The translations under genes and the position numbers were made by a program. The notes under the pieces were generated by a model, which saw only the letters and a list, made by a program, of their open reading frames with translations, was not told where the DNA came from and did no database searches. This document shows, in pieces, positions 1-64,000 of a stretch of 64,000 nucleotides of DNA (positions within the stretch are counted from its first letter, which is position 1; each line of letters starts with the position of its first letter). The stretch is from Tichowtungia aerotolerans (GTDB lineage: Bacteria; Verrucomicrobiota; Kiritimatiellia; Kiritimatiellales; Tichowtungiaceae), in the NCBI RefSeq assembly GCF_009905215.1, contig NZ_CP047593.1, forward strand, positions 62,001 through 126,000. The letters are read 5' to 3'.

Positions 1-599
1 ACGGAATGGGCGTACTGCTTGCAGGAGCCAATGATCTGACCTTGTGCGGCGAAGCCGAAAATATTGATGAGGCCATCAAAGCTGTGCAGGAATTGAAGCC
101 GGACGCAGCAGTCATAGACATCGTTCTCAAAGATGAGAACGGCCTGGACCTGATCCGCAAACTTCGATCCAACGGAGAAAAACTTCCTCTATTGGTTATG
201 TCCATGCATAACGAATCCACTCATGCCGAAAAAGCCCTGCGGGCCGGAGCTCAGGGGTATATTATGAAAGAAGATGCCGATGAAGTGCTTGTGGAAGCGC
301 TGCGCACCGTTCTATCCGGCAAACTGCATGTCAGTGATGGAATTCATGAAAAAATGCTTCGTTCCTACATCCAGGGCGACGAAGAACCCGAGCAGGACGG
401 CATCGAATCGCTGACCGCCCGCGAAAAAGAAGTTTTCGAAGGAGTCGGCAAAGGACTCACCTCCAAAGAAATTGCTGAAAAGTTCCATCTAAGCCCCCGC
501 ACCGTCGAAGTGCACCGCGCCAACATTAAGAAAAAACTTCAGTGTGACAGTGCCGCCCAGTTGCTCCGCATGGCCGTCCAGTGGGTGGAAGGACAATAA
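1..599 (+). CDS. NarL/FixJ-type response regulator, 5' end outside window
   Basis: DNA-binding response regulator: a receiver domain followed by a LuxR-type helix-turn-helix. The frame is open to the left edge, so the first part of the receiver (the acidic pocket) is missing and the first visible Met is internal. Visible landmarks are the phospho-acceptor Asp in VIDIVL, the conserved Ser in VMSMH, the Lys in YIMKED, and the C-terminal HTH opening with LTAREKEVF and carrying the usual recognition helix (SPRTVEVHRANI). The family is activated by a partner histidine kinase; that kinase is not in view and probably lies to the left. The family assignment is certain, the regulon unknown. Confidence 0.93.
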   Translation, partial: GMGVLLAGANDLTLCGEAENIDEAIKAVQELKPDAAVIDIVLKDENGLDLIRKLRSNGEKLPLLVMSMHNESTHAEKALRAGAQGYIMKEDADEVLVEALRTVLSGKLHVSDGIHEKMLRSYIQGDEEPEQDGIESLTAREKEVFEGVGKGLTSKEIAEKFHLSPRTVEVHRANIKKKLQCDSAAQLLRMAVQWVEGQ

Positions 600-638
600 G
601 AAGATAGACAGCAGGAACAGAGGCGAATGGCGCGAAGC

Positions 639-818
639 TAAGGTGATTTACAGCAGAATGACTGTGGAATAAAGGACATGTATAGACCGCTGATTTCGCG
701 GATTAAACAGATCAAAGAGCCGGATTATTCGAAAGCAAAAGAAGGCTTCCGGCAAGTTTCCGAGTTCTCCTTCATAATCTGCGCTATCTGCAAAACTTGC
801 GGTTCAAATGAGCTTAAC
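639..818 (+). repeat. 180-bp direct repeat, copy 1
   Basis: Begins TAAGGTGATTTACAG and ends GAGCTTAAC. Matches bases 1073-1252 over its full length with about a dozen mismatches and one single-base indel near its middle. Non-coding. It may be a decayed mobile repeat. Confidence 0.85.
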
Positions 819-1076
819 TTAGTGCCATTCGGGATAGATGAAACATAGAGAGAAAACACAGCTGATCAAAACAGCCACAAGCACAAGCTCCCGCAAGATC
901 GCCACATAAGAAACACTAAAATTCACGAAAAAGGTCGGTTTAGATTTTCTTTGTGACCTATCGTGCTTTTCGTGGCCATTTCCAGACCCTCTAAAAAATC
1001 CTGTCGATCCCGTCATACCCCGAAAAAACGGCCCTGCACCGAAGAATAATTCAGACCGGAATGGCACTAAGTTAAG
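813..1076. repeat. segment bounded by 18-bp perfect inverted repeats
   Basis: CTTAACTTAGTGCCATTC at 813-830 is the exact reverse complement of bases 1059-1076. The inverted repeats overlap the inner ends of the two flanking 180-bp direct repeats. The interior has a further imperfect hairpin (CACGAAAA against TTTTCGTG). The shape is that of a small non-autonomous (MITE-like) insertion; no transposase is encoded. Confidence 0.65.
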
Positions 1077-1252
1077 GTGATTTACAGGAGAATGACTGTG
1101 GAATAAAGGACATGTATAGACCGCTGATTTCGCGGATTAAAACAGATCAAAGAGACGGATTTTCAAAAGCAAAAGAGAGCTTCCGGCAAGTTGCCGATTT
1201 CTCCTTCATAATCTGCGCTATCTGCGAAATCTGCGGTTCAAATGAGCTTAAC
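1073..1252 (+). repeat. 180-bp direct repeat, copy 2
   Basis: Second copy of the repeat at 639-818, same orientation, 254 bases further on. The two copies share their ends exactly, so the repeat unit is well delimited. Confidence 0.85.
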
Positions 1253-1361
1253 CGATGCTCCCCGCGCGCGGTTTAAATTTGGTTTTGGCAGCGCCGCAGC
1301 CAATGATTTTCTCTCACAAAGCCGCGAAATTCATCAAATAACTTTGCATTCTTTGCGCCAT

Positions 1362-1412
1362 GGTGCCTTGAGTGAGCAACCAAACGGACGAGAGAATATG
1401 ACTCAGATTAAT
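1362..1412 (+). repeat. dispersed ~51-bp repeat, copy A
   Basis: Shares GCCTTGA, GAGCAAC, GAGAATAT and ACTCAGATTAAT, in the same order and spacing, with bases 6551-6602. Both copies lie in non-coding DNA five kilobases apart. Confidence 0.7.
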
Positions 1413-1563
1413 TTGGTACAATATTTTTTGAACAGGGTGAAAATCACCAGAGCGGACCTGTACCTAATTACAGGCTTACCTGATCCTGTCCAGGTCGGTA
1501 CATTCGGTCAAAATACGTAGCGTTTAGTAGTTTTTATTTATGTTAAAATTCCACAACTACGTA

Positions 1564-1590
1564 TTGACACGTATACCACTTACGTATACT
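1564..1590 (+). promoter_or_regulatory. possible sigma70-like promoter for the 1705 gene
   Basis: TTGACA at 1564-1569 is followed after 15 bases by TATACT at 1585-1590. The spacer is two bases short of ideal. The hexamers sit among three ACGTAT(A/T) repeats (1559, 1569, 1582), which could be a regulator site. About 115 bases of leader would precede the ATG at 1705. Confidence 0.4.
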
Positions 1591-1704
1591 CTCTAGACAT
1601 GCTCAGGGAAAGGGCATAGAAAAAAGTTGCGATGGGCGTGATTTTTTTCTGGATGGGCCCCTGAAAAAGGTCCAGATTATTCAAATCCAAATAAGGAGAA
1701 GAAA

Positions 1705-2448
1705 ATGAAGAAGACACTCACACTAGCGGCTGTCGCTCTTATTAGCGCTTCCGCACTTGCACAGACGGTCACCAGTGCTAATGTTGTTGGATACATCAAA
1801 GCCGAAACCCAGGATGGACTGCAGCTGATGTCCTCTCCGTTTGGCCCGGCGTCAATTAATGACCTCAGCTTGACCAATGGTGTTGGCGGCTTCACGGCGG
1901 ACATTGCTGATAACATTCATGTTTACGTGCCGGGATCTGGATACCAAAACTATTACTACCTCGGATACACTGGCGATCCTGCTTACGACTATAAATGGGT
2001 TGACGGTTCATTTAACATCATAACTAACGTTATGCCTGGCAGCACTGCATTTTGGTATCGTAGCCGTGCAGGAGGCACTGTTACCAACCTGTTTGCCGGA
2101 GACGTTCCGATGGAAGCCTCTAACGATGTCGTGATTGCTGAAGGACTTCAGTTGATTTCCTGGCCCTACACAGCTGATATGGACATTAACAGTGTTGGCC
2201 TGACAAATGGACTCGGTGGATTCACCGCAGATGTAGCCGATAATATTCATGTCTATATCCCGGGATCCGGGTATCAGAATTACTACTACCTTGGCTACAC
2301 TGGTGACCCGAACTATGACTACAAATGGGTAGATGGTTCGTTCAACATCGCTACCAATCCGATCCCCCCAAACAGTGGTTTCTGGTATCGTTGCCGCAAA
2401 ACTGGCGGTTTTACGTGGACCATGAATAAACCTTATTTGAATGATTAA
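1705..2448 (+). CDS. secreted protein of two tandem ~88-residue repeats
   Basis: A Sec signal peptide (MKKTLTLAAVALISASALAQ, likely cut after ALA) is followed by TVTSANVVGYIK, an opening resembling other PVC secreted proteins. The body is two near-identical repeats starting near residues 38 and 147. Each begins GLQL and contains GGFTAD, NIHVY(V/I)PGSGYQN, YKWVDGSFNI and FWYR. A strong AAGGAG lies before the ATG. The start of the PEP-CTERM gene at 2499 is 50 bases downstream with no terminator between, so the two are probably cotranscribed. I do not recognise a family; a surface or matrix role is inference. Confidence 0.85.
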   Translation: MKKTLTLAAVALISASALAQTVTSANVVGYIKAETQDGLQLMSSPFGPASINDLSLTNGVGGFTADIADNIHVYVPGSGYQNYYYLGYTGDPAYDYKWVDGSFNIITNVMPGSTAFWYRSRAGGTVTNLFAGDVPMEASNDVVIAEGLQLISWPYTADMDINSVGLTNGLGGFTADVADNIHVYIPGSGYQNYYYLGYTGDPNYDYKWVDGSFNIATNPIPPNSGFWYRCRKTGGFTWTMNKPYLND

Positions 2449-2498
2449 TCAGCGGTTTGGTTAATCAAAAAACAAACAAGAAAAAAAGGAGAAAATAC

Positions 2499-3134
2499 AT
2501 GAAAAAAGCTATTATCATAGCTCTGACAGCGATTACATCAGTCGCTATGGCTAATGAACTTCTGTGGGGAACATCCACAGTTTTGCAGGACCAGACAGGT
2601 TCAACCATCGCCACCAGCTTTGGTGATCCGCTGTCAGGTGCATTTGCGCAGCTGGTTTATGCTGGAGCAGATGGCCAGATTGATGCGTTTGGAACATCAG
2701 GCGCCGGCACTACTGGTGATGATATGGTTGTTGCCATTAACTATGCGTACGGAACAACCGCTGCTCCATTCGCACAGCCTGGGTTGCTGGGAAAATTCAA
2801 CCTGCTGACTACATCAGGAGTTAATTCCTTAGCTGAAAACGGAACTTATTATGTTCGTCTGTTCAACGCAGCAAACTCCAACTACGGTGACGGCACAAGC
2901 GCATCCGTTTTTGGCACCGCGATCACCTACTATTGGGATTCTGGTGTGACTACGTTTAGCTATGACGAACTTGGTGCCGATGTATCATGGGACTTTGCTT
3001 CAGGCGGTTCCCCTGCTACTGGCGACTGGACTGCAGTGGCAGTTCCGGAACCGGCAACTATCGGCCTGCTCGGACTGGGCACCATGGCTGCATGGTTCAT
3101 CCGTCGCAGCAAACAGGCTCGCGAAGAAGCATAA
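2499..3134 (+). CDS. PEP-CTERM sorted secreted protein
   Basis: 211 residues. A signal peptide (MKKAIIIALTAITSVAMA) leads a Gly/Ala/Thr-rich body. The C-terminus is a textbook PEP-CTERM tripartite signal: VPEPATIGLLGLG, a short hydrophobic helix, then RRSKQAREEA. Such proteins are processed by an exosortase at the inner membrane and exported, often with exopolysaccharide; no exosortase is in this window. I chose the ATG at 2499 because AAGGAG lies 7 bases before it; a longer frame upstream has a poly-Lys head and no binding site. A strong terminator follows. Confidence 0.88.
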   Translation: MKKAIIIALTAITSVAMANELLWGTSTVLQDQTGSTIATSFGDPLSGAFAQLVYAGADGQIDAFGTSGAGTTGDDMVVAINYAYGTTAAPFAQPGLLGKFNLLTTSGVNSLAENGTYYVRLFNAANSNYGDGTSASVFGTAITYYWDSGVTTFSYDELGADVSWDFASGGSPATGDWTAVAVPEPATIGLLGLGTMAAWFIRRSKQAREEA

Positions 3135-3156
3135 ACAATTCTTCAATTGCCTAATG

Positions 3157-3185
3157 AAAACCCCGGCATCCGCCGGGGTTTTTTT
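3157..3185 (+). terminator. intrinsic terminator after PEP-CTERM gene
   Basis: AACCCCGG / CCGGGGTT stem with a six-base loop, followed by a run of seven T, 22 bases after the stop codon. Confidence 0.9.
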
Positions 3186-3206
3186 ATGTGCTCAATGCAT
3201 TTCGTG

Positions 3207-3228
3207 AGGCAGGCATTCCTGCCTGCCT
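3207..3228. repeat. REP-like hairpin, TTCC loop, copy 1
   Basis: Nine-base-pair stem AGGCAGGCA / TGCCTGCCT closing a TTCC loop. The second copy at 3376 keeps the geometry with compensating base changes at both ends of the stem. Confidence 0.75.
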
Positions 3229-3375
3229 TTATCCTCGTCTCCACACACGGATTTAAACCCTGCTCTCCTATCCTTTTCTTTAGGCAAAGATTCCTGTCTA
3301 CCCGCTTATATCCTGGATGTTCTTTACAGCCACCTGCCCAGACAGGGATATCCGAGCCAAATCATTCCCATCGTG

Positions 3376-3397
3376 GGGCAGGCTTTCCAGCCTGCCC
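3376..3397. repeat. REP-like hairpin, TTCC loop, copy 2
   Basis: Nine-base-pair stem GGGCAGGCT / AGCCTGCCC with the same TTCC loop as the copy at 3207. The first pair (A-T to G-C) and ninth pair (A-T to T-A) differ but still pair. Confidence 0.75.
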
Positions 3398-3616
3398 GCC
3401 TTTGCATTGCGAACACCCAACTAAATAGAATCAAAGAGATCTCCGGGTTGACCGCACTCGCCACCCCAACCGCCCCAGGAAATACACGCTCACGGGAAAG
3501 CGCATTTCATCAGGCTCTATCCTTGATTTCCCGGCCACTGCCTAATAGTATTTCGCAATTGTAAGTTGCCTGCACTTATTGCAGACGCAACCTGCTTTGA
3601 ACAATAAGGAAACAAA

Positions 3617-4714
3617 ATGAAAAACTGGATTCTGTCAACGGTCGCCATTCTAAGCATTCTTTCCAATGTTTCGGCTCAGGATATTGAGCTCGAAAAATGG
3701 ACGTATAACGGGGTCTCGGCAGGCATTCTAAGCACAGCACTAAGTGAAACAGAAACCGGCAATTCTTTTGGAGGCAGCAGCACTTTTCTGACTGTTGGCA
3801 GCGATATGGCCACCTTTAACTCGACAGGTACAGACGGAGAAGGTTGGCATGGAGGAATTATTAATTCCAGCTATGCTGGAAGCTCAACCGGGATCTATCA
3901 AATTTCATACGATATCGTCAAAGGTGTATTTTTCACCACCGGGGCATTCGGAAGCGGTAAATTGCAATTTGGATGGGGATTACGTTCAAACGTCAGTGGG
4001 ACGAATGACTGCAAGCTCGATTTTAAATATGACAATAAAGTACATTACCTCGTAGTTACTGATGCAACCGGAGAAAAAGCACCGATACAGGTCGGCACCG
4101 GAACTTCGCTTTTTGACCTGAAAATTCGCCAACAATACAATCTGATTGAGCGCGGAAGCCCGGGATCATTCCGAGTATTTTATACACTTGGCTCTGCATC
4201 AGAAGTCGAACTATATCCGGGACAGTTGACTCTTCCGGTTGACTTCCAGATTGACGAATTCCGTCTGGACGTCCCAACCCGTCAGGATGGCAATACATGG
4301 GGAGCAAACAGCCCCGTTAATATTGATAACCTTCTCTTCACGAAACAGGACCTGTCTCCTCTTCTGACGTTCGTTAACAAGAACGTCAGCTTTGCCGCGG
4401 GCGGGGATAAAGGAGTAATATCCGGCGACACTTATGAACCTGGAGACATCCTCCAAATCATCACAACCAACCAGAACGAAACACTGGTCAGCGTTACTGA
4501 TGTTTCCACCAGCCTCTATGCTGATCCGAATGCATTCGCGATCACACCAATATCCTCCAATGCCTATCCGGCGCTGGCCTCTGGCGAACTCTACACCGGC
4601 GTTTTTCAGGTTGAAATTATGGACGGAGTAACAAACGGCCCCTACACCTTCACCGTCACCAACCGCATTAACTCCAGCTCAGCGAATCCCACGGCTTTCT
4701 CGGCGGAGTTTTAG
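3617..4714 (+). CDS. secreted protein of unknown function
   Basis: 365 residues with a clear signal peptide (MKNWILSTVAILSILSNVSAQ). The mature part is rich in Gly, Ser and Thr with alternating hydrophobic strands, consistent with a LamG/jelly-roll-like domain in the first ~250 residues, ending around NIDNLLF. A second beta-rich domain of ~110 residues follows. There is no PEP-CTERM tail, lipobox or catalytic motif I can name. It is the third secreted gene in a row here but is separated from the others by a terminator and repeats, so it has its own transcript. Own terminator at 4746. Confidence 0.8.
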   Translation: MKNWILSTVAILSILSNVSAQDIELEKWTYNGVSAGILSTALSETETGNSFGGSSTFLTVGSDMATFNSTGTDGEGWHGGIINSSYAGSSTGIYQISYDIVKGVFFTTGAFGSGKLQFGWGLRSNVSGTNDCKLDFKYDNKVHYLVVTDATGEKAPIQVGTGTSLFDLKIRQQYNLIERGSPGSFRVFYTLGSASEVELYPGQLTLPVDFQIDEFRLDVPTRQDGNTWGANSPVNIDNLLFTKQDLSPLLTFVNKNVSFAAGGDKGVISGDTYEPGDILQIITTNQNETLVSVTDVSTSLYADPNAFAITPISSNAYPALASGELYTGVFQVEIMDGVTNGPYTFTVTNRINSSSANPTAFSAEF

Positions 4715-4745
4715 AGAAAAAGCTATAGCTTATTTAGTTTTATAT

Positions 4746-4772
4746 AGCGCGGTGTTTTCACCGCGCTTTTTC
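4746..4772 (+). terminator. intrinsic terminator after 3617-4714 gene
   Basis: AGCGCGGTG / CACCGCGCT stem around a TTTT loop, followed by TTTTCTTTC, 32 bases after the stop codon. It separates this gene from convergent lpxB. Confidence 0.88.
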
Positions 4773-4848
4773 TTTCTTACCCCATTCGCTACAGAAGAGA
4801 ATTAATAGAGCATATAATATGCCCGCCGCTGCGCTCTCTACAGGAACG

Positions 4849-5976
4849 CTATATTGAGTCGGCAATGATCTGAGCTACGCGCTTGGCAGGACTGCCGCTA
4901 CCTAGCAGCTTCTCCAAGGCTTGGAAATTTTCGAGCATGGCGGCGCGCTCCGGCGTATCATTCATCAGCGGGTCAATCGTTGCGGCTAACTTGTTCGGGT
5001 CCATATCCCGCTGAAGCCGCTCAGGCATAATTTCCTTATTTGCGACAATATTGGCGATGCCGAGCCACGGAATGCGGATCAACATACGCACAAACATTTC
5101 GTTCATCCAGCTTCCACGATACACCAATACCGTTGGGCAGTGCAGCAGTGCGGCCTCCAGCGTCGCCGTTCCGGAAGCAACAAACGCGGCATCCGCCTGC
5201 TTAAGCACTTCCCTCGCCTGTCCGGCCACAACAGCCAGGTTGCGCGGCGCCTTTTTGGATTTCTGCAGGATTTCTTCGACCAGTCCAAGACGGCGCTCCG
5301 GAACAGGAACAATAAAAGACAAATCCGGACGGGAATCCTCCAGCAGCCTGGCGGCTTCGAGCAACGGCTCAAGAATATAATGGATTTCCTGTTTTCGGCT
5401 GCCGGGCAGCAGCGCAATTTTTTTCTCGCCGTTCCACGGAAGCGGCTCCGGTTCTGAATCCCGAAATGCACGCAGCTCATCCACCATCGGATGCCCGACA
5501 AAATCAACCTTCAGATCAACGCCTTTAAACACATCAACTTCAAACGGGAAAATCACCATCAGCCGGTCAATAATCTGCGCCATTTTCGGAATCCGTCCCC
5601 GGTTCCACGCCCAGACCTGCGGACAGACATAATAAAGCACTTGAATGCCGCGCTTCTTGAGCTCACTGGCCAGCCGCAGGTTAAACCCGGGGTAATCGAT
5701 TAAAAGAGCGGCATCCGGCTTTCGCCGGTCTGCTCCAGCAAGTACTTCATTAAAAACCTTCTTAAAAAACGGATATCGCCTGAGCACTTCCACAAACCCG
5801 AGCACATCGAGCTCTTTGATATCGTGCAGGGTCTCCACGCCCTCTTCCCTCAGCCTTTCGCCGCCGAGGCCCCAGATATCCAGATCCGAGCGGTTGCGTC
5901 GCAGTTCGCGAATTACATCCGCCCCGTGCATATCTCCCGACGCTTCACCGGCTATAACTAAAAGATTCTTTTTCAT
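4849..5976 (-). CDS. lpxB: lipid-A-disaccharide synthase
   Basis: Joins UDP-diacylglucosamine and lipid X to form the lipid A disaccharide at the inner face of the inner membrane. About 375 residues, the usual family length. N-terminal GEASGD (residues 10-15 from the ATG at 5976), HPMVDE, LLPGSRKQEI in the donor-binding half and ASGTATLEAAL are hallmarks of LpxB (GT19). The start could also be GTG at 5988; neither has a good ribosome-binding site, so I prefer ATG. lpxI lies ~640 bases upstream on the same strand, so both lipid A genes may share control. Its presence implies a Gram-negative outer membrane. Confidence 0.95.
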   Translation of the reverse strand: MKKNLLVIAGEASGDMHGADVIRELRRNRSDLDIWGLGGERLREEGVETLHDIKELDVLGFVEVLRRYPFFKKVFNEVLAGADRRKPDAALLIDYPGFNLRLASELKKRGIQVLYYVCPQVWAWNRGRIPKMAQIIDRLMVIFPFEVDVFKGVDLKVDFVGHPMVDELRAFRDSEPEPLPWNGEKKIALLPGSRKQEIHYILEPLLEAARLLEDSRPDLSFIVPVPERRLGLVEEILQKSKKAPRNLAVVAGQAREVLKQADAAFVASGTATLEAALLHCPTVLVYRGSWMNEMFVRMLIRIPWLGIANIVANKEIMPERLQRDMDPNKLAATIDPLMNDTPERAAMLENFQALEKLLGSGSPAKRVAQIIADSI

Positions 5977-6217
5977 CTCGTCTGACACAGATTCATATTA
6001 GCCACCAAAAACCCAGCGCGGCAAAGCCGTAACCAAAGAATTTTACCAACGAATGGATAAAATCTACGAATGAACAGATTCCCGGCATCCCTGACTCGCA
6101 GGTTTTATTATTCGCTGGTCATCAATATGCTGCAGTGTGCGCAAAGGAAAAACTTGTTTTTCTAAAAAACTACCACAACCGTCTATTCCTCAACAACTAG
6201 AGCGTTTTAACAAGAAC

Positions 6218-6267
6218 TGTAGCCGCTCGCCTGTGGCGAACGAGTCGCCCGCAGGGCGACTGCTACA
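6218..6267. repeat. TGTAG...CTACA element with two internal hairpins, copy 1
   Basis: Outer arms TGTAGC (6218-6223) and GCTACA (6262-6267) enclose two hairpins: TCGCC-TGT-GGCGA (6227-6239) and GTCGCCC-GCA-GGGCGAC (6244-6260). The layout would fold as a three-way junction in RNA or single-stranded DNA. Confidence 0.8.
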
Positions 6268-6277
6268 AAGCGGAGTA

Positions 6278-6427
6278 ATACCAATGATAGTTTGGTTTCG
6301 AGTTATTGCTTCGTCAGAAATGTAGTATCGCTTACCCGAAGGGAAGCGATCTTTGCGGGGAGCACGTTTCCTTCCTTCGTCAGGTAAACGTGACTACATA
6401 AACTCGGAAGCAAACTGAAACCGGTAT
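6278..6427. repeat. TGTAG...CTACA element with two internal hairpins and long outer arms, copy 2
   Basis: Core arms TGTAGT (6321-6326) and ACTACA (6393-6398) directly abut the hairpins ATCGCTT/AAGCGAT (6327-6350) and CACGTTT/AAACGTG (6363-6392). The flanks 6278-6320 and 6399-6427 also form an imperfect inverted repeat (ATACC...AGTTTGGTTTCGAGTT against its mirror). Same architecture and outer ends as 6218-6267 but different hairpin sequences. Confidence 0.78.
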
Positions 6428-6550
6428 AAAAGATGTGGGCACACCTTTTCTTTATTTGCTCTAAACACGGTTTGGTTTCTGCCCGCGAAACACGTAAAAG
6501 CGGCTTCGCCTCACGCGGAAAAATGCATCAGAATCCGATTCGCATTGTTT

Positions 6551-6602
6551 GGCGCCTTGAAAGAGCAACGCGAACAGGCGCGAGAATATTACTCAGATTA
6601 AT
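6551..6602 (+). repeat. dispersed ~51-bp repeat, copy B
   Basis: Counterpart of bases 1362-1412, ending in the same ACTCAGATTAAT. It lies just past the 3' end of lpxI. Confidence 0.7.
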
Positions 6603-6619
6603 GCAGGCTTCTTATCGAG

Positions 6620-7456
6620 TCATAACGGTTGCTTGTTTAAAACCTGAATTGCAATCCCCAGCTGATCCGCACAACGGACCAGTTTTTCCTTTTCGAGCAG
6701 AATTGCGCCGTCCTCTTCGAGAGCAAGACAGGAGACTTTGGCTTTTTTGATGATTTGGAGCGTCTTCTTTCCGATGACCGGAATATCAAAGCGCATGTCG
6801 TGCCCCACCTTGGGAACTTTTACCACTACGGCGCCCGGCCCGCCGAGTTTCCCGCCACGCCGAATGGCCCGGTTGGTTCCTTCAAACGCTTCGACCGCCA
6901 GCACCATGCCCTCTTTCACAACAACAGTCTGGCCGATATCCAGATGCGAAGTATCTTTGATGACGCGCCGACCGATCTGAATATCAGCCAGCTCCCGGTC
7001 ATCCGGTGCCCGGCGGGTGAGCAGGCCGGGAACAGGCATAAAATCCTGCATAAAAGAGCCGGCGGAAAGCAGTGTTACACCGGTTTGTTCAATCCGCTCG
7101 ATAATCGCCCCGAAAATCGTGTGCGCGTTTTTCATCGGAAGCTTCCTGAGCAGGTCTATCAACGCCCGGTCCATGCGAACATTAAACAGGTTGTTCGGAG
7201 TGATCTGTCCCGCCATAACGGCGCTGGTCGATCCGGCCGATTGAACAGCGTCCAGAAGTGCGGTCAACTGTCCGACCCGAATCCAGATGACTTCGTCGGC
7301 CACCTCGCAAATTTCACGACGGGTCTCTCCCTTAAAAGCAACCGCTGTGATCTTCCGAACACCCTGACGGCGGGCTGCGCGCGCCAGCAGGAGCGGATAA
7401 TCGGCCTGTCCGGCAATCAGGGTCAGAGAGTCAGGAATATTGAAATGGCAGGACAT
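6620..7456 (-). CDS. lpxI: UDP-2,3-diacylglucosamine pyrophosphatase LpxI
   Basis: Hydrolyses UDP-2,3-diacylglucosamine to lipid X, the step feeding LpxB; LpxI replaces LpxH in many non-enteric bacteria. 278 residues, the normal size. Recognised from the N-terminal LTLIAGQADYP, the central GQITPNNLF and the C-terminal half with DIGQTVVVKEG, AVEAFEGTNRAI and GPGAVVVKVPK, typical of the DUF1009 family. A 13-base repeat (ATTTCAATATTCC read on this strand) occurs just before and just inside the start, so the first ~8 residues may be repeat-derived. No clear ribosome-binding site. Lies 30 bases beyond the four-helix-bundle gene. Confidence 0.93.
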   Translation of the reverse strand: MSCHFNIPDSLTLIAGQADYPLLLARAARRQGVRKITAVAFKGETRREICEVADEVIWIRVGQLTALLDAVQSAGSTSAVMAGQITPNNLFNVRMDRALIDLLRKLPMKNAHTIFGAIIERIEQTGVTLLSAGSFMQDFMPVPGLLTRRAPDDRELADIQIGRRVIKDTSHLDIGQTVVVKEGMVLAVEAFEGTNRAIRRGGKLGGPGAVVVKVPKVGHDMRFDIPVIGKKTLQIIKKAKVSCLALEEDGAILLEKEKLVRCADQLGIAIQVLNKQPL

Positions 7457-7485
7457 TGGAATATTGAAATGATGGGGTCATGGAA

Positions 7486-7947
7486 TTATGGAATATCGGG
7501 ATTGTCAGATCGGATTGTATAGCTTTCGTTTGATTCTTTGATCAAAAAGGAATCGTCCCACTCATTGGACGCCTGTTTTTCCTGCAGAGATCCAATCAGT
7601 TTTTTCAGGTCATTCTCGAGTTTATATGCCAACGCATCCGTTTCTTCAAATTTTTCTTCCGAAATGTGGTCTGCTGCACAATAAACATGAAGCGTGGAAA
7701 CACTCTCGCCCACAGAGCCTTGGGCAATATTGAGGTACTGTAGATACTCTTTAATACTGCGCCGACAATATCCTTCGGAAATATTACGATGGATGGAATC
7801 AATAGAAGCCACTTGCTGGGATGCGATACGTTTCTGCTCAAATGGAAACGCTCTAAAGGCCTTCCATGTAAGTAAGTACAGGTCGCGGGCATCCTGCCAA
7901 ACCCTTAACCGCATGTATCCCCGATTGGTGTTCTTTCTTTGCTCCAT
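7486..7947 (-). CDS. four-helix-bundle (S23/IVP-like) protein
   Basis: 153 residues. Family hallmarks are the N-terminal RLRVWQDARDLYLLTW, the central FPFEQKRIASQQVA with SIHRNISEGYCR, and the (E/Q)YLQYLNIAQGSVGE segment. The family (TIGR02436-like) was named from ORFs in 23S rRNA intervening sequences, but here the gene is free-standing between the DUF2723 gene (10 bases upstream) and lpxI. The C-terminal ~25 residues are longer than usual and run into AT-rich GGAATATTGAAATG repeats. The function is unknown in the family; an RNA-related role is only guessed. Confidence 0.85.
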   Translation of the reverse strand: MEQRKNTNRGYMRLRVWQDARDLYLLTWKAFRAFPFEQKRIASQQVASIDSIHRNISEGYCRRSIKEYLQYLNIAQGSVGESVSTLHVYCAADHISEEKFEETDALAYKLENDLKKLIGSLQEKQASNEWDDSFLIKESNESYTIRSDNPDIP

Positions 7948-7956
7948 CGTTCCAAT

Positions 7957-10900
7957 CTAAAACAGATTGTTAAACTGCATTGTTTTTTTCGGAGCCTGCG
8001 CAGGCACCAATGAACGGAACTGAGGGTTGCTGTACAATGGACGGAAGCGGGCATCTTTGGAAATCTGATTCCGGGCGGAATCGCCGCCTTTCTCAACAGC
8101 AGTCTCCAGCGCGCTCAATGCCTGCGGAATATGACCTAAGGTCATCCTGACCACCGCCAATTCGATCCAAATGCGAGTATCGTCCGGTTTGGCAGCGAGG
8201 TATTTCACCAATGCGACCTCAGCGATATCGAAACGGCGCATCTGCGCCAACTGCTGCGCCAGCTGCAGCTTAATCTGAGGCGGAAGCTGCGCACTCAGCA
8301 CACGGTTAACCATCGACCGAAGCTCTGCCTGCTCCTGCAAAGCGCTGTAGAGAGAGATCAGCTCGAATGCCTGACTGATATCGAGCGACGCTCCTTTCGC
8401 GTCTTTGATCGTCTGTTCCAGCTCATCTTTACGCGCACTCATGGTCTTGACCTGATCAATCTGATCCAGAAACGCACCGGTCCGGTCATGATGCTTATCC
8501 TGCGCGGCAAAGGTCTCAATCACTTCGCGGGCCTCATCAAACCGCTTGAGGCGCATATAAAGGTCTGCAAGCCGGAAAACGGCCTCAGGACTCAACGGAT
8601 ACAGCGCTACAGCCTGCCTGAAAGCCAATTCCGCCTCTTGTATATGACCACGGGCGCTATAGAGACCGGCAATTGCGCTGCGCAGTTTGGAAAAACTTTT
8701 GCGAGCAACGATATCGCGCTGGAATTTGCGATCGTTCACCAGTCGATCCACATACCATCCCCAGAACTCTTGATCGTTTTTGATCATTTCCCGGGTAATC
8801 GGTGTCGGCTTATTGTTGATCTTCATGATCAATCCGTGCGGTGTCAGGTAAGGATACATCCACGGAATGACATAGCTTTCCTCGACATAAAAATCGCGCT
8901 GCCGCAGTTTCCCGTCCGGACCAACCGGATCTGCCGGAACCACCGCCGCACCGGACTGTCGAGTGGACTCGTCGGTTTTCTCCTCTGTTATATACTGGTT
9001 ATGATCAAAAATCTGTCGGCAGAGAATTCCGTTGATCTGCATAACCCCGGCAACGCCCTGCACCTGTACACGCCCATCCGCTGTCTTCACATCGGCACCG
9101 GCATTAATGCGCCCGCTCTGAACGCCCTGCACGTATTCCTGGAACGCATGATTGCTGTCCTGCTGCGACGGGATCCAGATCTGGTCACCGTACAGGTCGC
9201 GCATCACAGCCATATAGGTGTTATCCGCCAAAGCATTCTGCGTGATCAGGTATACATCCGAACGCACCTGCGGACAATAAATCATGTAGGTCGGCACAAA
9301 CCGTCCCGGATCGGTCCCCCCAAAGAAAATCGCATTGGTTCCCATGGGCGGCGGATAATCAGGATTCGGATATTTCTCCCATTCTTCATCGAATTTCTCT
9401 TGATCCCTGCCGCAGTAATACCAGAGATCTTCTTTAATGCCTTCAACGCCGCGCAACTGCCAGTTACCGAACTGCCAGCCGAAGTCATGGCCGTTCTGCT
9501 CGGAGCCGCCAACCACCTTTTCCTGCTGCCGGCTGAAATAGTTTTTTGCAACCAGGGAAAACGGGAGCAGGAACACCATCGCCACGCCAAGCAATGTGAT
9601 TATGCGCAGAACACTGTCGACGTTTGACCGACTCCCATCTTCAGAAAATAATTTACGTGCAATTACTGACAACAACGTGTCGAGGCCTCCCATCAACAAC
9701 AGCAAACCATATCCGATCCAGATGGCATACACCGCATGCGACTGGATGTACTGCACCCGGGCGATGAACAGCGTCTGCAGGTCAATTTTCGGATTCTGAA
9801 GAATGATAAAAAGAATTCCCACGCCAACGAAAGCCGCCGCCGTGGTCAGCAGCCAGAAGTTATTCTTTTTGCCCAGCCAGCGAACCGCAAAGAAAGGCAG
9901 GATCGCCAAGGCCGCGATGGGGCCCAGGAACTGGGCCCGCAGGTCGCGCAGATAAGCACCGACCTGCAGCAGGAATGTCGTGGAGAACACATTGGCCAGC
10001 GTAACCTTCTCGTACTGCCCGCGGGTGATGGCGTGCATCAGCCCTTCCCATGTACGCGGATAGCCCCAGTTGATCGGCGGGTTCTGGTCGGAAGAAAACG
10101 GCATATAGAGATAGAACGAAAGCCCCAGCAGCATCAGCAGATAGGTGGCGCAAACGGTCTTCCCGTTCGGAAGGAACAGGCCGAGAACCGGAATCATAAC
10201 CGCGTAAACACTCCACACCCAAAAGGACGCATGGTCCCATCCGCGGTTCCACGCCCAGGCCTCGGGGCCGAATTTGTTAATGATCAACATCAGCACATAG
10301 AAGAGGCCTACAATAATGAAATCACGGGCCAGTTTCAGATTGCGAACAAGAACGCCGACTCCAATTGCCGCCCCCATAAACAGCAATGTCTGATGGTTGG
10401 TCAGTCCAAGACCGAAAACAAATGCCATCAGGAACAGCGGCCTGGGATTGTCCGGCTCGCACATCCAGCGATACAGGAACAAAAGCACTGCCGTCTGGAA
10501 CAGGATGTTTGGAGCATAAACCTCTGCAATCACGGACTGAGACCAAAGCCCCTGGCTGAACGCCAGCAGCAGGCCGGCGGCAATCCCGGCCACACAGCAA
10601 AACAGACTTTCTGTTTTTTCGCCAAGCACCTCAGTTTCTTTTTTGAGGTTGCGCAGAAAATCCATTCCGGAGCGGCTGACCAGCAACGCCAGAACCGCAC
10701 AGGCGGCTGCGCCGGTGAATGCCGAGAAAAAGTTAACGGCCCAGGCCGGGTTCGGATAGCCGTGATAGGTCACTTTATGGAAAACCCATTGAAAAGCCCA
10801 CGTGAGCAGACTCCAGATCGGATAACCGGGAGGATGAGGCACTCCAAGATAATCAGAGGCGACAATCAGCTCACCGGAATCCTCCAGCCCCACTGTAGGT

Positions 10901-10992
10901 TGAAGCGTTAAGGTGTAGACTGTCAGCGAAATAACGAAGGTCACCCCGAAGGCGATCCAGTCCGAAAGGCGGAAGAACGGTTTTTTATTCAA
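7957..10992 (-). CDS. DUF2723 multi-pass membrane protein with TPR tail
   Basis: 1011 residues. The N-terminal half is a DUF2723 (protein O-mannosyltransferase-like, GT-C fold) domain: after the first membrane helix, LQPTVGLEDSGELIVA and HPPGYPIWSLL match the family's conserved acidic loop and Pro-rich motif. About ten hydrophobic segments follow to residue ~480. A soluble middle part precedes C-terminal TPR-like repeats (about 770-985, for example AELAFRQAVALYPLSPEA). It may transfer sugars from lipid carriers to periplasmic proteins, but no substrate is shown. The start is TTG at 10992, supported by AAGGA about 8 bases before it and no nearby ATG. Divergent from the NERD gene. Confidence 0.88.
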   Translation of the reverse strand: MNKKPFFRLSDWIAFGVTFVISLTVYTLTLQPTVGLEDSGELIVASDYLGVPHPPGYPIWSLLTWAFQWVFHKVTYHGYPNPAWAVNFFSAFTGAAACAVLALLVSRSGMDFLRNLKKETEVLGEKTESLFCCVAGIAAGLLLAFSQGLWSQSVIAEVYAPNILFQTAVLLFLYRWMCEPDNPRPLFLMAFVFGLGLTNHQTLLFMGAAIGVGVLVRNLKLARDFIIVGLFYVLMLIINKFGPEAWAWNRGWDHASFWVWSVYAVMIPVLGLFLPNGKTVCATYLLMLLGLSFYLYMPFSSDQNPPINWGYPRTWEGLMHAITRGQYEKVTLANVFSTTFLLQVGAYLRDLRAQFLGPIAALAILPFFAVRWLGKKNNFWLLTTAAAFVGVGILFIILQNPKIDLQTLFIARVQYIQSHAVYAIWIGYGLLLLMGGLDTLLSVIARKLFSEDGSRSNVDSVLRIITLLGVAMVFLLPFSLVAKNYFSRQQEKVVGGSEQNGHDFGWQFGNWQLRGVEGIKEDLWYYCGRDQEKFDEEWEKYPNPDYPPPMGTNAIFFGGTDPGRFVPTYMIYCPQVRSDVYLITQNALADNTYMAVMRDLYGDQIWIPSQQDSNHAFQEYVQGVQSGRINAGADVKTADGRVQVQGVAGVMQINGILCRQIFDHNQYITEEKTDESTRQSGAAVVPADPVGPDGKLRQRDFYVEESYVIPWMYPYLTPHGLIMKINNKPTPITREMIKNDQEFWGWYVDRLVNDRKFQRDIVARKSFSKLRSAIAGLYSARGHIQEAELAFRQAVALYPLSPEAVFRLADLYMRLKRFDEAREVIETFAAQDKHHDRTGAFLDQIDQVKTMSARKDELEQTIKDAKGASLDISQAFELISLYSALQEQAELRSMVNRVLSAQLPPQIKLQLAQQLAQMRRFDIAEVALVKYLAAKPDDTRIWIELAVVRMTLGHIPQALSALETAVEKGGDSARNQISKDARFRPLYSNPQFRSLVPAQAPKKTMQFNNLF

Positions 10993-11120
10993 GACGGATT
11001 CCTTTTTTTTAAAAACGTGAACCGTAAAAATAAGCCTTTTTTGAACCCAAAGGTCAAGAGTGGAGCGGAATATTGGATGGGCGGATTGCCCCCCGGTGAA
11101 AACTTTTGTAGGTTATCGGC

Positions 11121-11861
11121 ATGAGCAATGGAATTGAAGAGTCTGCCCCCCGGTTCGCTGCAGTGTACGGAACACCGGGTCAGGGCCCGCGAACACTGGG
11201 ACCGCTGCGCGTTTTCTGGCCTCTGGCTCCGTTCTGTCTGACGACAGGATGGCTGCTGCGTGCAGCATTGCCTGCCCCTCAGCTCTCCACCACCCAGGCG
11301 GGCTTTCTGTTGATCATCCTCGCGGTGCTCTTGACGGTTTTCACCGCATGGAGTGCCCGGCGCCTGCAGAGCTTTATTAAAGGTGCTGAGGGAGAAGAAC
11401 AGGTCGCCCGGCTCCTTTCTTTCCTCCCCGCCTCCTATTCGATCTTCAACGATTTCCAGCTGGACGGATCAGGACCGGCATTTGACCACATCATCGTCGG
11501 ACCAACCGGAGTGTTTGTGGTTGAAACAAAAAACTGGAATGGAGAAATCTCATTCCAGAACGGACAGGTGCTCTGCAATGGGAAAACGCCCAGCCGGCCG
11601 CCCATTAAACAGGTAAAGGAAGCCGCGGCCGCCCTGCTCGATCATTTGAGCGAAGTACAATGCCCTGAGGTTCCGGTCCAGCCTGTACTCTGCTTCGTCA
11701 ACAATCAGCTGGCCGAAGGAGTTGCCAATATCGGTGGAGTCCAAATCTGCACAGACAGTACTCTCTACCAGCTCTTTGAAAACACACTGGCAACTCCGCC
11801 GGAAGGCGGATCACTCGCCCTGATTGCCGAAGAACTCAAACACTGTATTGAAGAAAAATAA
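11121..11861 (+). CDS. membrane-anchored NERD-domain protein
   Basis: 246 residues. Two hydrophobic segments (about 35-50 and 55-75) lead to a NERD nuclease-related domain: IFNDFQLDGSGPAFDHIIVG and TGVFVVETKNW carry the D-x-n-ExK arrangement of the PD-(D/E)XK fold. NERD proteins are thought to process nucleic acids, but most are uncharacterised. It is the first gene of a compact plus-strand group with a DJ-1 homologue 10 bases on and a lipid kinase-like gene. No own terminator. Confidence 0.85.
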   Translation: MSNGIEESAPRFAAVYGTPGQGPRTLGPLRVFWPLAPFCLTTGWLLRAALPAPQLSTTQAGFLLIILAVLLTVFTAWSARRLQSFIKGAEGEEQVARLLSFLPASYSIFNDFQLDGSGPAFDHIIVGPTGVFVVETKNWNGEISFQNGQVLCNGKTPSRPPIKQVKEAAAALLDHLSEVQCPEVPVQPVLCFVNNQLAEGVANIGGVQICTDSTLYQLFENTLATPPEGGSLALIAEELKHCIEEK

Positions 11862-11871
11862 GGAGTCCGCC

Positions 11872-12417
11872 ATGACTCGCGTTATTGTCCCTGTCGCAAA
11901 CGGTTCTGAAGAAATAGAAACGGTAACCATCATCGACGTACTCCGGCGCGCCGGGTGGGAAGTGGTCCTGGCCGGCATCCAGGGATCCGGCCCCGTCACA
12001 GCATCGCGTGGAGTCAAACTGATTCCTGATGCCCAGTGGGAAAAGGTGGACTTGAGCACGTTTGATATGATCGTCCTGCCCGGCGGCATGGATGGCACAA
12101 ATGCCTTCTGCGAAAATGACGGCGTACAGGAAGCCTTGCGTATTTTTGATATTGAAGAGCTCTGGATCGGCGCAATCTGCGCCGCTCCCCTTGCCCTTCA
12201 CAAAGCCGGCGTTCTCAAACACCGTGCATTTACCTGCTACCCCGGCATTGAACAGAAAATGAAGCGCAGGGATCGCTCCGGCGAAGCCGTGGTTGTTTCC
12301 GGCCATGTGATCACCAGCCAGGGTCCGGGAACCGCGATGCCGTTTGCCCTCAGACTGATTGAACTGGTCGATGGAAAAGATGCTGCCGGTCAGGTCGCGA
12401 CCGGATTGCTTTACTGA
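11872..12417 (+). CDS. DJ-1/PfpI family protein
   Basis: 181 residues, the size of the YajL/DJ-1 branch. The nucleophile Cys103 sits in the elbow AICAAP; the N-terminal Glu region (NGSEEIE) and the PGGMDG loop fit the family. Members act as glyoxalase/deglycase-like or redox chaperones; the activity here is not determined. The ATG at 11872 is chosen because AAGGAG (overlapping the stop of the NERD gene) lies 7 bases upstream; a longer frame inside the NERD gene has no such site. The next gene starts 2 bases after its stop. Confidence 0.93.
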   Translation: MTRVIVPVANGSEEIETVTIIDVLRRAGWEVVLAGIQGSGPVTASRGVKLIPDAQWEKVDLSTFDMIVLPGGMDGTNAFCENDGVQEALRIFDIEELWIGAICAAPLALHKAGVLKHRAFTCYPGIEQKMKRRDRSGEAVVVSGHVITSQGPGTAMPFALRLIELVDGKDAAGQVATGLLY

Positions 12418-12419
12418 AC

Positions 12420-13313
12420 ATGAAACCCGATCGAAAAAAAGTCCGCCTGCTGATCAATCCAAACTCCGGCATGGGAACCGCTTTGGACCGGATTCGCCAG
12501 TCGCTTCTTGACCACTGGGACCTGCCGGGAACCGATTTAACCATACAGTTCAGCAAATCCAAGGAGGACGGACAGGACAAGGTCAAACGCGCAGTGGACG
12601 AAGGAGTTCATACACTCCTGGTAGCCGGCGGAGACGGCATGATCAACTCCATCGGAAGCGTATTAATCGGAAGCGATGTCGCTCTCGGAGTCATCCCTAC
12701 CGGCAGCGGGAATGGACTGGCCCGTCATTTTGACATCCCGCTCGATCCTTCTGCCGCTGTGGCCGCCCTCGCCAGAGCAGAAGCAAAAGCCATTGACGTC
12801 GGCTTTGCCAACGATCTTCCTTTCTTCATCACCTGCTCTCTGGCATGGGACGCCGCACTGGTCAACACGTTTGAAAAATCACCGGTCCGCGGCATTCTGC
12901 CGTACGTTTTTGCCGCCGTGTACGAATTTTTTGAATATCATCCGCAGCCGTTCACTCTGCAACTGGATGAAGAAACAGAAATTCAGATCGAAGATCCGCA
13001 GCTGTGCACCATTGCCAACCTGTCGCAATACGGCGGCGGCGCGCAGATTGCCCCGGGCGCCAAAGCCGATGACGGCCAGCTCCAGCTGGTGGTGATTCGC
13101 CGCAGAAACTTTGCCAAAGTCCTTCCAATGGTTGGGAAAATATTCGACGGAACCATTGACCGCCTGCGTGAAATCGAAACGCATTCGTTCCACAAATTAA
13201 CCGTGCACCGGCAAAAGGAAGGGCCGATGCAGCTCGATGGAGAACTGCTGTCGGCCCCGGCGGAGGTGCACATTCGCGTGCAGCCCCGTGCACTCAACGT
13301 GCTGGTTCCCTAG
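12420..13313 (+). CDS. diacylglycerol/lipid kinase family protein (YegS/DagK-like)
   Basis: 297 residues. Conserved motifs of the DAGK catalytic domain: LLINPNSGMG near the start, VAGGDGMIN for nucleotide binding, and PTGSGNGLARH. The C-terminal half is the usual beta-sandwich, ending in a basic VHIRVQPRAL. The family phosphorylates diacylglycerol or related lipids at the membrane; the substrate cannot be told from sequence. Two bases separate it from the DJ-1 gene, so translation is probably coupled. Its stop codon overlaps the stop of the convergent MscS gene (TAG shared in CTAG). Confidence 0.9.
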   Translation: MKPDRKKVRLLINPNSGMGTALDRIRQSLLDHWDLPGTDLTIQFSKSKEDGQDKVKRAVDEGVHTLLVAGGDGMINSIGSVLIGSDVALGVIPTGSGNGLARHFDIPLDPSAAVAALARAEAKAIDVGFANDLPFFITCSLAWDAALVNTFEKSPVRGILPYVFAAVYEFFEYHPQPFTLQLDEETEIQIEDPQLCTIANLSQYGGGAQIAPGAKADDGQLQLVVIRRRNFAKVLPMVGKIFDGTIDRLREIETHSFHKLTVHRQKEGPMQLDGELLSAPAEVHIRVQPRALNVLVP

Positions 13314-14194
13314 TCTTCCTTATAGATGTGCACATCTCTCTGCGGGAACGGAATGGTGCAGCCCTCCTCTTCCAGCCGTTTCTTGATCCGCTCATTGAGC
13401 GTAAAGAAAACATCCCAATAATCGGCAACCGTCACCCACGGGCGAACAGCCAAATCGATACTGCTGTCGTTCATCGCCAGCACCCCGACAAACGGCGCCG
13501 GATCTTTCAGAACCCGTTCGTCTTTGGTGAGCTCATCCATCATCGCCGCTTTGGCCGTATCAATGCTGTCGCCGTAACTGATGCAGGCCACCAGATCGAG
13601 GCGCCGTTTCCCCTCAGCGGAATAGTTAATGATGTTGTCACTCATCAGCTTTGAGTTCGGCACAATCACGCGTTTATTGTCCAGCGTCGTCAACGTGGTT
13701 GTGAAAATATGAATCGTCTTCACCACACCGGCGGTATCCGCGCCTTCAATATAATCGCCGGCTTTAAACGGACGAAAAATGAGGATCAGAACTCCGGACG
13801 CGAAATTGGACAGCGATCCCTGAAGAGCCAACCCAACAGCCAAGCCGGCGGCACCGAGTACGGCGATGAATGAAGTGGTTTCCACTCCGACCTGACCGAG
13901 TGCGGCAAGAACCACAAAAATCATCATCGCGGCATGAACCAGACTGACCGTAAAACCGACGATCGCAGCGTCCACTTTGGCGCGCTCCATCATTTTCTGA
14001 AGCAGATTTTTCAGGAGCTTGGCCACCCAGCGACCGATCACAAAAATCAGAATCGCAGCGACCGTCTTCAGGCCGAACTTTGTCAGCAATTCCTGCGCAG
14101 TCTGCACCCACTCCGGCGGATTGGAAAACATCCCCTCGATGTTCATTCCCGAAACGGCATTCGTAACGGCTGTTTGTACAGTTTCTTCTTCCAT
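13310..14194 (-). CDS. MscS-type small-conductance mechanosensitive channel
   Basis: 294 residues, close to E. coli MscS. Three N-terminal membrane helices; the third, pore-lining one reads LGAAGLAVGLALQGSLSNFA with the packed Gly/Ala pattern. It is followed by the beta domain start FRPFKAGDYIE and a C-terminal cage region (FPQRDVHIY). It opens under membrane tension to release osmolytes. AAAGGAGAT lies before the ATG. Monocistronic by position, convergent with the lipid-kinase gene. Confidence 0.94.
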   Translation of the reverse strand: MEEETVQTAVTNAVSGMNIEGMFSNPPEWVQTAQELLTKFGLKTVAAILIFVIGRWVAKLLKNLLQKMMERAKVDAAIVGFTVSLVHAAMMIFVVLAALGQVGVETTSFIAVLGAAGLAVGLALQGSLSNFASGVLILIFRPFKAGDYIEGADTAGVVKTIHIFTTTLTTLDNKRVIVPNSKLMSDNIINYSAEGKRRLDLVACISYGDSIDTAKAAMMDELTKDERVLKDPAPFVGVLAMNDSSIDLAVRPWVTVADYWDVFFTLNERIKKRLEEEGCTIPFPQRDVHIYKED

Positions 14195-14252
14195 GATATC
14201 TCCTTTCAGATATTCAATGACTCTTCTTTTGACGCGGCGAGACTAGTGAAAC

Positions 14253-14269
14253 TTTCCAATCTCTGGAAA
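14253..14269. repeat. TTTCCA-N5-TGGAAA palindrome, intergenic
   Basis: Perfect arms with spacer ATCTC, in the 189-base gap between mscS-like and mraY. Other perfect copies: 16727, 26592, 30434, 30464 and 32630. Confidence 0.8.
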
Positions 14270-14383
14270 ACCTTTTTCAACAAAACGCCTATTAATCAGG
14301 TCCTGTTCCACCCGATCAAAGAATTTCCCAACCATGCATCCATCAGACGGTTGGCGCCTCCAAACCCTGGATAACTTTCTCTC

Positions 14384-15514
14384 TCAGCGGATTTTGAGTG
14401 TAGCCAGCCCGATCAGGGCGAAAACGATCGACAGAATCCAGAAACGGATGGCGATGCGGTTTTCATAGGCATCGATCGATTTGCCCTGTTTTTTTGCGAG
14501 ATATTCAAAATGATGATGCAGAGGAGCCCGCAGGAAAACCCGACGGCCTTCTCCGTATTTTTTACGTGTAAATTTAAACCAGCCGACCTGAATCATCACG
14601 CTTGCTGCTTCTATCAGAAATACGCCGCCGACCAGAATCAGAACCAGTTCCTGTTTAATCAGAATGGCAACAGTGGCCACAGCTCCCCCGATTGCCAGAC
14701 TGCCGGTGTCGCCCATAAACACCTTTGCCGGATGGCAGTTAAACCAAAGAAATCCAAGCCCCGCTCCCAGGAGCGCACCGCAGAACACCGCCAGCTCTCC
14801 AGCGCTTTTTACAAAGGGAACCTGGAGATATTCTGCAAATGCATAGTGACCTGCCACATAAGCCATCAACAAATAGGCCGCCACTGCGGAATTGGAACAG
14901 CCGATCGCCAGCCCGTCGAGCCCATCGGTGAGGTTGACGGCATTGGATGAACCGACCAGCACGAGCACAAGAAAAATGTAGGTACCGATTATGCCCATCG
15001 AAGGAATGACCGGGGCTTTTACAAACGGCACCATCAGTTCTTTGGTGCGCACGGCAGTTTCCGGATTCACGAGGAGGGCAAACAGCAGCAGGCCGGTCCA
15101 GAAGCACTGACCGGCCAATTTGATGCGCGGCGAAAGACCGTCGCCCCGACGAAGCTTAAGGTAATCGTCGATCAGGCCCAGATTGCCCAGGAATCCAAAA
15201 GTTGTAAGAGCGCACATTACATAAAAATTACCGGGCTCAGACCACATCACAGTGGCAGCTGCCGTCGTAAAAAGAATCAGCATTCCGCCCATCGTAGGAG
15301 TTCCCACTTTGGCTGAACGGTCCAGATCCTCAATTCGGTGATCTTCTTTCTGTTCCGAAAAGTCAATCTGTCGCAGTTTTTCGATCACCCACGGACCGAA
15401 AATCAGACTCATGGTAAACGCCGTGCCCGCTGCCATCACAGAGCGGAAGGTAATATAGCGGAACATCCGCAACGGTGAAAAATACTCATTCCATTCACTA
15501 AGCCAGTACAACAT
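14384..15514 (-). CDS. mraY: phospho-N-acetylmuramoyl-pentapeptide-transferase
   Basis: Makes lipid I by moving phospho-MurNAc-pentapeptide onto undecaprenyl phosphate in the inner membrane. 376 residues with about ten membrane helices. Diagnostic motifs: GGMLIL after TPTM, LIDDYLKLRRGDGLS (the catalytic Asp pair region), NAVNLTDGLDGLA, and the histidine-rich loop RAPLHHHFE. It is the last gene of the dcw cluster here, 15 bases after murF; murD, ftsW, murG and later genes are not in the window, so the cluster is cut short compared with E. coli. Confidence 0.97.
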   Translation of the reverse strand: MLYWLSEWNEYFSPLRMFRYITFRSVMAAGTAFTMSLIFGPWVIEKLRQIDFSEQKEDHRIEDLDRSAKVGTPTMGGMLILFTTAAATVMWSEPGNFYVMCALTTFGFLGNLGLIDDYLKLRRGDGLSPRIKLAGQCFWTGLLLFALLVNPETAVRTKELMVPFVKAPVIPSMGIIGTYIFLVLVLVGSSNAVNLTDGLDGLAIGCSNSAVAAYLLMAYVAGHYAFAEYLQVPFVKSAGELAVFCGALLGAGLGFLWFNCHPAKVFMGDTGSLAIGGAVATVAILIKQELVLILVGGVFLIEAASVMIQVGWFKFTRKKYGEGRRVFLRAPLHHHFEYLAKKQGKSIDAYENRIAIRFWILSIVFALIGLATLKIR

Positions 15515-15529
15515 TGCCGAAATCTCCGA

Positions 15530-16774
15530 TTAAATGGTTTTCTTCAACTCCTCGAGAATCGTCTCGAGACGCGCTCCGCGAGAGGCTTTCAGAAGCACCA
15601 TGTCACCCTCGCACAGCTCTTTACTCAAAATATCCGCCGCTTCCTCTTTGGTCGTCCCGCAAGCCCCCCCGCACGCAATCAACCCGCCAAGAGAGCCAAT
15701 GGTAATGACCCGATCAAATCGAAACGGTTCAATAAACTCGCCGAGCAGCTGATGCTCCTCAAGTTCGCTGTCGCCAAGTTCCAGCATCCCACCCAGAACC
15801 AGAAATTTGCGACCGGAGCAAGGCATCTCCGCAAACGTGGAGACCGCTGCGCGCATGGACAGAGGATTGGCGTTATAAGCATCGTTGATAAGCGTAATGC
15901 CTTTATACAGACTGACCGCCCAGCGCATCGGCGCCGGCTCGAATGCATCCAGCCCCGCCTGAACTTCTTCCAGCGTTAACCCAAGAGCCAAACCAAGCGT
16001 GGCGGCAAACCGGGCATTCTGCATCATATGTTCGCCGGGCTGAAAAACATGGATCGGTCGATCTGTCAGCGCGGTCACGGCGCCATCGAACCGGCGCTTC
16101 ATACGGTCGAACCACTCTGAATCCCGGTCTAGAAGCCCGTGTTTGGAATGCTCGAAAATGGAGGCTTTTTCATCCGCTATTTTTTCCAGGCTTTGAAACG
16201 ATCCTATATGCGCTTTCCCAATATTTGTAACCAGCGCCCAGTCCGGCTCGAGCAGCCCGGCAAGCAGCTGGATTTCTCCGGGATGGCTCATCCCCAGTTC
16301 GAACACAAAAAAATCAGAATTGCGATCCGCCGCAATCATACTGAGAGGAAGTCCAATTTCGTTGTTCCAGTTTCCGATGGTCTTGGAAACCGTACCCTTT
16401 TGCGAAAGCACGGAAGCAACCATCTCTTTTACGGTGGTTTTTCCGGCGCTGCCGGTAACGCCAATGACCGTGCCCGCCCAGCCGGCGCGCGCGCCGGCGG
16501 CCATCTGCCAAAGTGCCGTCCGTGTATCCGAAACCACCAACTGCGGTTTTTGAATGGATGGACAAAGCTTCTCAACGATAATGCCTGCGGCCCCTTTCTC
16601 GAAGGCCTGTCCAACAAAATCATGTCCATCGTGGTTCTCACCGCGAATGGCGATGTACACATCGCCTTCCTTCAGCGTGCGCGTGTCATGTGAAATGCCA
16701 AGGATGGGAAATTCATCCGCTTCGTTTTTCCAAGGTTTGGAAACCCATTTGGATATTTCAGAGGACATATACAT
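15530..16774 (-). CDS. murF: UDP-MurNAc-tripeptide--D-Ala-D-Ala ligase
   Basis: Adds D-Ala-D-Ala to the UDP-MurNAc tripeptide in the cytoplasm. 414 residues, shorter than E. coli MurF. The P-loop is GVTGSAGKTT at residues 105-114; the central domain has ELGMSHPGEI and TNIGKAHIGSF; the C-terminal domain has NDAYNANPLSM. The ATG overlaps the murE stop by one base (TAATG). The N-terminal region (VSKPWK) is encoded by a perfect TTTCCA-N5-TGGAAA palindrome. Confidence 0.96.
   Translation of the reverse strand: MYMSSEISKWVSKPWKNEADEFPILGISHDTRTLKEGDVYIAIRGENHDGHDFVGQAFEKGAAGIIVEKLCPSIQKPQLVVSDTRTALWQMAAGARAGWAGTVIGVTGSAGKTTVKEMVASVLSQKGTVSKTIGNWNNEIGLPLSMIAADRNSDFFVFELGMSHPGEIQLLAGLLEPDWALVTNIGKAHIGSFQSLEKIADEKASIFEHSKHGLLDRDSEWFDRMKRRFDGAVTALTDRPIHVFQPGEHMMQNARFAATLGLALGLTLEEVQAGLDAFEPAPMRWAVSLYKGITLINDAYNANPLSMRAAVSTFAEMPCSGRKFLVLGGMLELGDSELEEHQLLGEFIEPFRFDRVITIGSLGGLIACGGACGTTKEEAADILSKELCEGDMVLLKASRGARLETILEELKKTI
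16727..16743. repeat. TTTCCA-N5-TGGAAA palindrome inside murF
   Basis: TTTCCAAGGTTTGGAAA, a perfect copy within codons for SKPWK near the murF start. Confidence 0.75.
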
Positions 16775-18225
16775 TACAGAACCTCCCGAACGACTTCGCG
16801 GTCATCAAAGGGAAAAATAGTCCCGCCGATTTCCTGCACGGTTTCGTGCCCTTTTCCCGCAACCAGCAGAACATCTTTTTTTCCGATCAGTTCCACACCG
16901 CGTGCAATGGCGGCGGTACGATCCAGACATACTTCGTATTTGCGCTCAGAATCAAAGCCGGCACTGATGTCCGCAGCAATTTTTTCCGGGCTCTCGCTGC
17001 GGGAGTTGTCGGTGGTAATGATGGAATAATCTGCCAACCGCGAAGCGACTTCGCCCATGAGACGCCGCTTGCCGAGGTCGCGGTTTCCGCCGCAACCGAA
17101 AACGACAACCAGCCGACCGGGAGTAATCTCTCGCAGAGCATTCAGCACATTGCGAAGGGCATCATCGGTATGTGCATAATCGACGTAAACACGTTTAATT
17201 TTTGTCCCGACGGACTCCAAGCGCCCGGGAATATTTTCCATTTCCGCGAGAGCCGTACGAATAACATCCACCGGAATTCCGACAGACGCTGCCGCGGCAA
17301 ATGCCGCCAATGCGTTATAGAGATTAAACCGGCCGATCAACTGCAGAGAAATCTCCGCACTGCCCCAGGGACTTTCAACGGTCATACTGGAGCCCGCAGC
17401 ATCATTTCGGGCGTTCCGGCCACGCACGAGCGCACCTTCCTCAAAGCCATAAGAGATGACGCTGGATCTGCAGCGCTCTTCTGTGATCAGGCGGCGCCCG
17501 CAGGGATCATCACAGTTGATGACTGCGGTGTCTTTGACCTGATCAAAAAGCCGGGCCTTTACACTGAAGTATTCTTCAAGAGTTCCGTGATAGTCGAGAT
17601 GGTCCTGTGTGAGGTTCGTGAAGATGCCGACATTAAACCGAATACCATCTACGCGACACTGATCGAGGGCGTGAGAGGAAACTTCCATAACGGCGCTGTC
17701 GCATCCGGAACGATCCATCTGAAACAGCATCGACTGCACATCGGGCGCTTCCGGAGTCGTGCGCGAGGCAGGCAAAACCCGGTTTCCGATTTCATAGCGA
17801 ACGGTTCCGATGAGACCGGACCTGCGGGCCGCGGCTTTAAAAATGTCACGCAGCATAAAGCTGACGGTGGTTTTTCCATTGGTTCCTGTGATTCCGACCG
17901 TACAGAGCTTCTCTGCCGGATGGTCGTAAAATGCTGACGCCAACCGGGCCAATGCAAAACGCGCATTCGAAACCTGGGCATACGGAAAACTTTTTCCCAG
18001 CGCACAGGGACTCTGCGAAACAATGGCCGCTGCGCCGCGCTGTGCGGCTTCTTCGATGTAGACGGAACCGTCAACCTGCGCTCCGGGCAAGGCGACAAAA
18101 AGAGCTCCGGGCTTCACCCGTCTGGAATCGTATTCAATGGAGGAGATCTCACAGGACAGATCTCCAACGGTTTCGAGCGTATCAATGCCACTCAAAAGCT
18201 GTTCAAATGTTCTCGTTATATTCAT
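16774..18225 (-). CDS. murE: UDP-MurNAc-L-Ala-D-Glu--amino acid ligase
   Basis: Adds the third stem-peptide residue. 483 residues; P-loop GITGTNGKTT at 111-120, carbamylated-Lys region SVKARLFDQ, and the C-terminal GNRDLGKR. The amino-acid selectivity motif, DNPR in diaminopimelate-specific enzymes, reads DNSR (406-409): the Arg that binds the meso-diaminopimelate carboxylate is kept but Pro is replaced by Ser. Diaminopimelate remains the best guess. The start overlaps the ftsI stop by four bases (ATGA). Confidence 0.95.
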   Translation of the reverse strand: MNITRTFEQLLSGIDTLETVGDLSCEISSIEYDSRRVKPGALFVALPGAQVDGSVYIEEAAQRGAAAIVSQSPCALGKSFPYAQVSNARFALARLASAFYDHPAEKLCTVGITGTNGKTTVSFMLRDIFKAAARRSGLIGTVRYEIGNRVLPASRTTPEAPDVQSMLFQMDRSGCDSAVMEVSSHALDQCRVDGIRFNVGIFTNLTQDHLDYHGTLEEYFSVKARLFDQVKDTAVINCDDPCGRRLITEERCRSSVISYGFEEGALVRGRNARNDAAGSSMTVESPWGSAEISLQLIGRFNLYNALAAFAAAASVGIPVDVIRTALAEMENIPGRLESVGTKIKRVYVDYAHTDDALRNVLNALREITPGRLVVVFGCGGNRDLGKRRLMGEVASRLADYSIITTDNSRSESPEKIAADISAGFDSERKYEVCLDRTAAIARGVELIGKKDVLLVAGKGHETVQEIGGTIFPFDDREVVREVL

Positions 18226-19985
18226 GGGACCTCTTCAGAAAACGGAGCGGATTCCAGACCACTGACATATTCAGTGGGAAACCCTTGCGGTGAAATTCGC
18301 AGATAACGTACAGACTGATCAGCAATCTTTTGAAAAGCCGGACCACACACTGTTCCTCCGTAGTACACTCCCTGAGGGTCATCCGCGACAACAATAATAC
18401 TGATTGCCGGATTTTCAACCGGCAGAAACCCGCCAAACGATGCAATGTATTTGCGGGGATAATACCCTCCCCCCTCCTCTTTCGGGCGCACTTTCTGGGC
18501 GGTGCCGGTTTTCCCGGCCACAGAATATCCCCGCACAGCGGCTTTTGTCCCGGTTCCTCCGGGCTGAGTCACCCGAGCCAGCAAACGACGCATCAGCCTG
18601 GCCGTTTTCGGGCTGATCGGACGCCCCAGTTCTTCCGGAAGGGTTTCGAAGACGGTCTGGCCTCCGGAACTGACGACTTTATCGATCACATACGGCCGCA
18701 TGCGGACTCCATCGTTGGCGATTGTGCTGAGCGCGGAAATCATCTGCAGGGCGGTTACGTTGAGTTCATGTCCCATTGCCAGACGGGTAATGCTGATTTT
18801 CGACCAGTTGCGAACCGGCCACAGAATCCCGGCTTCCTCCCCCGGCAGATCAATACCGGAACGAGACCCGAACCCGAAACTTTTCAGGCATTGATACACC
18901 TTCTGGTCTCCCATCTGCAAAGCGATTTTTGCTGAACCAATGTTACTCGATTTTTTCAGGATATCCGCCACGCTCAGCAGCCCTTCTCTATGCGAGTCGT
19001 GCAGAGCCCGTCCGCCATACATCCATCGTCCATTTTCACAGTCAAACATATCCCGCGCAGTTACATACCCACCATCCAGCGCAGAAGCAATAATGACAGC
19101 CTTCATCACAGAGCCCGGCTCATAGCCAAAGCCGACGGCCCGGTTGCGCATCCATTCAGAAGGGAGCTTGGGATCATTGTAACGATTCGGATTAAAGGTC
19201 GGCCAGGAAGCCATGGCCAGAATTTCTCCATTGCGCACATTCTGCACAATGGCCCAGGCCCCCTGCGGTCGATACTCCTGCACCAGTTCATCCAGCGCTT
19301 TTTCAGCGAAATGCTGCACCTGCTGATCGAGAGTTAAATAAATATCGGCACCGGACTGCGGTTCAATATCCACGGTTCGACGGCTGTAGATTTCGCGGCG
19401 ATGACCATCCTTCTGGCTGACCCGCAACCCGGTTGTCCCCAGCAGATAGGAGTTAGCCTGAAGCTCAACCCCGGCACTGCCGACCCCTTCGCGATTTGAA
19501 AATCCGATGACATGCGCTCCGAGAGCTCCTTTTGGGTAGTTGCGCATGGAGGTTTCTTCGAAAATCACCCCTTTGAGTCTCTGCTGCATGAGCGGTTCCA
19601 ATGTTTTCTCGCGCATATATTTATGAATTCGAACATATTGACGATGCGGCTGATCGAGCAGCTTCCAGATATCCGCTCGGCTCATAGCAGGCACTACACG
19701 ATGAACCGCCTCGCATACTTTCTGAATATCGCCGTTCTCAAGAATAAATTTTGGATCGGCGCATAAGTGACGTGCCGCAATGTCCACCGCAAGAATATTG
19801 CCGCCCCGATCAAGAATCCGTCCGCGCGGACCGCGGGTTTCCTGCTCCAATCGACGGCCATTCTCAATCCGGGCCAGCGTTGCAGCAGAAGGCTTTAAAT
19901 GCAAAAAGGCCAGGCGAACACCCAGCCCAGCAAACACCGCAGTCACCAACACGGAAGCTAAGATTGTTCGTCCCTTATAATGCAT
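18222..19985 (-). CDS. ftsI: peptidoglycan transpeptidase, FtsI/PBP3-type
   Basis: Class B penicillin-binding protein for septal cross-linking. 587 residues: one N-terminal membrane helix (about 8-30), a dimerisation domain with RGPRGRILDRGG, and a transpeptidase domain with the catalytic SVMK (Ser292), SSN (346-348) and KTG (492-494). Ends with a short periplasmic tail; no PASTA domain. Overlaps ftsL-like by 11 bases upstream and murE by 4 bases downstream, so expression is coupled. Confidence 0.95.
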   Translation of the reverse strand: MHYKGRTILASVLVTAVFAGLGVRLAFLHLKPSAATLARIENGRRLEQETRGPRGRILDRGGNILAVDIAARHLCADPKFILENGDIQKVCEAVHRVVPAMSRADIWKLLDQPHRQYVRIHKYMREKTLEPLMQQRLKGVIFEETSMRNYPKGALGAHVIGFSNREGVGSAGVELQANSYLLGTTGLRVSQKDGHRREIYSRRTVDIEPQSGADIYLTLDQQVQHFAEKALDELVQEYRPQGAWAIVQNVRNGEILAMASWPTFNPNRYNDPKLPSEWMRNRAVGFGYEPGSVMKAVIIASALDGGYVTARDMFDCENGRWMYGGRALHDSHREGLLSVADILKKSSNIGSAKIALQMGDQKVYQCLKSFGFGSRSGIDLPGEEAGILWPVRNWSKISITRLAMGHELNVTALQMISALSTIANDGVRMRPYVIDKVVSSGGQTVFETLPEELGRPISPKTARLMRRLLARVTQPGGTGTKAAVRGYSVAGKTGTAQKVRPKEEGGGYYPRKYIASFGGFLPVENPAISIIVVADDPQGVYYGGTVCGPAFQKIADQSVRYLRISPQGFPTEYVSGLESAPFSEEVP

Positions 19986-20352
19986 CGGTGTCCATTGAGT
20001 TCTTGCTGTTTGCCAATGTCAGCAGCCCATCTGTTCGTCCCCGCCGCACACGCACCACCTGTCGCTCGTCCGGCAGCTTCATGGCCAGACGATGATGTTT
20101 GAGCGCGCGTTCAAAGTTGGCCGGAGCCAGCATGTTCGACCAGCGGTCCTGCTCACTGATTGCCTGCTGGCGAACCGTACGGCGCTCTGTTTCAAGCCGT
20201 TTGATTTCCGTACCCAATGTATCGCAGCGCGCGCAGAGCCAGACATAGGACAAGCCGAACGCCATCACACAGACCAGAACCATTGCCAATACATTCGGAA
20301 ACGGAATGCGCACTTCCGCTTTACGGCTCTTTCTTTTCTGTTTTTTCTTCAT
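19975..20352 (-). CDS. ftsL: FtsL-like cell-division protein
   Basis: 125 residues: a very basic cytoplasmic head (KKKQKRKSRK), one membrane helix (about 20-40), then a predicted coiled coil (LGTEIKRLETERRTVRQQ). FtsL is poorly conserved, so the call rests on this topology and on its place between rsmH and ftsI, with an ATGA overlap on the rsmH side. FtsL forms a complex with FtsB and FtsQ at the septum. Confidence 0.8.
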   Translation of the reverse strand: MKKKQKRKSRKAEVRIPFPNVLAMVLVCVMAFGLSYVWLCARCDTLGTEIKRLETERRTVRQQAISEQDRWSNMLAPANFERALKHHRLAMKLPDERQVVRVRRGRTDGLLTLANSKNSMDTDAL

Positions 20353-21278
20353 ACGGGCTTCTCCCTTTCCGCCACACGCAGCTTGGCTGAGCGCGAACGC
20401 GGATTGTCCATCAATTCCTGCTTTGAGGCGGTCAGCGGTTTTTTATTCAGCAGCCGCACCGCCGGTTCGTCATAAATCAGTTTTTCGCCTCCCTGCTGAA
20501 GCGATTCCCGCTTCACGCAGTGGCGCTTAAAACACTCTTTCACCATTCGGTCTTCCAAACTGTGGAAAGTAATTACCGCCATCCGACCGCCATCCCGCAG
20601 CATGGAAAGTCCAGCTTCCAGCCCGCGCTCCAGGCTGTCGAGTTCGGCATTCACTGCCATCCGCAACGCCTGGAATGTCTTGGTGGCCGGATGCGTAGGC
20701 CCGCGACGCCCGCCCTTGGCTCTTTCGACGATTTCAGCCAGATCCAGCGTTCGCTCGATCCGCCGGCCCTCTCTGGCCTGCACAATCGCCCGCGCAATCC
20801 GGCGGGAATCGCGTTCTTCTCCAAAGCGGAAAATCACATCCGCTAAAATCTGTTCATCCTCTTCATTCACCCAATCAGCGGCAGACCGGCCCTGAGTCCG
20901 GTCCATTCGCATATCGAGAGGACCGTCTTTTCCAAAACTGAAGCCGCGCTCCGCCACATCCAGCTGGGGCGAGCTGACCCCGAGATCGAGCAATACCCCG
21001 TCGACCTCGGTTACGCCGATCTGTTTGCAAAGCTCCTTCATCTCTGAAAAATTTCCGTGCAATCTCTGCGCCTGATCCCCGAATGGTTCTAAAATTACTT
21101 TCGTCTGCTTGATTGCCTCCAGGTCACGATCCAGTCCGATCAGCCGACCTTCCGGATTCAACCGTTTTAAAATTTCTTTCGAATGTCCTCCCCGTCCCAA
21201 CGTACCGTCGATATAGGTGCCCGCAGGATTATTCACCAACAGGTCCAACGTCTCGTTCAGCAATACCGGAACATGCAT
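20349..21278 (-). CDS. rsmH: 16S rRNA (cytosine-1402-N4)-methyltransferase
   Basis: SAM-dependent methyltransferase (formerly mraW) acting on the small subunit rRNA. Typical N-terminus HVPVLLNE, SAM-binding DGTLGRGGHS, LLDLGVSSPQLD, and the C-terminal FHSLEDRMVK and NPRSRSAKLRV. I place the start at the ATG at 21278 because HVPVLLNE follows immediately and AGGGG lies 6 bases before; the longer frame adds 10 residues that match nothing in the family. A near-copy of the TTTCCA palindrome (20552-20568) falls in the FHSLED codons. Confidence 0.96.
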   Translation of the reverse strand: MHVPVLLNETLDLLVNNPAGTYIDGTLGRGGHSKEILKRLNPEGRLIGLDRDLEAIKQTKVILEPFGDQAQRLHGNFSEMKELCKQIGVTEVDGVLLDLGVSSPQLDVAERGFSFGKDGPLDMRMDRTQGRSAADWVNEEDEQILADVIFRFGEERDSRRIARAIVQAREGRRIERTLDLAEIVERAKGGRRGPTHPATKTFQALRMAVNAELDSLERGLEAGLSMLRDGGRMAVITFHSLEDRMVKECFKRHCVKRESLQQGGEKLIYDEPAVRLLNKKPLTASKQELMDNPRSRSAKLRVAEREKPV

Positions 21279-21285
21279 ACAACCC

Positions 21286-21474
21286 CTAAACAGCCAAACG
21301 GGTTCCAAGGACCCGGCGGGAACAGGCAGCGGAAAATGTTGCTGCCTGCTTTTCGGTCATCAGCATGGTGCGGCTCGCCCGTCCGTCAGGAAGCCGCAGG
21401 TAGCGCTCTTTATCCCGCCTCAGATCAATGGTCTGAGACAGATGCATATATTTCGCGATACCGGACATACTCAT
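21286..21474 (-). CDS. small basic protein between mraZ and rsmH
   Basis: 62 residues, Arg-rich in the middle (IDLRRDKERYLRLPDGRASRT, too short for a known domain), with no signal peptide. The case for a real gene is its translation signal: the mraZ stop codon TAG lies within TAGGAGG, which sits 9 bases before this ATG, and the gene fills the space exactly, ending 8 bases before the rsmH start. I do not recognise a family. A mraZ-linked regulator or division factor is speculation. Confidence 0.6.
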   Translation of the reverse strand: MSMSGIAKYMHLSQTIDLRRDKERYLRLPDGRASRTMLMTEKQAATFSAACSRRVLGTRLAV

Positions 21475-21487
21475 TAATTATTTCCTC

Positions 21488-21946
21488 CTAATAACTTCCA
21501 AAAAATGTGTTTTCTGCCAGCGGCGAGTCGGTCGGCAGAGCCAAATCAAATTTTTCTTCACTCCAAAGCTCAATGCGGGTCAACGTCCCGACCAGAACCA
21601 CCTTGTTCTGCACTGCAGCATGCGCCAGCAGTTCATCTTTAATCCGCACCCGTCCCTGCGCATCAACAGCCAAAGCATCCGCAGAAGCGGTCAAAGCCCG
21701 AATGGCCTGATGATCATTCTCATCCACAGCATCCGCCGAACGGAGCTGAGCCAGCCGTCGATTCATTTCCTGAAGCGTATAAAGAAACAAGCACTGCTTA
21801 TCCGGATGGGGAAAAACAAACAGGCGTAATGAATCGCCCAGCAATGAACGCCAAGTGGATGGAATAATAAGCCGTCGTTTTGGATCGAGAGAGTGATGAT
21901 ACGAACCAACGAACAGCTCCTCTGTCTTTGATTCTAATGTATTCAT
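21488..21946 (-). CDS. mraZ: MraZ transcriptional regulator
   Basis: 152 residues. Two SpoVT/AbrB-like halves: FVGSYHHSLDPKRRLIIPSTWR at the N-terminus (the family's G-x-Y/H-x3-LD-x-K-R signature) and ALAVDAQGRVRIKDEL as the second copy. In other bacteria MraZ binds repeats before its own gene and controls the dcw operon. First gene of the cluster, with GAGGTGGAG before the ATG and divergent from the Cys-rich gene. Confidence 0.95.
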   Translation of the reverse strand: MNTLESKTEELFVGSYHHSLDPKRRLIIPSTWRSLLGDSLRLFVFPHPDKQCLFLYTLQEMNRRLAQLRSADAVDENDHQAIRALTASADALAVDAQGRVRIKDELLAHAAVQNKVVLVGTLTRIELWSEEKFDLALPTDSPLAENTFFGSY

Positions 21947-21979
21947 ACTCCACCTCGCTCTTATATGCCCCCTTTTATG

Positions 21980-22003
21980 TCACCACACCCCACACCGGTC
22001 AAC
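21980..22003 (-). promoter_or_regulatory. mraZ: possible MraZ-binding repeats
   Basis: Read on the mraZ strand: GGTGTGGGGTGTGGTGA, about 35 bases before the mraZ ATG, with GTGGGG and GTGGTG in direct repeat. MraZ boxes are short G-rich direct repeats upstream of mraZ in other phyla. The exact match to the E. coli box is poor. Confidence 0.35.
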
Positions 22004-22102
22004 ATGATTCCCCAACGAATTTTTATTTGAACAAAATCCTGATATAACGGACTAACAGAGACGAATACGGTGAAATCTCACCAAAAACCACAAGGAGGAT
22101 CC

Positions 22103-22345
22103 ATGAAAAGACTTGCCACACTTACTGCGGCCATGGTCGTTGCCACTGCCGTGCTCGGCACCGAAAACACAGCAACCAAACATTCCTGCTGTTGTGATTG
22201 CAAAGAAAGTACGAGGACGAAAGAAACAAAATGCGTCGAACACGGCTCATGCAAAGAAAGCTCCGCCTGCCCAACAGCCTGTGAATCAGCAAAAAAAGCA
22301 GAAAAAAGTGAATGCTCCGGAGGAGTCTGCCCACTGCCGAAGTAA
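22103..22345 (+). CDS. small Cys-rich exported protein
   Basis: 80 residues. A signal peptide (MKRLATLTAAMVVATAVLG) is followed by a Lys/Glu-rich chain with ten cysteines, beginning with CCCDC and ending GGVCPLPK. Resembles small metal-binding (metallothionein-like) proteins in composition only; no known family. The ATG at 22103 has AAGGAGG 5 bases before it, which decides the start over a frame 11 codons longer. Divergent from mraZ; convergent with the lipoprotein gene at 22421, with a hairpin between. Confidence 0.75.
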   Translation: MKRLATLTAAMVVATAVLGTENTATKHSCCCDCKESTRTKETKCVEHGSCKESSACPTACESAKKAEKSECSGGVCPLPK

Positions 22346-22369
22346 AATTCGCAGAGGCCATATCTGCGC

Positions 22370-22400
22370 AAAAAAAAGCCGCCCGGCGAAGGGCGGCTTA
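22370..22400 (-). terminator. terminator between convergent small genes
   Basis: AAGCCGCCC / GGGCGGCTT stem; on the minus strand it is followed by eight T, so it ends the 22421-22774 transcript. Confidence 0.85.
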
Positions 22401-22420
22401 TCAGTGATCAATTCAATACT

Positions 22421-22774
22421 TTACTCAGCTGAAGCTTCCAGCTGTTTGACATAGACTGCCAAATGATCCTTGAGCGTATTCAGTGATGTTGTAAGGTCCC
22501 CCATCTCCGCTTTAAGCGACTTGGCCTTTTCACCCATCAACTCGCTGATCGACAGTTCTTTGAGCTGAGCGGTCAGAGCTTCCAACTCGGTCTTTTTCCC
22601 AGCAATCACAGTCTCATACTGATCGACCATTTTCTGCAGCTTGGCCTGCCCCATTTCGGAGGCTTCAGCTGTAACCTGCTCCACGGACTTCGCTTCGTCC
22701 ACACCCCCGCCGCCACAACCGGCAAGAAGTGCAGCAACTATCAACGCAATCAGTCCAGTATATACTCTCATCAT
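22421..22774 (-). CDS. small coiled-coil lipoprotein
   Basis: 117 residues. N-terminal MMRVYTGLIALIVAALLAGC with lipobox LAGC, then a Gly stretch. The rest is almost wholly Lys/Glu/Leu-rich heptads (ALTAQLKELSISELMG region), consistent with an outer-membrane-anchored coiled coil of Lpp or LppX-like shape but no assignable family. The start at 22774 is set by AAAGGA 5 bases upstream. Confidence 0.82.
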   Translation of the reverse strand: MMRVYTGLIALIVAALLAGCGGGGVDEAKSVEQVTAEASEMGQAKLQKMVDQYETVIAGKKTELEALTAQLKELSISELMGEKAKSLKAEMGDLTTSLNTLKDHLAVYVKQLEASAE

Positions 22775-22857
22775 TTTTCCTTTGTGTGTTTTTCGTAGAA
22801 ACATTCGGTCGCACTATGAACAGTGGAGCCGGCTTTGAAAGCGGATTTTATCCGGGG

Positions 22858-23013
22858 CTACTTCAATGAAGGAATTTCCATGCCTTCTGCAGCTTTCGCA
22901 GCATCTTTCTGCATGTCATCTGCAGCATTTTTCATTTTCTGTTCATCTGATTGGCCACATCCGACAAAAACCATCAGTGCCATCAGGGCAAATAACCATT
23001 TTGCTGCCTTCAT
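22858..23013 (-). CDS. very small lipoprotein
   Basis: 51 residues: MKAAKWLFALMALMVFVGC gives an uncleaved-length signal with lipobox VGC, then an amphipathic Lys/Asp/Ala helix ending EIPSLK. The ATG at 23013 has a strong AAGGAGG upstream; a longer frame starts before that site and is not supported. It follows the cysK terminator, so it has its own transcript. Function unknown; its small size suits an envelope spacer or bacteriocin-immunity-like role, unproven. Confidence 0.72.
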   Translation of the reverse strand: MKAAKWLFALMALMVFVGCGQSDEQKMKNAADDMQKDAAKAAEGMEIPSLK

Positions 23014-23108
23014 TACGTCCTCCTTTTTTCCGTTCAACCTGCAGGTGCCGAAGTGCACCTTTGCCTGTTATGCGCGTTATTTTAAAGAAGGAATCGTTCA
23101 GGGCAACA

Positions 23109-23140
23109 ACAAAAACCCGACTTTGAAAGTCGGGTTTTTC
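23109..23140 (-). terminator. terminator after cysK (bidirectional shape)
   Basis: AAAAACCCGACTT / AAGTCGGGTTTTT stem with a TGA loop, T-run on either strand; 37 bases past the cysK stop. Confidence 0.88.
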
Positions 23141-23175
23141 CGTACTTTACGATATCATCCTGCTTCATGCCGGCA

Positions 23176-24102
23176 TTACGCCTGATCAAAAAGCCAGGTT
23201 GAAAGATACCGTTCCCCGGTATCGCAAATGAGAGTCACGATGGTTTTACCTGCATTCTCTGCCCGTTTGGCAAGCTCCAAAGCTGCCCATACGTTTCCGC
23301 CGGCCGAAATACCGCAGAGAATCCCCTCTTCGGCAGCCAGTCGCCGAGCAGTAATTCCAGCATCCGCTGCATTGAGCAAAAGAACTTCATCCACAAGGTC
23401 TATATTCAGGTTGGCTGGAATAAAACCGGCACCAATACCCTGAATTTTGTGCGGCCCCGGTTGCCCTCCGGAAATAACCGGCGATTCAACCGGCTCAACG
23501 GCAACGACTTTAACCTCCGGCTTACGCTCTTTCAGAGCCGACCCCACGCCCGTCAGCGTTCCACCGGTTCCGACTCCAGCCACGAATATATCTACGGCAC
23601 CATCCGTATCCTCCCAGATTTCCACACCCGTGGTCCGGCGGTGAATATCCGGATTAGCAGCGTTGTCAAATTGCTGCGGCATAAACCCCCCGGGCAACTG
23701 ATCCACAAGCTCTTCGGCCTTTTTGATCGCACCGGGCATTCCCTCCGAACCGGGAGTAAGAATCAGCTCTGCGCCCAGAGCCGAAAGCAGTTTGCGCCGC
23801 TCAATACTCATCGTCTCCGGCATCGTAAGAATCAGTTTGTAGCCTTTGGCCGCCGCTGTAAAAGCCAAGGCAATGCCGGTATTACCGCTGGTCGGCTCGA
23901 CGATGGTTGCGCCGGGCTTAAGCTCTCCGCTTTTCTCGGCCGCTTCCACCATTGCAACACCAATACGGTCTTTTACACTGCCAAGAGGATTCCGCGATTC
24001 CATCTTCACAAGCACCGTTGCTTTCAACCCGTCAGCCAACCGATTCAGTCGAACCAACGGCGTTTTGCCTACGGTCTGCGTCACATTATCAAAAACCTTC
24101 AT
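23176..24102 (-). CDS. cysK: cysteine synthase A
   Basis: Replaces acetate in O-acetylserine with sulfide to make cysteine. 308 residues, standard length. The PLP lysine is Lys44 in [11 protein letters not shown]; the substrate loop is PTSGNTG (70-76); the phosphate-binding Gly loop is [16 protein letters not shown] lies before the ATG. An Rrf2-type regulator gene ends 17 bases upstream on the same strand, suggesting that regulator and synthase form one operon. Confidence 0.97.
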
Positions 24103-24119
24103 AATCTCTCCCGTTCAAC

Positions 24120-24563
24120 TCAAATACTGTAAGATGCAGCACCGCATTTTTCGAAGTCAACAGCGCGGTCAATCAGTTCTTTAAGAGTGATCTTTTCAAA
24201 ATATTCCTTCAAAACCTGTGATGCGCCTTCCCAGACCGGGCGGGTGGCACACTTGTTTTTATCGCGGCCTGTACAGTCCATTTGCTCGCAATCAACCAGT
24301 TTCATGACACCTTCCGAAGCCGCCAGAATATCGTATACCGTGATATCCACCGGATCTTTTGCCAGCTTAAACCCTCCTTTTACGCCTCGAATTCCAACCA
24401 CCAACCCATCATTTTTCAAGGGCACAATAATCTGCTCGATGTAGTCGGCGGAAATCCCCTCCTCGGCAGCGATGATTTTTTTTGGAACCGGCCCCATATG
24501 CTGATACCGGGCAATACTCAAAAGAATACGAACCGCATAACGACCTTTAGTTGACATCTTCAT
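24120..24563 (-). CDS. Rrf2/IscR-family transcriptional regulator
   Basis: 147 residues: N-terminal winged helix (STKGRYAVRILLSIA, a near-invariant Rrf2 opening) and a recognition wing GIRGVKGGFKLAKDP. Three Cys at 92, 97 and 105 (DCEQMDC then NKC) occupy the place of the [2Fe-2S] ligands of IscR and NsrR, but with 4- and 7-residue gaps instead of 5 and 5. Directly upstream of cysK in the same direction, as CymR/IscR-type regulators often are in sulfur metabolism, so it probably regulates cysteine or Fe-S supply. Confidence 0.92.
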   Translation of the reverse strand: MKMSTKGRYAVRILLSIARYQHMGPVPKKIIAAEEGISADYIEQIIVPLKNDGLVVGIRGVKGGFKLAKDPVDITVYDILAASEGVMKLVDCEQMDCTGRDKNKCATRPVWEGASQVLKEYFEKITLKELIDRAVDFEKCGAASYSI

Positions 24564-24662
24564 AAGAAATATCCTTCCATCAAACAGACTAATTATTATC
24601 GGATTTATTGTCTTTTACTAAATACGCACCCATTGGTCAACGATAACATGACTTAAATAATT

Positions 24663-24687
24663 ACCTATTATTCATAAGCAAATAGGT
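24663..24687. promoter_or_regulatory. candidate Rrf2-type operator
   Basis: ACCTATT and AATAGGT, perfect arms separated by 11 bases, 100 bases before the Rrf2 gene. The 25-bp span equals that of IscR/CymR sites. The link to this regulator is inferred from position only. Confidence 0.4.
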
Positions 24688-24843
24688 CAAAACTGCAAAT
24701 AAAGTCCGCCACCATTGAGAACACCAATCGAAGTGGACTTTCCTCACCCTTCAGTTTGAACATTTTCAAAACATTAGAAACCACGGTCTCGAAAAAGGCG
24801 TCGCCAATCAAACTATCGGTTAAGTTGGGTACAGAAACAAGAT

Positions 24844-24883
24844 GCGGCGGGTGACGCTGTGCTGAAGCACCGCGACCCGCCGC
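24844..24883 (-). terminator. hairpin after purH
   Basis: GCGGCGGGT / ACCCGCCGC arms around a 22-base inner region, 32 bases past the purH stop. No T-run, so termination is uncertain. Confidence 0.35.
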
Positions 24884-24914
24884 AGAGAAGTTAATGCGCC
24901 GGCATCAACCGATA

Positions 24915-26528
24915 TTAATGTTTAAAGTGGCGCATACCTGTAAACGCCATGGCGATACCGTATTTATCGCAGGCCTCGATGACTTCGTCGTCGCGGATGG
25001 ATCCCCCCGGCTGAACGATGAAACGCGCGCCGACGGCGTGGGCTTCATCAATGCTGTCGGCAAACGGGAAGAAGGCCTCGGAAACAAAGACACAGTCGCC
25101 AATGACTGCAGCGATTTCTTCGTCAGTGATGTCTTCTTTTTCGAGCTTCAGGTTTTCGATGGCTTTCGGCACGGCCAGTTTGCGCAGTGAATCAACGCGA
25201 TTCGGCTGCCCGGCCCCCATTCCGAGCACGCGGAACTGACCCGGCTTGTACTCCTGCACCACCATGATCGCATTGGACTTCGTGTGCTTGGCGGCGGAAA
25301 TCCCGAACTCAGCAAGGGCCTGTTTGGATTCATCGAACGCCGTTGTTGTCGGAACCGTCCACTCGGCAATCGAATCGACATCCACATCCTGCACAAGGAT
25401 CCCGCCGTTGATATCCTTGATCATTTTGCGCGGCGCGGCTTTGGCCATCGGCGCCTTAAGCTTGAGCAGGCGAATGTTTTTGCTTTTCGACTTCAGGAAC
25501 TCAAGCGCGTCGGCATCATAATCCGGAGCAATCAGGGCTTCAATAAAACGGCCTTTCAGGCATTCGGCGGTAGCCATATCGACTTTTTCAGTGACGGCAA
25601 TCACAGAACCGAAAGCAGAAACAGGGTCGCCGTTCCAAGCGGCTTCGAACGCCTCAGCAAGCGTTTCGCCGGTGGCATACCCGCAGGGGTTGGTGTGTTT
25701 AATCACCGCCACGCCCGGCCGTCCGGAAAGATCTTTAACAGCTTCAAGCGCACCCTCGCCGTCGACGTAATTGTTGTAGCTCATCTCTTTGCCGTGCAGC
25801 ACGTCAGTCTGGGCAATGCAGGCCTCGGTAGCGGCGGCATCGGTGTAGAGCCATGCTTTCTGATGCGAATTTTCGCCGTAACGAAGTTCGGTACCGCTGG
25901 AGCAGGCTTTGACAAACGGCTTCGGCGCGTCACCGGCGACTTTGTCAGCGAGGTAACCGGCGATGGCCGCGTTGTACTCTGCTACACGGGCGAACACCTT
26001 CTGACCGAGTTCGAAACGAAACTCTTCGGTGGTGTTGCCGCCGTTGGCATCCATGGACTCCAGCACACGGCAGTAGTCGGCCGGATCGGTGACAACGGTC
26101 ACAAACTTCATATTTTTAGCCGCGGAACGAATCATGGTCGGGCCGCCGATATCGATCTGTTCAATGGCTTCCGGCAGAGTAACGTCCGGATTGGCGATCG
26201 TGGCCTCGAACGGATAGAGGTTGACGCAAACGAGATCAATCGGCTCAAGACCGTGCTCCTTCATGGTACTCATGTGCTCGTCGTTATCGCGCAAATGAAG
26301 CAGCCCGGCATGAACCTGCGGAGTCAGCGTTTTAACGCGGCCATCAAGCATTTCCGGGAATCCGGTAAACTCTGAAACATCTTTGACAGGAATCCCCGCA
26401 TCGCGGATTGCCTTGGCGGTTCCGCCGGTGGACAGCAGCTCCACCCCGCGGTCGGCCAGCGCCCTGGCGAAGTCCACTACGCCGGTTTTGTCAGAAACAC
26501 TCAATAAAGCCCGTGTAATTTTGCTCAT
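24915..26528 (-). CDS. purH: bifunctional AICAR formyltransferase / IMP cyclohydrolase
   Basis: Catalyses the last two steps of IMP synthesis. 537 residues. The N-terminal cyclohydrolase (MGS-like) domain opens ALLSVSDKTG and has TGFPEMLDGRVKTLTP; the formyltransferase domain has RYGENSHQKAW and KHTNPCGYA, with the catalytic Lys-His pair, and ends in GMRHFKH. AAGGGAGA precedes the ATG. Transcribed leftward and divergent from pdxH, with a perfect TTTCCA-N5-TGGAAA palindrome in the shared gap. Confidence 0.97.
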   Translation of the reverse strand: MSKITRALLSVSDKTGVVDFARALADRGVELLSTGGTAKAIRDAGIPVKDVSEFTGFPEMLDGRVKTLTPQVHAGLLHLRDNDEHMSTMKEHGLEPIDLVCVNLYPFEATIANPDVTLPEAIEQIDIGGPTMIRSAAKNMKFVTVVTDPADYCRVLESMDANGGNTTEEFRFELGQKVFARVAEYNAAIAGYLADKVAGDAPKPFVKACSSGTELRYGENSHQKAWLYTDAAATEACIAQTDVLHGKEMSYNNYVDGEGALEAVKDLSGRPGVAVIKHTNPCGYATGETLAEAFEAAWNGDPVSAFGSVIAVTEKVDMATAECLKGRFIEALIAPDYDADALEFLKSKSKNIRLLKLKAPMAKAAPRKMIKDINGGILVQDVDVDSIAEWTVPTTTAFDESKQALAEFGISAAKHTKSNAIMVVQEYKPGQFRVLGMGAGQPNRVDSLRKLAVPKAIENLKLEKEDITDEEIAAVIGDCVFVSEAFFPFADSIDEAHAVGARFIVQPGGSIRDDEVIEACDKYGIAMAFTGMRHFKH

Positions 26529-26591
26529 AATTTCTCCCTTTAAAAATTGAGCGGGGATTTAACCATGAACCGGCCCTAAGCTGAAATGCTT

Positions 26592-26608
26592 TTTCCAAAC
26601 ATTGGAAA
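26592..26608. repeat. TTTCCA-N5-TGGAAA palindrome in purH-pdxH divergent gap
   Basis: TTTCCAAACATTGGAAA, perfect copy, 63 bases from the purH start and just before pdxH. Well placed for control of either gene. Confidence 0.8.
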
Positions 26609-26619
26609 ATTTCCTTCCA

Positions 26620-27261
26620 ATGCCTCAAAAAAACCGTGTTACTCTCTCCCCAATGGATCGGCCCATACACAACGAAACGCCTTTCGGTCCCGCGAATGCG
26701 GGAATCGATCCGTTTGCCCTGTTCGAGCAGTGGTTTAAAACCGCAATGGAAACGGATCCGAACAATGCTGCCGTGATGACGCTGGCAACTGCCTTCAACA
26801 ACCGCCCTTCAGCCCGCATGGTACTGATGAAAGAGCACAGTCCAGATGGTTTCGTTTTTTACACCAACTACGAAAGCCGCAAAGGATCTGAGCTGGCCGA
26901 AAACCCGAAATCCGCTCTTGTCTTCTGGTGGCCCGCACAGGAGCGGCAGGTCCGGATCGAAGGCCACACCACCAGAATTTCAGCCGAAGCCTCCGATGCT
27001 TATTTTGCCACCCGACCGCGCGACAGCCAGCTCAGCGCATGGGCTTCCGCCCAGAGTTCAGAAATCGACGAGCCGATCTCGCTCGAAGCCGCGAAAGCAA
27101 AATTTAAAGACGATCCCATTCCCCGTCCCTGCAGCTGGGGCGGCCTGCAACTGGTCCCGGAACGTTTTGAATTCTGGCAGGGTCGCACCAGCCGCCTGCA
27201 TGACCGCATCGCTTTTATTCAGAAAAACGGCCAGTGGAGCCCCCGTCGGCTGGCGCCCTGA
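26620..27261 (+). CDS. pdxH: pyridoxamine 5'-phosphate oxidase
   Basis: Oxidises pyridoxine or pyridoxamine 5'-phosphate to PLP using FMN. About 213 residues. Matches E. coli PdxH through DPFALFEQW, RMVLMKE, FYTNYESRKG, ERQVRIEG, RPRDSQLSAWAS and the C-terminal FWQGRTSRLHDRI ending RLAP. The start is uncertain: ATG at 26620 or 26653, both without a good ribosome-binding site; alignment of DPFALF to the family is compatible with either. Confidence 0.94.
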   Translation: MPQKNRVTLSPMDRPIHNETPFGPANAGIDPFALFEQWFKTAMETDPNNAAVMTLATAFNNRPSARMVLMKEHSPDGFVFYTNYESRKGSELAENPKSALVFWWPAQERQVRIEGHTTRISAEASDAYFATRPRDSQLSAWASAQSSEIDEPISLEAAKAKFKDDPIPRPCSWGGLQLVPERFEFWQGRTSRLHDRIAFIQKNGQWSPRRLAP

Positions 27262-27327
27262 GCTCCGGATTTTCGTTTTACAGACGACTCCTGAAAGCCT
27301 ACCCTTCTCTTCAACAGGGAGGTTCTT

Positions 27328-27570
27328 ATGACAATGCAGGTGCTTCAATCCTTTTTCATGTGGTGCTCCATCATCAACATCCTGCTGCTGCTTGTGATGT
27401 TTGCGATTATCTGCCTGGCAAAAAACTGGGCCTACAAACTTCACAGCCGGTGGTTTGACATTTCCCGCAAGGACTTCGACCTCATCCTCTATTGCTTTCT
27501 TGGAATCTACAAACTACTGGTGTTTGTCTTCTGCATCATCCCATGGATCGTGCTGACAATCATGCAATAG
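27328..27570 (+). CDS. small two-helix membrane protein, DUF6868-like
   Basis: 80 residues, strongly hydrophobic N-terminal (SIINILLLLVMFAIICLA) and C-terminal (IYKLLVFVFCIIPWIVLTI) segments flank a soluble hinge LHSRWFDISRKDFD. The pattern FFMWCSIIN...W...LH..WF.(I/L)S...FD matches what I know as DUF6868, a family with no known function. GGGAGG 6 bases before the ATG makes it a real gene. It follows pdxH by 66 bases. Confidence 0.8.
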   Translation: MTMQVLQSFFMWCSIINILLLLVMFAIICLAKNWAYKLHSRWFDISRKDFDLILYCFLGIYKLLVFVFCIIPWIVLTIMQ

Positions 27571-27598
27571 ACCGACAGCAAGGGGCTTTATTCGACTG

Positions 27599-28006
27599 TC
27601 ATGGCTGAGCATCCAGCCAGTCCTGCAGAATCACCTGGGCAGCGGCCATATCGACGACGCCTTTGCGTTTTTTGCCATCGAGTCCGGCCTCGCGAAGATT
27701 GTAATGAGCCGTCACCGTAGTCAACCGCTCATCGCTCTCGACAATCGGCACATCCGTTTTCGATGCCAGTTTTTTGGAAAACCTTCGAACCTTTTCGGTT
27801 GCAGGTCCAGCCGAGCCATCCATATTGAGAGGAAGACCGATCACAATAGTTTCCACGTTGTGTTCCTGCACCAGCGCAGCAATTTCATCCGCAGCTGCTT
27901 TACCGTTCAGAACCGTCGTCAGCGGCGATGCCAGAAAAGCGGTCTCATCGCTCATCGCAATGCCGATGCGAACATCACCGTGATCAATCCCCAGAATGCG
28001 CCCCAT
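27599..28006 (-). CDS. ruvX: RuvX/YqgF Holliday-junction resolvase-like nuclease
   Basis: 135 residues with RNase H-like fold. The first catalytic Asp is in ILGIDHGDVRIGIA; TIVIGLPLNMDGS, VDERL-type (SDERLTTV) and the C-terminal Asp in DMAAAQVIL complete the usual set. YqgF is implicated in 16S rRNA 5'-end maturation and DNA repair. Its start overlaps the last base of the membrane-protein gene upstream. Confidence 0.93.
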   Translation of the reverse strand: MGRILGIDHGDVRIGIAMSDETAFLASPLTTVLNGKAAADEIAALVQEHNVETIVIGLPLNMDGSAGPATEKVRRFSKKLASKTDVPIVESDERLTTVTAHYNLREAGLDGKKRKGVVDMAAAQVILQDWLDAQP

Positions 28007-28506
28007 TATTGACCAGACCCCTTAAAAATATCATCGAGCTGCTCATGCCGCATCTTATACTGGGAGCCGCTTCCGACTCCTTTGTGAACTTCCTGAGAAA
28101 TGGCTGATTCGATGTAAAAGAGTGCAACTGCCACAAAAAGCGTCACTCCCCACAGCAGTAACGAAGTGATCCACGACGATTTCTGGATCACACCGGTCAA
28201 CGGCAGAACCACTGCCAGAAAAACCACAAAAACAACCGTTAGGCGCGGCATCAACGCTTGAGTCCAAAGAACCTGCGTCAATGCCGAAGCCAGCAGCATC
28301 AGAAAAAAACCGGACGGCAGAACCAGCAGCATCCGACTCTGAAGGCCGCAGGCCCGAGCCAGCACTTTATAAACCACAGCAAAAATCAGCACGGAAATGA
28401 CAGCCACACCCCACGTTTCCAGCGGGGTCGCCCGCCCAAACAACGTAACAAGAGTTTCTTTCATTGCTTCGAACAGTTCCCCATGCAAAGCCTGGCTGCT
28501 TTTCAT
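28006..28506 (-). CDS. membrane protein of unknown function
   Basis: 166 residues with about four hydrophobic helices (near 31-50, 60-80, 87-105 and 110-130) and polar ends; the C-terminus is charged (KMRHEQLDDIFKG). No family recognised. It overlaps both manC and ruvX by a single base, so it is translationally coupled in the hisF-trpA-manC-ruvX run of genes. The second Met (METLV-like, 15 residues in) is another possible start. Confidence 0.75.
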   Translation of the reverse strand: MKSSQALHGELFEAMKETLVTLFGRATPLETWGVAVISVLIFAVVYKVLARACGLQSRMLLVLPSGFFLMLLASALTQVLWTQALMPRLTVVFVVFLAVVLPLTGVIQKSSWITSLLLWGVTLFVAVALFYIESAISQEVHKGVGSGSQYKMRHEQLDDIFKGSGQ

Positions 28507-29588
28507 TACAGGATTCCTTCCCGGGTTCCTTTCTCGCGCAGGGTCGTCACCATCTTCTTAATGTCCTGCGCACGGTCTTTCGGGCAAACCAACGTCACTC
28601 CGTCCGCCTGCACCACAATCAAATCTTCGGCACCGATCACCGCTGTAACGCGGTCCCTAGAATAGACAATATTGTTTCTGGAGTCAATCTGCTCACAGTC
28701 ACCGATCAGTGTATTCCCCGCGTCATCCTGCGGAAAATGGCTTTCGAGCGCGGGCCACGAACCGACGTCGTCCCACATAAATGTTCCGCAGGCCATCACA
28801 ATATTATCGGCCTTTTCCATCAAGGCGTAATCAATCGAGATTTTTCCAAGGTTCGGATAGGTTTTCTCCAGTCCCTGGAAAATTTCGCCGCGCGCGGCGA
28901 AGTCCGTCAGATCGTCCATCAGTTTTTTCATTTCCGGACAGTGCGCACCGAATGCTTTTCCGAGAGTTGGAACCGACCAGATGAACATACCGGAGTTCCA
29001 GAAAAACCTGCCGGTATCAAGATAAGACTGCGCCGTTTCTGCATCCGGCTTTTCAACAAAACGAACGGCTTTCTTAAACCGCACGCCTTCGACAGACTGG
29101 AAATCATCACCCGACTCAATATAGCCGAAGCCGGTGCTTGGAAACGTCGGCTGAATACCAATCGTCACCAGAATTTCATTCTTCTCCGCCAGATCCATTC
29201 CGCCGGAGAGTGTGGCTTTAAAGATATCGAGATCGCCCATCACCTGATCCGCAGTCAGCACAGCAAACACGCCGTCCGGATCTTTGGCTGCGACCAGCGC
29301 TCCGCCGCAGGCAACCGCTGCGGCCGTATCCCGCCCGATCGGTTCGCCGACAATATTTTCAGGCGGAAGCATCGGCGCAGCCTGTTGAGTCGCCTCAACC
29401 AGATCCGCATTGGTCACTACAAAAACATTTTCCGGCGGAATCAGTCCGTTGAGCCGATCGACCGCCTGCGCAATCAGCGGTTGGTCGCCAACCAGCGCCA
29501 GAAGCTGCTTGGGGTGCTTCGACGTACTCAACGGCCAAAAGCGCTCGCCTTTCCCGCCGGCCATAATTACTGCATAACGTCCCGCCAT
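28506..29588 (-). CDS. manC: mannose-1-phosphate guanylyltransferase
   Basis: Makes GDP-mannose from mannose-1-phosphate and GTP. 360 residues: nucleotide-binding VIMAGGKGERFWPLS at the start, GRDTAAAVACGGAL, the metal/substrate region GFGYIESG, VRFVEKPD and NSGMF(I/V)W. It lacks a fused isomerase domain, so it is the single-function type. Feeds mannose or fucose units to surface polysaccharides. One base after trpA. Confidence 0.94.
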   Translation of the reverse strand: MAGRYAVIMAGGKGERFWPLSTSKHPKQLLALVGDQPLIAQAVDRLNGLIPPENVFVVTNADLVEATQQAAPMLPPENIVGEPIGRDTAAAVACGGALVAAKDPDGVFAVLTADQVMGDLDIFKATLSGGMDLAEKNEILVTIGIQPTFPSTGFGYIESGDDFQSVEGVRFKKAVRFVEKPDAETAQSYLDTGRFFWNSGMFIWSVPTLGKAFGAHCPEMKKLMDDLTDFAARGEIFQGLEKTYPNLGKISIDYALMEKADNIVMACGTFMWDDVGSWPALESHFPQDDAGNTLIGDCEQIDSRNNIVYSRDRVTAVIGAEDLIVVQADGVTLVCPKDRAQDIKKMVTTLREKGTREGIL

Positions 29589-29589
29589 T

Positions 29590-30399
29590 TTAAATCTCCT
29601 TTACAGCACGGACCATTTCCGCAACGAAAGCCGCGGCATCGGCGCGCCCCTCGTCCGTGTGCGGATTGTTATGGAATTTATTGACGATTGCCGAACCGAC
29701 TACCACCGCGTCAGCGATTCGTGCTGCATCGGCCGCCGCTTCCGGCGTACCGATTCCAAATCCGAGCGCAACCGGCAGATCCGTGTGCTTTTTGATCTCC
29801 CCAACCAGCTCAGCGGCTCCGGTAGCAACGCCGTCATCGCGCACGCCGGTGACGCCTTCTCTCGAGACGCAGTAGACAAAGCCGTTCGCGTTTTTGACGA
29901 TTTTTTCCATCCGATCTTCCGGCGTCGTCGGCGTAATCAGAACAATGTTGTTCAGATTCGCCGCCTTGATCGCGCCTTTGTACGGGCCGGACTCTTCGCG
30001 CGGCATGTCGAGAATCAGAAACCCGTCAATACCGGCTTCGGCGGCTTCAGCCATCGCCTTTTCGAACCCACGGGCATACAGAACATTCAGGTAGGCGTAG
30101 AAAATCATTGGCATCTGCGATTTTTCGCGGATTTTTCGAATGCAGTCCATGACTCCGTCAAAAGTGGCTCCGGCGTCGAGCGCACGAGTGGCTGCATCCT
30201 GATTGACGCGGCCGTCCGCCAGAGGGTCGGAAAACGGCAGGCCGAGTTCCACCAGATCCACTCCGGCCTCTTCGAGCTTCAGGACAATGTCCACCGTATC
30301 TTCAAGAGTCGGGTCCCCGGCTCCAATGTAGGCAATGAACCCTTTTTTTCCGTCTTTGCGGAGCTCAGCAAATTTTTTATCAAGTCGTGTCTTTTTCAT
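29590..30399 (-). CDS. trpA: tryptophan synthase alpha chain
   Basis: Splits indole-3-glycerol phosphate to indole and G3P. 269 residues, TIM barrel. The catalytic Glu51 and Asp62 lie in ELGLPFSDPLADG; the phosphate-binding GFGIGTPEAA is also present. trpB is not adjacent, so the subunits are encoded apart. The 119-base gap upstream (towards hisF) holds three TTTCCA-N5-TGGAAA palindromes. Confidence 0.96.
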   Translation of the reverse strand: MKKTRLDKKFAELRKDGKKGFIAYIGAGDPTLEDTVDIVLKLEEAGVDLVELGLPFSDPLADGRVNQDAATRALDAGATFDGVMDCIRKIREKSQMPMIFYAYLNVLYARGFEKAMAEAAEAGIDGFLILDMPREESGPYKGAIKAANLNNIVLITPTTPEDRMEKIVKNANGFVYCVSREGVTGVRDDGVATGAAELVGEIKKHTDLPVALGFGIGTPEAAADAARIADAVVVGSAIVNKFHNNPHTDEGRADAAAFVAEMVRAVKEI

Positions 30400-30433
30400 A
30401 TGTTCCGTCAGGCGGGGCCTGCGCCCTGTTGTT

Positions 30434-30512
30434 TTTCCAATGATTGGAAATTTTCTACCTGATTTTCCAAGATTTGGAAACCGGAACCGCTCTTTTTTCC
30501 ACAGTTTGGAAG
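30434..30512. promoter_or_regulatory. array of three TTTCCA-N5-TGGA palindromes
   Basis: Copies at 30434-30450 (spacer ATGAT), 30464-30480 (AGATT) and 30496-30512 (CAGTT, last base G). Starts are 30 and 32 bases apart, close to three helical turns, so all face the same side of the DNA. The array lies between trpA and hisF. Confidence 0.6.
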
Positions 30513-30518
30513 CCGCCG

Positions 30519-31289
30519 CTACAGACGCACCGTAACGCCTTTGGCGGCCATCTGCTCTTTGACTTCGCGAATGGTGAATTCGCCGAAGTGGAAGATCGAG
30601 GCTGCGAGAACGGCGTCCGCCTTGCCTTCGGTGACGGCGTCGACCATGTGGTCAACGGTGCCGGCGCCGCCGGAGGCGATAACGGGCACGCCAACGGCTT
30701 CCGAAACAGCGCGGGTCAGCTCGAGGTCATAACCGTCCTTGGTCCCGTCAGCGTCCATGCTGGTGAGAAGAATTTCGCCGGCGCCGCGCGTCACGCCTTC
30801 CACGGCCCAATCGACGGCATCGAGTTCGGTCGGGTTGCGGCCGCCGTGCGTGTAGACGGTCCAGCCTTTGGAAGGATCGTCGGGATCGTTGCGGCGCGCG
30901 TCGATGGCGAGCACGGTACACTGCGCGCCGAACTGCTCGGAGCATTCGTTGAGAATATCGGGGTTGTTGATGGCGGCGGTGTTGAAGGAGACTTTGTCGG
31001 CGCCGGCGTTGAGCATCCGGCGCACGTCGGCGGCCGTGCGAATGCCACCGCCGACGGTAAGCGGCATAAACACCTGTTCGGCACAGCGCCGGACGATGTC
31101 AACCATCGTGTCGCGCCCGTCGCTCGAAGCGGTGATATCGAGGAAGGTCAGTTCGTCGGCGCCCTGCTCCTCATAGGCTTTGGCGCACTCGACCGGATCG
31201 CCCGCATCAATCAGATCGACAAACTGCACACCTTTGACCACACGACCGCCGGTGACGTCCAGACAGGGAATAATTCGTTTTGCAAGCAT
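30519..31289 (-). CDS. hisF: imidazole glycerol phosphate synthase, cyclase subunit
   Basis: Closes the imidazole ring using ammonia from HisH. 256 residues. Catalytic Asp11 is in [34 protein letters not shown] and [12 protein letters not shown] (second catalytic Asp) follow. hisH is not next to it. Same direction as trpA. Confidence 0.97.
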
Positions 31290-31378
31290 AGCTGTTCCTT
31301 CAGAAAATCAGCCAAACGAATACCGGAATCGCGGACGACGGGCGAACGTAAAAACCAGAAACCTGCCGCAACAGCCGT

Positions 31379-31395
31379 TTCCCAAGGATTGGAAA
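31379..31395. repeat. TTTCCA-N5-TGGAAA palindrome, one mismatch, hisF-nadK gap
   Basis: TTCCCAAGGATTGGAAA in the divergent gap between hisF and nadK, 60 bases before the nadK start. Confidence 0.65.
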
Positions 31396-31438
31396 ATGTT
31401 CTTGTGCGGCCGATGGGTCGCGGTAACAATCGGCGGCC

Positions 31439-32287
31439 ATGAAAAGAATCGGTGTTATTGCAAATCCGAAACGTCCACACGCGGCGGATGTGTTCGACCG
31501 GCTGGTTCGCAAAGCGAACGAGCTGGGCTGGAAACTTTTTGCGGATGAGGCGTCCGCCCAACTGATCCCGTCGGCGACGGTCATTGGTTTTGACCAGTTT
31601 GCGTCTACAGTGGATGTTCTGCTGCCGATGGGCGGTGACGGAACCGTTCTGTTCTGCTCCAAGCTGCTCGATGAAAGTGAAATTCCGATCCTTGGAATCA
31701 ATCTGGGCAGTCTCGGGTTTCTCACCGGCGTCAGCGAAGACAGTATGGAGGCAGCCATGGACGCTCTCGACGCCGGAACCTGCATCAAAGAAACCCGTAC
31801 GGTCGCGCAGTGTGTTGCACCATCCGGCACGATCCGCCGGGCGCTGAACGATGCGGTTATCGGGTTCGGCGGCTCTTCGCGGATTGTAACGCTGGACCTC
31901 GCCATCGACGGCGCTCCGGCAACCTCCTATTCCTGCGACGGCCTCATCGTCTGCACACCGACCGGCAGCACCGGGCACTCCCTCTCCACCGGAGGCCCCA
32001 TTCTGCAGCCCGGCTGCAGTGCATTCGGCATCAGCGTGGTCTGCCCGCATACACTCAGCAACCGGCCGCTGGTCATTCCTGACTCCAGCACCATTGAAGT
32101 GACCGTACAGAATTCCCACAAGGCACTGCTGCTCTCCGTGGACGGACAGGATGTGGAGGAACTAACCACCGGCGACATCGTCCGCATCACCCGCAGTGAA
32201 AACCCGGCGATTTTCCTCTACCCGCCGGACTACAGCTATTTCTCCGTGCTGCGTCGCAAACTCCACTGGCGAGGATCGAATCTTTAG
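31439..32287 (+). CDS. nadK: NAD kinase
   Basis: Phosphorylates NAD to NADP. 282 residues. The GGDG motif is at 65-68 (LLPMGGDGTVL); NLGSLGFLTG, the NDAVI(G) acidic motif and the Gly-rich TPTGSTGHSLSTGGPI are all present. Divergent from hisF; the next gene starts 11 bases on. Confidence 0.96.
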   Translation: MKRIGVIANPKRPHAADVFDRLVRKANELGWKLFADEASAQLIPSATVIGFDQFASTVDVLLPMGGDGTVLFCSKLLDESEIPILGINLGSLGFLTGVSEDSMEAAMDALDAGTCIKETRTVAQCVAPSGTIRRALNDAVIGFGGSSRIVTLDLAIDGAPATSYSCDGLIVCTPTGSTGHSLSTGGPILQPGCSAFGISVVCPHTLSNRPLVIPDSSTIEVTVQNSHKALLLSVDGQDVEELTTGDIVRITRSENPAIFLYPPDYSYFSVLRRKLHWRGSNL

Positions 32288-32298
32288 GAAGGTTTCCG

Positions 32299-33072
32299 AT
32301 GGCTCTTTTTCAATGCTCTTTTTTTTCTGAGTCCCTGCGCATCAGTGCATCGATGAATGTGATTCTGCCGCAAGCCTGCAGGAGCCAGATCGGCATGGAC
32401 AGCACTACAGACGCAGAGCCGCCGGCGGTACTCTATCTTCTGCACGGAATTACGGACGACCATTCGACGTGGCTGCGCCGAACATCCATCGAACGCTATG
32501 TCACCAAACTGCCGCTGGCAGTCGTGATGCCCGCCGTAAACCGCAGCTTCTACACCGACATCGGCGATGACGCCTACTGGACGTTTATCAGCGAAGAACT
32601 GCCGCAGATTGTCCAGTCATTCTTCCGGGTTTCCAAGGATTGGAAAAAAACATTTGTCGCCGGACTGTCCATGGGCGGCTACGGCGCCTTTAAGCTGGGC
32701 CTGACCTGCCCGGATCGCTACGCCGCAGCGGCCAGCCTGTCCGGTGCTCTCGATGTGGTTTCTGCAGCCAAGGCACATACCGACATTTGCAATTTTGACC
32801 GCATTTTCGGATCGTCAGAAGCCCTGGCCGGCAGCAGCAATGATCTGTTCACCCTGATCAACCGCTTTCCTTCCGACAGCGAAACCAAATTTTACCAGTG
32901 CTGCGGAACCGAGGATTTTCTCTATCAGGATAACCTGACATTTAAAACCCGTGCCCGACAGGCCGGCCTTAACCTGACGTTTGAAGAACATCCTGATGCT
33001 GTCCACAACTGGGACTACTGGGACCAGCAGATTCAGCGGGTTCTCGAATGGTTGCCATTGGGAGAGGCATAG
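32299..33072 (+). CDS. alpha/beta-hydrolase esterase (EstA/esterase D type)
   Basis: 257 residues. Oxyanion region LYLLHGITDDHSTWLRRT and nucleophile elbow GLSMGG (Ser124), acid in GTEDFLY and His in HNWDYWDQQ. It resembles tributyrin esterase EstA and the S-formylglutathione hydrolase group; a short-chain ester is the likely substrate. Follows nadK by 11 bases and lies 43 bases before lgt. A perfect TTTCCA palindrome (32630-32646) is inside the gene, encoding SKDWK. Confidence 0.88.
   Translation: MALFQCSFFSESLRISASMNVILPQACRSQIGMDSTTDAEPPAVLYLLHGITDDHSTWLRRTSIERYVTKLPLAVVMPAVNRSFYTDIGDDAYWTFISEELPQIVQSFFRVSKDWKKTFVAGLSMGGYGAFKLGLTCPDRYAAAASLSGALDVVSAAKAHTDICNFDRIFGSSEALAGSSNDLFTLINRFPSDSETKFYQCCGTEDFLYQDNLTFKTRARQAGLNLTFEEHPDAVHNWDYWDQQIQRVLEWLPLGEA
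32630..32646. repeat. TTTCCA-N5-TGGAAA palindrome inside esterase gene
   Basis: TTTCCAAGGATTGGAAA, perfect copy in codons VSKDWK; compare murF where the same palindrome encodes VSKPWK. Confidence 0.7.
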
Positions 33073-33115
33073 TGGAACACAGGAGCATTGCCCGACTGAA
33101 CAAGGAATCCAATCT

Positions 33116-33964
33116 ATGATTTTTTCACCACTTCACGACTCCATCCTTCCGTTATTTCTCTCGTTCTGGACCCATGACCTCAATCCGGTCATTTTCCATA
33201 TCTGGGGACCTCTGGCTGTGCGCTGGTACGGATTGGCCTACCTGCTTGGCTTTCTCGGCGGATACCTGATCCTGCGACGCCTCTCCCGCCGCGGCGAGTT
33301 TGCGATTCCGGAACAGGAGCTGAGTAATTTCATTGTCCATCTGGCGATCTTCGGTGTTTTTCTCGGCGGGCGCCTCGGCTATGTCCTCTTCTACGCGCCT
33401 CACGAATTCATCAAAGATCCGCTGTTTCTTCTCCGCGTCTGGGAGGGCGGCATGGCCAGCCACGGCGGCATTATCGGCGTCATTGCTTTTGTCCTCTGGA
33501 CCGCATGGAAAAAGAAAGTGTCCTTCTGGAATCTGACCGACGGACTCGCACTGGTTGCCCCGATCGGTCTCTTCTTTGGTCGCCTTGCCAATTTCATCAA
33601 CGGCGAGCTGTGGGGACGGCCCTCGCAGGTTGCGTGGGCCGTTATTTTCCCGAAAGTCGACATGCAGCCGCGTCATCCGTCACAGCTCTATGAAGCCTGT
33701 GGAGAAGGACTGCTGCTGTTCACCGCCCTGTGGCTGATTCACGCAACGCCGTGGGGAAAACGCAACGGGGCCGTCAGCGCCTGCTTTCTCGCGATTTACG
33801 CACTCGCCCGAATCACCTCTGAATTTTTCCGAACTCCGGACGAAGGGTACGCGCTTTATCTCGGATGGATCACCAAAGGCCAGCTGTATTCTGCATTTAT
33901 GATCCTTGGCGCCCTCGCCATTGTCGCCGCAAAAAAGCTTTACCGTTCCGAAAAAACAACGTAG
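33116..33964 (+). CDS. lgt: prolipoprotein diacylglyceryl transferase
   Basis: Moves a diacylglyceryl group from phosphatidylglycerol to the lipobox Cys, the first step of lipoprotein maturation at the inner membrane. 282 residues, seven-helix pattern: VRWYGLAYLLGFL, VLFYAPHEF, WEGGMASHGGIIG, and the catalytic GRLANFINGELWGR. The ATG at 33116 is preceded by AAGGA; the longer frame overlaps the esterase gene and is not supported. Several lipoproteins here depend on it. Confidence 0.95.
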   Translation: MIFSPLHDSILPLFLSFWTHDLNPVIFHIWGPLAVRWYGLAYLLGFLGGYLILRRLSRRGEFAIPEQELSNFIVHLAIFGVFLGGRLGYVLFYAPHEFIKDPLFLLRVWEGGMASHGGIIGVIAFVLWTAWKKKVSFWNLTDGLALVAPIGLFFGRLANFINGELWGRPSQVAWAVIFPKVDMQPRHPSQLYEACGEGLLLFTALWLIHATPWGKRNGAVSACFLAIYALARITSEFFRTPDEGYALYLGWITKGQLYSAFMILGALAIVAAKKLYRSEKTT

Positions 33965-34000
33965 GAAAGGCTCTCAGCCTGTCTGCAGGGAAACGCAATT

Positions 34001-35383
34001 ATGAATACGCAACAGTCCATTTTAATTCGCAACGCCGACATCGTTAATGAAGGCTCCATTACAAACGGCGACGTATTGATCCGGCATGGGCGCATCGACC
34101 GCATCGACCGCACGGTCTCTGCAGAAGCCGACATTGAAATTGATGCACACGGCAAAGCGCTGCTGCCCGGCATGATCGACTGCCACGTCCACTTCCGCGA
34201 GCCGGGGCTGACCCACAAGGCCGACATGGCCAGCGAATCCGCGGCCGCCGTCGCCGGCGGGGTCACCTCCGTGATGGAGATGCCGAATACCAGTCCGCCG
34301 GCTGTCACCAACGAGCGCCTGGAAGACAAATTCTCCATCGCCGCGGAAAAGATGATCACCAACTATTCGTTTTATCTCGGTGCATCCCTCAACAACCTGG
34401 ATGAGGTAAAAGCCGTCGATTCACGCAATGTCTGCGGCGTCAAAGTCTACATGGGCTCCACCACCGGCGACATGCTGGTTGATCGTTTCCAAACCCTGGA
34501 AGATCTGTTCCGCGAGTGTCCGATCAATCTCACCACGCACTGCGAGGACACACGCATTATTTCCGCCAACGAAAAAAAGTGCCGCGAACAATACGGTGAT
34601 GACGTCCCCTTCCCGGCCCATCCCCTCATTCGCAGCCGGGAAGCCTGCTTCCAATCCTCACAGGTAGCCATCGAACTGGCCCGCAAATACGAAACCAAAC
34701 TGCACCTGCTGCACATCAGCACCGCCGACGAACTGAACCTGTTCGACTCCTCCATCGTCCGAGTCGGCACCGCCCGCGAAAACGAATGCTTTATTGAAGA
34801 ACAGGGCAAAAACATTACCGGGGAAGCCTGTGTGCACCACCTCTTCTTCGACGACTCCGCCTACGACCGCAAAGGCGCGCTGATCAAATGCAATCCCGCT
34901 ATCAAAACCGCCGCAGACCGCGAAGCCCTGCTCAAAGCTCTTGTCACCGACCGGCTCGACACCATCGGCACCGACCACGCTCCCCACACCCTGGAAGAAA
35001 AGCAGAGACCCTACTGGACCGCCCCCTCCGGCATTCCGGTCATCCAGTCCGCCTTACCTTCCGTGCTGGAACATTTCTACAACGGCATCCTCTCTCTGGA
35101 ACTGATCGCAGAGAAAACCGCCCATAACCCGGCCCGTATTTTCAACCTTGAAGACCGCGGTTTTATTCGAGAAGGCGGCTGGGCCGACCTGACTCTGATC
35201 GATCTCAACCGCCCGCATACTGTCACAAAAGACAACATTCTGTACAAATGCGGCTGGTCACCATTCGAAGGAACCACCTTCCACTCCTCCGTCGACACCA
35301 CGATTGTCTCCGGACAAATCGCATGGCAAAAGAACGCTCCCCGCGCCACCTGTCGCGGCCACCGTTTAGTATTCAACCGATAG
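34001..35383 (+). CDS. pyrC: dihydroorotase
   Basis: Cyclises carbamoyl-aspartate to dihydroorotate in pyrimidine synthesis. 460 residues, class I type. Metal site HVHFREPG (GMIDCHVHF), the Lys of CGVKVYMGSTTG, HCEDTRII and LHLLHISTA, with final Asp in TIGTDHAPHT. It could in principle be another cyclic amidohydrolase (for example allantoinase), but the KVYMGSTTGDMLVD segment fits Bacteroidetes-type dihydroorotase. The gene ends in a hairpin/T-run. Confidence 0.92.
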   Translation: MNTQQSILIRNADIVNEGSITNGDVLIRHGRIDRIDRTVSAEADIEIDAHGKALLPGMIDCHVHFREPGLTHKADMASESAAAVAGGVTSVMEMPNTSPPAVTNERLEDKFSIAAEKMITNYSFYLGASLNNLDEVKAVDSRNVCGVKVYMGSTTGDMLVDRFQTLEDLFRECPINLTTHCEDTRIISANEKKCREQYGDDVPFPAHPLIRSREACFQSSQVAIELARKYETKLHLLHISTADELNLFDSSIVRVGTARENECFIEEQGKNITGEACVHHLFFDDSAYDRKGALIKCNPAIKTAADREALLKALVTDRLDTIGTDHAPHTLEEKQRPYWTAPSGIPVIQSALPSVLEHFYNGILSLELIAEKTAHNPARIFNLEDRGFIREGGWADLTLIDLNRPHTVTKDNILYKCGWSPFEGTTFHSSVDTTIVSGQIAWQKNAPRATCRGHRLVFNR

Positions 35384-35408
35384 CATCGGTCGCGTGCATC
35401 GATTTTTT
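35378..35408 (+). terminator. pyrC: possible terminator after pyrC
   Basis: CGAT-A-GCA pairs with TGCATCG (one bulge), followed by ATTTTTTCG; overlaps the stop codon. Confidence 0.45.
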
Positions 35409-35885
35409 CGCACTTCCATCATCAGCCAACACACCGCCTCCGGGCCATCCATTGACCGCGAAAACCAGAATATCTGTCTTCGATAGCATAAAACGGAGCC
35501 CCGGCAGAAGCCGGAATCGAAGCACAAACCGTACTTGGTTGATTATAAACCCAGAGCTGTAGAGAAATCGATTCCGACATCATCACTGCAATCCAATCCA
35601 AAGCGGATTTTACAAAACCACATAAGACTCATTCCGCAAGAAGGAGTCCAATTACCCGCAATCGGTAATTATCAATTCACATGAATCATCACGGCTCCGT
35701 GGCAGACTACGGAATGAATATCGACGCCGGGACCGACCAACCCTACCTTGTCTTCTGGGTACAGTAACCTCCTTTACTTACTCCAACTGCAGCTTAGCAA
35801 TAGAAGATCACTCCCGTTCTTGTTTTTGTAAAAACGACCCAGAAACATTTACAGTCCAAGGCCTCAGCAATTAAAAAATCTCAGC
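35384..35885. other. non-coding gap entering the duplicated block
   Basis: From 35384 to 35669 I see nothing beyond the terminator and a short GC hairpin (CCGGC AGAA GCCGG near 35501). From 35670 it is the left part of duplication unit 1, including a 28-codon frame that may be a gene remnant (35681-35767). Confidence 0.65.
35681..35767 (+). pseudogene. possible 3' remnant of a lost gene
   Basis: A 28-codon frame opens at ATG 35681 and ends in YLVFWVQ. Its composition looks like the end of a real protein, but no ribosome-binding site or upstream part exists here. The copy at 38910-38993 carries an earlier stop (YLVFWV). Small untranslated chance frame remains possible. Confidence 0.3.
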
Positions 35886-38807
35886 TTACACTTCAAAGAA
35901 AGGTGCGGCGTCTGGATAGACACGCAGCTCGATCACGCGAGCAGTTTTCCCTCCGTGGGTCGCATTCACCGTCAGCCGCACCTTGTCAGCAACGACCGGT
36001 TTAAATGAATGACGCCGGAAACGCTGAAAATTATCATTCACACGAGCGACGCTTTGCCACTGCCCGTTCACCCGGCATTCGAGCGTATAATCGCGCACAC
36101 ACTCCTTCGGAAGCCGATTATAGCGCTGGGCCGGCATGGAAAGCGTCAGGTCGGTGTCAAATACACACTGGACGGCCCCAACCTTTGATGGGTTTTCAAG
36201 CACCAACTCGATACTTTGCGGCAGAGCCTGTTTCGGATCGGATTCCCATGTATTGGTTTTCCCGTCAAGAGTCGGACGCGCGATGCCGTTGATGACATTG
36301 TCCGCAGCCCACAGCTCTTCGATCCCGACATTAGGACTGAAGCGTGCATGCATACTGCTCCCGTCCACTTTTTCCCATTCACTCGCCCCGTTATAGATAC
36401 GAAAACTGCCTGCGCGCCCGACATCCCCTGACCGCCACTGGACATCAACGGTTCGGTCCAGAACAACCCACGCATAAGAGGAATTCAGCACGGTCTTAAC
36501 CGGAATCTCCACCCATCCAGCTGTTCCGGCTGGAATGGAATGACTTACGGTAGCCACATTACGTACGGAAGAAAGATCTCCTTCGGCATTGGCTTCACGA
36601 AGATGCATCGTAATCGTTCCACCGCGCTTCGCTTCGAGATAGAGCTGGATGGATTCAAGTTTTTCTCCAGCTTCCCAGGCAAAAAACTCGCCGCGTTCCA
36701 CACTCAGAGGCAGCCAGCGATCGTTTTCTGTGTTCACTTCGGACATCAACTCGCGGGTGCTGCTTGCTCTCACATGGGCGGTGCGCGCCAGGTCCGCGGG
36801 ATCCCGGTTCAAAATTCCCGGCACATACTGGTCATTCTTCAACAAGAGTTGCTGCAGTTCGGTCATATGCTTCTGGTAAACCCCGCGCGGCGTGGTGCCC
36901 CGGTAGAGCGCCAGCGCGGCGGCGGTACCGGCCGCCTGACCGGTCGCAGCGCAGGACGCTTCGATACGCACCGTACCGAGAGCCAGGTGGGTAACACTGG
37001 CACAGCGGCCCGCCATCAGCAGATTCTCGATATTACGCGAATAAAGGCTCCGGTAGGGAATCTGTCCGATCGGAATGTGCGTATCTATCGTAAACGGGCC
37101 TTCGGTGGAAAGAATTCCCCTGTGATGATGCACATCCAGTGTCCAGCCGGTATGGGCGATCACATCGTCGAACTCTCGGTTTTCAATGGCGTCGTTTGCG
37201 GTGAGCACCAGATCTCCCATCAGGCGACGGCTCTCGCGCTTACCCGCCATAAAGGGGATATACTCCAGGCTGTAATTTGCCAGACGTTTGCGCTCGGACC
37301 AGTGGTTCTTAAAATAGTCCCACATCGTATAGTTCACCCGAAACAGTTCATCACGGGCAAACTCGGGATCCCAAAGATCATCAACAATTCCGGGATGTTC
37401 ATACCACCAGGTTCCACCCAATGCCCACGATGTCAGACGCTTGCGTTGACTTTCTTCAGAACCGCCGACGACACGGCCGAACAGCCATCCCTCCGGGAGA
37501 TCGTACAGCCACGGCGGCGGTGTATAAGTCTGCGGCGTGCTGTGTTCCGCACACTTATGAGAAAAGCACCTGCTCATATCCCGACTGCTGCCCCGCAAAC
37601 AGGCACTCATGGTATTCCCGTCGGCCACGGTCGGCGCACCATCCTCTTTATACTCGCTGTAGGCTTCGCGACCGACGCGCTCATCGGCACCGGCGTGATG
37701 GCCGAGCCACGCATCGCCGGAGCAATCGATAAACATTTTTCCGGCAAGCGATTTGCGCTCCCCCGTCAAGGTGTCAACGAGGATCACCTCAGTAATGCGA
37801 TCGCCCTCTTTCTTTACGCCTTCGAGCCACCAGTTTTCGTGCAGCTCCAGCAGAGGTTCTTCCTCGACAAGGGTTTTAAAGGGGCGGCTCATCAGAATAC
37901 ACAACTTCTGCCTGGTCAGCTGGTCTTCGGTCATTCTGTGGAGCTCGAGCCGTCCAGCCTCCTCGATAATGCCGGTTTCACGCACCGGCTTGCCGGGATG
38001 CTTCCTGGCCGCACCTTGCACCGGCACGCCGATTTCGTTACTGGCATTCCCTCCCAGCACGGGACGGCTGGAAACCAGTGCCGTTTTCGCCCCCATGCGT
38101 GCGGCGGCAATCGCCGCCGGAACGCCGGCCGGTCCGGCACCGACCACAATCGTATCATATCGTCCGCCCCGTTTAATGGTATTCGTTACCCCGGTCAACC
38201 GGGCGCGCTCATTGGTAAAGGCATTCACATCCACTGGAGGCCGATAGTTGAGGTCGCGCGTCAGAAGAATGGAAGAACAGCGGCCGAACTGACCGGTTTT
38301 GTCCTGCAGAGCCAGCAGGGCGGAACCCGCCAGCTCATACACCCCGCCATCCTGCCAAACCCAGCCTTTCTCCTGCTGCGCTCCGAATGTACATCCTGAA
38401 TCCCTCCCGTTGACTGCGATCCCGAATGTGCCGGGGGCATGTTCCGGGATCCAGTTGCGCGAGCGCACCCACAGGCGATATTTCCCGGGTTTTACCGCCT
38501 TTAGCTTCAACGTTGCATCCGTCACCGTTTTACTGGTGCCATGCGCAATGAGATAAGAGGATCCCATGAAGCCGACATGCTGGGTGTCCAGGGCCCACCC
38601 TCCATAATGCTGAAAATCGGCCGCATCCGCCCACAAAAAGCCGGGAATCACCTCCAGGACATTGCGCGGCTTTTTACGAAACGGTATCGAGTGATTGAAC
38701 TCGCCACCCTGAATTTCTGACGGATCGAACGAAACCGCCCATCCCGATCCCGCCAGACAAGTCAGCCCCAATGTTCCCGTTTTTACAAAATCACGTCTAT
38801 TTAACAT
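35886..38807 (-). CDS. Tat-exported FAD-dependent oxidoreductase, copy 1
   Basis: 973 residues. Tat signal with NRRDFVKTG at residues 3-11. A ~190-residue sugar-binding-like beta domain precedes the FAD_oxidored core: dinucleotide motif VVGAGPAG (222-228), VLGGNAS, and MFIDCSGDAWLG. The C-terminal ~300 residues are beta-rich with an F5/8 (discoidin)-like end (RVYPDA). Such proteins occur in PVC polysaccharide clusters and act outside the cytoplasm; the substrate is unknown. The start is set by AGAGGA 9 bases before the ATG at 38807; an ATG nine bases further upstream lacks spacing. 98.5% identical to the adjacent copy. Confidence 0.9.
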   Translation of the reverse strand: MLNRRDFVKTGTLGLTCLAGSGWAVSFDPSEIQGGEFNHSIPFRKKPRNVLEVIPGFLWADAADFQHYGGWALDTQHVGFMGSSYLIAHGTSKTVTDATLKLKAVKPGKYRLWVRSRNWIPEHAPGTFGIAVNGRDSGCTFGAQQEKGWVWQDGGVYELAGSALLALQDKTGQFGRCSSILLTRDLNYRPPVDVNAFTNERARLTGVTNTIKRGGRYDTIVVGAGPAGVPAAIAAARMGAKTALVSSRPVLGGNASNEIGVPVQGAARKHPGKPVRETGIIEEAGRLELHRMTEDQLTRQKLCILMSRPFKTLVEEEPLLELHENWWLEGVKKEGDRITEVILVDTLTGERKSLAGKMFIDCSGDAWLGHHAGADERVGREAYSEYKEDGAPTVADGNTMSACLRGSSRDMSRCFSHKCAEHSTPQTYTPPPWLYDLPEGWLFGRVVGGSEESQRKRLTSWALGGTWWYEHPGIVDDLWDPEFARDELFRVNYTMWDYFKNHWSERKRLANYSLEYIPFMAGKRESRRLMGDLVLTANDAIENREFDDVIAHTGWTLDVHHHRGILSTEGPFTIDTHIPIGQIPYRSLYSRNIENLLMAGRCASVTHLALGTVRIEASCAATGQAAGTAAALALYRGTTPRGVYQKHMTELQQLLLKNDQYVPGILNRDPADLARTAHVRASSTRELMSEVNTENDRWLPLSVERGEFFAWEAGEKLESIQLYLEAKRGGTITMHLREANAEGDLSSVRNVATVSHSIPAGTAGWVEIPVKTVLNSSYAWVVLDRTVDVQWRSGDVGRAGSFRIYNGASEWEKVDGSSMHARFSPNVGIEELWAADNVINGIARPTLDGKTNTWESDPKQALPQSIELVLENPSKVGAVQCVFDTDLTLSMPAQRYNRLPKECVRDYTLECRVNGQWQSVARVNDNFQRFRRHSFKPVVADKVRLTVNATHGGKTARVIELRVYPDAAPFFEV

Positions 38808-38898
38808 GCAACACATCCTCTTCTATAAATTAAATTTTAATATAGCAAATAACCGGAAAACCGCCCGACCATCTGGTTCTAAATTCTGACCATGTAAC

Positions 38899-41800
38899 TA
38901 TCAATTCAAATGAATCATCACGGCTCCGCGGCAGACTACGGAATGAATATCGACGCCGGGACCGACCAACCCTACCTTGTCTTCTGGGTATAGTGATCTC
39001 CTTTACTTACTCCATCGGCAGCTTAGCAATAGAAGATCACTCCCGTTCTTGTTTTTGTAAAAGCGACCCAGAAACATTTACAGTCCAAGGCCTCAGCAAT
39101 TAAAAAATCTCAGCTTACACTTCAAAGAAAGGTGCGGCGTCTGGATAGACACGCAGCTCGATCACGCGAGCAGTTTTCCCTCCGTGGGTCGCATTCACCG
39201 TCAGCCGCACCTTGTCCGCAACAACCGGTTTAAATGAATGACGCCGGAAACGCTGAAAATTATCACTCACACGAGCGACGCTTTGCCACTGCCCGTTCAC
39301 CCGGCACTCGAGCGTATAATCGCGCACACACTCCTTCGGAAGCCGATTATAGCGCTGCATCGGCATGGAAACCGTCAGGTCGGTGTCAAATACACACTGG
39401 ACGGCCCCAACCTTTGATGGGTTTTCAAGCACCAACTCGATACTTTGCGGCAGAGCCTGTTTCGGATCGGATTCCCATGTGTTGGTTTTCCCGTCAAGTG
39501 TCGGACGCGCGATGCCGTTGATGACATTGTCCGCAGCCCACAGCTCTTCGATCCCGACATTGGGACTGAAGCGGGCATGCATACTGCTCCCGTCCACTTT
39601 TTCCCATTTACTCGCCCCGTTGTAGATACGAAAACTGCCTGCGCGCCCGACATCCCCTGACCGCCACTGGACATCAACGGTTCGGTCCAGAACAACCCAC
39701 GCATAAGAGGAATTCAGCACGGTCTTAACCGGAATCTCCACCCATCCAGCTGTTCCGGCTGGAATGGAATGACTTACGGTAGCCACATTACGTACGGAAG
39801 AAAGATCTCCTTCGGCATTGGCTTCACGAAGATGCATAGTAATCGTTCCACCGCGCTTCGCTTCGAGATAGAGCTGGATGGATTCCAGTTTTTCTCCAGC
39901 TTCCCAGGCAAAAAACTCGCCGCGTTCCACACTCAGAGGCAGCCAGCGATCGTTTTCTGTGTTCACTTCGGACATCAACTCGCGGGTGCTGCTTGCTCTC
40001 ACATGGGCGGTGCGCGCCAGGTCCGCAGGATCCCGGTTCAAAATTCCCGGCACATACTGGTCATTCTTCAACAAGAGTTGCTGCAGTTCGGTCATATGCT
40101 TCTGGTAAACCCCGCGCGGCGTGGTGCCCCGGTAGAGCGCCAGCGCGGCGGCGGTACCGGCCGCCTGACCGGTCGCAGCGCAGGACGCTTCGATACGCAC
40201 CGTACCGAGAGCCAGGTGGGTAACACTGGCACAGCGGCCCGCCATCAGCAGATTCTCGATATTACGCGAATAAAGGCTCCGGTAGGGAATCTGTCCGATC
40301 GGAATGTGCGTATCGATCGTAAACAGGCCTTCGGTGGAAAGAATTCCCCTGTGATGATGCACATCCAGTGTCCAGCCGGTATGGGCGATCGCATCGTCGA
40401 ACTGTCGGTTTTCAATGGCGTCGTTTGCGGTGAGCACCAGATCTCCCATCAGGCGACGGCTCTCGCGCTTACCCGCCATAAAGGGGATATACTCCAGGCT
40501 GTAATTTGCCAGGCGTTTGCGCTCGGACCAGTGGTTCTTAAAATAGTCCCACAGCGTATAGTTCACCCGAAACAGTTCATCACGGGCAAACTCGGGATCC
40601 CAAAGATCATCGACAATTCCGGGATGTTCATACCACCAGGTTCCACCCAATGCCCACGATGTCAGACGCTTGCGTTGACTTTCTTCAGAACCGCCGACGA
40701 CACGGCCGAACAGCCATCCCTCCGGGAGATCGTACAGCCACGGCGGCGGTGTATAAGTCTGCGGCGTGCTGTGTTCCGCACACTTATGAAAAAAGCACCT
40801 GTTCATATCCCGACTACCGCCCCGCAAACAGGCACTCATGGTATTCCCGTCGGCCACGGTCGGCGCACCATCCTCTTTATACTCGCTGTAGGCTTCGCGA
40901 CCGACGCGCTCATCGGCACCGGCGTGATGACCGAGCCACGCATCGCCGGTGCAATCGATAAACATTTTTCCGGCAAGCGATTTGCGCTCTCCCGTCAAGG
41001 TGTCAACGAGGATCACCTCAGTAATGCGATCGCCCTCTTTCTTTACGCCTTCGAGCCACCAGTTTTCGTGCAGCTCCAGCAGAGGTTCTTCCTCGACAAG
41101 GGTTTTAAAGGGGCGGCTCATCAGAATACACAACTTCTGCCTGGTCAGCTGGTCTTCGGTCATTCTGTGGAGCTCGAGCCGTCCAGCCTCCTCGATAATG
41201 CCGGTTTCACGCACCGGCTTGCCGGAATGTTTCCTGGCCGCACCTTGCACCGGCACGCCGATTTCGGCACTGGCATTCCCTCCCAGCACGGGACGGCTGG
41301 AAACCAGTGCCGTTTTCGCCCCCATGCGTGCGGCGGCAATCGCCGCCGGAACGCCGGCCGGTCCGGCACCGACCACAATCGTATCATATCGTCCGCCCCG
41401 TTTAATGGCATTCGTTACCCCGGTCAACCGGGCGCGCTCATTGGTAAAGGCATTCACATCCACTGGAGGCCGATAGTTGAGGTCGCGCGTCAGAAGAATG
41501 GAAGAACAGCGGCCGAACTGACCGGTTTTGTCCTGCAGAGCCAGCAGGGCGGAACCCGCCAGCTCATATACCCCGCCATCCTGCCAAACCCAGCCTTTCT
41601 CCTGCTGCGCTCCGAATGTACATCCTGAATCCCTCCCGTTGACTGCGATCCCGAATGTGCCGGGGGCATGTTCCGGGATCCAGTTGCGCGAGCGCACCCA
41701 CAGGCGATATTTCCCGGGTTTTACCGCCTTTAGCTTCAACGTTGCATCCGTCACCGTTTTACTGGTGCCATGCGCAATGAGATAAGAGGATCCCATGAAG

Positions 41801-42123
41801 CCGACATGCTGGGTGTCCAGGGCCCACCCTCCATAATGCTGAAAATCGGCCGCATCCGCCCACAAAAAGCCGGGAATCACCTCCAGGACATTGCGCGGCT
41901 TTTTACGAAACGGTATCGAGTGATTGAACTCGCCACCCTGAATTTCTGACGGATCGAACGAAACCGCCCATCCCGATCCCGCCAGACAAGTCAGCCCCAA
42001 TGTTCCCGTTTTTACAAAATCACGTCTATTTAACATGCAACACATCCTCTTCTATAAATTAAATTTTAATATAGCAAATAACCGGAAAACCGCCCGACCA
42101 TCTGGTTCTAAATTCTGATCATG
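38899..42123. repeat. 3.2-kb tandem duplication, unit 2
   Basis: Second unit of the tandem pair. Its end (CATG at 42120-42123) matches 38891-38894 of unit 1; beyond it the sequences diverge at once. Confidence 0.95.
39115..42036 (-). CDS. Tat-exported FAD-dependent oxidoreductase, copy 2
   Basis: Same architecture and start signal as copy 1 (ATG 42036). 15 amino-acid differences among 973, for example Asn to Ala in the VLGGNAS/E loop (GGNASA), Ser to Thr in FIDC(S/T)GD, Ser to Phe in CF(S/F)HKC, Pro to Leu in TEG(P/L)FTID. No stop or frameshift in either copy, so both are probably functional. Upstream (right) lies the CstA-type gene with a 107-base gap beyond the unit. Confidence 0.9.
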   Translation of the reverse strand: MLNRRDFVKTGTLGLTCLAGSGWAVSFDPSEIQGGEFNHSIPFRKKPRNVLEVIPGFLWADAADFQHYGGWALDTQHVGFMGSSYLIAHGTSKTVTDATLKLKAVKPGKYRLWVRSRNWIPEHAPGTFGIAVNGRDSGCTFGAQQEKGWVWQDGGVYELAGSALLALQDKTGQFGRCSSILLTRDLNYRPPVDVNAFTNERARLTGVTNAIKRGGRYDTIVVGAGPAGVPAAIAAARMGAKTALVSSRPVLGGNASAEIGVPVQGAARKHSGKPVRETGIIEEAGRLELHRMTEDQLTRQKLCILMSRPFKTLVEEEPLLELHENWWLEGVKKEGDRITEVILVDTLTGERKSLAGKMFIDCTGDAWLGHHAGADERVGREAYSEYKEDGAPTVADGNTMSACLRGGSRDMNRCFFHKCAEHSTPQTYTPPPWLYDLPEGWLFGRVVGGSEESQRKRLTSWALGGTWWYEHPGIVDDLWDPEFARDELFRVNYTLWDYFKNHWSERKRLANYSLEYIPFMAGKRESRRLMGDLVLTANDAIENRQFDDAIAHTGWTLDVHHHRGILSTEGLFTIDTHIPIGQIPYRSLYSRNIENLLMAGRCASVTHLALGTVRIEASCAATGQAAGTAAALALYRGTTPRGVYQKHMTELQQLLLKNDQYVPGILNRDPADLARTAHVRASSTRELMSEVNTENDRWLPLSVERGEFFAWEAGEKLESIQLYLEAKRGGTITMHLREANAEGDLSSVRNVATVSHSIPAGTAGWVEIPVKTVLNSSYAWVVLDRTVDVQWRSGDVGRAGSFRIYNGASKWEKVDGSSMHARFSPNVGIEELWAADNVINGIARPTLDGKTNTWESDPKQALPQSIELVLENPSKVGAVQCVFDTDLTVSMPMQRYNRLPKECVRDYTLECRVNGQWQSVARVSDNFQRFRRHSFKPVVADKVRLTVNATHGGKTARVIELRVYPDAAPFFEV

Positions 42124-42230
42124 GAGTCCAACAAAAAGAAAACTCACTCGATTTCCCATCCTTCAAAACTTTTCAAACCAGATGCTCCAACGTTTTAAAA
42201 CAGTACGCACATCCCGTGCGGGAACTTCAC

Positions 42231-43685
42231 CTAACCATTGGATAATTTATCCTTAAATGTCCTGTTCCCCCAAAACAGGCCGAGAAACAAAACCGTCGTT
42301 AGAATTCCAACCGGATAGGCAATCACCGTTGAGAGCCTGAATCCTTCGGGAGCAATCAAAATATAAGTGGCGCAGGTTGCCGTCATAAAGGCCGCGGGAA
42401 GCAGCACAACCCAGAAGTTCTTCCGACACGTTTTCATGTAGATTGCCGCCGTCCACAGCACGAGAGCCGCAAGCAGCTGGTTGGAAAAACTGAAGTAGCG
42501 CCAAATCACTCCGAAATTGAGACGCGTGACGAGAAAGGCGACCGCGAAAAGCGGAATACTGATCATCAGGCGTTTGCGGACTGACTTTTGGCAGAGCCTG
42601 GTGAAATCGGCAATAATTAAACGCGCGCTGCGAAACGCAGTATCTCCCGAGGTGATTGGACAAACCACCACTCCGAGAATCGCCAGGATGCCTCCCGTTT
42701 TCCCAAGCCACGAGTTGCAGATTTCCTGAACGACCCAGGCGGCATTGTTTCCCTGCTCCGCCATCGTTTTGTTCAGCTCGCCAACACCGCCGAAAAAGCT
42801 CATCGCGGCTGCAGCCCAGATCAGTGCCACAACGCCTTCGGTAATCATTGCGCCATAGAAGATGCGACGCCCCTGCCTCTCGTTCGTCATGCAGCGTGCC
42901 ATCAGCGGGGACTGGGTCGAATGGAACCCGGAGACCGCGCCACAGGCTATGGTGATGAAGAGCATCGGAAAGAGCGGATGCGACCCCGGCTCTGCGTGCA
43001 TGTTTCGCAGGGAAGACAATGAGACCTCCGGAATTGGGGCCTTCATGCAGACCATGGCACCCAAAAGGCCGATGGCCATCACAAGAAGCACGGCACCGAA
43101 AACCGGATAGAACCTTCCGATGATCTTGTCGATCGGCAACATGGTGGCTGCGATGTAATAGACAAAAATCACCATCAGCCAAATATCCTCGGTTTTCAGA
43201 GCACCTGTAGAAACAAACTCGCCGGTCAGCCCGGCCAGAATTTTAGCCGGACCCAGAATAAAGACCACGCCGACAAGTAAGAGCAGGATCATCGAAAAGA
43301 TGCGCATGAAGAATCTGAATCCACCGCCCATGTAATGTCCGACCACCTCGGGAATGCTGGCACCATTATGCCGTACAGACAACATGCCGGAAAAATAGTC
43401 GTGCACCGCCCCGGCAAAAATACAGCCGAGCACAATCCATAAAAAGGCCGCAGGACCGTACATCGCTCCCATGATCGCCCCGAAAATCGGTCCCAGCCCG
43501 GCAATATTCAGAAACTGCACCATGAAAATGCGCCACGCCGACATCGGAACAAAATCGACCCCGTCATCAAACTCGACTGCCGGCGTGGCTCGCGCCTCAT
43601 CAATCCCAAACTGCTTTTCAACAAAAGAGCCATAGATAAAATAGCCACCAACCAGCGCGATCAGTGAAATAACAAAAGTCAGCAT
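42231..43685 (-). CDS. CstA/BtsT-type carbon-starvation transporter
   Basis: 484 residues, the short form of the family (E. coli CstA is ~700). N-terminal LVGGYFIYGSFVEKQFGID and DFVPMSAWRIFMVQFLNIAGLGPIFGA are CstA hallmarks, as are IFAGAVHDYFSGMLSVRHNGASIPE and the SGDTAFRSARLIIADF region. About twelve helices. The family takes up pyruvate or peptides by proton symport. Its position beside secreted hydrolase and oxidoreductase genes suggests uptake of products released by them, but this is inference. GGAG precedes the ATG. Confidence 0.92.
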   Translation of the reverse strand: MLTFVISLIALVGGYFIYGSFVEKQFGIDEARATPAVEFDDGVDFVPMSAWRIFMVQFLNIAGLGPIFGAIMGAMYGPAAFLWIVLGCIFAGAVHDYFSGMLSVRHNGASIPEVVGHYMGGGFRFFMRIFSMILLLLVGVVFILGPAKILAGLTGEFVSTGALKTEDIWLMVIFVYYIAATMLPIDKIIGRFYPVFGAVLLVMAIGLLGAMVCMKAPIPEVSLSSLRNMHAEPGSHPLFPMLFITIACGAVSGFHSTQSPLMARCMTNERQGRRIFYGAMITEGVVALIWAAAAMSFFGGVGELNKTMAEQGNNAAWVVQEICNSWLGKTGGILAILGVVVCPITSGDTAFRSARLIIADFTRLCQKSVRKRLMISIPLFAVAFLVTRLNFGVIWRYFSFSNQLLAALVLWTAAIYMKTCRKNFWVVLLPAAFMTATCATYILIAPEGFRLSTVIAYPVGILTTVLFLGLFWGNRTFKDKLSNG

Positions 43686-43867
43686 AAAAACTCCGCGGGA
43701 AACATTCCTTCACATTTTGGCCCGCCCCGACACAGGGCAAAAACTACGAGATCTAAAGTTCAGCACTACAAAAACGTGTTACCTCTGCTCTACTCTCAAC
43801 CGGATAAACCGCTGCGCTTCTCCAACCCCGGGGAATGAAAGTGGAGCTCTGCGGAACCGAATGGACA

Positions 43868-44602
43868 TCATCGAACGTTTTCAACGCTATCTACGGCAAG
43901 CCGAACGGTACCCCCACCCAATCCCTTAAGCACGCCGGGCAGTATCACCTCACGGCAGGCGGTCTTGTTCGGATGCACACCATCAGGAACATAAAGCCCG
44001 AACTCGCCAGGATGATCTGCAATCCAGTCATTCCAGACGGCGTTCAGATCAATGAGCTGAAGACCGTGGGACGCAGCAACATCGCGAACCATTTGGTAAT
44101 AATCCGGAAGGTTCCCGCGGTAATACGGATGATCCGCCGTCCGTTCAGCAACCTCACCGCCGACCGGGTTCATGGTCAGCAGAATCACTTCAACATCCGG
44201 GTTGGCCTGCTGCAGCGCGGAAACCATGGAAAGCAGGTTTGCGCGCGCATTTTCAACCGAAATATTCCGGCTATGAATTGCATCATTCATCGAAAATTCA
44301 ATGATCACCGTGTCGGGATTGCGGGGGATCACCCGCGATGCCAGGTTCGCCAGTCCCCAAACGGAATCCCGCCCGGATTTCGCGCAGTTCTCTGTATTGA
44401 CCAGCTGCCCATAGCGCGCCTGCAGCACCTCCGTCAGCTGAACCGTCCATTTGCCGGCCTCCGTCAGGCTGGTTCCATAGTAGACCAGAGTTTGCGAATT
44501 CCCGGCCTCCAGATTCTGAATCAGGCGCGAGGGAGCCCCCGCTGCCGACACACAAATCAATCCGGCCAAGAACAAACTGATTCCAAAATTCTTCATCTTC
44601 AT
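43868..44602 (-). CDS. secreted SGNH/GDSL-type hydrolase
   Basis: 245 residues with a signal peptide (KNFGISLFLAGLICVSAAGA). SGNH blocks: nucleophile Ser45 in VYYGTSLTEAG, Gly in GRDSVWG, Asn in EFSMNDA, and the C-terminal Asp-His pair in DGVHPN. Members remove acyl groups from carbohydrates and lipids. The ATG at 44602 has AAAGGA 5 bases before; the longer frame upstream has no such site. Same strand as its neighbours in the polysaccharide island. Confidence 0.87.
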   Translation of the reverse strand: MKMKNFGISLFLAGLICVSAAGAPSRLIQNLEAGNSQTLVYYGTSLTEAGKWTVQLTEVLQARYGQLVNTENCAKSGRDSVWGLANLASRVIPRNPDTVIIEFSMNDAIHSRNISVENARANLLSMVSALQQANPDVEVILLTMNPVGGEVAERTADHPYYRGNLPDYYQMVRDVAASHGLQLIDLNAVWNDWIADHPGEFGLYVPDGVHPNKTACREVILPGVLKGLGGGTVRLAVDSVENVR

Positions 44603-44670
44603 ATTTTCCTTTATTCGCCTCCACCCGGACAGCAACTGACACGCCTTTTCCCGGAAGAGACATTCATAGT

Positions 44671-44703
44671 AAAATGCACGCAAACCGAACGGCTTGCGTG
44701 CAC
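44671..44703 (-). terminator. terminator after the PEP-CTERM/LamG gene
   Basis: TGCACGCAA / TTGCGTGCA stem with a CCGAACGG loop; on the minus strand it is followed by TTTTAC. It also lies just before the SGNH gene. Confidence 0.65.
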
Positions 44704-44724
44704 TCGATTATTTCAACCTTGAAT

Positions 44725-45546
44725 TTAGTCCATAAACCGTCGACGGATAAACAATGCCCCGATTCCGGTAACGGCGAGCATACCGATGGTGGCCGGTTCC
44801 GGAATCACCATGCCGTTGACAGCACTGTCCCAGTCGGTGGCGACTCGCAGTTCATCGATGCGGAGACCACCGGTACCGGAGCCCCGGTTTGCATACAAAC
44901 GAAGTTCCGAAAAAGTAACCCCAGAGCCGAGGGCATCGGTCACCTGCCAGCTGACCGGTTCAGCCGCTAACGTGCTGTTCTTCCCATCCGCGGCGATCAG
45001 TGAGGCGGAGATGCCGGCGGCATCCCGCTTCATGACCAGTAAATAGGTGGTATCATCCGCAACAGCATCGGCGGCGATGTCGCCCGTAAGATATCCGGCG
45101 GAGTTTCCATCAGCAAACAGATCGCCATTGGAAAACCCGACATTGGCACGCATATTCACGCCGGAATAGAATTCAGCGCGCATATCCGCGTTGGCGGCAC
45201 TCCCGCCATACGTCCGCACCAGCGCGGAAAAATAGAGGGTTTGAGACGCAAGACTGACCCCTGTGGATAATGTGCGCACCCCCGCCTTGCTTGTTTCCGA
45301 CCAAATGTGATCGCTGCCGTCTGTGATCAAATCCGGAGACTGTCCAAAATAAAGACTCTTTTCGGTACCGCTTGCTGAGAACGAATCAACGGTCCCCACC
45401 GCCCCCCAGCCGCCGGACCAGCCGGTGCCGCCGTTCTGGCCGGAAATCGTCCCGCTGTAGTCAAAGTTTTCGTACGCAATGAGCACGGCCTGTGCCGATC
45501 CTGCTGCCAGAATGGAAACCGTGGTTATAATCAGCCATTTTTTCAT
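44725..45546 (-). CDS. PEP-CTERM LamG-like secreted protein
   Basis: 273 residues. Signal peptide (WLIITTVSILAAGSAQA), a LamG/jelly-roll-like domain (YENFDYSGTI...GLRIDELRVATDWDSA), then PEP-CTERM tail VIPEPATIGML with RRRFMD. The exosortase is not in the window. The mature domain is a close paralogue of residues ~255-480 of the next protein (45607), including a 71-base stretch identical at DNA level. GGAGAATGAC precedes the ATG. Probably surface-bound carbohydrate-related binding, by analogy. Confidence 0.85.
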   Translation of the reverse strand: MKKWLIITTVSILAAGSAQAVLIAYENFDYSGTISGQNGGTGWSGGWGAVGTVDSFSASGTEKSLYFGQSPDLITDGSDHIWSETSKAGVRTLSTGVSLASQTLYFSALVRTYGGSAANADMRAEFYSGVNMRANVGFSNGDLFADGNSAGYLTGDIAADAVADDTTYLLVMKRDAAGISASLIAADGKNSTLAAEPVSWQVTDALGSGVTFSELRLYANRGSGTGGLRIDELRVATDWDSAVNGMVIPEPATIGMLAVTGIGALFIRRRFMD

Positions 45547-45606
45547 GTCATTCTCCTTTTTCCTGAGGCGAAAGAGCTCAGCGCTCCTCCGCCGGATTGT
45601 TGTAGC

Positions 45607-47283
45607 TTAGTCCTTTTCGATCAATCTGAAGAAGCGAGCCGGATCAGTACACGGAACATTGGTCACACTGTTGACTCCGCTCGCGTCGGCCGGAATATTT
45701 GTATTGCCTTCGTAAGCACTCCAATCTCCGGATGATAACCCAATACATGATTCAATGTCGTAAAGCTTGCCGAGGCGGTTGGTCCACGAGAAATCCAATA
45801 GGCCCGCGTTAACGCTCATCTGAATCCGAAGCACATCGGCTGCGCCGTTGATGCCGCTTACAGCCCCGGCCCAGTCGGTGGCAATGCGCAACTCATCGAT
45901 GCGGAGACCACCGGTGCCGTCGCCCCGGTTCGCATACAGACGAAGCGATGACAGATCGAGACTTGAGAGAGCGACCTGGGTCACCTGCCAACTGGCCGGT
46001 TCAGCCGCCAAGGTGCTGCTGTTCCCATCCGCAACGATCAACGAGGCGGAGATGCCATCGAGATCCCGCTTCATGACCAGCAGGTAGGTGGTATCATCAG
46101 CTACAGCATTCGTGGCGATATCGCCCGCCAGATACCCGCCGACATCTCCATCAACAAACAGGTCGCCATTGGAAAACCCGACATTGGCACGCATGTTCCC
46201 ACCATCATAGAACTCGACGCGCATATCGGCGTTGGCGGCACTCCCGTCATACGTCCGCACCAGCGCGGTAAAATAGAGGGTCTGAGAGGCCAGATCGACC
46301 GGAAAGGAAAAACTGCGTTTACCGGCCTTGCTCGTTTCAGACCAGATATGGCTGCTGCCGTCTGTGATCAAATCCGGAGACTGTCCAAAATAAAGACTCT
46401 TTTCGGTACCGCTTGCTGAGAACGGGTCAACGGTCCCCACCGCCTCCCAGGCCGTTGACCAGCCGGTGCCGCCGTTCTGGTCGAAAATCGCCCCGCTGTA
46501 GTCGAAGTTTTCATACGCAATCAGCGTTGACCCTCCGACCACATCGTCGTAGGTGGTGCCGATCCGGATTTCGTCAATAATCTTGCTGTAACCATTCTCA
46601 CCTGCAGTGACATCAAGATGACTCATCGCAACACCGCTGATAATACTGTTTGTCAGATCCCAGTTAACGGGTTCGGACAGAAAATCGCCGGGGTTGCTGA
46701 CTTCAAAAACCTTCGTAACCAAAACACGCGTACCATCCTCAGTCGTGCGCCGAGCAACAACCATGTAGTCTGTTCCTGCAGTCAGCTGTACAAACTCTGC
46801 TGATAACTGTGTATCGGTTCTCCCCACTCTGAGCTTCCCGCTTGCATCAACATTCAAAGGCTGCCACCGGACATAGGTGCCGTTTCCCATTTGAATGGAC
46901 ATCGTGCCTCCGCCCCAGTTGATCAGACAGCTCATGTAACTGGTATCCGGCAGCGCAACATCAAACGCGCGGCGAGAGGCCCCCTCATAGGCTTCATTTA
47001 TACGGCTTCCGCGTCCATACAGCCTCGTCGAAGAAGGGTACTCCTGAGTAACCGGACCGGGGGTTTCCAGACGAACGCCGATGCCGGTGTCCGGATCTCC
47101 GATCAACGCTTTCCACTCATTGGTCCCCCAGCCGGTGCCGCCGACGTAGTTGTTTGCGCCCCGCAAAAACTTAGTCGTATTGTTTACCGTTCCGTAATCG
47201 AATGATTCAGTTACCAATAAGGTTGCACTCGCTGAACCAACCGCCAGCCACAATACTGACAACGCAATTGTCCATTGTTTCAT
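45607..47283 (-). CDS. secreted two-LamG-domain protein
   Basis: 558 residues with a signal peptide. Domain 1 (~22-250) is a LamG-like jelly roll (LVTESFDYGTV...IDEIRIGTTYDDV); domain 2 (~255-480) repeats the neighbouring 44725 protein. A C-terminal ~75-residue module (SFSWT-type LLDFSWTNRLGKLYDIES...ARFFRLIEKD) resembles a tail found in other PVC secreted proteins and the head of the 47579 protein. No PEP-CTERM end. GGAGAATCAT precedes the ATG. Function unknown; carbohydrate binding is plausible. Confidence 0.82.
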   Translation of the reverse strand: MKQWTIALSVLWLAVGSASATLLVTESFDYGTVNNTTKFLRGANNYVGGTGWGTNEWKALIGDPDTGIGVRLETPGPVTQEYPSSTRLYGRGSRINEAYEGASRRAFDVALPDTSYMSCLINWGGGTMSIQMGNGTYVRWQPLNVDASGKLRVGRTDTQLSAEFVQLTAGTDYMVVARRTTEDGTRVLVTKVFEVSNPGDFLSEPVNWDLTNSIISGVAMSHLDVTAGENGYSKIIDEIRIGTTYDDVVGGSTLIAYENFDYSGAIFDQNGGTGWSTAWEAVGTVDPFSASGTEKSLYFGQSPDLITDGSSHIWSETSKAGKRSFSFPVDLASQTLYFTALVRTYDGSAANADMRVEFYDGGNMRANVGFSNGDLFVDGDVGGYLAGDIATNAVADDTTYLLVMKRDLDGISASLIVADGNSSTLAAEPASWQVTQVALSSLDLSSLRLYANRGDGTGGLRIDELRIATDWAGAVSGINGAADVLRIQMSVNAGLLDFSWTNRLGKLYDIESCIGLSSGDWSAYEGNTNIPADASGVNSVTNVPCTDPARFFRLIEKD

Positions 47284-47578
47284 ATGATTCTCCTCTTTTA
47301 TTAACTATTCAGTACCTCAGAGCACAAAAAACACTTCTCCCAACATCCTTTTTTGATTATCCCTTCTGAAAGCAAAGATGCGTTAACCATGACGTTTAAA
47401 ACCCTGACCTTTGCGTTGAAATCGAAAAGATTCCCCTCAAGTAACGCCGTTTTCAACGACAAACACTGGTCGGCTCAAGGCAACCGGAACGTATTGTCAT
47501 AAAGCCGGAATGAGCAATTTGAGAATGGATTCAAAGGCATATGTACCCCCGCCCATTCCTTCAAACCCAGGCATCTTC
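47284..47578. other. non-coding gap, one 50-bp repeat
   Basis: Promoter region of the 45607 gene. Contains repeat copy 47380-47429 followed by an inverted repeat CGTTGAAA / TTTCAACG-like structure (47414-47460). No gene. Confidence 0.6.
47380..47429 (+). repeat. 50-bp repeat, copy A
   Basis: 44 of 50 bases match 50055-50104, including GTTTAAAA and GCGTTGAAATCGA. Both copies sit in the gap just upstream of a leftward secreted-protein gene. Confidence 0.7.
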
Positions 47579-49846
47579 TCACTCGACAACAACCTGGATA
47601 GAATCATAGATCAGCACCTCATTCGTCGCAGTAATATCAGGATCATAGACCGGCGCGGAAATGATGTTGTCATAGATTCCGATCTGACCCGAATACCCGA
47701 CGGAAATCGCCGTGCGTTTCCAATCCAGGATACTGTTTCCAATAATGCGCCACTCGGTATTGTGAATCCCCGGCAGCGCATGAGCCAACTGCCCGTAGAG
47801 CGAAATGCCCGCGGGATGCTTCCTCGGCGTTAATTGAAATACATATTGTGGCGAAAAGTCGGCAATCGTGTTCCCCAGAACGATCACATTCCGACTGGCA
47901 AAACCGGACGTATTGTACTCGATATGACCGGTGATGGACTCGCCGGACAGACCTTCGATGCGGTTGTTTTGTATAACCGCATACTCGGACCCATTCAGCC
48001 AAACCCCATATCGTCGCGAGTTCTTCATCACATTCCCGGAAACATAAACTCCACGAGCATCCTTCTGATGACAGATGTCATCCCCGGCTCCCTCAAAAAC
48101 GCAGTTTTCAATCCAGGGACCGGGCACCCATTCGGTTCCCGTGACACAATCACCATTGACACTTTTCAACCGTCCCGGCTTGATCAACACCTTCACATTC
48201 AGAAAATTGCATGCATTCAGATACCACCCTGAAGCGAAAAAATTTCCGCAGGAATAAGCCGTTATGTTTTTCAATGTGGTTTGTTTCGCCCGCCCCAGAT
48301 TAAACAGCTGGTTGGAAAACCGGGGCAGGTCGACAAATCGGTCACTGATTTCAAAATGGCCGGTCGTATCCGCCTGCATACTGTATCGAAACGTGCTGCC
48401 GCTCAAATGTACCACATTTGTAAACCAGTAATGCAGCGAACTGTTTTCTTTATGTTTTCCAGGCACATTCGGATCCACCAAATGTCCCCAGCGCATTTCC
48501 TCACCGCCATCCACCCCGAGAAGAAAAACCGCATTCGTCGGGTGCGGGAATCCCGCATCAATCTGAACATCCACAGTTCGGGCGGTGTGGTCAACGGCAA
48601 CCACAGAGCCTTGCGCGAAAGGCAGTACGGAATAGTCAACCGAATCCAGATTCTGAACGATGACATGATTGGCCGCATACAGCTTCATAAAACCTTTAAG
48701 CGGATCCTCCAGAAAAACGCTCGAACCGTTCCAGTCGATAACCGTGTAGTCCAACCCATCGATCTGGAAAACGCACTGACCGTTGCTTGCCGGCGCCTTG
48801 AATGTATATGTCCCTTGGGGAATGCTGAGCCGGACCGGATCAGAGGCAGTAGAAAGCGCTTTTGCATCGTACAGCGCCTGCTGAATTCCGCTGACACTGG
48901 TGTCGGTCACCTGAATGAGCTGCGTTGTATCGAGGGATCTAAGCGGTCGCGGCCGCGGCAGGTATTCCACCCGAACGTTGTCAAGGGAATGCCCGGCTGT
49001 TGCGGTATCTTCCTCAAACTCCACCGTGAACCAGCTCAAATCCGGCTCAACCAAGTTCACAACCGGAACCTCATCAAAAACCACAACACCACCGATGGAT
49101 AGCGTCGCACTCTGCGTTAGCACATTGTACTCCATCATAATTTCACAGCGCCCCGGAGGCGCCACAGCAGAGCTCATCCGGTTCGACATCCCGCTTCCGC
49201 CAAACAGCGAAACGGCGCCGTTGCCCCGCACATTGAACCATGGGCCGGAATTCGTACTATCGTGCAATCCTCCCGAACGGGCAGCAAACCCCATGCCCAA
49301 CCAGTAGTTATTATCCTGCGAAACATAATCCGCAGTAATTTTAACAATACCATACGGACTGATCGGCGGAAGCTCCACCGAAGCATACTGCAAGCTGGAG
49401 CTGCTCGTCAGCCTGCCGTCTTCAACCTGCAGAGACACCGAAGACTCCCACCCTCCTCTCTGAACATCCCGCTCAAGGATACTTCCGGTCACATCGCCGT
49501 TTCCGTCAAAATCATCGTTCACGAGAAGCAGTTCGTCCACCTGTCCCGATCGTACGCGGTAAAACCCGGAGCTTCCCACGGAAGAGCCTGCATGAACAAG
49601 CCTTCCGCCCGGTGATTGCAGATGATTGGTCGTCACTGGCCGCCAACTTGAACCCTGAAGTGTCGGCATGTGTTCGAGAACATAGGGTTCAGAAAGAGTG
49701 TTCGTACACCCTACCTCAACGGAAACAACCGAACGGTCTCCGGCCACATCGATGGACCCCATCAAACATCCGGCCCGCCCCGGACCGGTCGCCAAAAACA
49801 GCCATGCCAATACAGCGCAAAAAAAACGCTCTAAGTTCCTCTTCAT
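47579..49846 (-). CDS. secreted right-handed beta-helix protein
   Basis: 755 residues. Signal peptide (RFFCAVLAWLFLATGPGRAG), an N-terminal module like the tail of the 45607 protein (to FYRVR), a LamG-like domain (about 120-295) and a C-terminal parallel beta-helix (about 330-750) with repeated short strands and Asn ladders such as NVMKNSRRYGVWLNGSEYAVIQNN. Related proteins are polysaccharide lyases or hydrolases; catalytic residues cannot be named. The ATG at 49846 has GGAGGTG 7 bases before it; a 32-codon longer frame is Cys-rich nonsense. Third beta-helix gene of the island. Confidence 0.85.
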   Translation of the reverse strand: MKRNLERFFCAVLAWLFLATGPGRAGCLMGSIDVAGDRSVVSVEVGCTNTLSEPYVLEHMPTLQGSSWRPVTTNHLQSPGGRLVHAGSSVGSSGFYRVRSGQVDELLLVNDDFDGNGDVTGSILERDVQRGGWESSVSLQVEDGRLTSSSSLQYASVELPPISPYGIVKITADYVSQDNNYWLGMGFAARSGGLHDSTNSGPWFNVRGNGAVSLFGGSGMSNRMSSAVAPPGRCEIMMEYNVLTQSATLSIGGVVVFDEVPVVNLVEPDLSWFTVEFEEDTATAGHSLDNVRVEYLPRPRPLRSLDTTQLIQVTDTSVSGIQQALYDAKALSTASDPVRLSIPQGTYTFKAPASNGQCVFQIDGLDYTVIDWNGSSVFLEDPLKGFMKLYAANHVIVQNLDSVDYSVLPFAQGSVVAVDHTARTVDVQIDAGFPHPTNAVFLLGVDGGEEMRWGHLVDPNVPGKHKENSSLHYWFTNVVHLSGSTFRYSMQADTTGHFEISDRFVDLPRFSNQLFNLGRAKQTTLKNITAYSCGNFFASGWYLNACNFLNVKVLIKPGRLKSVNGDCVTGTEWVPGPWIENCVFEGAGDDICHQKDARGVYVSGNVMKNSRRYGVWLNGSEYAVIQNNRIEGLSGESITGHIEYNTSGFASRNVIVLGNTIADFSPQYVFQLTPRKHPAGISLYGQLAHALPGIHNTEWRIIGNSILDWKRTAISVGYSGQIGIYDNIISAPVYDPDITATNEVLIYDSIQVVVE

Positions 49847-50105
49847 GCAACACCTCCAATATTTCACACAACGCTCACAACCGATGTGTCCTAAAACATC
49901 ACAAACTGACTCTCTATCAACACAGTGCTTGCGGCGGCACAAAACCGCCCCCGCCGATCAGGCCGCTGAAATAACCGACGTCATTGGGGCGCTATGAGAT
50001 CAGTCCCAATTTTTCTATATATAGTTCTACCAGCTAACCCTAACAGCAGGAAAAGCGTTAGCCATGAGGTTTAAAATCCTGACCTCGGCGTTGAAATCGA
50101 GAAGT
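49847..50105. other. non-coding gap, second 50-bp repeat
   Basis: Holds repeat copy 50055-50104 and an AT-rich TATATATAG (50024) that could be a promoter element for the 47579 gene. No gene. Confidence 0.55.
50055..50104 (+). repeat. 50-bp repeat, copy B
   Basis: Second copy of the 47380 repeat. It ends two bases before the stop codon of the AraC-type response regulator. Confidence 0.7.
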
Positions 50106-50888
50106 TCAGCGCTCCAAATGATTGTTCCGGTAATCGGAAGGCGAGCAGCCAAACTGCTTCTTAAAGGCACGACTGAAATGGGTGGGTTCGAGCCAGCCGA
50201 CCCGCATGGCAATTTCAGACATGTTATCGGTGCTGCCGATCAGCAACTGCGCCGCACACTTGAGACGCAGCGTGCGGATAAATTCCTGCGGGGTCTGGCC
50301 GACGAGTCCCTTAAGCTTGAGATAAAGTGTGGAACGGCTCATATACATTGCTGAAGAAAAGGCCTCCACGTTGAAGTCCACATCATCCAAATGTTCCTCC
50401 ACCACCCCGATGGCTCGCTGCAGCAGCCGTTCGTCACTTGAAACCACGGTGATCTCGGAAGGCTCCACGATCAGCTCATGACCGGAAAAGCGTTCACGCA
50501 TTTGTTTCCGCGCCGCAAGCAGGTTGCGAATGCGGGCAGCGAGAATCGGCATATGAAACGGCTTGGAAACATAATCGTCCGCACCGGTTTCCAAACCTTC
50601 AAGCTGGTTTTCAACCGACCCGCGCGACGTAAGCATAATCACGGGAACATGACTGGTCAGCTCATCGCTTTTCAGGCGGCGACACAGCTCCAGTCCGTCC
50701 ATTTCCGGCATCATGATGTCGGTAACAATCAGGTCCGGGGCTGTCTTCTCGACCATTCCAAGCGCCTCGCGCCCGTTCTCCGCCTCAAATACGCAGTACT
50801 CTTCTCCAAGCTCTTCCTGCAACACTTCGCGCACATCTTCGTCATCTTCGACGAGGAGGATAACCGGTTTTTCGTAGAGCTCGCTCAT
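50106..50888 (-). CDS. AraC-type response regulator
   Basis: 260 residues: receiver domain (1-125) with phospho-acceptor Asp57 in IVTDIMMPEMDG, conserved Ser/Thr in LTSRGS and Lys in VSKPFH; C-terminal AraC-type double HTH (about 160-258) with FNVEAFSSAMYMSRSTLY and GWLEPTHFSRAFKKQFG. Starts at ATG 50888 (AAGGAAAAAG upstream), 21 bases after the stop of the sensor kinase, so the pair is an operon. The two genes together equal the parts of a Bacteroidetes hybrid two-component regulator of polysaccharide loci. Confidence 0.93.
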   Translation of the reverse strand: MSELYEKPVILLVEDDEDVREVLQEELGEEYCVFEAENGREALGMVEKTAPDLIVTDIMMPEMDGLELCRRLKSDELTSHVPVIMLTSRGSVENQLEGLETGADDYVSKPFHMPILAARIRNLLAARKQMRERFSGHELIVEPSEITVVSSDERLLQRAIGVVEEHLDDVDFNVEAFSSAMYMSRSTLYLKLKGLVGQTPQEFIRTLRLKCAAQLLIGSTDNMSEIAMRVGWLEPTHFSRAFKKQFGCSPSDYRNNHLER

Positions 50889-50909
50889 GCTTTTTCCTTT
50901 TTGGACGGA

Positions 50910-53804
50910 TTAAACGGATTCGGTCGATCGTTCACAGCATTCTGGCTTTTTTGCAACAGAAAGCACAACAGTAAAACGGGTTCCCTTCCCTTCAGCCAGC
51001 GGGCTTTTGACATCAATCCGCCCGCCCCACAAATCGACCAGCTCTTTGACGAGTGCGAGGCCGATGCCCGAGCCCACAGCCTGAACCGGCCGCATTTCTT
51101 CGACGCGGTAAAACTGCTCAAAAATATGCGGCATCTCACTTGGCGGAATACCCACGCCGAAATCCTCAACCGTAATGACCGCATACAAATCCGACGGATT
51201 AGATGCGATAGATGTTCGTTGCCGGCGCTCTCTTTGCCCGGATTTCACAGAATAAGTGTTCGTCGACAGGGAACCTGCTGATGGATCTTCCTTTGTCAGG
51301 CGAACGGAAGCATTTACCTGACTGCCTCTGGGCGTATATTTAATTGCATTGGCCAGGAGATTGACCACGATCTTGTGCAGCTTGTCCGGATCGAACCATC
51401 CCGACTCATCACCTGCAGCCCGGCGGACCTCAAGATCAATCTGCTTTTGTTCAGCCAACGGTCGCAACGACTCGGCAATGTCAACCACCTGTTCCGCAAC
51501 ATTGCCCTGAATGCATTTCATTTTAAGCTGCCCATCCTGCAATGTGCGCAGGTCCAGCATCTGATCCGTCAGTATTTTGAGCCGGACGACATTGCGATGA
51601 ATCTTGATAAGCGAGGCCTGAGACTCTTCTTCCCTGAAGCGCTTCATCAGCCGCTCGACGCGTGTAAGGATAACTGTCAGGGGGGTGCGCAGATCGTGGG
51701 AAATATGGGTAAAAAGCCGAATTTTCATCTGCTCCAGTTCAGCCAGCCGATGTTCCTGTTCCACCCGCAGTCGCATTTTATGCAGGCCGACCTGTCGCAA
51801 CATCAGGGCCACAACGGAAACCAGCAACAACAATACGCCACTGACTTTCCATGCCCCTTGTTCAAAATGTTCCCATCGGGCCTGCAACCGGTCCATCAGC
51901 TTTAAAGCGAGATCCAGCCGCTTTGATAAATCCTGCCCACGCATCAGACCATCCAGCCAGATGGTCATTGGCAGAACTGTTGCTCCCCCGGCCTTGCCGT
52001 CGACCAGAAGCGACACCCCGGAGAATTCTGACCGAACCGCCGCAATGTCGACCTGAGGTTCGCGATGGTTGGCCACCACAATTTCTCCGAGGGCAAAGAT
52101 GGGCCAGCCCTGATGCAGAGCAAACTGATCAAATGAAAACCGCAACCAACGCACGCTGCCGGAGTTGCCCGGCACCCGCACAATATTGTTACCCGGATTC
52201 GCCCTGCCCGTAATCCGGGAGGTATGAATCAAAACCGGAGTTCCGTTTTCCGACTCCCGGATAAACTCAACTGTCACATCGCCGGGAAACCCGAAACCCG
52301 GAATATAAATCCCCTCGGGCGGTCGGGCCGGAAAAAACAAAACATTATCGACCGGCCGGTTTTCAGCGAGATCAATCTCCATCTTCAGCGGCTCGCTCGG
52401 AAGCTCATGAAAAGAAGCATAACAATCATTTGCCGGTTCTGCATTCGGCATAAGCGGCAACCCCAGGCTGGTCTTCTGATCGCCGAGATATTCCGTACCC
52501 CAAAAAGGAGGTGATTCAAAGCTGCCGGCCGCTTCAATCCGGTCAATCTTAATGAAAGTGAAATCTGAACGCACAAAAACCTCATCAAGCGCAAAGAACT
52601 CCATCCCGGTTTCCACCTGGCCCTGATACACTTCCAGAACCAGCTTGGCCAGTGCGGTTTCAGAGCCGTATACCCGAACCGGACAACGTCCTGGATCGGG
52701 ATAATCGCGTGTGCGCCAGTCTGCCAGAACTTTGTGCTCGCCATCAAAGTCCACACTGTAAATCCTAAACCGTTTCGGGAAACCGTATCCTGGCATACCT
52801 GATACACGGCGGTCGGCCGCCGGTACCAGATAGCATTCGCTGAATACGCCCGGTGCCGTTGTAATATTGAACTCGACCGTCCAACGCGGCTCATCCGGAA
52901 CCGATTCCAACCTGGGCAAATACGAACTGTGAAACCCGTACGAATCGACCTGCAGAGACTCTTTAATGTGCGGAAAGCCAATCATCTCCTCCCGCAGGTT
53001 GGCAACCTCCCGGCGCAGGTCCCGCATCGTCCGATTAAGCTTATACAGCGGAACAGGTTCAAATAATGTTTGGGTTTGTGGTCCCTCATCGAACAGATCC
53101 TCAACCGAAACGGATGCGTCATCGAATACTTTCACGTTGGCCACTTCCATCCGGTAACCAAAATGGGCATTGCGATTTACGCCCAGAATAATTTTCTCGA
53201 GACTCAAATCGAAATCGTCACCGCTCAGCAGCGGTTTTCCAGGCACCCCGTCGACTGGCGAAAGGAAAAGCTCCGTATGCGCCGAAGCCCCGCATCCACG
53301 CTTACGGATGAGCACGTGCTGCCACACATCCGGCTGAAAAACGAAATCGCTTTCCAGCCCCTTGTCCTGAAACACCTGCAGATGGAGCGCCCCACCGTTC
53401 TCGCGATTGCTGTAGAGCCCCCAATCCAGCTTCCCCGGAGGGAAATTCTTACTGAAATGCACATCTCTGTTGGAGGCAAACAGCCCATTATACAAACTTC
53501 CCTGGCTGACCTGGCCGGTGCGAAACCAGAATGACACGGTAAAGGCTTCCAACTCTCCGGGGCCATCGGTTTCCAGCCATCCGTTCAGGTTAGAACCACC
53601 GTCAAAAACCGCCGTACCTTCCAGCGTATTCAAAGTGACCAGAGCCAGACAATGCGGATCAGACTTCATCTGCCGCAGCTCGTATTCCCGCCCCACCTCG
53701 TTGTCGAGCAGGTCCCCGTCCGAAAAGTCATAATGCGCAATCAAACCTGCGTCACTGACACCGAACAGCATCAGCATCAAAACAATTCGCAATGCGACTG
53801 ACAT
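50910..53804 (-). CDS. sensor histidine kinase with LamG and discoidin-like input domains
   Basis: 964 residues. Signal peptide (1-19), LamG domain (~20-240), a short coiled region (255-275), two beta-rich galactose-binding-like modules (~285-415 and ~460-580), one membrane helix (653-672), then HisKA with His703 in THISHDLRTPL and a HATPase (N box NAIKYT, G boxes GVGIP and GSGIGLAL). No receiver domain. The large exported part, made of carbohydrate-binding folds, suggests a sugar sensor. Its partner is the AraC-type regulator 21 bases downstream. AAGAGG precedes ATG with tight spacing. Confidence 0.9.
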   Translation of the reverse strand: MSVALRIVLMLMLFGVSDAGLIAHYDFSDGDLLDNEVGREYELRQMKSDPHCLALVTLNTLEGTAVFDGGSNLNGWLETDGPGELEAFTVSFWFRTGQVSQGSLYNGLFASNRDVHFSKNFPPGKLDWGLYSNRENGGALHLQVFQDKGLESDFVFQPDVWQHVLIRKRGCGASAHTELFLSPVDGVPGKPLLSGDDFDLSLEKIILGVNRNAHFGYRMEVANVKVFDDASVSVEDLFDEGPQTQTLFEPVPLYKLNRTMRDLRREVANLREEMIGFPHIKESLQVDSYGFHSSYLPRLESVPDEPRWTVEFNITTAPGVFSECYLVPAADRRVSGMPGYGFPKRFRIYSVDFDGEHKVLADWRTRDYPDPGRCPVRVYGSETALAKLVLEVYQGQVETGMEFFALDEVFVRSDFTFIKIDRIEAAGSFESPPFWGTEYLGDQKTSLGLPLMPNAEPANDCYASFHELPSEPLKMEIDLAENRPVDNVLFFPARPPEGIYIPGFGFPGDVTVEFIRESENGTPVLIHTSRITGRANPGNNIVRVPGNSGSVRWLRFSFDQFALHQGWPIFALGEIVVANHREPQVDIAAVRSEFSGVSLLVDGKAGGATVLPMTIWLDGLMRGQDLSKRLDLALKLMDRLQARWEHFEQGAWKVSGVLLLLVSVVALMLRQVGLHKMRLRVEQEHRLAELEQMKIRLFTHISHDLRTPLTVILTRVERLMKRFREEESQASLIKIHRNVVRLKILTDQMLDLRTLQDGQLKMKCIQGNVAEQVVDIAESLRPLAEQKQIDLEVRRAAGDESGWFDPDKLHKIVVNLLANAIKYTPRGSQVNASVRLTKEDPSAGSLSTNTYSVKSGQRERRQRTSIASNPSDLYAVITVEDFGVGIPPSEMPHIFEQFYRVEEMRPVQAVGSGIGLALVKELVDLWGGRIDVKSPLAEGKGTRFTVVLSVAKKPECCERSTESV

Positions 53805-53965
53805 CCTCTTTTTCCGACCTTTGAAAACGTTCCCCCGGCTCTTTCAAATCCTGTAATTTATGAGGCAAACAACATGACAATTATCCAGGCATGCTATCAC
53901 AATACCGCTGCTTAAGCAAATCAGGATAATTCATGCTGTTTCCGTAAAAAACAGCCCATCCATGA

Positions 53966-54010
53966 GTAGCAGTCTCCGCAAAGTATCCGCGGGAGACTTC
54001 ACTTCGCCGC
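53966..54010. repeat. probable half-element of the TGTAG...CTACA family
   Basis: GAGTAGC followed by hairpin AGTCTCC ... GGAGACT (53971-53998), then TTCACTTCGCC. Read against the reverse complement of 6218-6267 this keeps TAGCAGTC, pairing stem and TTCGCC, but lacks the second hairpin's partner arm and the closing CTACA. Confidence 0.45.
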
Positions 54011-54031
54011 ATCATCGCTTTGAAAGAATGT

Positions 54032-55777
54032 TCATTCCTCCTTCAGCCCGACAACATGACGGACGGAAACAGGATTCCTCAGCGGATCGCCGGCTTCGTT
54101 TTTAAAGGTGTTGTTGCGCAACGTAACATCTTCAACATTGCGGATATGAATCGGCGATTCCACCCGGCTGATAAACGTGTTGCCTTCGATCACGATATTT
54201 TTCATGAGCGGAAGCGGCTCTGTAGCCGTTTTTGAGACCAGCTTAATCGCTTCGCGGTGCATGTTGGAAAAGCTGTTGTTGCGGATGACCACATTCTGCG
54301 AAAACGGCCCTTCATAAAAATTGCCCATTTCGTTGGACAGATAGATTCCCTCGGCAGCGAGGTTGCAGACGGTGTTGCCTTCGATCCGTCCGTCGTAGCC
54401 TCGAGTGCGCATGGCATCGCGCCGCTGCTTGTCAAACGTGTTGTTGCGCACGATAAAGCCGCGGCTGACGGCATTCAGGTTGTAGAACTGCGTAGAATTT
54501 TTATCGACCTGCGCGCGCACCTGACCGGTGACGATGCCTTCGATCGGTTGATCGAGAGTGATGATTTCGGGATGCTCATCGTTCATCTCCACCACGGTGT
54601 ATGGCCCCTTCACATCGCCGGTCGGCGGGAAGTAGGCTAGAAACTGGTCCCCCTCGCGCACCGCGCAGATATCGCGGTGCCAAGTGAGCAGTCCGCGCCA
54701 GTTGCAAAAGCGGAACTGCCGGTCGGACAGCACTTCTGCGGCCATGATTGTATCAGAGGCGATATTAATACTGTCATCGAGCATGCCTTCGAAATAGCAG
54801 TTTTCGATAAGCGGTCCAATGCGGTTGTCCTTGCAGTGCATGCCGTCGCGCCAATTAGTGACGACACGATCGTCGAAGCCGGGGCGGTGACGCACCTGGA
54901 AGCGGTCAAAAGTAATCCGGCCGGTATTGAATTCGACCCGGCTGGTCATGGCGCTGCGCCCACTGTACATAGTGACATTTTCAATTTCGCAATCGGAACT
55001 CTGGCTGACGATGATGTTGGCGGCAGCATCGTAGGAGACATGCATCCCCAAACCTTTCAGCCGTTCGACCGGGTTCCAGTAGAGCGGCTGGAAATAGACA
55101 TCACCTTTGCGAAAATCCGCAATGTGTTTGTAATAATCCGGCTTGGCAAACATGCGGACCGTGCGGTCTCCAATCTTTTCAAAGCGCTCCGTGAAAACAT
55201 GGTCGATCATCTCCGGACGAATGCGGCGCTCCTGCGGATCGAGCACAGCCCCCCATGGCCAGAAGGGGCGCACTTCGCCCAATTCCTCGTCGGACGGCAT
55301 GTCGCAGTAACCATCCATCAACTCGATATCAAACCAGCCCTCTTCCGAATTCGCAGCAATGATTTTCCCCTGTGTGTAGGAAAGCGGATCGTTTTCCAAC
55401 AGAAGGTTTTTCACCGTCACCCCCTCGCAGCGACGAATGCGAATGTAGGCCTGCTTCGGATCGACCAGTAACATAGAACCGTGCCCGTCAATCGTCACGT
55501 CCTCCAATTCCTGCAGATCGATCTGATAGACGCTGTCGTCGCGCACGCCCAGTTTGTATATTTTTCCCGGCTCAAAATGCAGGGAGGCTCCCGCCCCGGC
55601 TTCGGACAACGCATCCAGTGCCTGCACCAGCGCAGCGATGTCATCGGTGTTACCATCTCCCACCGCTCCAAAGTCGGCCAGCTTCAAGGCCTTGCGTCCA
55701 TCCCCATGTATTGAGCTGCAGCCCACCAGCAGTGCTGCGGCGGTCATCATCGGTAAAATACTTTTAACCTCTATCAT
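54032..55777 (-). CDS. beta-helix lipoprotein, pectate-lyase/GH110-like
   Basis: 581 residues. Lipobox LLVGC (Cys20), then a pectate-lyase-superfamily opening LADFGAVGDGNTDDIAALV and a parallel beta-helix. Central motifs DGMHCKDNR...LIENCYFEGMLDDSINI resemble the DDxxN region of the GH110 alpha-1,3-galactosidases and recur in the 60873 protein. Anchored in a membrane by its lipid, facing the periplasm or the surface. AAAGGA precedes the ATG. The sugar substrate is not known. Confidence 0.85.
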   Translation of the reverse strand: MIEVKSILPMMTAAALLVGCSSIHGDGRKALKLADFGAVGDGNTDDIAALVQALDALSEAGAGASLHFEPGKIYKLGVRDDSVYQIDLQELEDVTIDGHGSMLLVDPKQAYIRIRRCEGVTVKNLLLENDPLSYTQGKIIAANSEEGWFDIELMDGYCDMPSDEELGEVRPFWPWGAVLDPQERRIRPEMIDHVFTERFEKIGDRTVRMFAKPDYYKHIADFRKGDVYFQPLYWNPVERLKGLGMHVSYDAAANIIVSQSSDCEIENVTMYSGRSAMTSRVEFNTGRITFDRFQVRHRPGFDDRVVTNWRDGMHCKDNRIGPLIENCYFEGMLDDSINIASDTIMAAEVLSDRQFRFCNWRGLLTWHRDICAVREGDQFLAYFPPTGDVKGPYTVVEMNDEHPEIITLDQPIEGIVTGQVRAQVDKNSTQFYNLNAVSRGFIVRNNTFDKQRRDAMRTRGYDGRIEGNTVCNLAAEGIYLSNEMGNFYEGPFSQNVVIRNNSFSNMHREAIKLVSKTATEPLPLMKNIVIEGNTFISRVESPIHIRNVEDVTLRNNTFKNEAGDPLRNPVSVRHVVGLKEE

Positions 55778-55870
55778 TCAATCATCCTTTCAACATCGCC
55801 TCTCGGACAAAGAACTCAGGGCACACGGTTTTCAGTCTGCGTCTTGATGTGCCTGCGAAAAAACTGTCGT

Positions 55871-57358
55871 TCACTCAAACCCCAAGTACTTCTTCAGATC
55901 GCCGTAGGGTTTTCCAGAAACCCACCTGCGGATTTCCATTCCCTTGTTCCAATGCGGCAACAACAGATCCTGCACCTTCAACGTTTCGTTAAAGAGCTCA
56001 AGATCCCCCGTTGTACGCGGATCACCGGTCTTGCGGCCATATTCATCCATCCGGGTTTTCAGACGTTCCTTAACCGACGCGTATTCAGGATTATCGATCA
56101 GATTGTTATATTCCCACATATCGTTCTGCAGGTCGTAGAGTTCTACGATCTGCTCCGAACGGTTTGCGTTCGGATACTTGACGATATATTCATAGCGCTT
56201 GTCGCGGATCGTCCGGGTCGTGCGCGGATGCGTATGCCATTCGCTGCCAGTCATCACGAAATCGCGTTCAGGATCAATGCTGCCCGATTGATCGGAAAGC
56301 ACCATATCAAGAAAACTCTTGCCGGTCATGAACGGTGGAACCGCCACCCCGGCCGCCTGAAGGAACGTCGGGGCGATATCAATGGATTTGACGAAGTCGT
56401 CAATCACGCGCCCGGGCGGCACCGTGCCTTTCCACATCAGAGCCATCGGCACCCGGGTGCCCGCATCGTACGGGGTGTTCTTTCCCTTCATCCTGAGAGG
56501 ATCCAAATCGGTACCATTGCGCATGGCGGCCTCTTCAAGCACCCCTCCCGGATCGCTGTCGGACCCGTTGTCGCCGATATAAAGAACAATGGTGTTTTCA
56601 AGCAACCCCTGTTGTTCAAGAGAAGCCAGCATTTGTCCTACCTGGCGGTCGGCATGCAGGATTTCATAGTAAAAACCGAAAGGTTGAATATGGGGGTTGT
56701 TGCCCGGATCCTGGTTGATCCTGTGGGCATCAACATTGAATTCATCTTTGAGCAGCTTTTCCGCCTCCTGCTGCGTCGGCCATTTGGCGTGCGGCTCATT
56801 GATTCCCGCCCAGAAAACAAAAGGTTTTTCAACATCGCGCTCAGCAAGAAATGCGGCAAAATTACCGGGCACGTCGTAACGGTCAAGATAGTCGCGTTTT
56901 TCATAATCCTTGATTGTCACATCATAATAGCCCTTGCCGGCCATCCCGCTCTGCCCTTCCTTCGGATAAAGACCCGGCCCCCAGCGTTTGCCGGTGAAAG
57001 CCGGCTGATATCCATTGTTTTCCAAAATCTCCATCATGGATGTAAACTTTTTCGGAAGGTAGGAAAGCATAAACGCGCCCTGCTCCAACTCCCAAAGATT
57101 GCGGCCCGTGAGTATCGAAGCGCGTGAAGGACCGCAGGACGGAGCACTGACATAACCGTGCGTAAAGAGCACTCCCTCTTCGGCCAGACGATTGAAGTGC
57201 GGCGTCTTCAGATTGGAATGTCCGTAGATGTCATGTTCAAACCAGCTCTCGTCATCGGTAACAATCAGCAGCAGGTTGGGTCGCGTCATCTTTTTTTCAG
57301 CAAAGACGGAGCCCGCCAACAGTAACGCCGTGACACAGCGAAATAATATATTTTTCAT
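55871..57358 (-). CDS. S1-family sulfatase
   Basis: 495 residues with a signal peptide (NILFRCVTALLLAGSVFA). Formylglycine motif C-G-P-S-R with Cys75 (SCGPSRASILTGR), metal residues in IVTDDESW and GDNGSDSD, and the KWP / HPRTTR substrate side. Needs an anaerobic sulfatase-maturing enzyme that is not in this window. Hydrolyses sulfate esters on sugars; the subfamily looks like heparan-type S1_8 but I am not certain. Start ATG 57358 has AAAGGATC upstream; the longer frame would run through a LacI-type operator. Confidence 0.92.
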   Translation of the reverse strand: MKNILFRCVTALLLAGSVFAEKKMTRPNLLLIVTDDESWFEHDIYGHSNLKTPHFNRLAEEGVLFTHGYVSAPSCGPSRASILTGRNLWELEQGAFMLSYLPKKFTSMMEILENNGYQPAFTGKRWGPGLYPKEGQSGMAGKGYYDVTIKDYEKRDYLDRYDVPGNFAAFLAERDVEKPFVFWAGINEPHAKWPTQQEAEKLLKDEFNVDAHRINQDPGNNPHIQPFGFYYEILHADRQVGQMLASLEQQGLLENTIVLYIGDNGSDSDPGGVLEEAAMRNGTDLDPLRMKGKNTPYDAGTRVPMALMWKGTVPPGRVIDDFVKSIDIAPTFLQAAGVAVPPFMTGKSFLDMVLSDQSGSIDPERDFVMTGSEWHTHPRTTRTIRDKRYEYIVKYPNANRSEQIVELYDLQNDMWEYNNLIDNPEYASVKERLKTRMDEYGRKTGDPRTTGDLELFNETLKVQDLLLPHWNKGMEIRRWVSGKPYGDLKKYLGFE

Positions 57359-57384
57359 AACGATCCTTTCTGAATTATCTCCAA

Positions 57385-57406
57385 GGTTTGAAAACGTTTT
57401 AAAACC
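57385..57406. promoter_or_regulatory. near-perfect LacI-type operator palindrome
   Basis: GGTTTGAAAAC and GTTTTAAAACC meet at a central CG; only one pair out of eleven is mismatched (G against A). It lies 26 bases before the sulfatase ATG in the 62-base gap to the transporter gene. LacI/GalR-family sites have this central-CG form. Half matches occur at 53820-53831 and 42189-42201. Confidence 0.5.
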
Positions 57407-57420
57407 GCGGAACATTGAAT

Positions 57421-58887
57421 TTATGCCTGTTCCTGTCCGTATTCTGCACGCAAATCATTCATCGTTTGGTGGGTGATCGGATATTTCCGCAACACGAAAA
57501 AGGACAGAACCATGAGGAACGGACCCACGATAAAGGTCATCAATGCAAGTTTATCGAGCGTATCGGAAGTCTGGGTCGCTGCACCGGAAACATAACCGAC
57601 GCTTTTGAGGATATACCCGGTCACAAACATGCCCAATGCGGAAGCCGCCTTGAGGAAAAAGGAAAAACCGGCGGCGTAGCGACCTTCCGTCACCTCGCCG
57701 GTCTTCAGCTTTTTCACCAGCGAAAGATCGGCAATCATAGAAGTGGCCAGCGGAACAATAATCCCGCAGCCGCTCCACCACAGCGTTTGAAACAGACCGA
57801 AAACCACGCTTGAAAGGTGAAAGGCCTCGTCCTTAATCTCGAACAGTGGAACAGATTTCGGCGCCATCAGTCCGCCGGTAAAAATGGCCAGCAGTGCCAG
57901 GCAGCCGAACGACCCAATGATCATGGCCAGATAGCCGGTCTTTTTTTTGTCCAGCCGCTTCACCAGCCCGCCCAGGAAAAAGGATCCCGTCATAAAGCCG
58001 AGCATGCCGCCGACATGCACAAAAGTTTTTTCATACGCAGAAAACTGCATGTATTCCACATACGTGAACATCTGCACTTGCGAAACCACCATCATGGAAA
58101 ACTGGGCCAGCCCGAAAAAGCCGAACACAAACCAAACCAATTTATCGGAATAGACATCCTTCAGGTCATGAATAAACGCTTTCGTATGGTCCCCCATCGA
58201 CTGGTTATCTTTTTTGACCAGCCCCTTTTCGGCAAACTTATAGGTGGCAAAAACACAAAGAAGGATCAGAAAAAGCGCACCGCCGGCGAGAACCCCGCCC
58301 ATGTTAAGAAAATTCTCATGGATTTTGGTGCCGTCCAAAACCGATCCGTCTGCCGTCACCCGGTTAGGGAAAAACAAGATCCAGCCGAATCCGCCGAATA
58401 CGATATTGACGATCATATTAAACCCGTAACGGACCCCCTGAAGCCGCGCACGGTCGTCATCGGTCCTGCACATCTCAAACCCGAGTGCGGTATGAGGAAC
58501 CACAAAGACCGTAAAGGCCGTTTTAATCAGGATATTCAGTAGCAACAGATACCAAAAAAGCTTCTTTTCGCCATGAAACGTTTCCGGGATAAACCAAAGG
58601 AAGAGAAACAGAACGGCAAGAACCAGTCCGCCAATCAGCATATAGGGATGGCGGCGGCCGAACCGACTGGTGGTGCGGTCGGAGATGGTGCCCATCAATG
58701 GATCGGTAACAGCATCATAAACCGTTACAATCCCGAAAACAGTTCCGGCCAACTCCGGACTCATTCCCATGATCTGAGTATAGAACAACATCGCAAAATT
58801 ACCGATGCCGTTCATGGTGATCGAGGTCGCCCCTTCCCCGGAAGCATAGCCCCATAAGTCATGCAGTTTCAGCTTCTTCAGTGTCAT
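57421..58887 (-). CDS. GPH-family sugar:cation symporter
   Basis: 488 residues, twelve helices expected. The family signature follows the first helices: DAVTDPLMGTISDRTTSRFGRRHPY, with the conserved charged loop of melibiose/glucuronide carriers. It imports mono- or small oligosaccharides (or glycosides) with Na+ or H+. 62 bases beyond the sulfatase gene, separated by the operator. No SusC/D pair is near, so this is the only inner-membrane sugar importer in the island. Confidence 0.93.
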   Translation of the reverse strand: MTLKKLKLHDLWGYASGEGATSITMNGIGNFAMLFYTQIMGMSPELAGTVFGIVTVYDAVTDPLMGTISDRTTSRFGRRHPYMLIGGLVLAVLFLFLWFIPETFHGEKKLFWYLLLLNILIKTAFTVFVVPHTALGFEMCRTDDDRARLQGVRYGFNMIVNIVFGGFGWILFFPNRVTADGSVLDGTKIHENFLNMGGVLAGGALFLILLCVFATYKFAEKGLVKKDNQSMGDHTKAFIHDLKDVYSDKLVWFVFGFFGLAQFSMMVVSQVQMFTYVEYMQFSAYEKTFVHVGGMLGFMTGSFFLGGLVKRLDKKKTGYLAMIIGSFGCLALLAIFTGGLMAPKSVPLFEIKDEAFHLSSVVFGLFQTLWWSGCGIIVPLATSMIADLSLVKKLKTGEVTEGRYAAGFSFFLKAASALGMFVTGYILKSVGYVSGAATQTSDTLDKLALMTFIVGPFLMVLSFFVLRKYPITHQTMNDLRAEYGQEQA

Positions 58888-58948
58888 ATATTTTCTCCAA
58901 TAAGCAGCGCGGGCATTGCAGTATTTTCAAATGTTCCCAAGCTTCAAA

Positions 58949-60862
58949 TCACAGCCAGACCGGTGAACTCCAAACAAACTGTTTTTTATTCACCAGATTT
59001 TCCTCACAAACAGCCTGTGCCTTCAGAGTCAGACGAACATAGTACCAGCACTTTGACGGGGCAGCAGGATCGGTCCAGCTCAGCTCGGCTGTCAATGCGT
59101 TCGGCGCGGCAGCATGCGCCACCTCACCGTTTTTGATAATCTCGACCTTTTCGATCAGCGACCCGGCGGCGGCACGAATGCTGAGCACAGGATGATCCCC
59201 CTTTTTCACATCGAAATAAAGGATCGCGCGATCGCTGGTGGTGGCATAGCAATTGCGTTCCAGCAGCGCGCCGACGACTCCGTCGCGAGTCAGACCTTCA
59301 CGACTCCAGACCCCGGCCAGCCCGCCGGTGCCCGGGCGCGCCCTGTGATCATCACTGCTCGCGATACAGCCCATCTGTTTACCGCTCAGCAACTGCTCCA
59401 CCCAGGTGGTTCCCTTCACCGTCGGCACCTTTTTTTTGCTGTAGTGCGGCTTGTTATTCAAAAACTCGGCTCGACCGTGGTTCGAGAAAATCTCGCAGAC
59501 GGACATCATTTCCGGATGATAGTTGTCCCAATGAAACGGGCGCATGTTCTGTGAAACATGGTGCGGAATCAAAACCGCACCCAACGAGCGAAGCTGCTTA
59601 TGCAGTCCGCCGGGATAATTCCCTCGTTTAATAAAGGGCACATCGCCCTGCCGGAAATAAGCGTTCGAATCGCCGTGTGGATGCGAATATTCATTGGCAA
59701 CAACAGTCACAAATTCTCCGGGATCGTTGGCTTCATTGGTGATGCGCTGCATGTGCTCCCACTCAGCAGGCGTATAGTTACCCTGCTCGAATCCATGATG
59801 GTCGGCATTGGCCTGAAAATCGAGACCGTAACGATAACGGCCGATGTTATAAGACCCCGCGTAGGTGGAGGTGGTTTCCGCCCAGACGCGCGCATCGCAT
59901 GACATTTCTGTATGCACATGCAGGTCACCCCAATAAAGGCGCTGCTTCGGCTCATGCTCAAAAATTTCAATCGGGTTGGATCGGTTAACCATCCCGTTTT
60001 TGCCCGTCACCGTAACCCAGTGGAATCCGGGATCATTAAAAGTGGCAAAAACAGTCTTTGATCCCTGATCCACCGGACTGTATTTAACCGGCGAAGGCAG
60101 ACCGTCAGTCGAACCGTCTTCGCGCGAAAAGCGAACCATTCCCTCAAAGGACTGCGCCGGGTTCCATTGTTCATCGAACGCAGAAACCGTCAGCCGCACC
60201 GGTTCGCCGACCACCGCCATCGAAGCCGCGCGCACCAGCAGATATTTGGCGGGTCCGGCAGTCTTTGGCAGCGACGCCATCTCCGGAAGATGTTCCGCCC
60301 ATCCATCGCCATCATGATCCACCATCACCGGGAAACGCCAGCTGTCGCCGTTCCAGCGGCGGGCGTGCTGGTCAAGCACCACATCGTGCCAGACAAAAGA
60401 AAGTTTCGAACCGCCCGGCAGCCCTTCCGGCAGGATGACTTTGACGTTGGACTCCCGAGCCAGGCACGCCTCCTGAATTTCAAAAGCCGGATTCTTCTTT
60501 TCCACCTGAACCGGCACAGCCGCCTTAACCTGCAGCCAGGCCGGTTTGCCGGAATCATCAAATTGTATCGTCGTCTGAGACGGTCCGGGCGGCACGGCCA
60601 ATGTCACAGAGCCGCCTGGAGCGATGCCGCCTTTCGGTGCAGCATAGACCACCTCGACCCAATCGACCGCACACCCGGGAGTTAGGATCTTTTCAGAACA
60701 GTGAATTTCCGCGGTCCCCACCCCCTGCCCGCGGGTCAGCATGAGATACGCTTCCAGATGGCCCTTCTCCGCATATTCCGCTTGCAGCTCATCCAGAGAA
60801 ACGCCCCCGACACATTCAAGCATCAGTCCGATACAACACAATACCATTAGCCCCGTCTTCAT
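58949..60862 (-). CDS. secreted PHP-type (DUF3604) metallohydrolase
   Basis: 637 residues. Signal peptide (KTGLMVLCCIGLMLECVGG), ~310 residues of Ig-like beta domains and a C-terminal PHP/DUF3604 domain: LYWGDLHVHTEMSCDA gives the HxH metal pair, with FQANADHHGF, PHHVSQ and IASSDDH as further metal ligands. DUF3604 proteins are widespread in polysaccharide clusters but their reaction is undefined. The start is ATG 60862 (AGGAGCTG before it); the longer frame has no site. 10 bases separate it from the beta-helix gene. Confidence 0.88.
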   Translation of the reverse strand: MKTGLMVLCCIGLMLECVGGVSLDELQAEYAEKGHLEAYLMLTRGQGVGTAEIHCSEKILTPGCAVDWVEVVYAAPKGGIAPGGSVTLAVPPGPSQTTIQFDDSGKPAWLQVKAAVPVQVEKKNPAFEIQEACLARESNVKVILPEGLPGGSKLSFVWHDVVLDQHARRWNGDSWRFPVMVDHDGDGWAEHLPEMASLPKTAGPAKYLLVRAASMAVVGEPVRLTVSAFDEQWNPAQSFEGMVRFSREDGSTDGLPSPVKYSPVDQGSKTVFATFNDPGFHWVTVTGKNGMVNRSNPIEIFEHEPKQRLYWGDLHVHTEMSCDARVWAETTSTYAGSYNIGRYRYGLDFQANADHHGFEQGNYTPAEWEHMQRITNEANDPGEFVTVVANEYSHPHGDSNAYFRQGDVPFIKRGNYPGGLHKQLRSLGAVLIPHHVSQNMRPFHWDNYHPEMMSVCEIFSNHGRAEFLNNKPHYSKKKVPTVKGTTWVEQLLSGKQMGCIASSDDHRARPGTGGLAGVWSREGLTRDGVVGALLERNCYATTSDRAILYFDVKKGDHPVLSIRAAAGSLIEKVEIIKNGEVAHAAAPNALTAELSWTDPAAPSKCWYYVRLTLKAQAVCEENLVNKKQFVWSSPVWL

Positions 60863-60872
60863 TACACAGCTC

Positions 60873-62627
60873 CTATCTGTCACGAATTTGATTGTTGTCC
60901 TGCACGACACCCAGGCAGCGATTCAAAAGCATGGGCTTTGCGTGCGGTGCGGCTCCCGGAAGAACAGCGATCTTGTTATCTTTAATCAGCACATCCCGAC
61001 AACAGGCCAGACTGACCCCCGCGTGCCGTTTGATTTTAATGTTGTTGTCCTCAATCAAAATGTTGCGCATGGGCGAATTTTCCAGGTCCTGCTGTTTCAC
61101 GCCCTGCCCTGTGTTCAGCTTGATGGCTTCCCGTCCCGTTCGGCGAATCCTGTTTCCACGGATAATCAGTCCTTCGGGCAGCGGCCCGCAGACATAATGG
61201 CCCTGAGTGCCGCCGCACACTGCCGAACCGTGCACACCATCCACCAAATTATCCACGAAAGCGCAGTTCGGCGCACTCAGCAGCAGCGCATGCCGCCGCT
61301 GCGGCTTAAAGGTATTGTTGCGGATTACACTGCCCGCACCGCAGGCGCTCAGGTTGAAAACCTGCGTGGCAGCCAGGTCGCCCTTCTGCCCGAATTCAAT
61401 ATTTCCCGGAAGCGGTTCGCTGAACCGCAGCGTGTATGACTTGCTGCGCCGTTTTTTGTCAGCGAATTGCGGCACCACCGACTGGACAGTCAGCTTGCCG
61501 ATAAACACTCCGGCCTGCTGATTCCAGAAACCAATCGTATCCCCCGGACGGTAGAAATCCCACGGCTCGCCGTGATCGGGGCGACCGATTTTCAGCGCAC
61601 CGTCATCGGTTAGCTCATTGCAGACCGAACCGAGCACAAAAATATTGATCGAATCATCCATCATTCCCTCAAAATAGCATTTCTCGATCAGGATCGGACC
61701 GCGATTACTGCGGCAGTGAATGCCGTCGCGTACCGTCGCGACAATGCGGTCTGAACCGGGTTTAATTCGATTGACAATACCGCGCAGAACAATCGGGCCT
61801 TCGTTATGGCCTGGCGAAACATTCATGCCGGCGCTGCTGTAGGCGGTAATGTTTTCCACCAGGCAGTCGCTGTTGCGCGTAATTGCCATATTCGAATAAA
61901 AGGTTCCGTACATCGCATGAGTTACCACCCGATCCCCCACCGAAAGATTCTTGATCGTTTTTTGATAGGCAGGATCCACCGTATAACGAATCAAATGCTG
62001 ATCTTCCAGCAGCTGGAAAGTCGTCTTCAGATGATCGTTACCCAGCTCTTCAAGGTATTTCATCTCGTTGCGGAAAGGATCGAGAATAAACACCACCGGA
62101 TCCAGATGAACCGGCTTCTTCGTCTTCGGGAAACCCGCCGAATAAGGATAGCCTTCATGCGGCCGCACGGTAAACGTCGAAAAATCATCCGCGACCTCAA
62201 TGATGTCACCCTGCATGTGGTGCGGCATGGTATAGTCCAGTGTAAAATTTTTCACCTGTACCCGTCGGCAGTTGTTCAGGGTCAGGAACGTGTTCGACGG
62301 ATGCATGCGAAACGTCGCACCCCGGCCGTCCACAACCAGATCGTCCAATCCATCCAGGTAGAGATGTGCCCCCGGGCGCAACGCCTGATGCGCGCTAAAG
62401 TCATAGACGCCCTTTTGAAACACCACCTGCGCGCCCGGCCCGGCGGCAATCGCCTGATCCAGCACCGCCTTCACGCCCGGCCAGTCATCGCCTCCGCTCG
62501 GTGCGAACACCCGAAACACCTTGCCAGCATCCGACACAGGCTTCTGAATGGAGATTTCCGGCACGACGCGCTCCGCCATCGCACTCGCACAGAGCCCCAT
62601 TATGATCAAAACCATTTTCTTTTTCAT
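60873..62627 (-). CDS. secreted beta-helix protein, GH110-like
   Basis: 584 residues. Signal peptide (KKKMVLIIMGLCASAMA), parallel beta-helix with DGIHCRSNRGPILIEKCYFEGMMDDSINIF, the same DD..N motif as the 54032 protein and as GH110 alpha-1,3-galactosidases. Opening module FAPSGGDDWPGVKAVLDQAI follows the pectate-lyase superfamily fold. Start at ATG 62627 (GGGTGG 4 bases before); an upstream GTG is also possible. First gene of the catabolic block in transcription order. Sugar hydrolase is the likely class, not proven. Confidence 0.83.
   Translation of the reverse strand: MKKKMVLIIMGLCASAMAERVVPEISIQKPVSDAGKVFRVFAPSGGDDWPGVKAVLDQAIAAGPGAQVVFQKGVYDFSAHQALRPGAHLYLDGLDDLVVDGRGATFRMHPSNTFLTLNNCRRVQVKNFTLDYTMPHHMQGDIIEVADDFSTFTVRPHEGYPYSAGFPKTKKPVHLDPVVFILDPFRNEMKYLEELGNDHLKTTFQLLEDQHLIRYTVDPAYQKTIKNLSVGDRVVTHAMYGTFYSNMAITRNSDCLVENITAYSSAGMNVSPGHNEGPIVLRGIVNRIKPGSDRIVATVRDGIHCRSNRGPILIEKCYFEGMMDDSINIFVLGSVCNELTDDGALKIGRPDHGEPWDFYRPGDTIGFWNQQAGVFIGKLTVQSVVPQFADKKRRSKSYTLRFSEPLPGNIEFGQKGDLAATQVFNLSACGAGSVIRNNTFKPQRRHALLLSAPNCAFVDNLVDGVHGSAVCGGTQGHYVCGPLPEGLIIRGNRIRRTGREAIKLNTGQGVKQQDLENSPMRNILIEDNNIKIKRHAGVSLACCRDVLIKDNKIAVLPGAAPHAKPMLLNRCLGVVQDNNQIRDR
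62003..62019. repeat. TTTCCA-type palindrome, one mismatch, in coding DNA
   Basis: CTTCCAGCAGCTGGAAA inside the GH110-like gene (encoding FQLLED). The only near-perfect member found right of 35 kb. Confidence 0.4.
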
Positions 62628-62803
62628 AACCACCCAGCATTACCAGAAAATCTTCACAATGAGGTTTGCCGATTCTCTTTCGGATTGATAAGAACGCAAC
62701 AGAATACAAGCAAACACCCACGATGTCTATCGGTCAAGTAACCGATGATCGCGCGGATGTCTGATTTACAATTTGTGAGCGCGGATAACGCGGGCGCAGG
62801 GAA

Positions 62804-63439
62804 TCAGATAATCCTCGAGCGCAGTGCTTTTGCAACGGCACCGGACTGGGAATGAACCTGAAGCTTTCGATAGATATTTTCGAGATGGGTGGCAACCGTC
62901 CGGCGACTGATCCCCAGCTCTGCTCCGATCTCCTTAACCGACAGGTCTTCTGCCATTTTCTGAAGAACATCCACCTCGCGCGGTGTCAGGCCAAACGTTT
63001 CGGAAGGACCCACCGAACGCATCTCTTCAACCACCACCCTGGCGATCTTGGGACTCAGCGCCGCACCTCCCAGAAAAACCTGCGTCACGCCCTGAAGAAT
63101 CTCATGGTCAGAAGCCGTCTTTAATAAATACCCCGCCGCGCCGGCATCCAGCGCCTCAACAACTTTCTGCTTGTCTTCAAAAACGGTCAGCACCAGCACC
63201 GTCATATCGGGCGCCACTTTGGCCAGGCGGCGAATGCCCTCGACTCCGCCCATGCCGGGCAGCCCCAGATCCATCAGCACCAGGTCGGGATGACGGTCCG
63301 TTTCAACAGCCTCGAGAAACTCAATACATGAGGGAAACACACGACTGCAGGTGATATTTTTTTCGCGATTCAACAGCCGCTGCAGGGTCCGGCGATAAAA
63401 TGCGTCATCCTCAACAATCCAAATATTCATCGAGATCAT
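62804..63439 (-). CDS. NarL/FixJ-type response regulator
   Basis: 212 residues: receiver with acidic pair in WIVEDD, phospho-acceptor Asp57 in LVLMDLGLPG, Lys in YLLKTAS; LuxR-type HTH starting LTPREVDVLQKMA and ending with ISRRTVATHLENIYRKL. I place the start at ATG 63439, which has GAAGAGG a few bases before it; ATG 63430 is the next choice. Its kinase ends 22 bases upstream, so this is a two-component operon read toward the island. Confidence 0.93.
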   Translation of the reverse strand: MISMNIWIVEDDAFYRRTLQRLLNREKNITCSRVFPSCIEFLEAVETDRHPDLVLMDLGLPGMGGVEGIRRLAKVAPDMTVLVLTVFEDKQKVVEALDAGAAGYLLKTASDHEILQGVTQVFLGGAALSPKIARVVVEEMRSVGPSETFGLTPREVDVLQKMAEDLSVKEIGAELGISRRTVATHLENIYRKLQVHSQSGAVAKALRSRII

Positions 63440-63460
63440 CAGCCTCTTCCCGTTCAAAAT

Positions 63461-64000
63461 TTATGCTTCATCTTTTTTACGACAGCCAAACCGGCCGGGT
63501 CGATTGGAGGTTTTATAGGGATGGTCCGTTTTGTTCAGCAGAATTTTCCAGGGAATCGTCAGCACAAGAACCGTGCCCTGTCCGGGCGCGGTTTCGAGGT
63601 CCATTTTTCCTCCCATTTCCTGCGCGCGCTTTCTCATGCTGTCAAGCCCCCATCCATCGACAACGGAAGACACATCGAATCCGCACCCGTTGTCACGCAT
63701 CTGCAGTCTAAAACCGGCGGGCGCAACCTGCACAGAAACATCAACCTTCGTGGCCTGCGCATGTCGCGCACAGTTGTGCAACGCCTCCTTGAAATACATG
63801 AGCAAATGACGTTTCAACGTTAAAGGTATCTCGACATCCGGACAGTCATCCGGCATCTCGAAGGTGAGTTCCATACCGTCCAGAACCCGTTCCGTACGCT
63901 CCCGCAGCTTAACAAGCAAATCAGGCAGGCGCACACCACTGCGGTCAATCAACCAGACCACTTCGCGCAGCGAAGCACAGGCATCTCGAGCCATCAGGGC
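63461..64000 (-). CDS. NarX-type sensor histidine kinase, 5' end outside window
   Basis: Only the C-terminal ~178 residues are visible and the frame stays open to the window edge. They hold the end of a HisKA_3 dimerisation domain (SLREVVWLIDR) and a HATPase: N box YFKEALHNCARHAQA, G boxes DNGCGF and GWGLDSMRKRA, GQGTVLVLT. A C-terminal basic tail follows. Pairs with the regulator 22 bases downstream. Confidence 0.9.
   Translation of the reverse strand, partial: ALMARDACASLREVVWLIDRSGVRLPDLLVKLRERTERVLDGMELTFEMPDDCPDVEIPLTLKRHLLMYFKEALHNCARHAQATKVDVSVQVAPAGFRLQMRDNGCGFDVSSVVDGWGLDSMRKRAQEMGGKMDLETAPGQGTVLVLTIPWKILLNKTDHPYKTSNRPGRFGCRKKDEA

Follow-up and report, generated by a model that had tools for sequence, protein, structure and literature searches.

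The window analysed here comprises 64,000 nucleotides of Tichowtungia aerotolerans, positions 62001–126000 of its single-contig 3.88-Mb genome (G000:C1; coordinates below refer to the window unless they carry the prefix of a genome). Near its start the lipid A genes lpxI and lpxB run in the same direction on the minus strand, with two structured elements, element 1 and element 2, both between them (Table 1). In all nine same-genus relatives whose junction was read, the two genes overlap or lie 3 bp apart, and the T. aerotolerans spacer is therefore evidently extra DNA, filled with repeats and largely derived from insertions, which splits a tight gene pair. Besides the two elements it holds a repeat with an 83% copy at G000:2087564–2087665 and relatives in many related genomes (6008–6122), and another with a 90% copy at G000:1391489–1391540 (6551–6602). 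Just upstream of lpxI sits a gene for a protein of the 23S rRNA-intervening-sequence family (7486–7947). Elsewhere in the window, two adjacent genes for 976-aa FAD-dependent oxidoreductases (35886–38816 and 39115–42045; 2894 of 2931 bases identical) are a recent tandem duplication.

Table 1. Features of the lpxI–lpxB region, in window coordinates.
Feature	Position	Strand	Basis or remark
lpxB	4849–5988	-	gene call in the window
lpxI–lpxB spacer	5989–6619		631 bp; both elements and other repeats (6008–6122, 6551–6602)
Wider stretch in common with the family A copy at G000:2453756–2453836, including left flank AGAGCGTTTTAA...	6198–6278	+	94% identity over 81 bp
Element 1, family A REPIN, head-to-head doublet of GTAG-tagged palindromes	6218–6267	+	copies, fold, RAYT flanking in G011
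Element 1 left REP, GTAG foot and GTTCGCC/GGCGAAC-type hairpin	6218–6242	+	sequence, alignment of copies
Element 1 right REP, inverted, GTAG foot and AGTCGCCC/GGGCGACT hairpin	6243–6267	-	sequence, alignment of copies
TAA target duplication, left of mini-transposon	6276–6278		direct reading; paralogous empty site
Mini-transposon (MITE), 148 bp, imperfect 26-bp TIRs TACCAATGATAGTTTGG.../TACCGGTTTCAGTTTGC..., element 2 inside	6279–6426	+	second full copy; TIR family in relatives
Element 2, family B REPIN	6321–6398	+	REP halves on both sides of RAYT gene G000:932244–932702; armless REPIN at G000:2089177
Element 2 left REP, GTAGT-ATCGCTT-A-CCCGAAGGG-AAGCGAT, bulged hairpin	6321–6350	+	97% identical to RAYT-flanking REPs G000:932110 and G000:932708
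Element 2 right REP, inverted, GTAGT-CACGTTT-A-CC...GG-AAACGTG	6363–6398	-	bulged hairpin class as RAYT-flanking REP G000:932787
TAA target duplication, right of mini-transposon	6427–6429		direct reading
Target sequence resumed past the mini-transposon, ending within TTTTCTTTA	6430–6457	+	88% identity to G000:2453825–2453864, directly after a family A copy
lpxI	6620–7456	-	gene call in the window

Both elements are real in the form in which an earlier note on this DNA had described them, as adjacent units with TGTAG and CTACA ends and two inner hairpins each, and as single-stranded DNA they fold far better than their dinucleotide shuffles (z −4.7 for element 1 and −3.7 for element 2, or −5.6 once the outer arms of element 2 are included). 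The ends read TGTAGC...GCTACA in element 1 and TGTAGT...ACTACA in element 2, so that of the 6-bp outer arms said to be the same in both only the five bases TGTAG are common, the sixth being different. The layout TGTAG-N40-70-CTACA has three matches in the window, where 0.19 would be expected, the third match (2232–2299) lying inside an ORF and looking like chance; across the genome this loose pattern occurs at 25 places, many of them devoid of hairpins, and alone it is undiagnostic. A third, degenerate half with a compensating stem change had also been proposed at 53966–54010. A hairpin exists there (z −2.2) and is similar to element 1's right half, but the proposal is not statistically supported: with the covariance model of element 1 the hairpin scores only 4.8 bits (E = 0.15 over 221 bases), and at the level of the window it goes unreported.

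Element 1 is not confined to this spacer, and the absence of further copies, which the earlier note had named as a refutation, is excluded. A DNA search returns 11 matches in the genome at E < 1e-3, and a covariance model based on 15 members of the family, which we call family A, finds the two inverted REPs as one repeated unit in 10 clear genome copies (E ≤ 4.5e-20), with one more at 7e-4. The copies are mostly extragenic, most overlapping no ORF of at least 90 aa, and the few overlaps concern mechanical ORFs, at least one of them an artefact of an alternative start. Their sequence is well conserved. The notion of shape kept without sequence holds only between elements 1 and 2, since these are members of two distinct REP families with a common tag, and not within either family. 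Tested for stem covariation, the family A copies show no excess over shuffles and are too alike to show it either way. Close copies are present in the same-genus genomes G009, G011 and G013.

Which enzyme could serve family A then? On contig C23 of G011 an intact family A REPIN ends 13 bp upstream of the start of an ORF for residues 1–77 of a RAYT (REP-associated tyrosine transposase). Contig C50 carries the C-terminal end of a RAYT (GLVEKAVDWPYAGEVIEIGL), behind which come another family A copy and, after it, a GHMP-kinase gene. The genes upstream on C23 and downstream on C50 are 85% and 62% identical, respectively, to two GHMP-kinase genes in T. aerotolerans, which enclose a single family A copy at G000:1910840 and no RAYT. 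In the simplest reading, a RAYT once lay between two directly repeated family A REPINs and was apparently lost in T. aerotolerans, leaving one REPIN; the family A RAYT itself is known only as this broken gene on two G011 contigs, joined by synteny. Over its readable N-terminal part it is about 50% identical to the RAYT that T. aerotolerans does possess. Other Y1 transposase-like genes of the T. aerotolerans genome were rejected as partners of family A, since no matching hairpins lie near three of them (L001, L002 and L003), and a further candidate (L005) has only unrelated GTAG/GCAG-tagged hairpins.

The RAYT gene of T. aerotolerans is intact, encodes 152 aa (G000:932244–932702) and has family B REPs, the kind that form element 2, on both sides. 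The protein scores 98.4 bits with NF047646 (NCBI REP_Tyr_transpos, cut-off 80), also matches Pfam Y1_Tnp, and resembles TnpArep of PDB entry 4er8 in sequence (E 8e-11). Its HUH motif (HIH; H68 and H70) and Y124 are invariant in ten relatives; by sequence it combines the Y1/HUH type, the HxH motif, a tyrosine in the catalytic position and the family model with flanking cognate REPs. The closest named relatives are in Pontiella sulfatireligans and other Pontiellaceae/Kiritimatiellales. Direct reading of RAYT flanks in P. sulfatireligans, Pontiellaceae B12227 and several MAGs revealed bulged GTAG hairpins of the family B kind alongside the genes, with differing stem letters, and a TGTAG hairpin lies within the nearby 1.5 kb at 18 of 28 RAYT loci from related genomes, compared with a mean of 0.14 per 1.5 kb in parts of these loci far from the gene. 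P. sulfatireligans (L048) carries tandem RAYT genes about 0.4 kb apart, the second of which matches in two pieces, suggesting a frameshift.

Family B, too, repeats as a doublet of inverted REPs, at G000:68321 (element 2 itself), about G000:2089177 and G000:2428038. Altogether there are one free doublet, two composite doublets (those enclosed by outer arms) and a few single or paired REPs; the copies at G000:2089177 and G000:749465 are without the arms. The GTAG tetranucleotide is unpaired 5' of the palindrome in a single REP but can base-pair with its partner's CTAC when the doublet folds. Among 39 distinct related REPs of the element 2 type, whose hairpins were picked by conserved anchors only, the three stem positions that vary form Watson-Crick pairs in 37, 38 and 38 cases, more than in any of 2000 shuffles, and A-T, C-G, T-A and G-C are all found at these positions. 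The REPs share kinship and the independent stem changes are fewer than these raw counts; the element 2 family nonetheless shows strong compensatory changes across related REPs. The stem covariation that the earlier note asked for is therefore present in family B; the element 1 copies are too uniform to speak either way.

Element 2 has, as had been noticed, long imperfect outer arms (6278–6304 and 6401–6427, 74% complementary). They correspond to the TIRs of a mini-transposon, in which 19 of 26 positions match and whose ends carry TACCAATTTCAGTTTGGTTT. A second composite of arms and REPIN, 85% identical, lies at G000:2428038–2428200 with TGA on both sides, and a 3-bp TNA duplication is seen at all eight readable copies of the outer element. 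Target duplications, about which the earlier note had asked, are seen at the TIR mini-transposon around element 2. The element 1 copy at G000:2453770 shares flanking sequence with the one in the window and reads AAAGCGGAATAAAAAATGTGG in place of the 148-bp insertion, representing a paralogous empty site, read for the enclosing mini-transposon only. Together with the TAA duplications, this empty site shows that the composite inserted beside element 1. Since both composites have the same REPIN-arm junction, at least on the left, where conservation is better, the REPIN most likely travelled inside the mini-transposon.

The arm family is found in the related genomes G003, G005, G007 and G018 around other inner palindromes, with 74–110 bp from end to end. 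The inner palindrome there reads GCAGGC...GATACGTACC...GCCTGC (L174, L175 and L176 in G003, L171 in G005, L172 in G007, L168 in G018), and in one of the G003 copies the core is shorter and forms one hairpin instead of two. Another case of a palindrome within a palindrome is at G000:C1:1245032–1245108 (L016), where a TGTAGCCGTTC...GAACGGCTACA element has a GCAGGC/GATACGTACC-type palindrome in its middle. The arm-like matches at G000:3769052 and on G012:C69, located within coding DNA or next to it, are probably due to chance. A TIR pattern search of 43 genomes of the order gave short paired copies and single matches and no coding element, so that the parent transposase was not found among them. 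The outer element may be akin to the MITEs of IS5-like, IS1031-type insertion sequences, with their TNA duplications.

We propose, with a probability of roughly 0.9, that both elements are REPINs of two families, spread by RAYTs, and that element 2 sits in a mini-transposon that lies beside element 1. REPINs are small non-autonomous mobile elements spread by RAYTs (TnpA-REP), transposases of the HUH superfamily. Judging from published biochemistry (PMC8266576), the enzyme would bind the GTAG foot and the hairpin in single-stranded DNA, cut, and then transfer the doublet to a new site, while the composite as a whole was probably mobilised through its inverted repeats, by a transposase so far unseen. 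A structure-recognising transposition mechanism, as the earlier note had suspected, was thus largely the right idea: family B REPs flank a RAYT on both sides, a relative has a decayed RAYT flanked by the family A REPIN, and RAYTs are reported to recognise single-stranded GTAG hairpins (PMC8266576). Several points count against the REPIN explanation: the low copy numbers, about 10 in family A and few in family B, the broken state of the one family A RAYT, the family A stems that covary no more than shuffles, and the outer repeats for which the search gave no transposase. A more elaborate version, in which two unrelated transposition systems share one vehicle, the RAYT acting on single strands and a TIR transposase on the composite, and in which RAYT-type elements and other palindromes preferentially settle in the middle of palindromes because these expose single-stranded loops, appears to us rather doubtful.

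Could the structures instead be kept for their shape as RNA, as a terminator, mRNA stabiliser or regulatory RNA in an lpxI–lpxB transcript? They do lie between co-directional genes and fold well, and effects of REPs on transcripts have been reported in other systems (PMC3733652, PMC8266576). However, an Rfam scan of the window gave no match at all, the spacer is missing in the relatives with their tight lpxI/lpxB junctions, and copies are scattered over unrelated places in the genome and beside RAYTs. Selection as RNA is therefore very unlikely as the origin of the elements, while a secondary effect on expression is possible. It is even harder to believe that element 2, arms and hairpins together, forms a single ordinary MITE belonging to a DDE transposase, with the GTAG hairpins merely as its body. 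Such a view would fit its position inside a MITE with TNA duplications and the other palindromes that the TIR family holds in relatives, but element 1 and the family B copies at G000:2089177 and G000:749465 have no arms, and it is GTAG hairpins, not arms, that flank the RAYT genes. As for chance palindromes, the only point in their favour is that the loose TGTAG...CTACA layout is not rare across the genome, and we give them practically no weight, as the copies are many and similar (E down to 1e-28 and 1e-45), the folds stand far from the shuffles (z −3.7 to −5.6) and the stems covary.

The reading as two REPIN families agrees in most respects with systems already described. REPINs, or REP doublets, with their RAYTs are known (Bertels and Rainey, 2011; PMC3116915), and the elements reported here resemble them in being hairpin-rich units of two inverted REPs, in having mostly extragenic copies and in their association with RAYTs. 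They differ from them in having far fewer copies, in forming two families of which one has apparently lost its RAYT in this genome, and in occurring in Kiritimatiellota rather than mainly in gammaproteobacteria. GTAG repeats, their head-to-head dimers, their association with RAYTs and their presence in the PVC superphylum have been described as well (PMC3733652), and the unpaired GTAG foot, the stems of 7–8 bp, the heterodimers and the REPs flanking a tyrosine transposase gene are the same here. Even the nesting of element 2 has a parallel in Anabaena variabilis, where many GTAG dimers lie inside longer palindromes (PMC3733652); in contrast to that account, the enclosing palindrome is here a TIR family with TNA duplications, which is also found without REPs in relatives. 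By hairpin shape, family B with its unpaired bulge can be likened to TnpA-REP group 2 and family A with its near-perfect palindromes to group 3 (PMC8266576), although the two RAYTs in our case share about 50% identity in the N-terminal part that can be read. The outer element shares TIRs of about 26 bp, a short non-coding body and the TNA duplication with MITEs of TNA-duplicating insertion sequences, but differs in that its parent transposase was not found.

A search of the open-paper literature returned no earlier description of RAYTs or GTAG-REPs in Kiritimatiellota. What is added to the known picture is the organism group, two pairs of REP family and RAYT, and a composite with target duplications. 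GTAG-REP/RAYT systems are thereby extended to Kiritimatiellota, with clear pairing of enzyme and repeat and with stem covariation, and their natural history can be read at two places: one where a RAYT was apparently lost from between two repeats and a single REPIN remains, and one where a REPIN, most likely riding in a target-duplicating mini-transposon, inserted next to a second REPIN in the gap between lpxI and lpxB.
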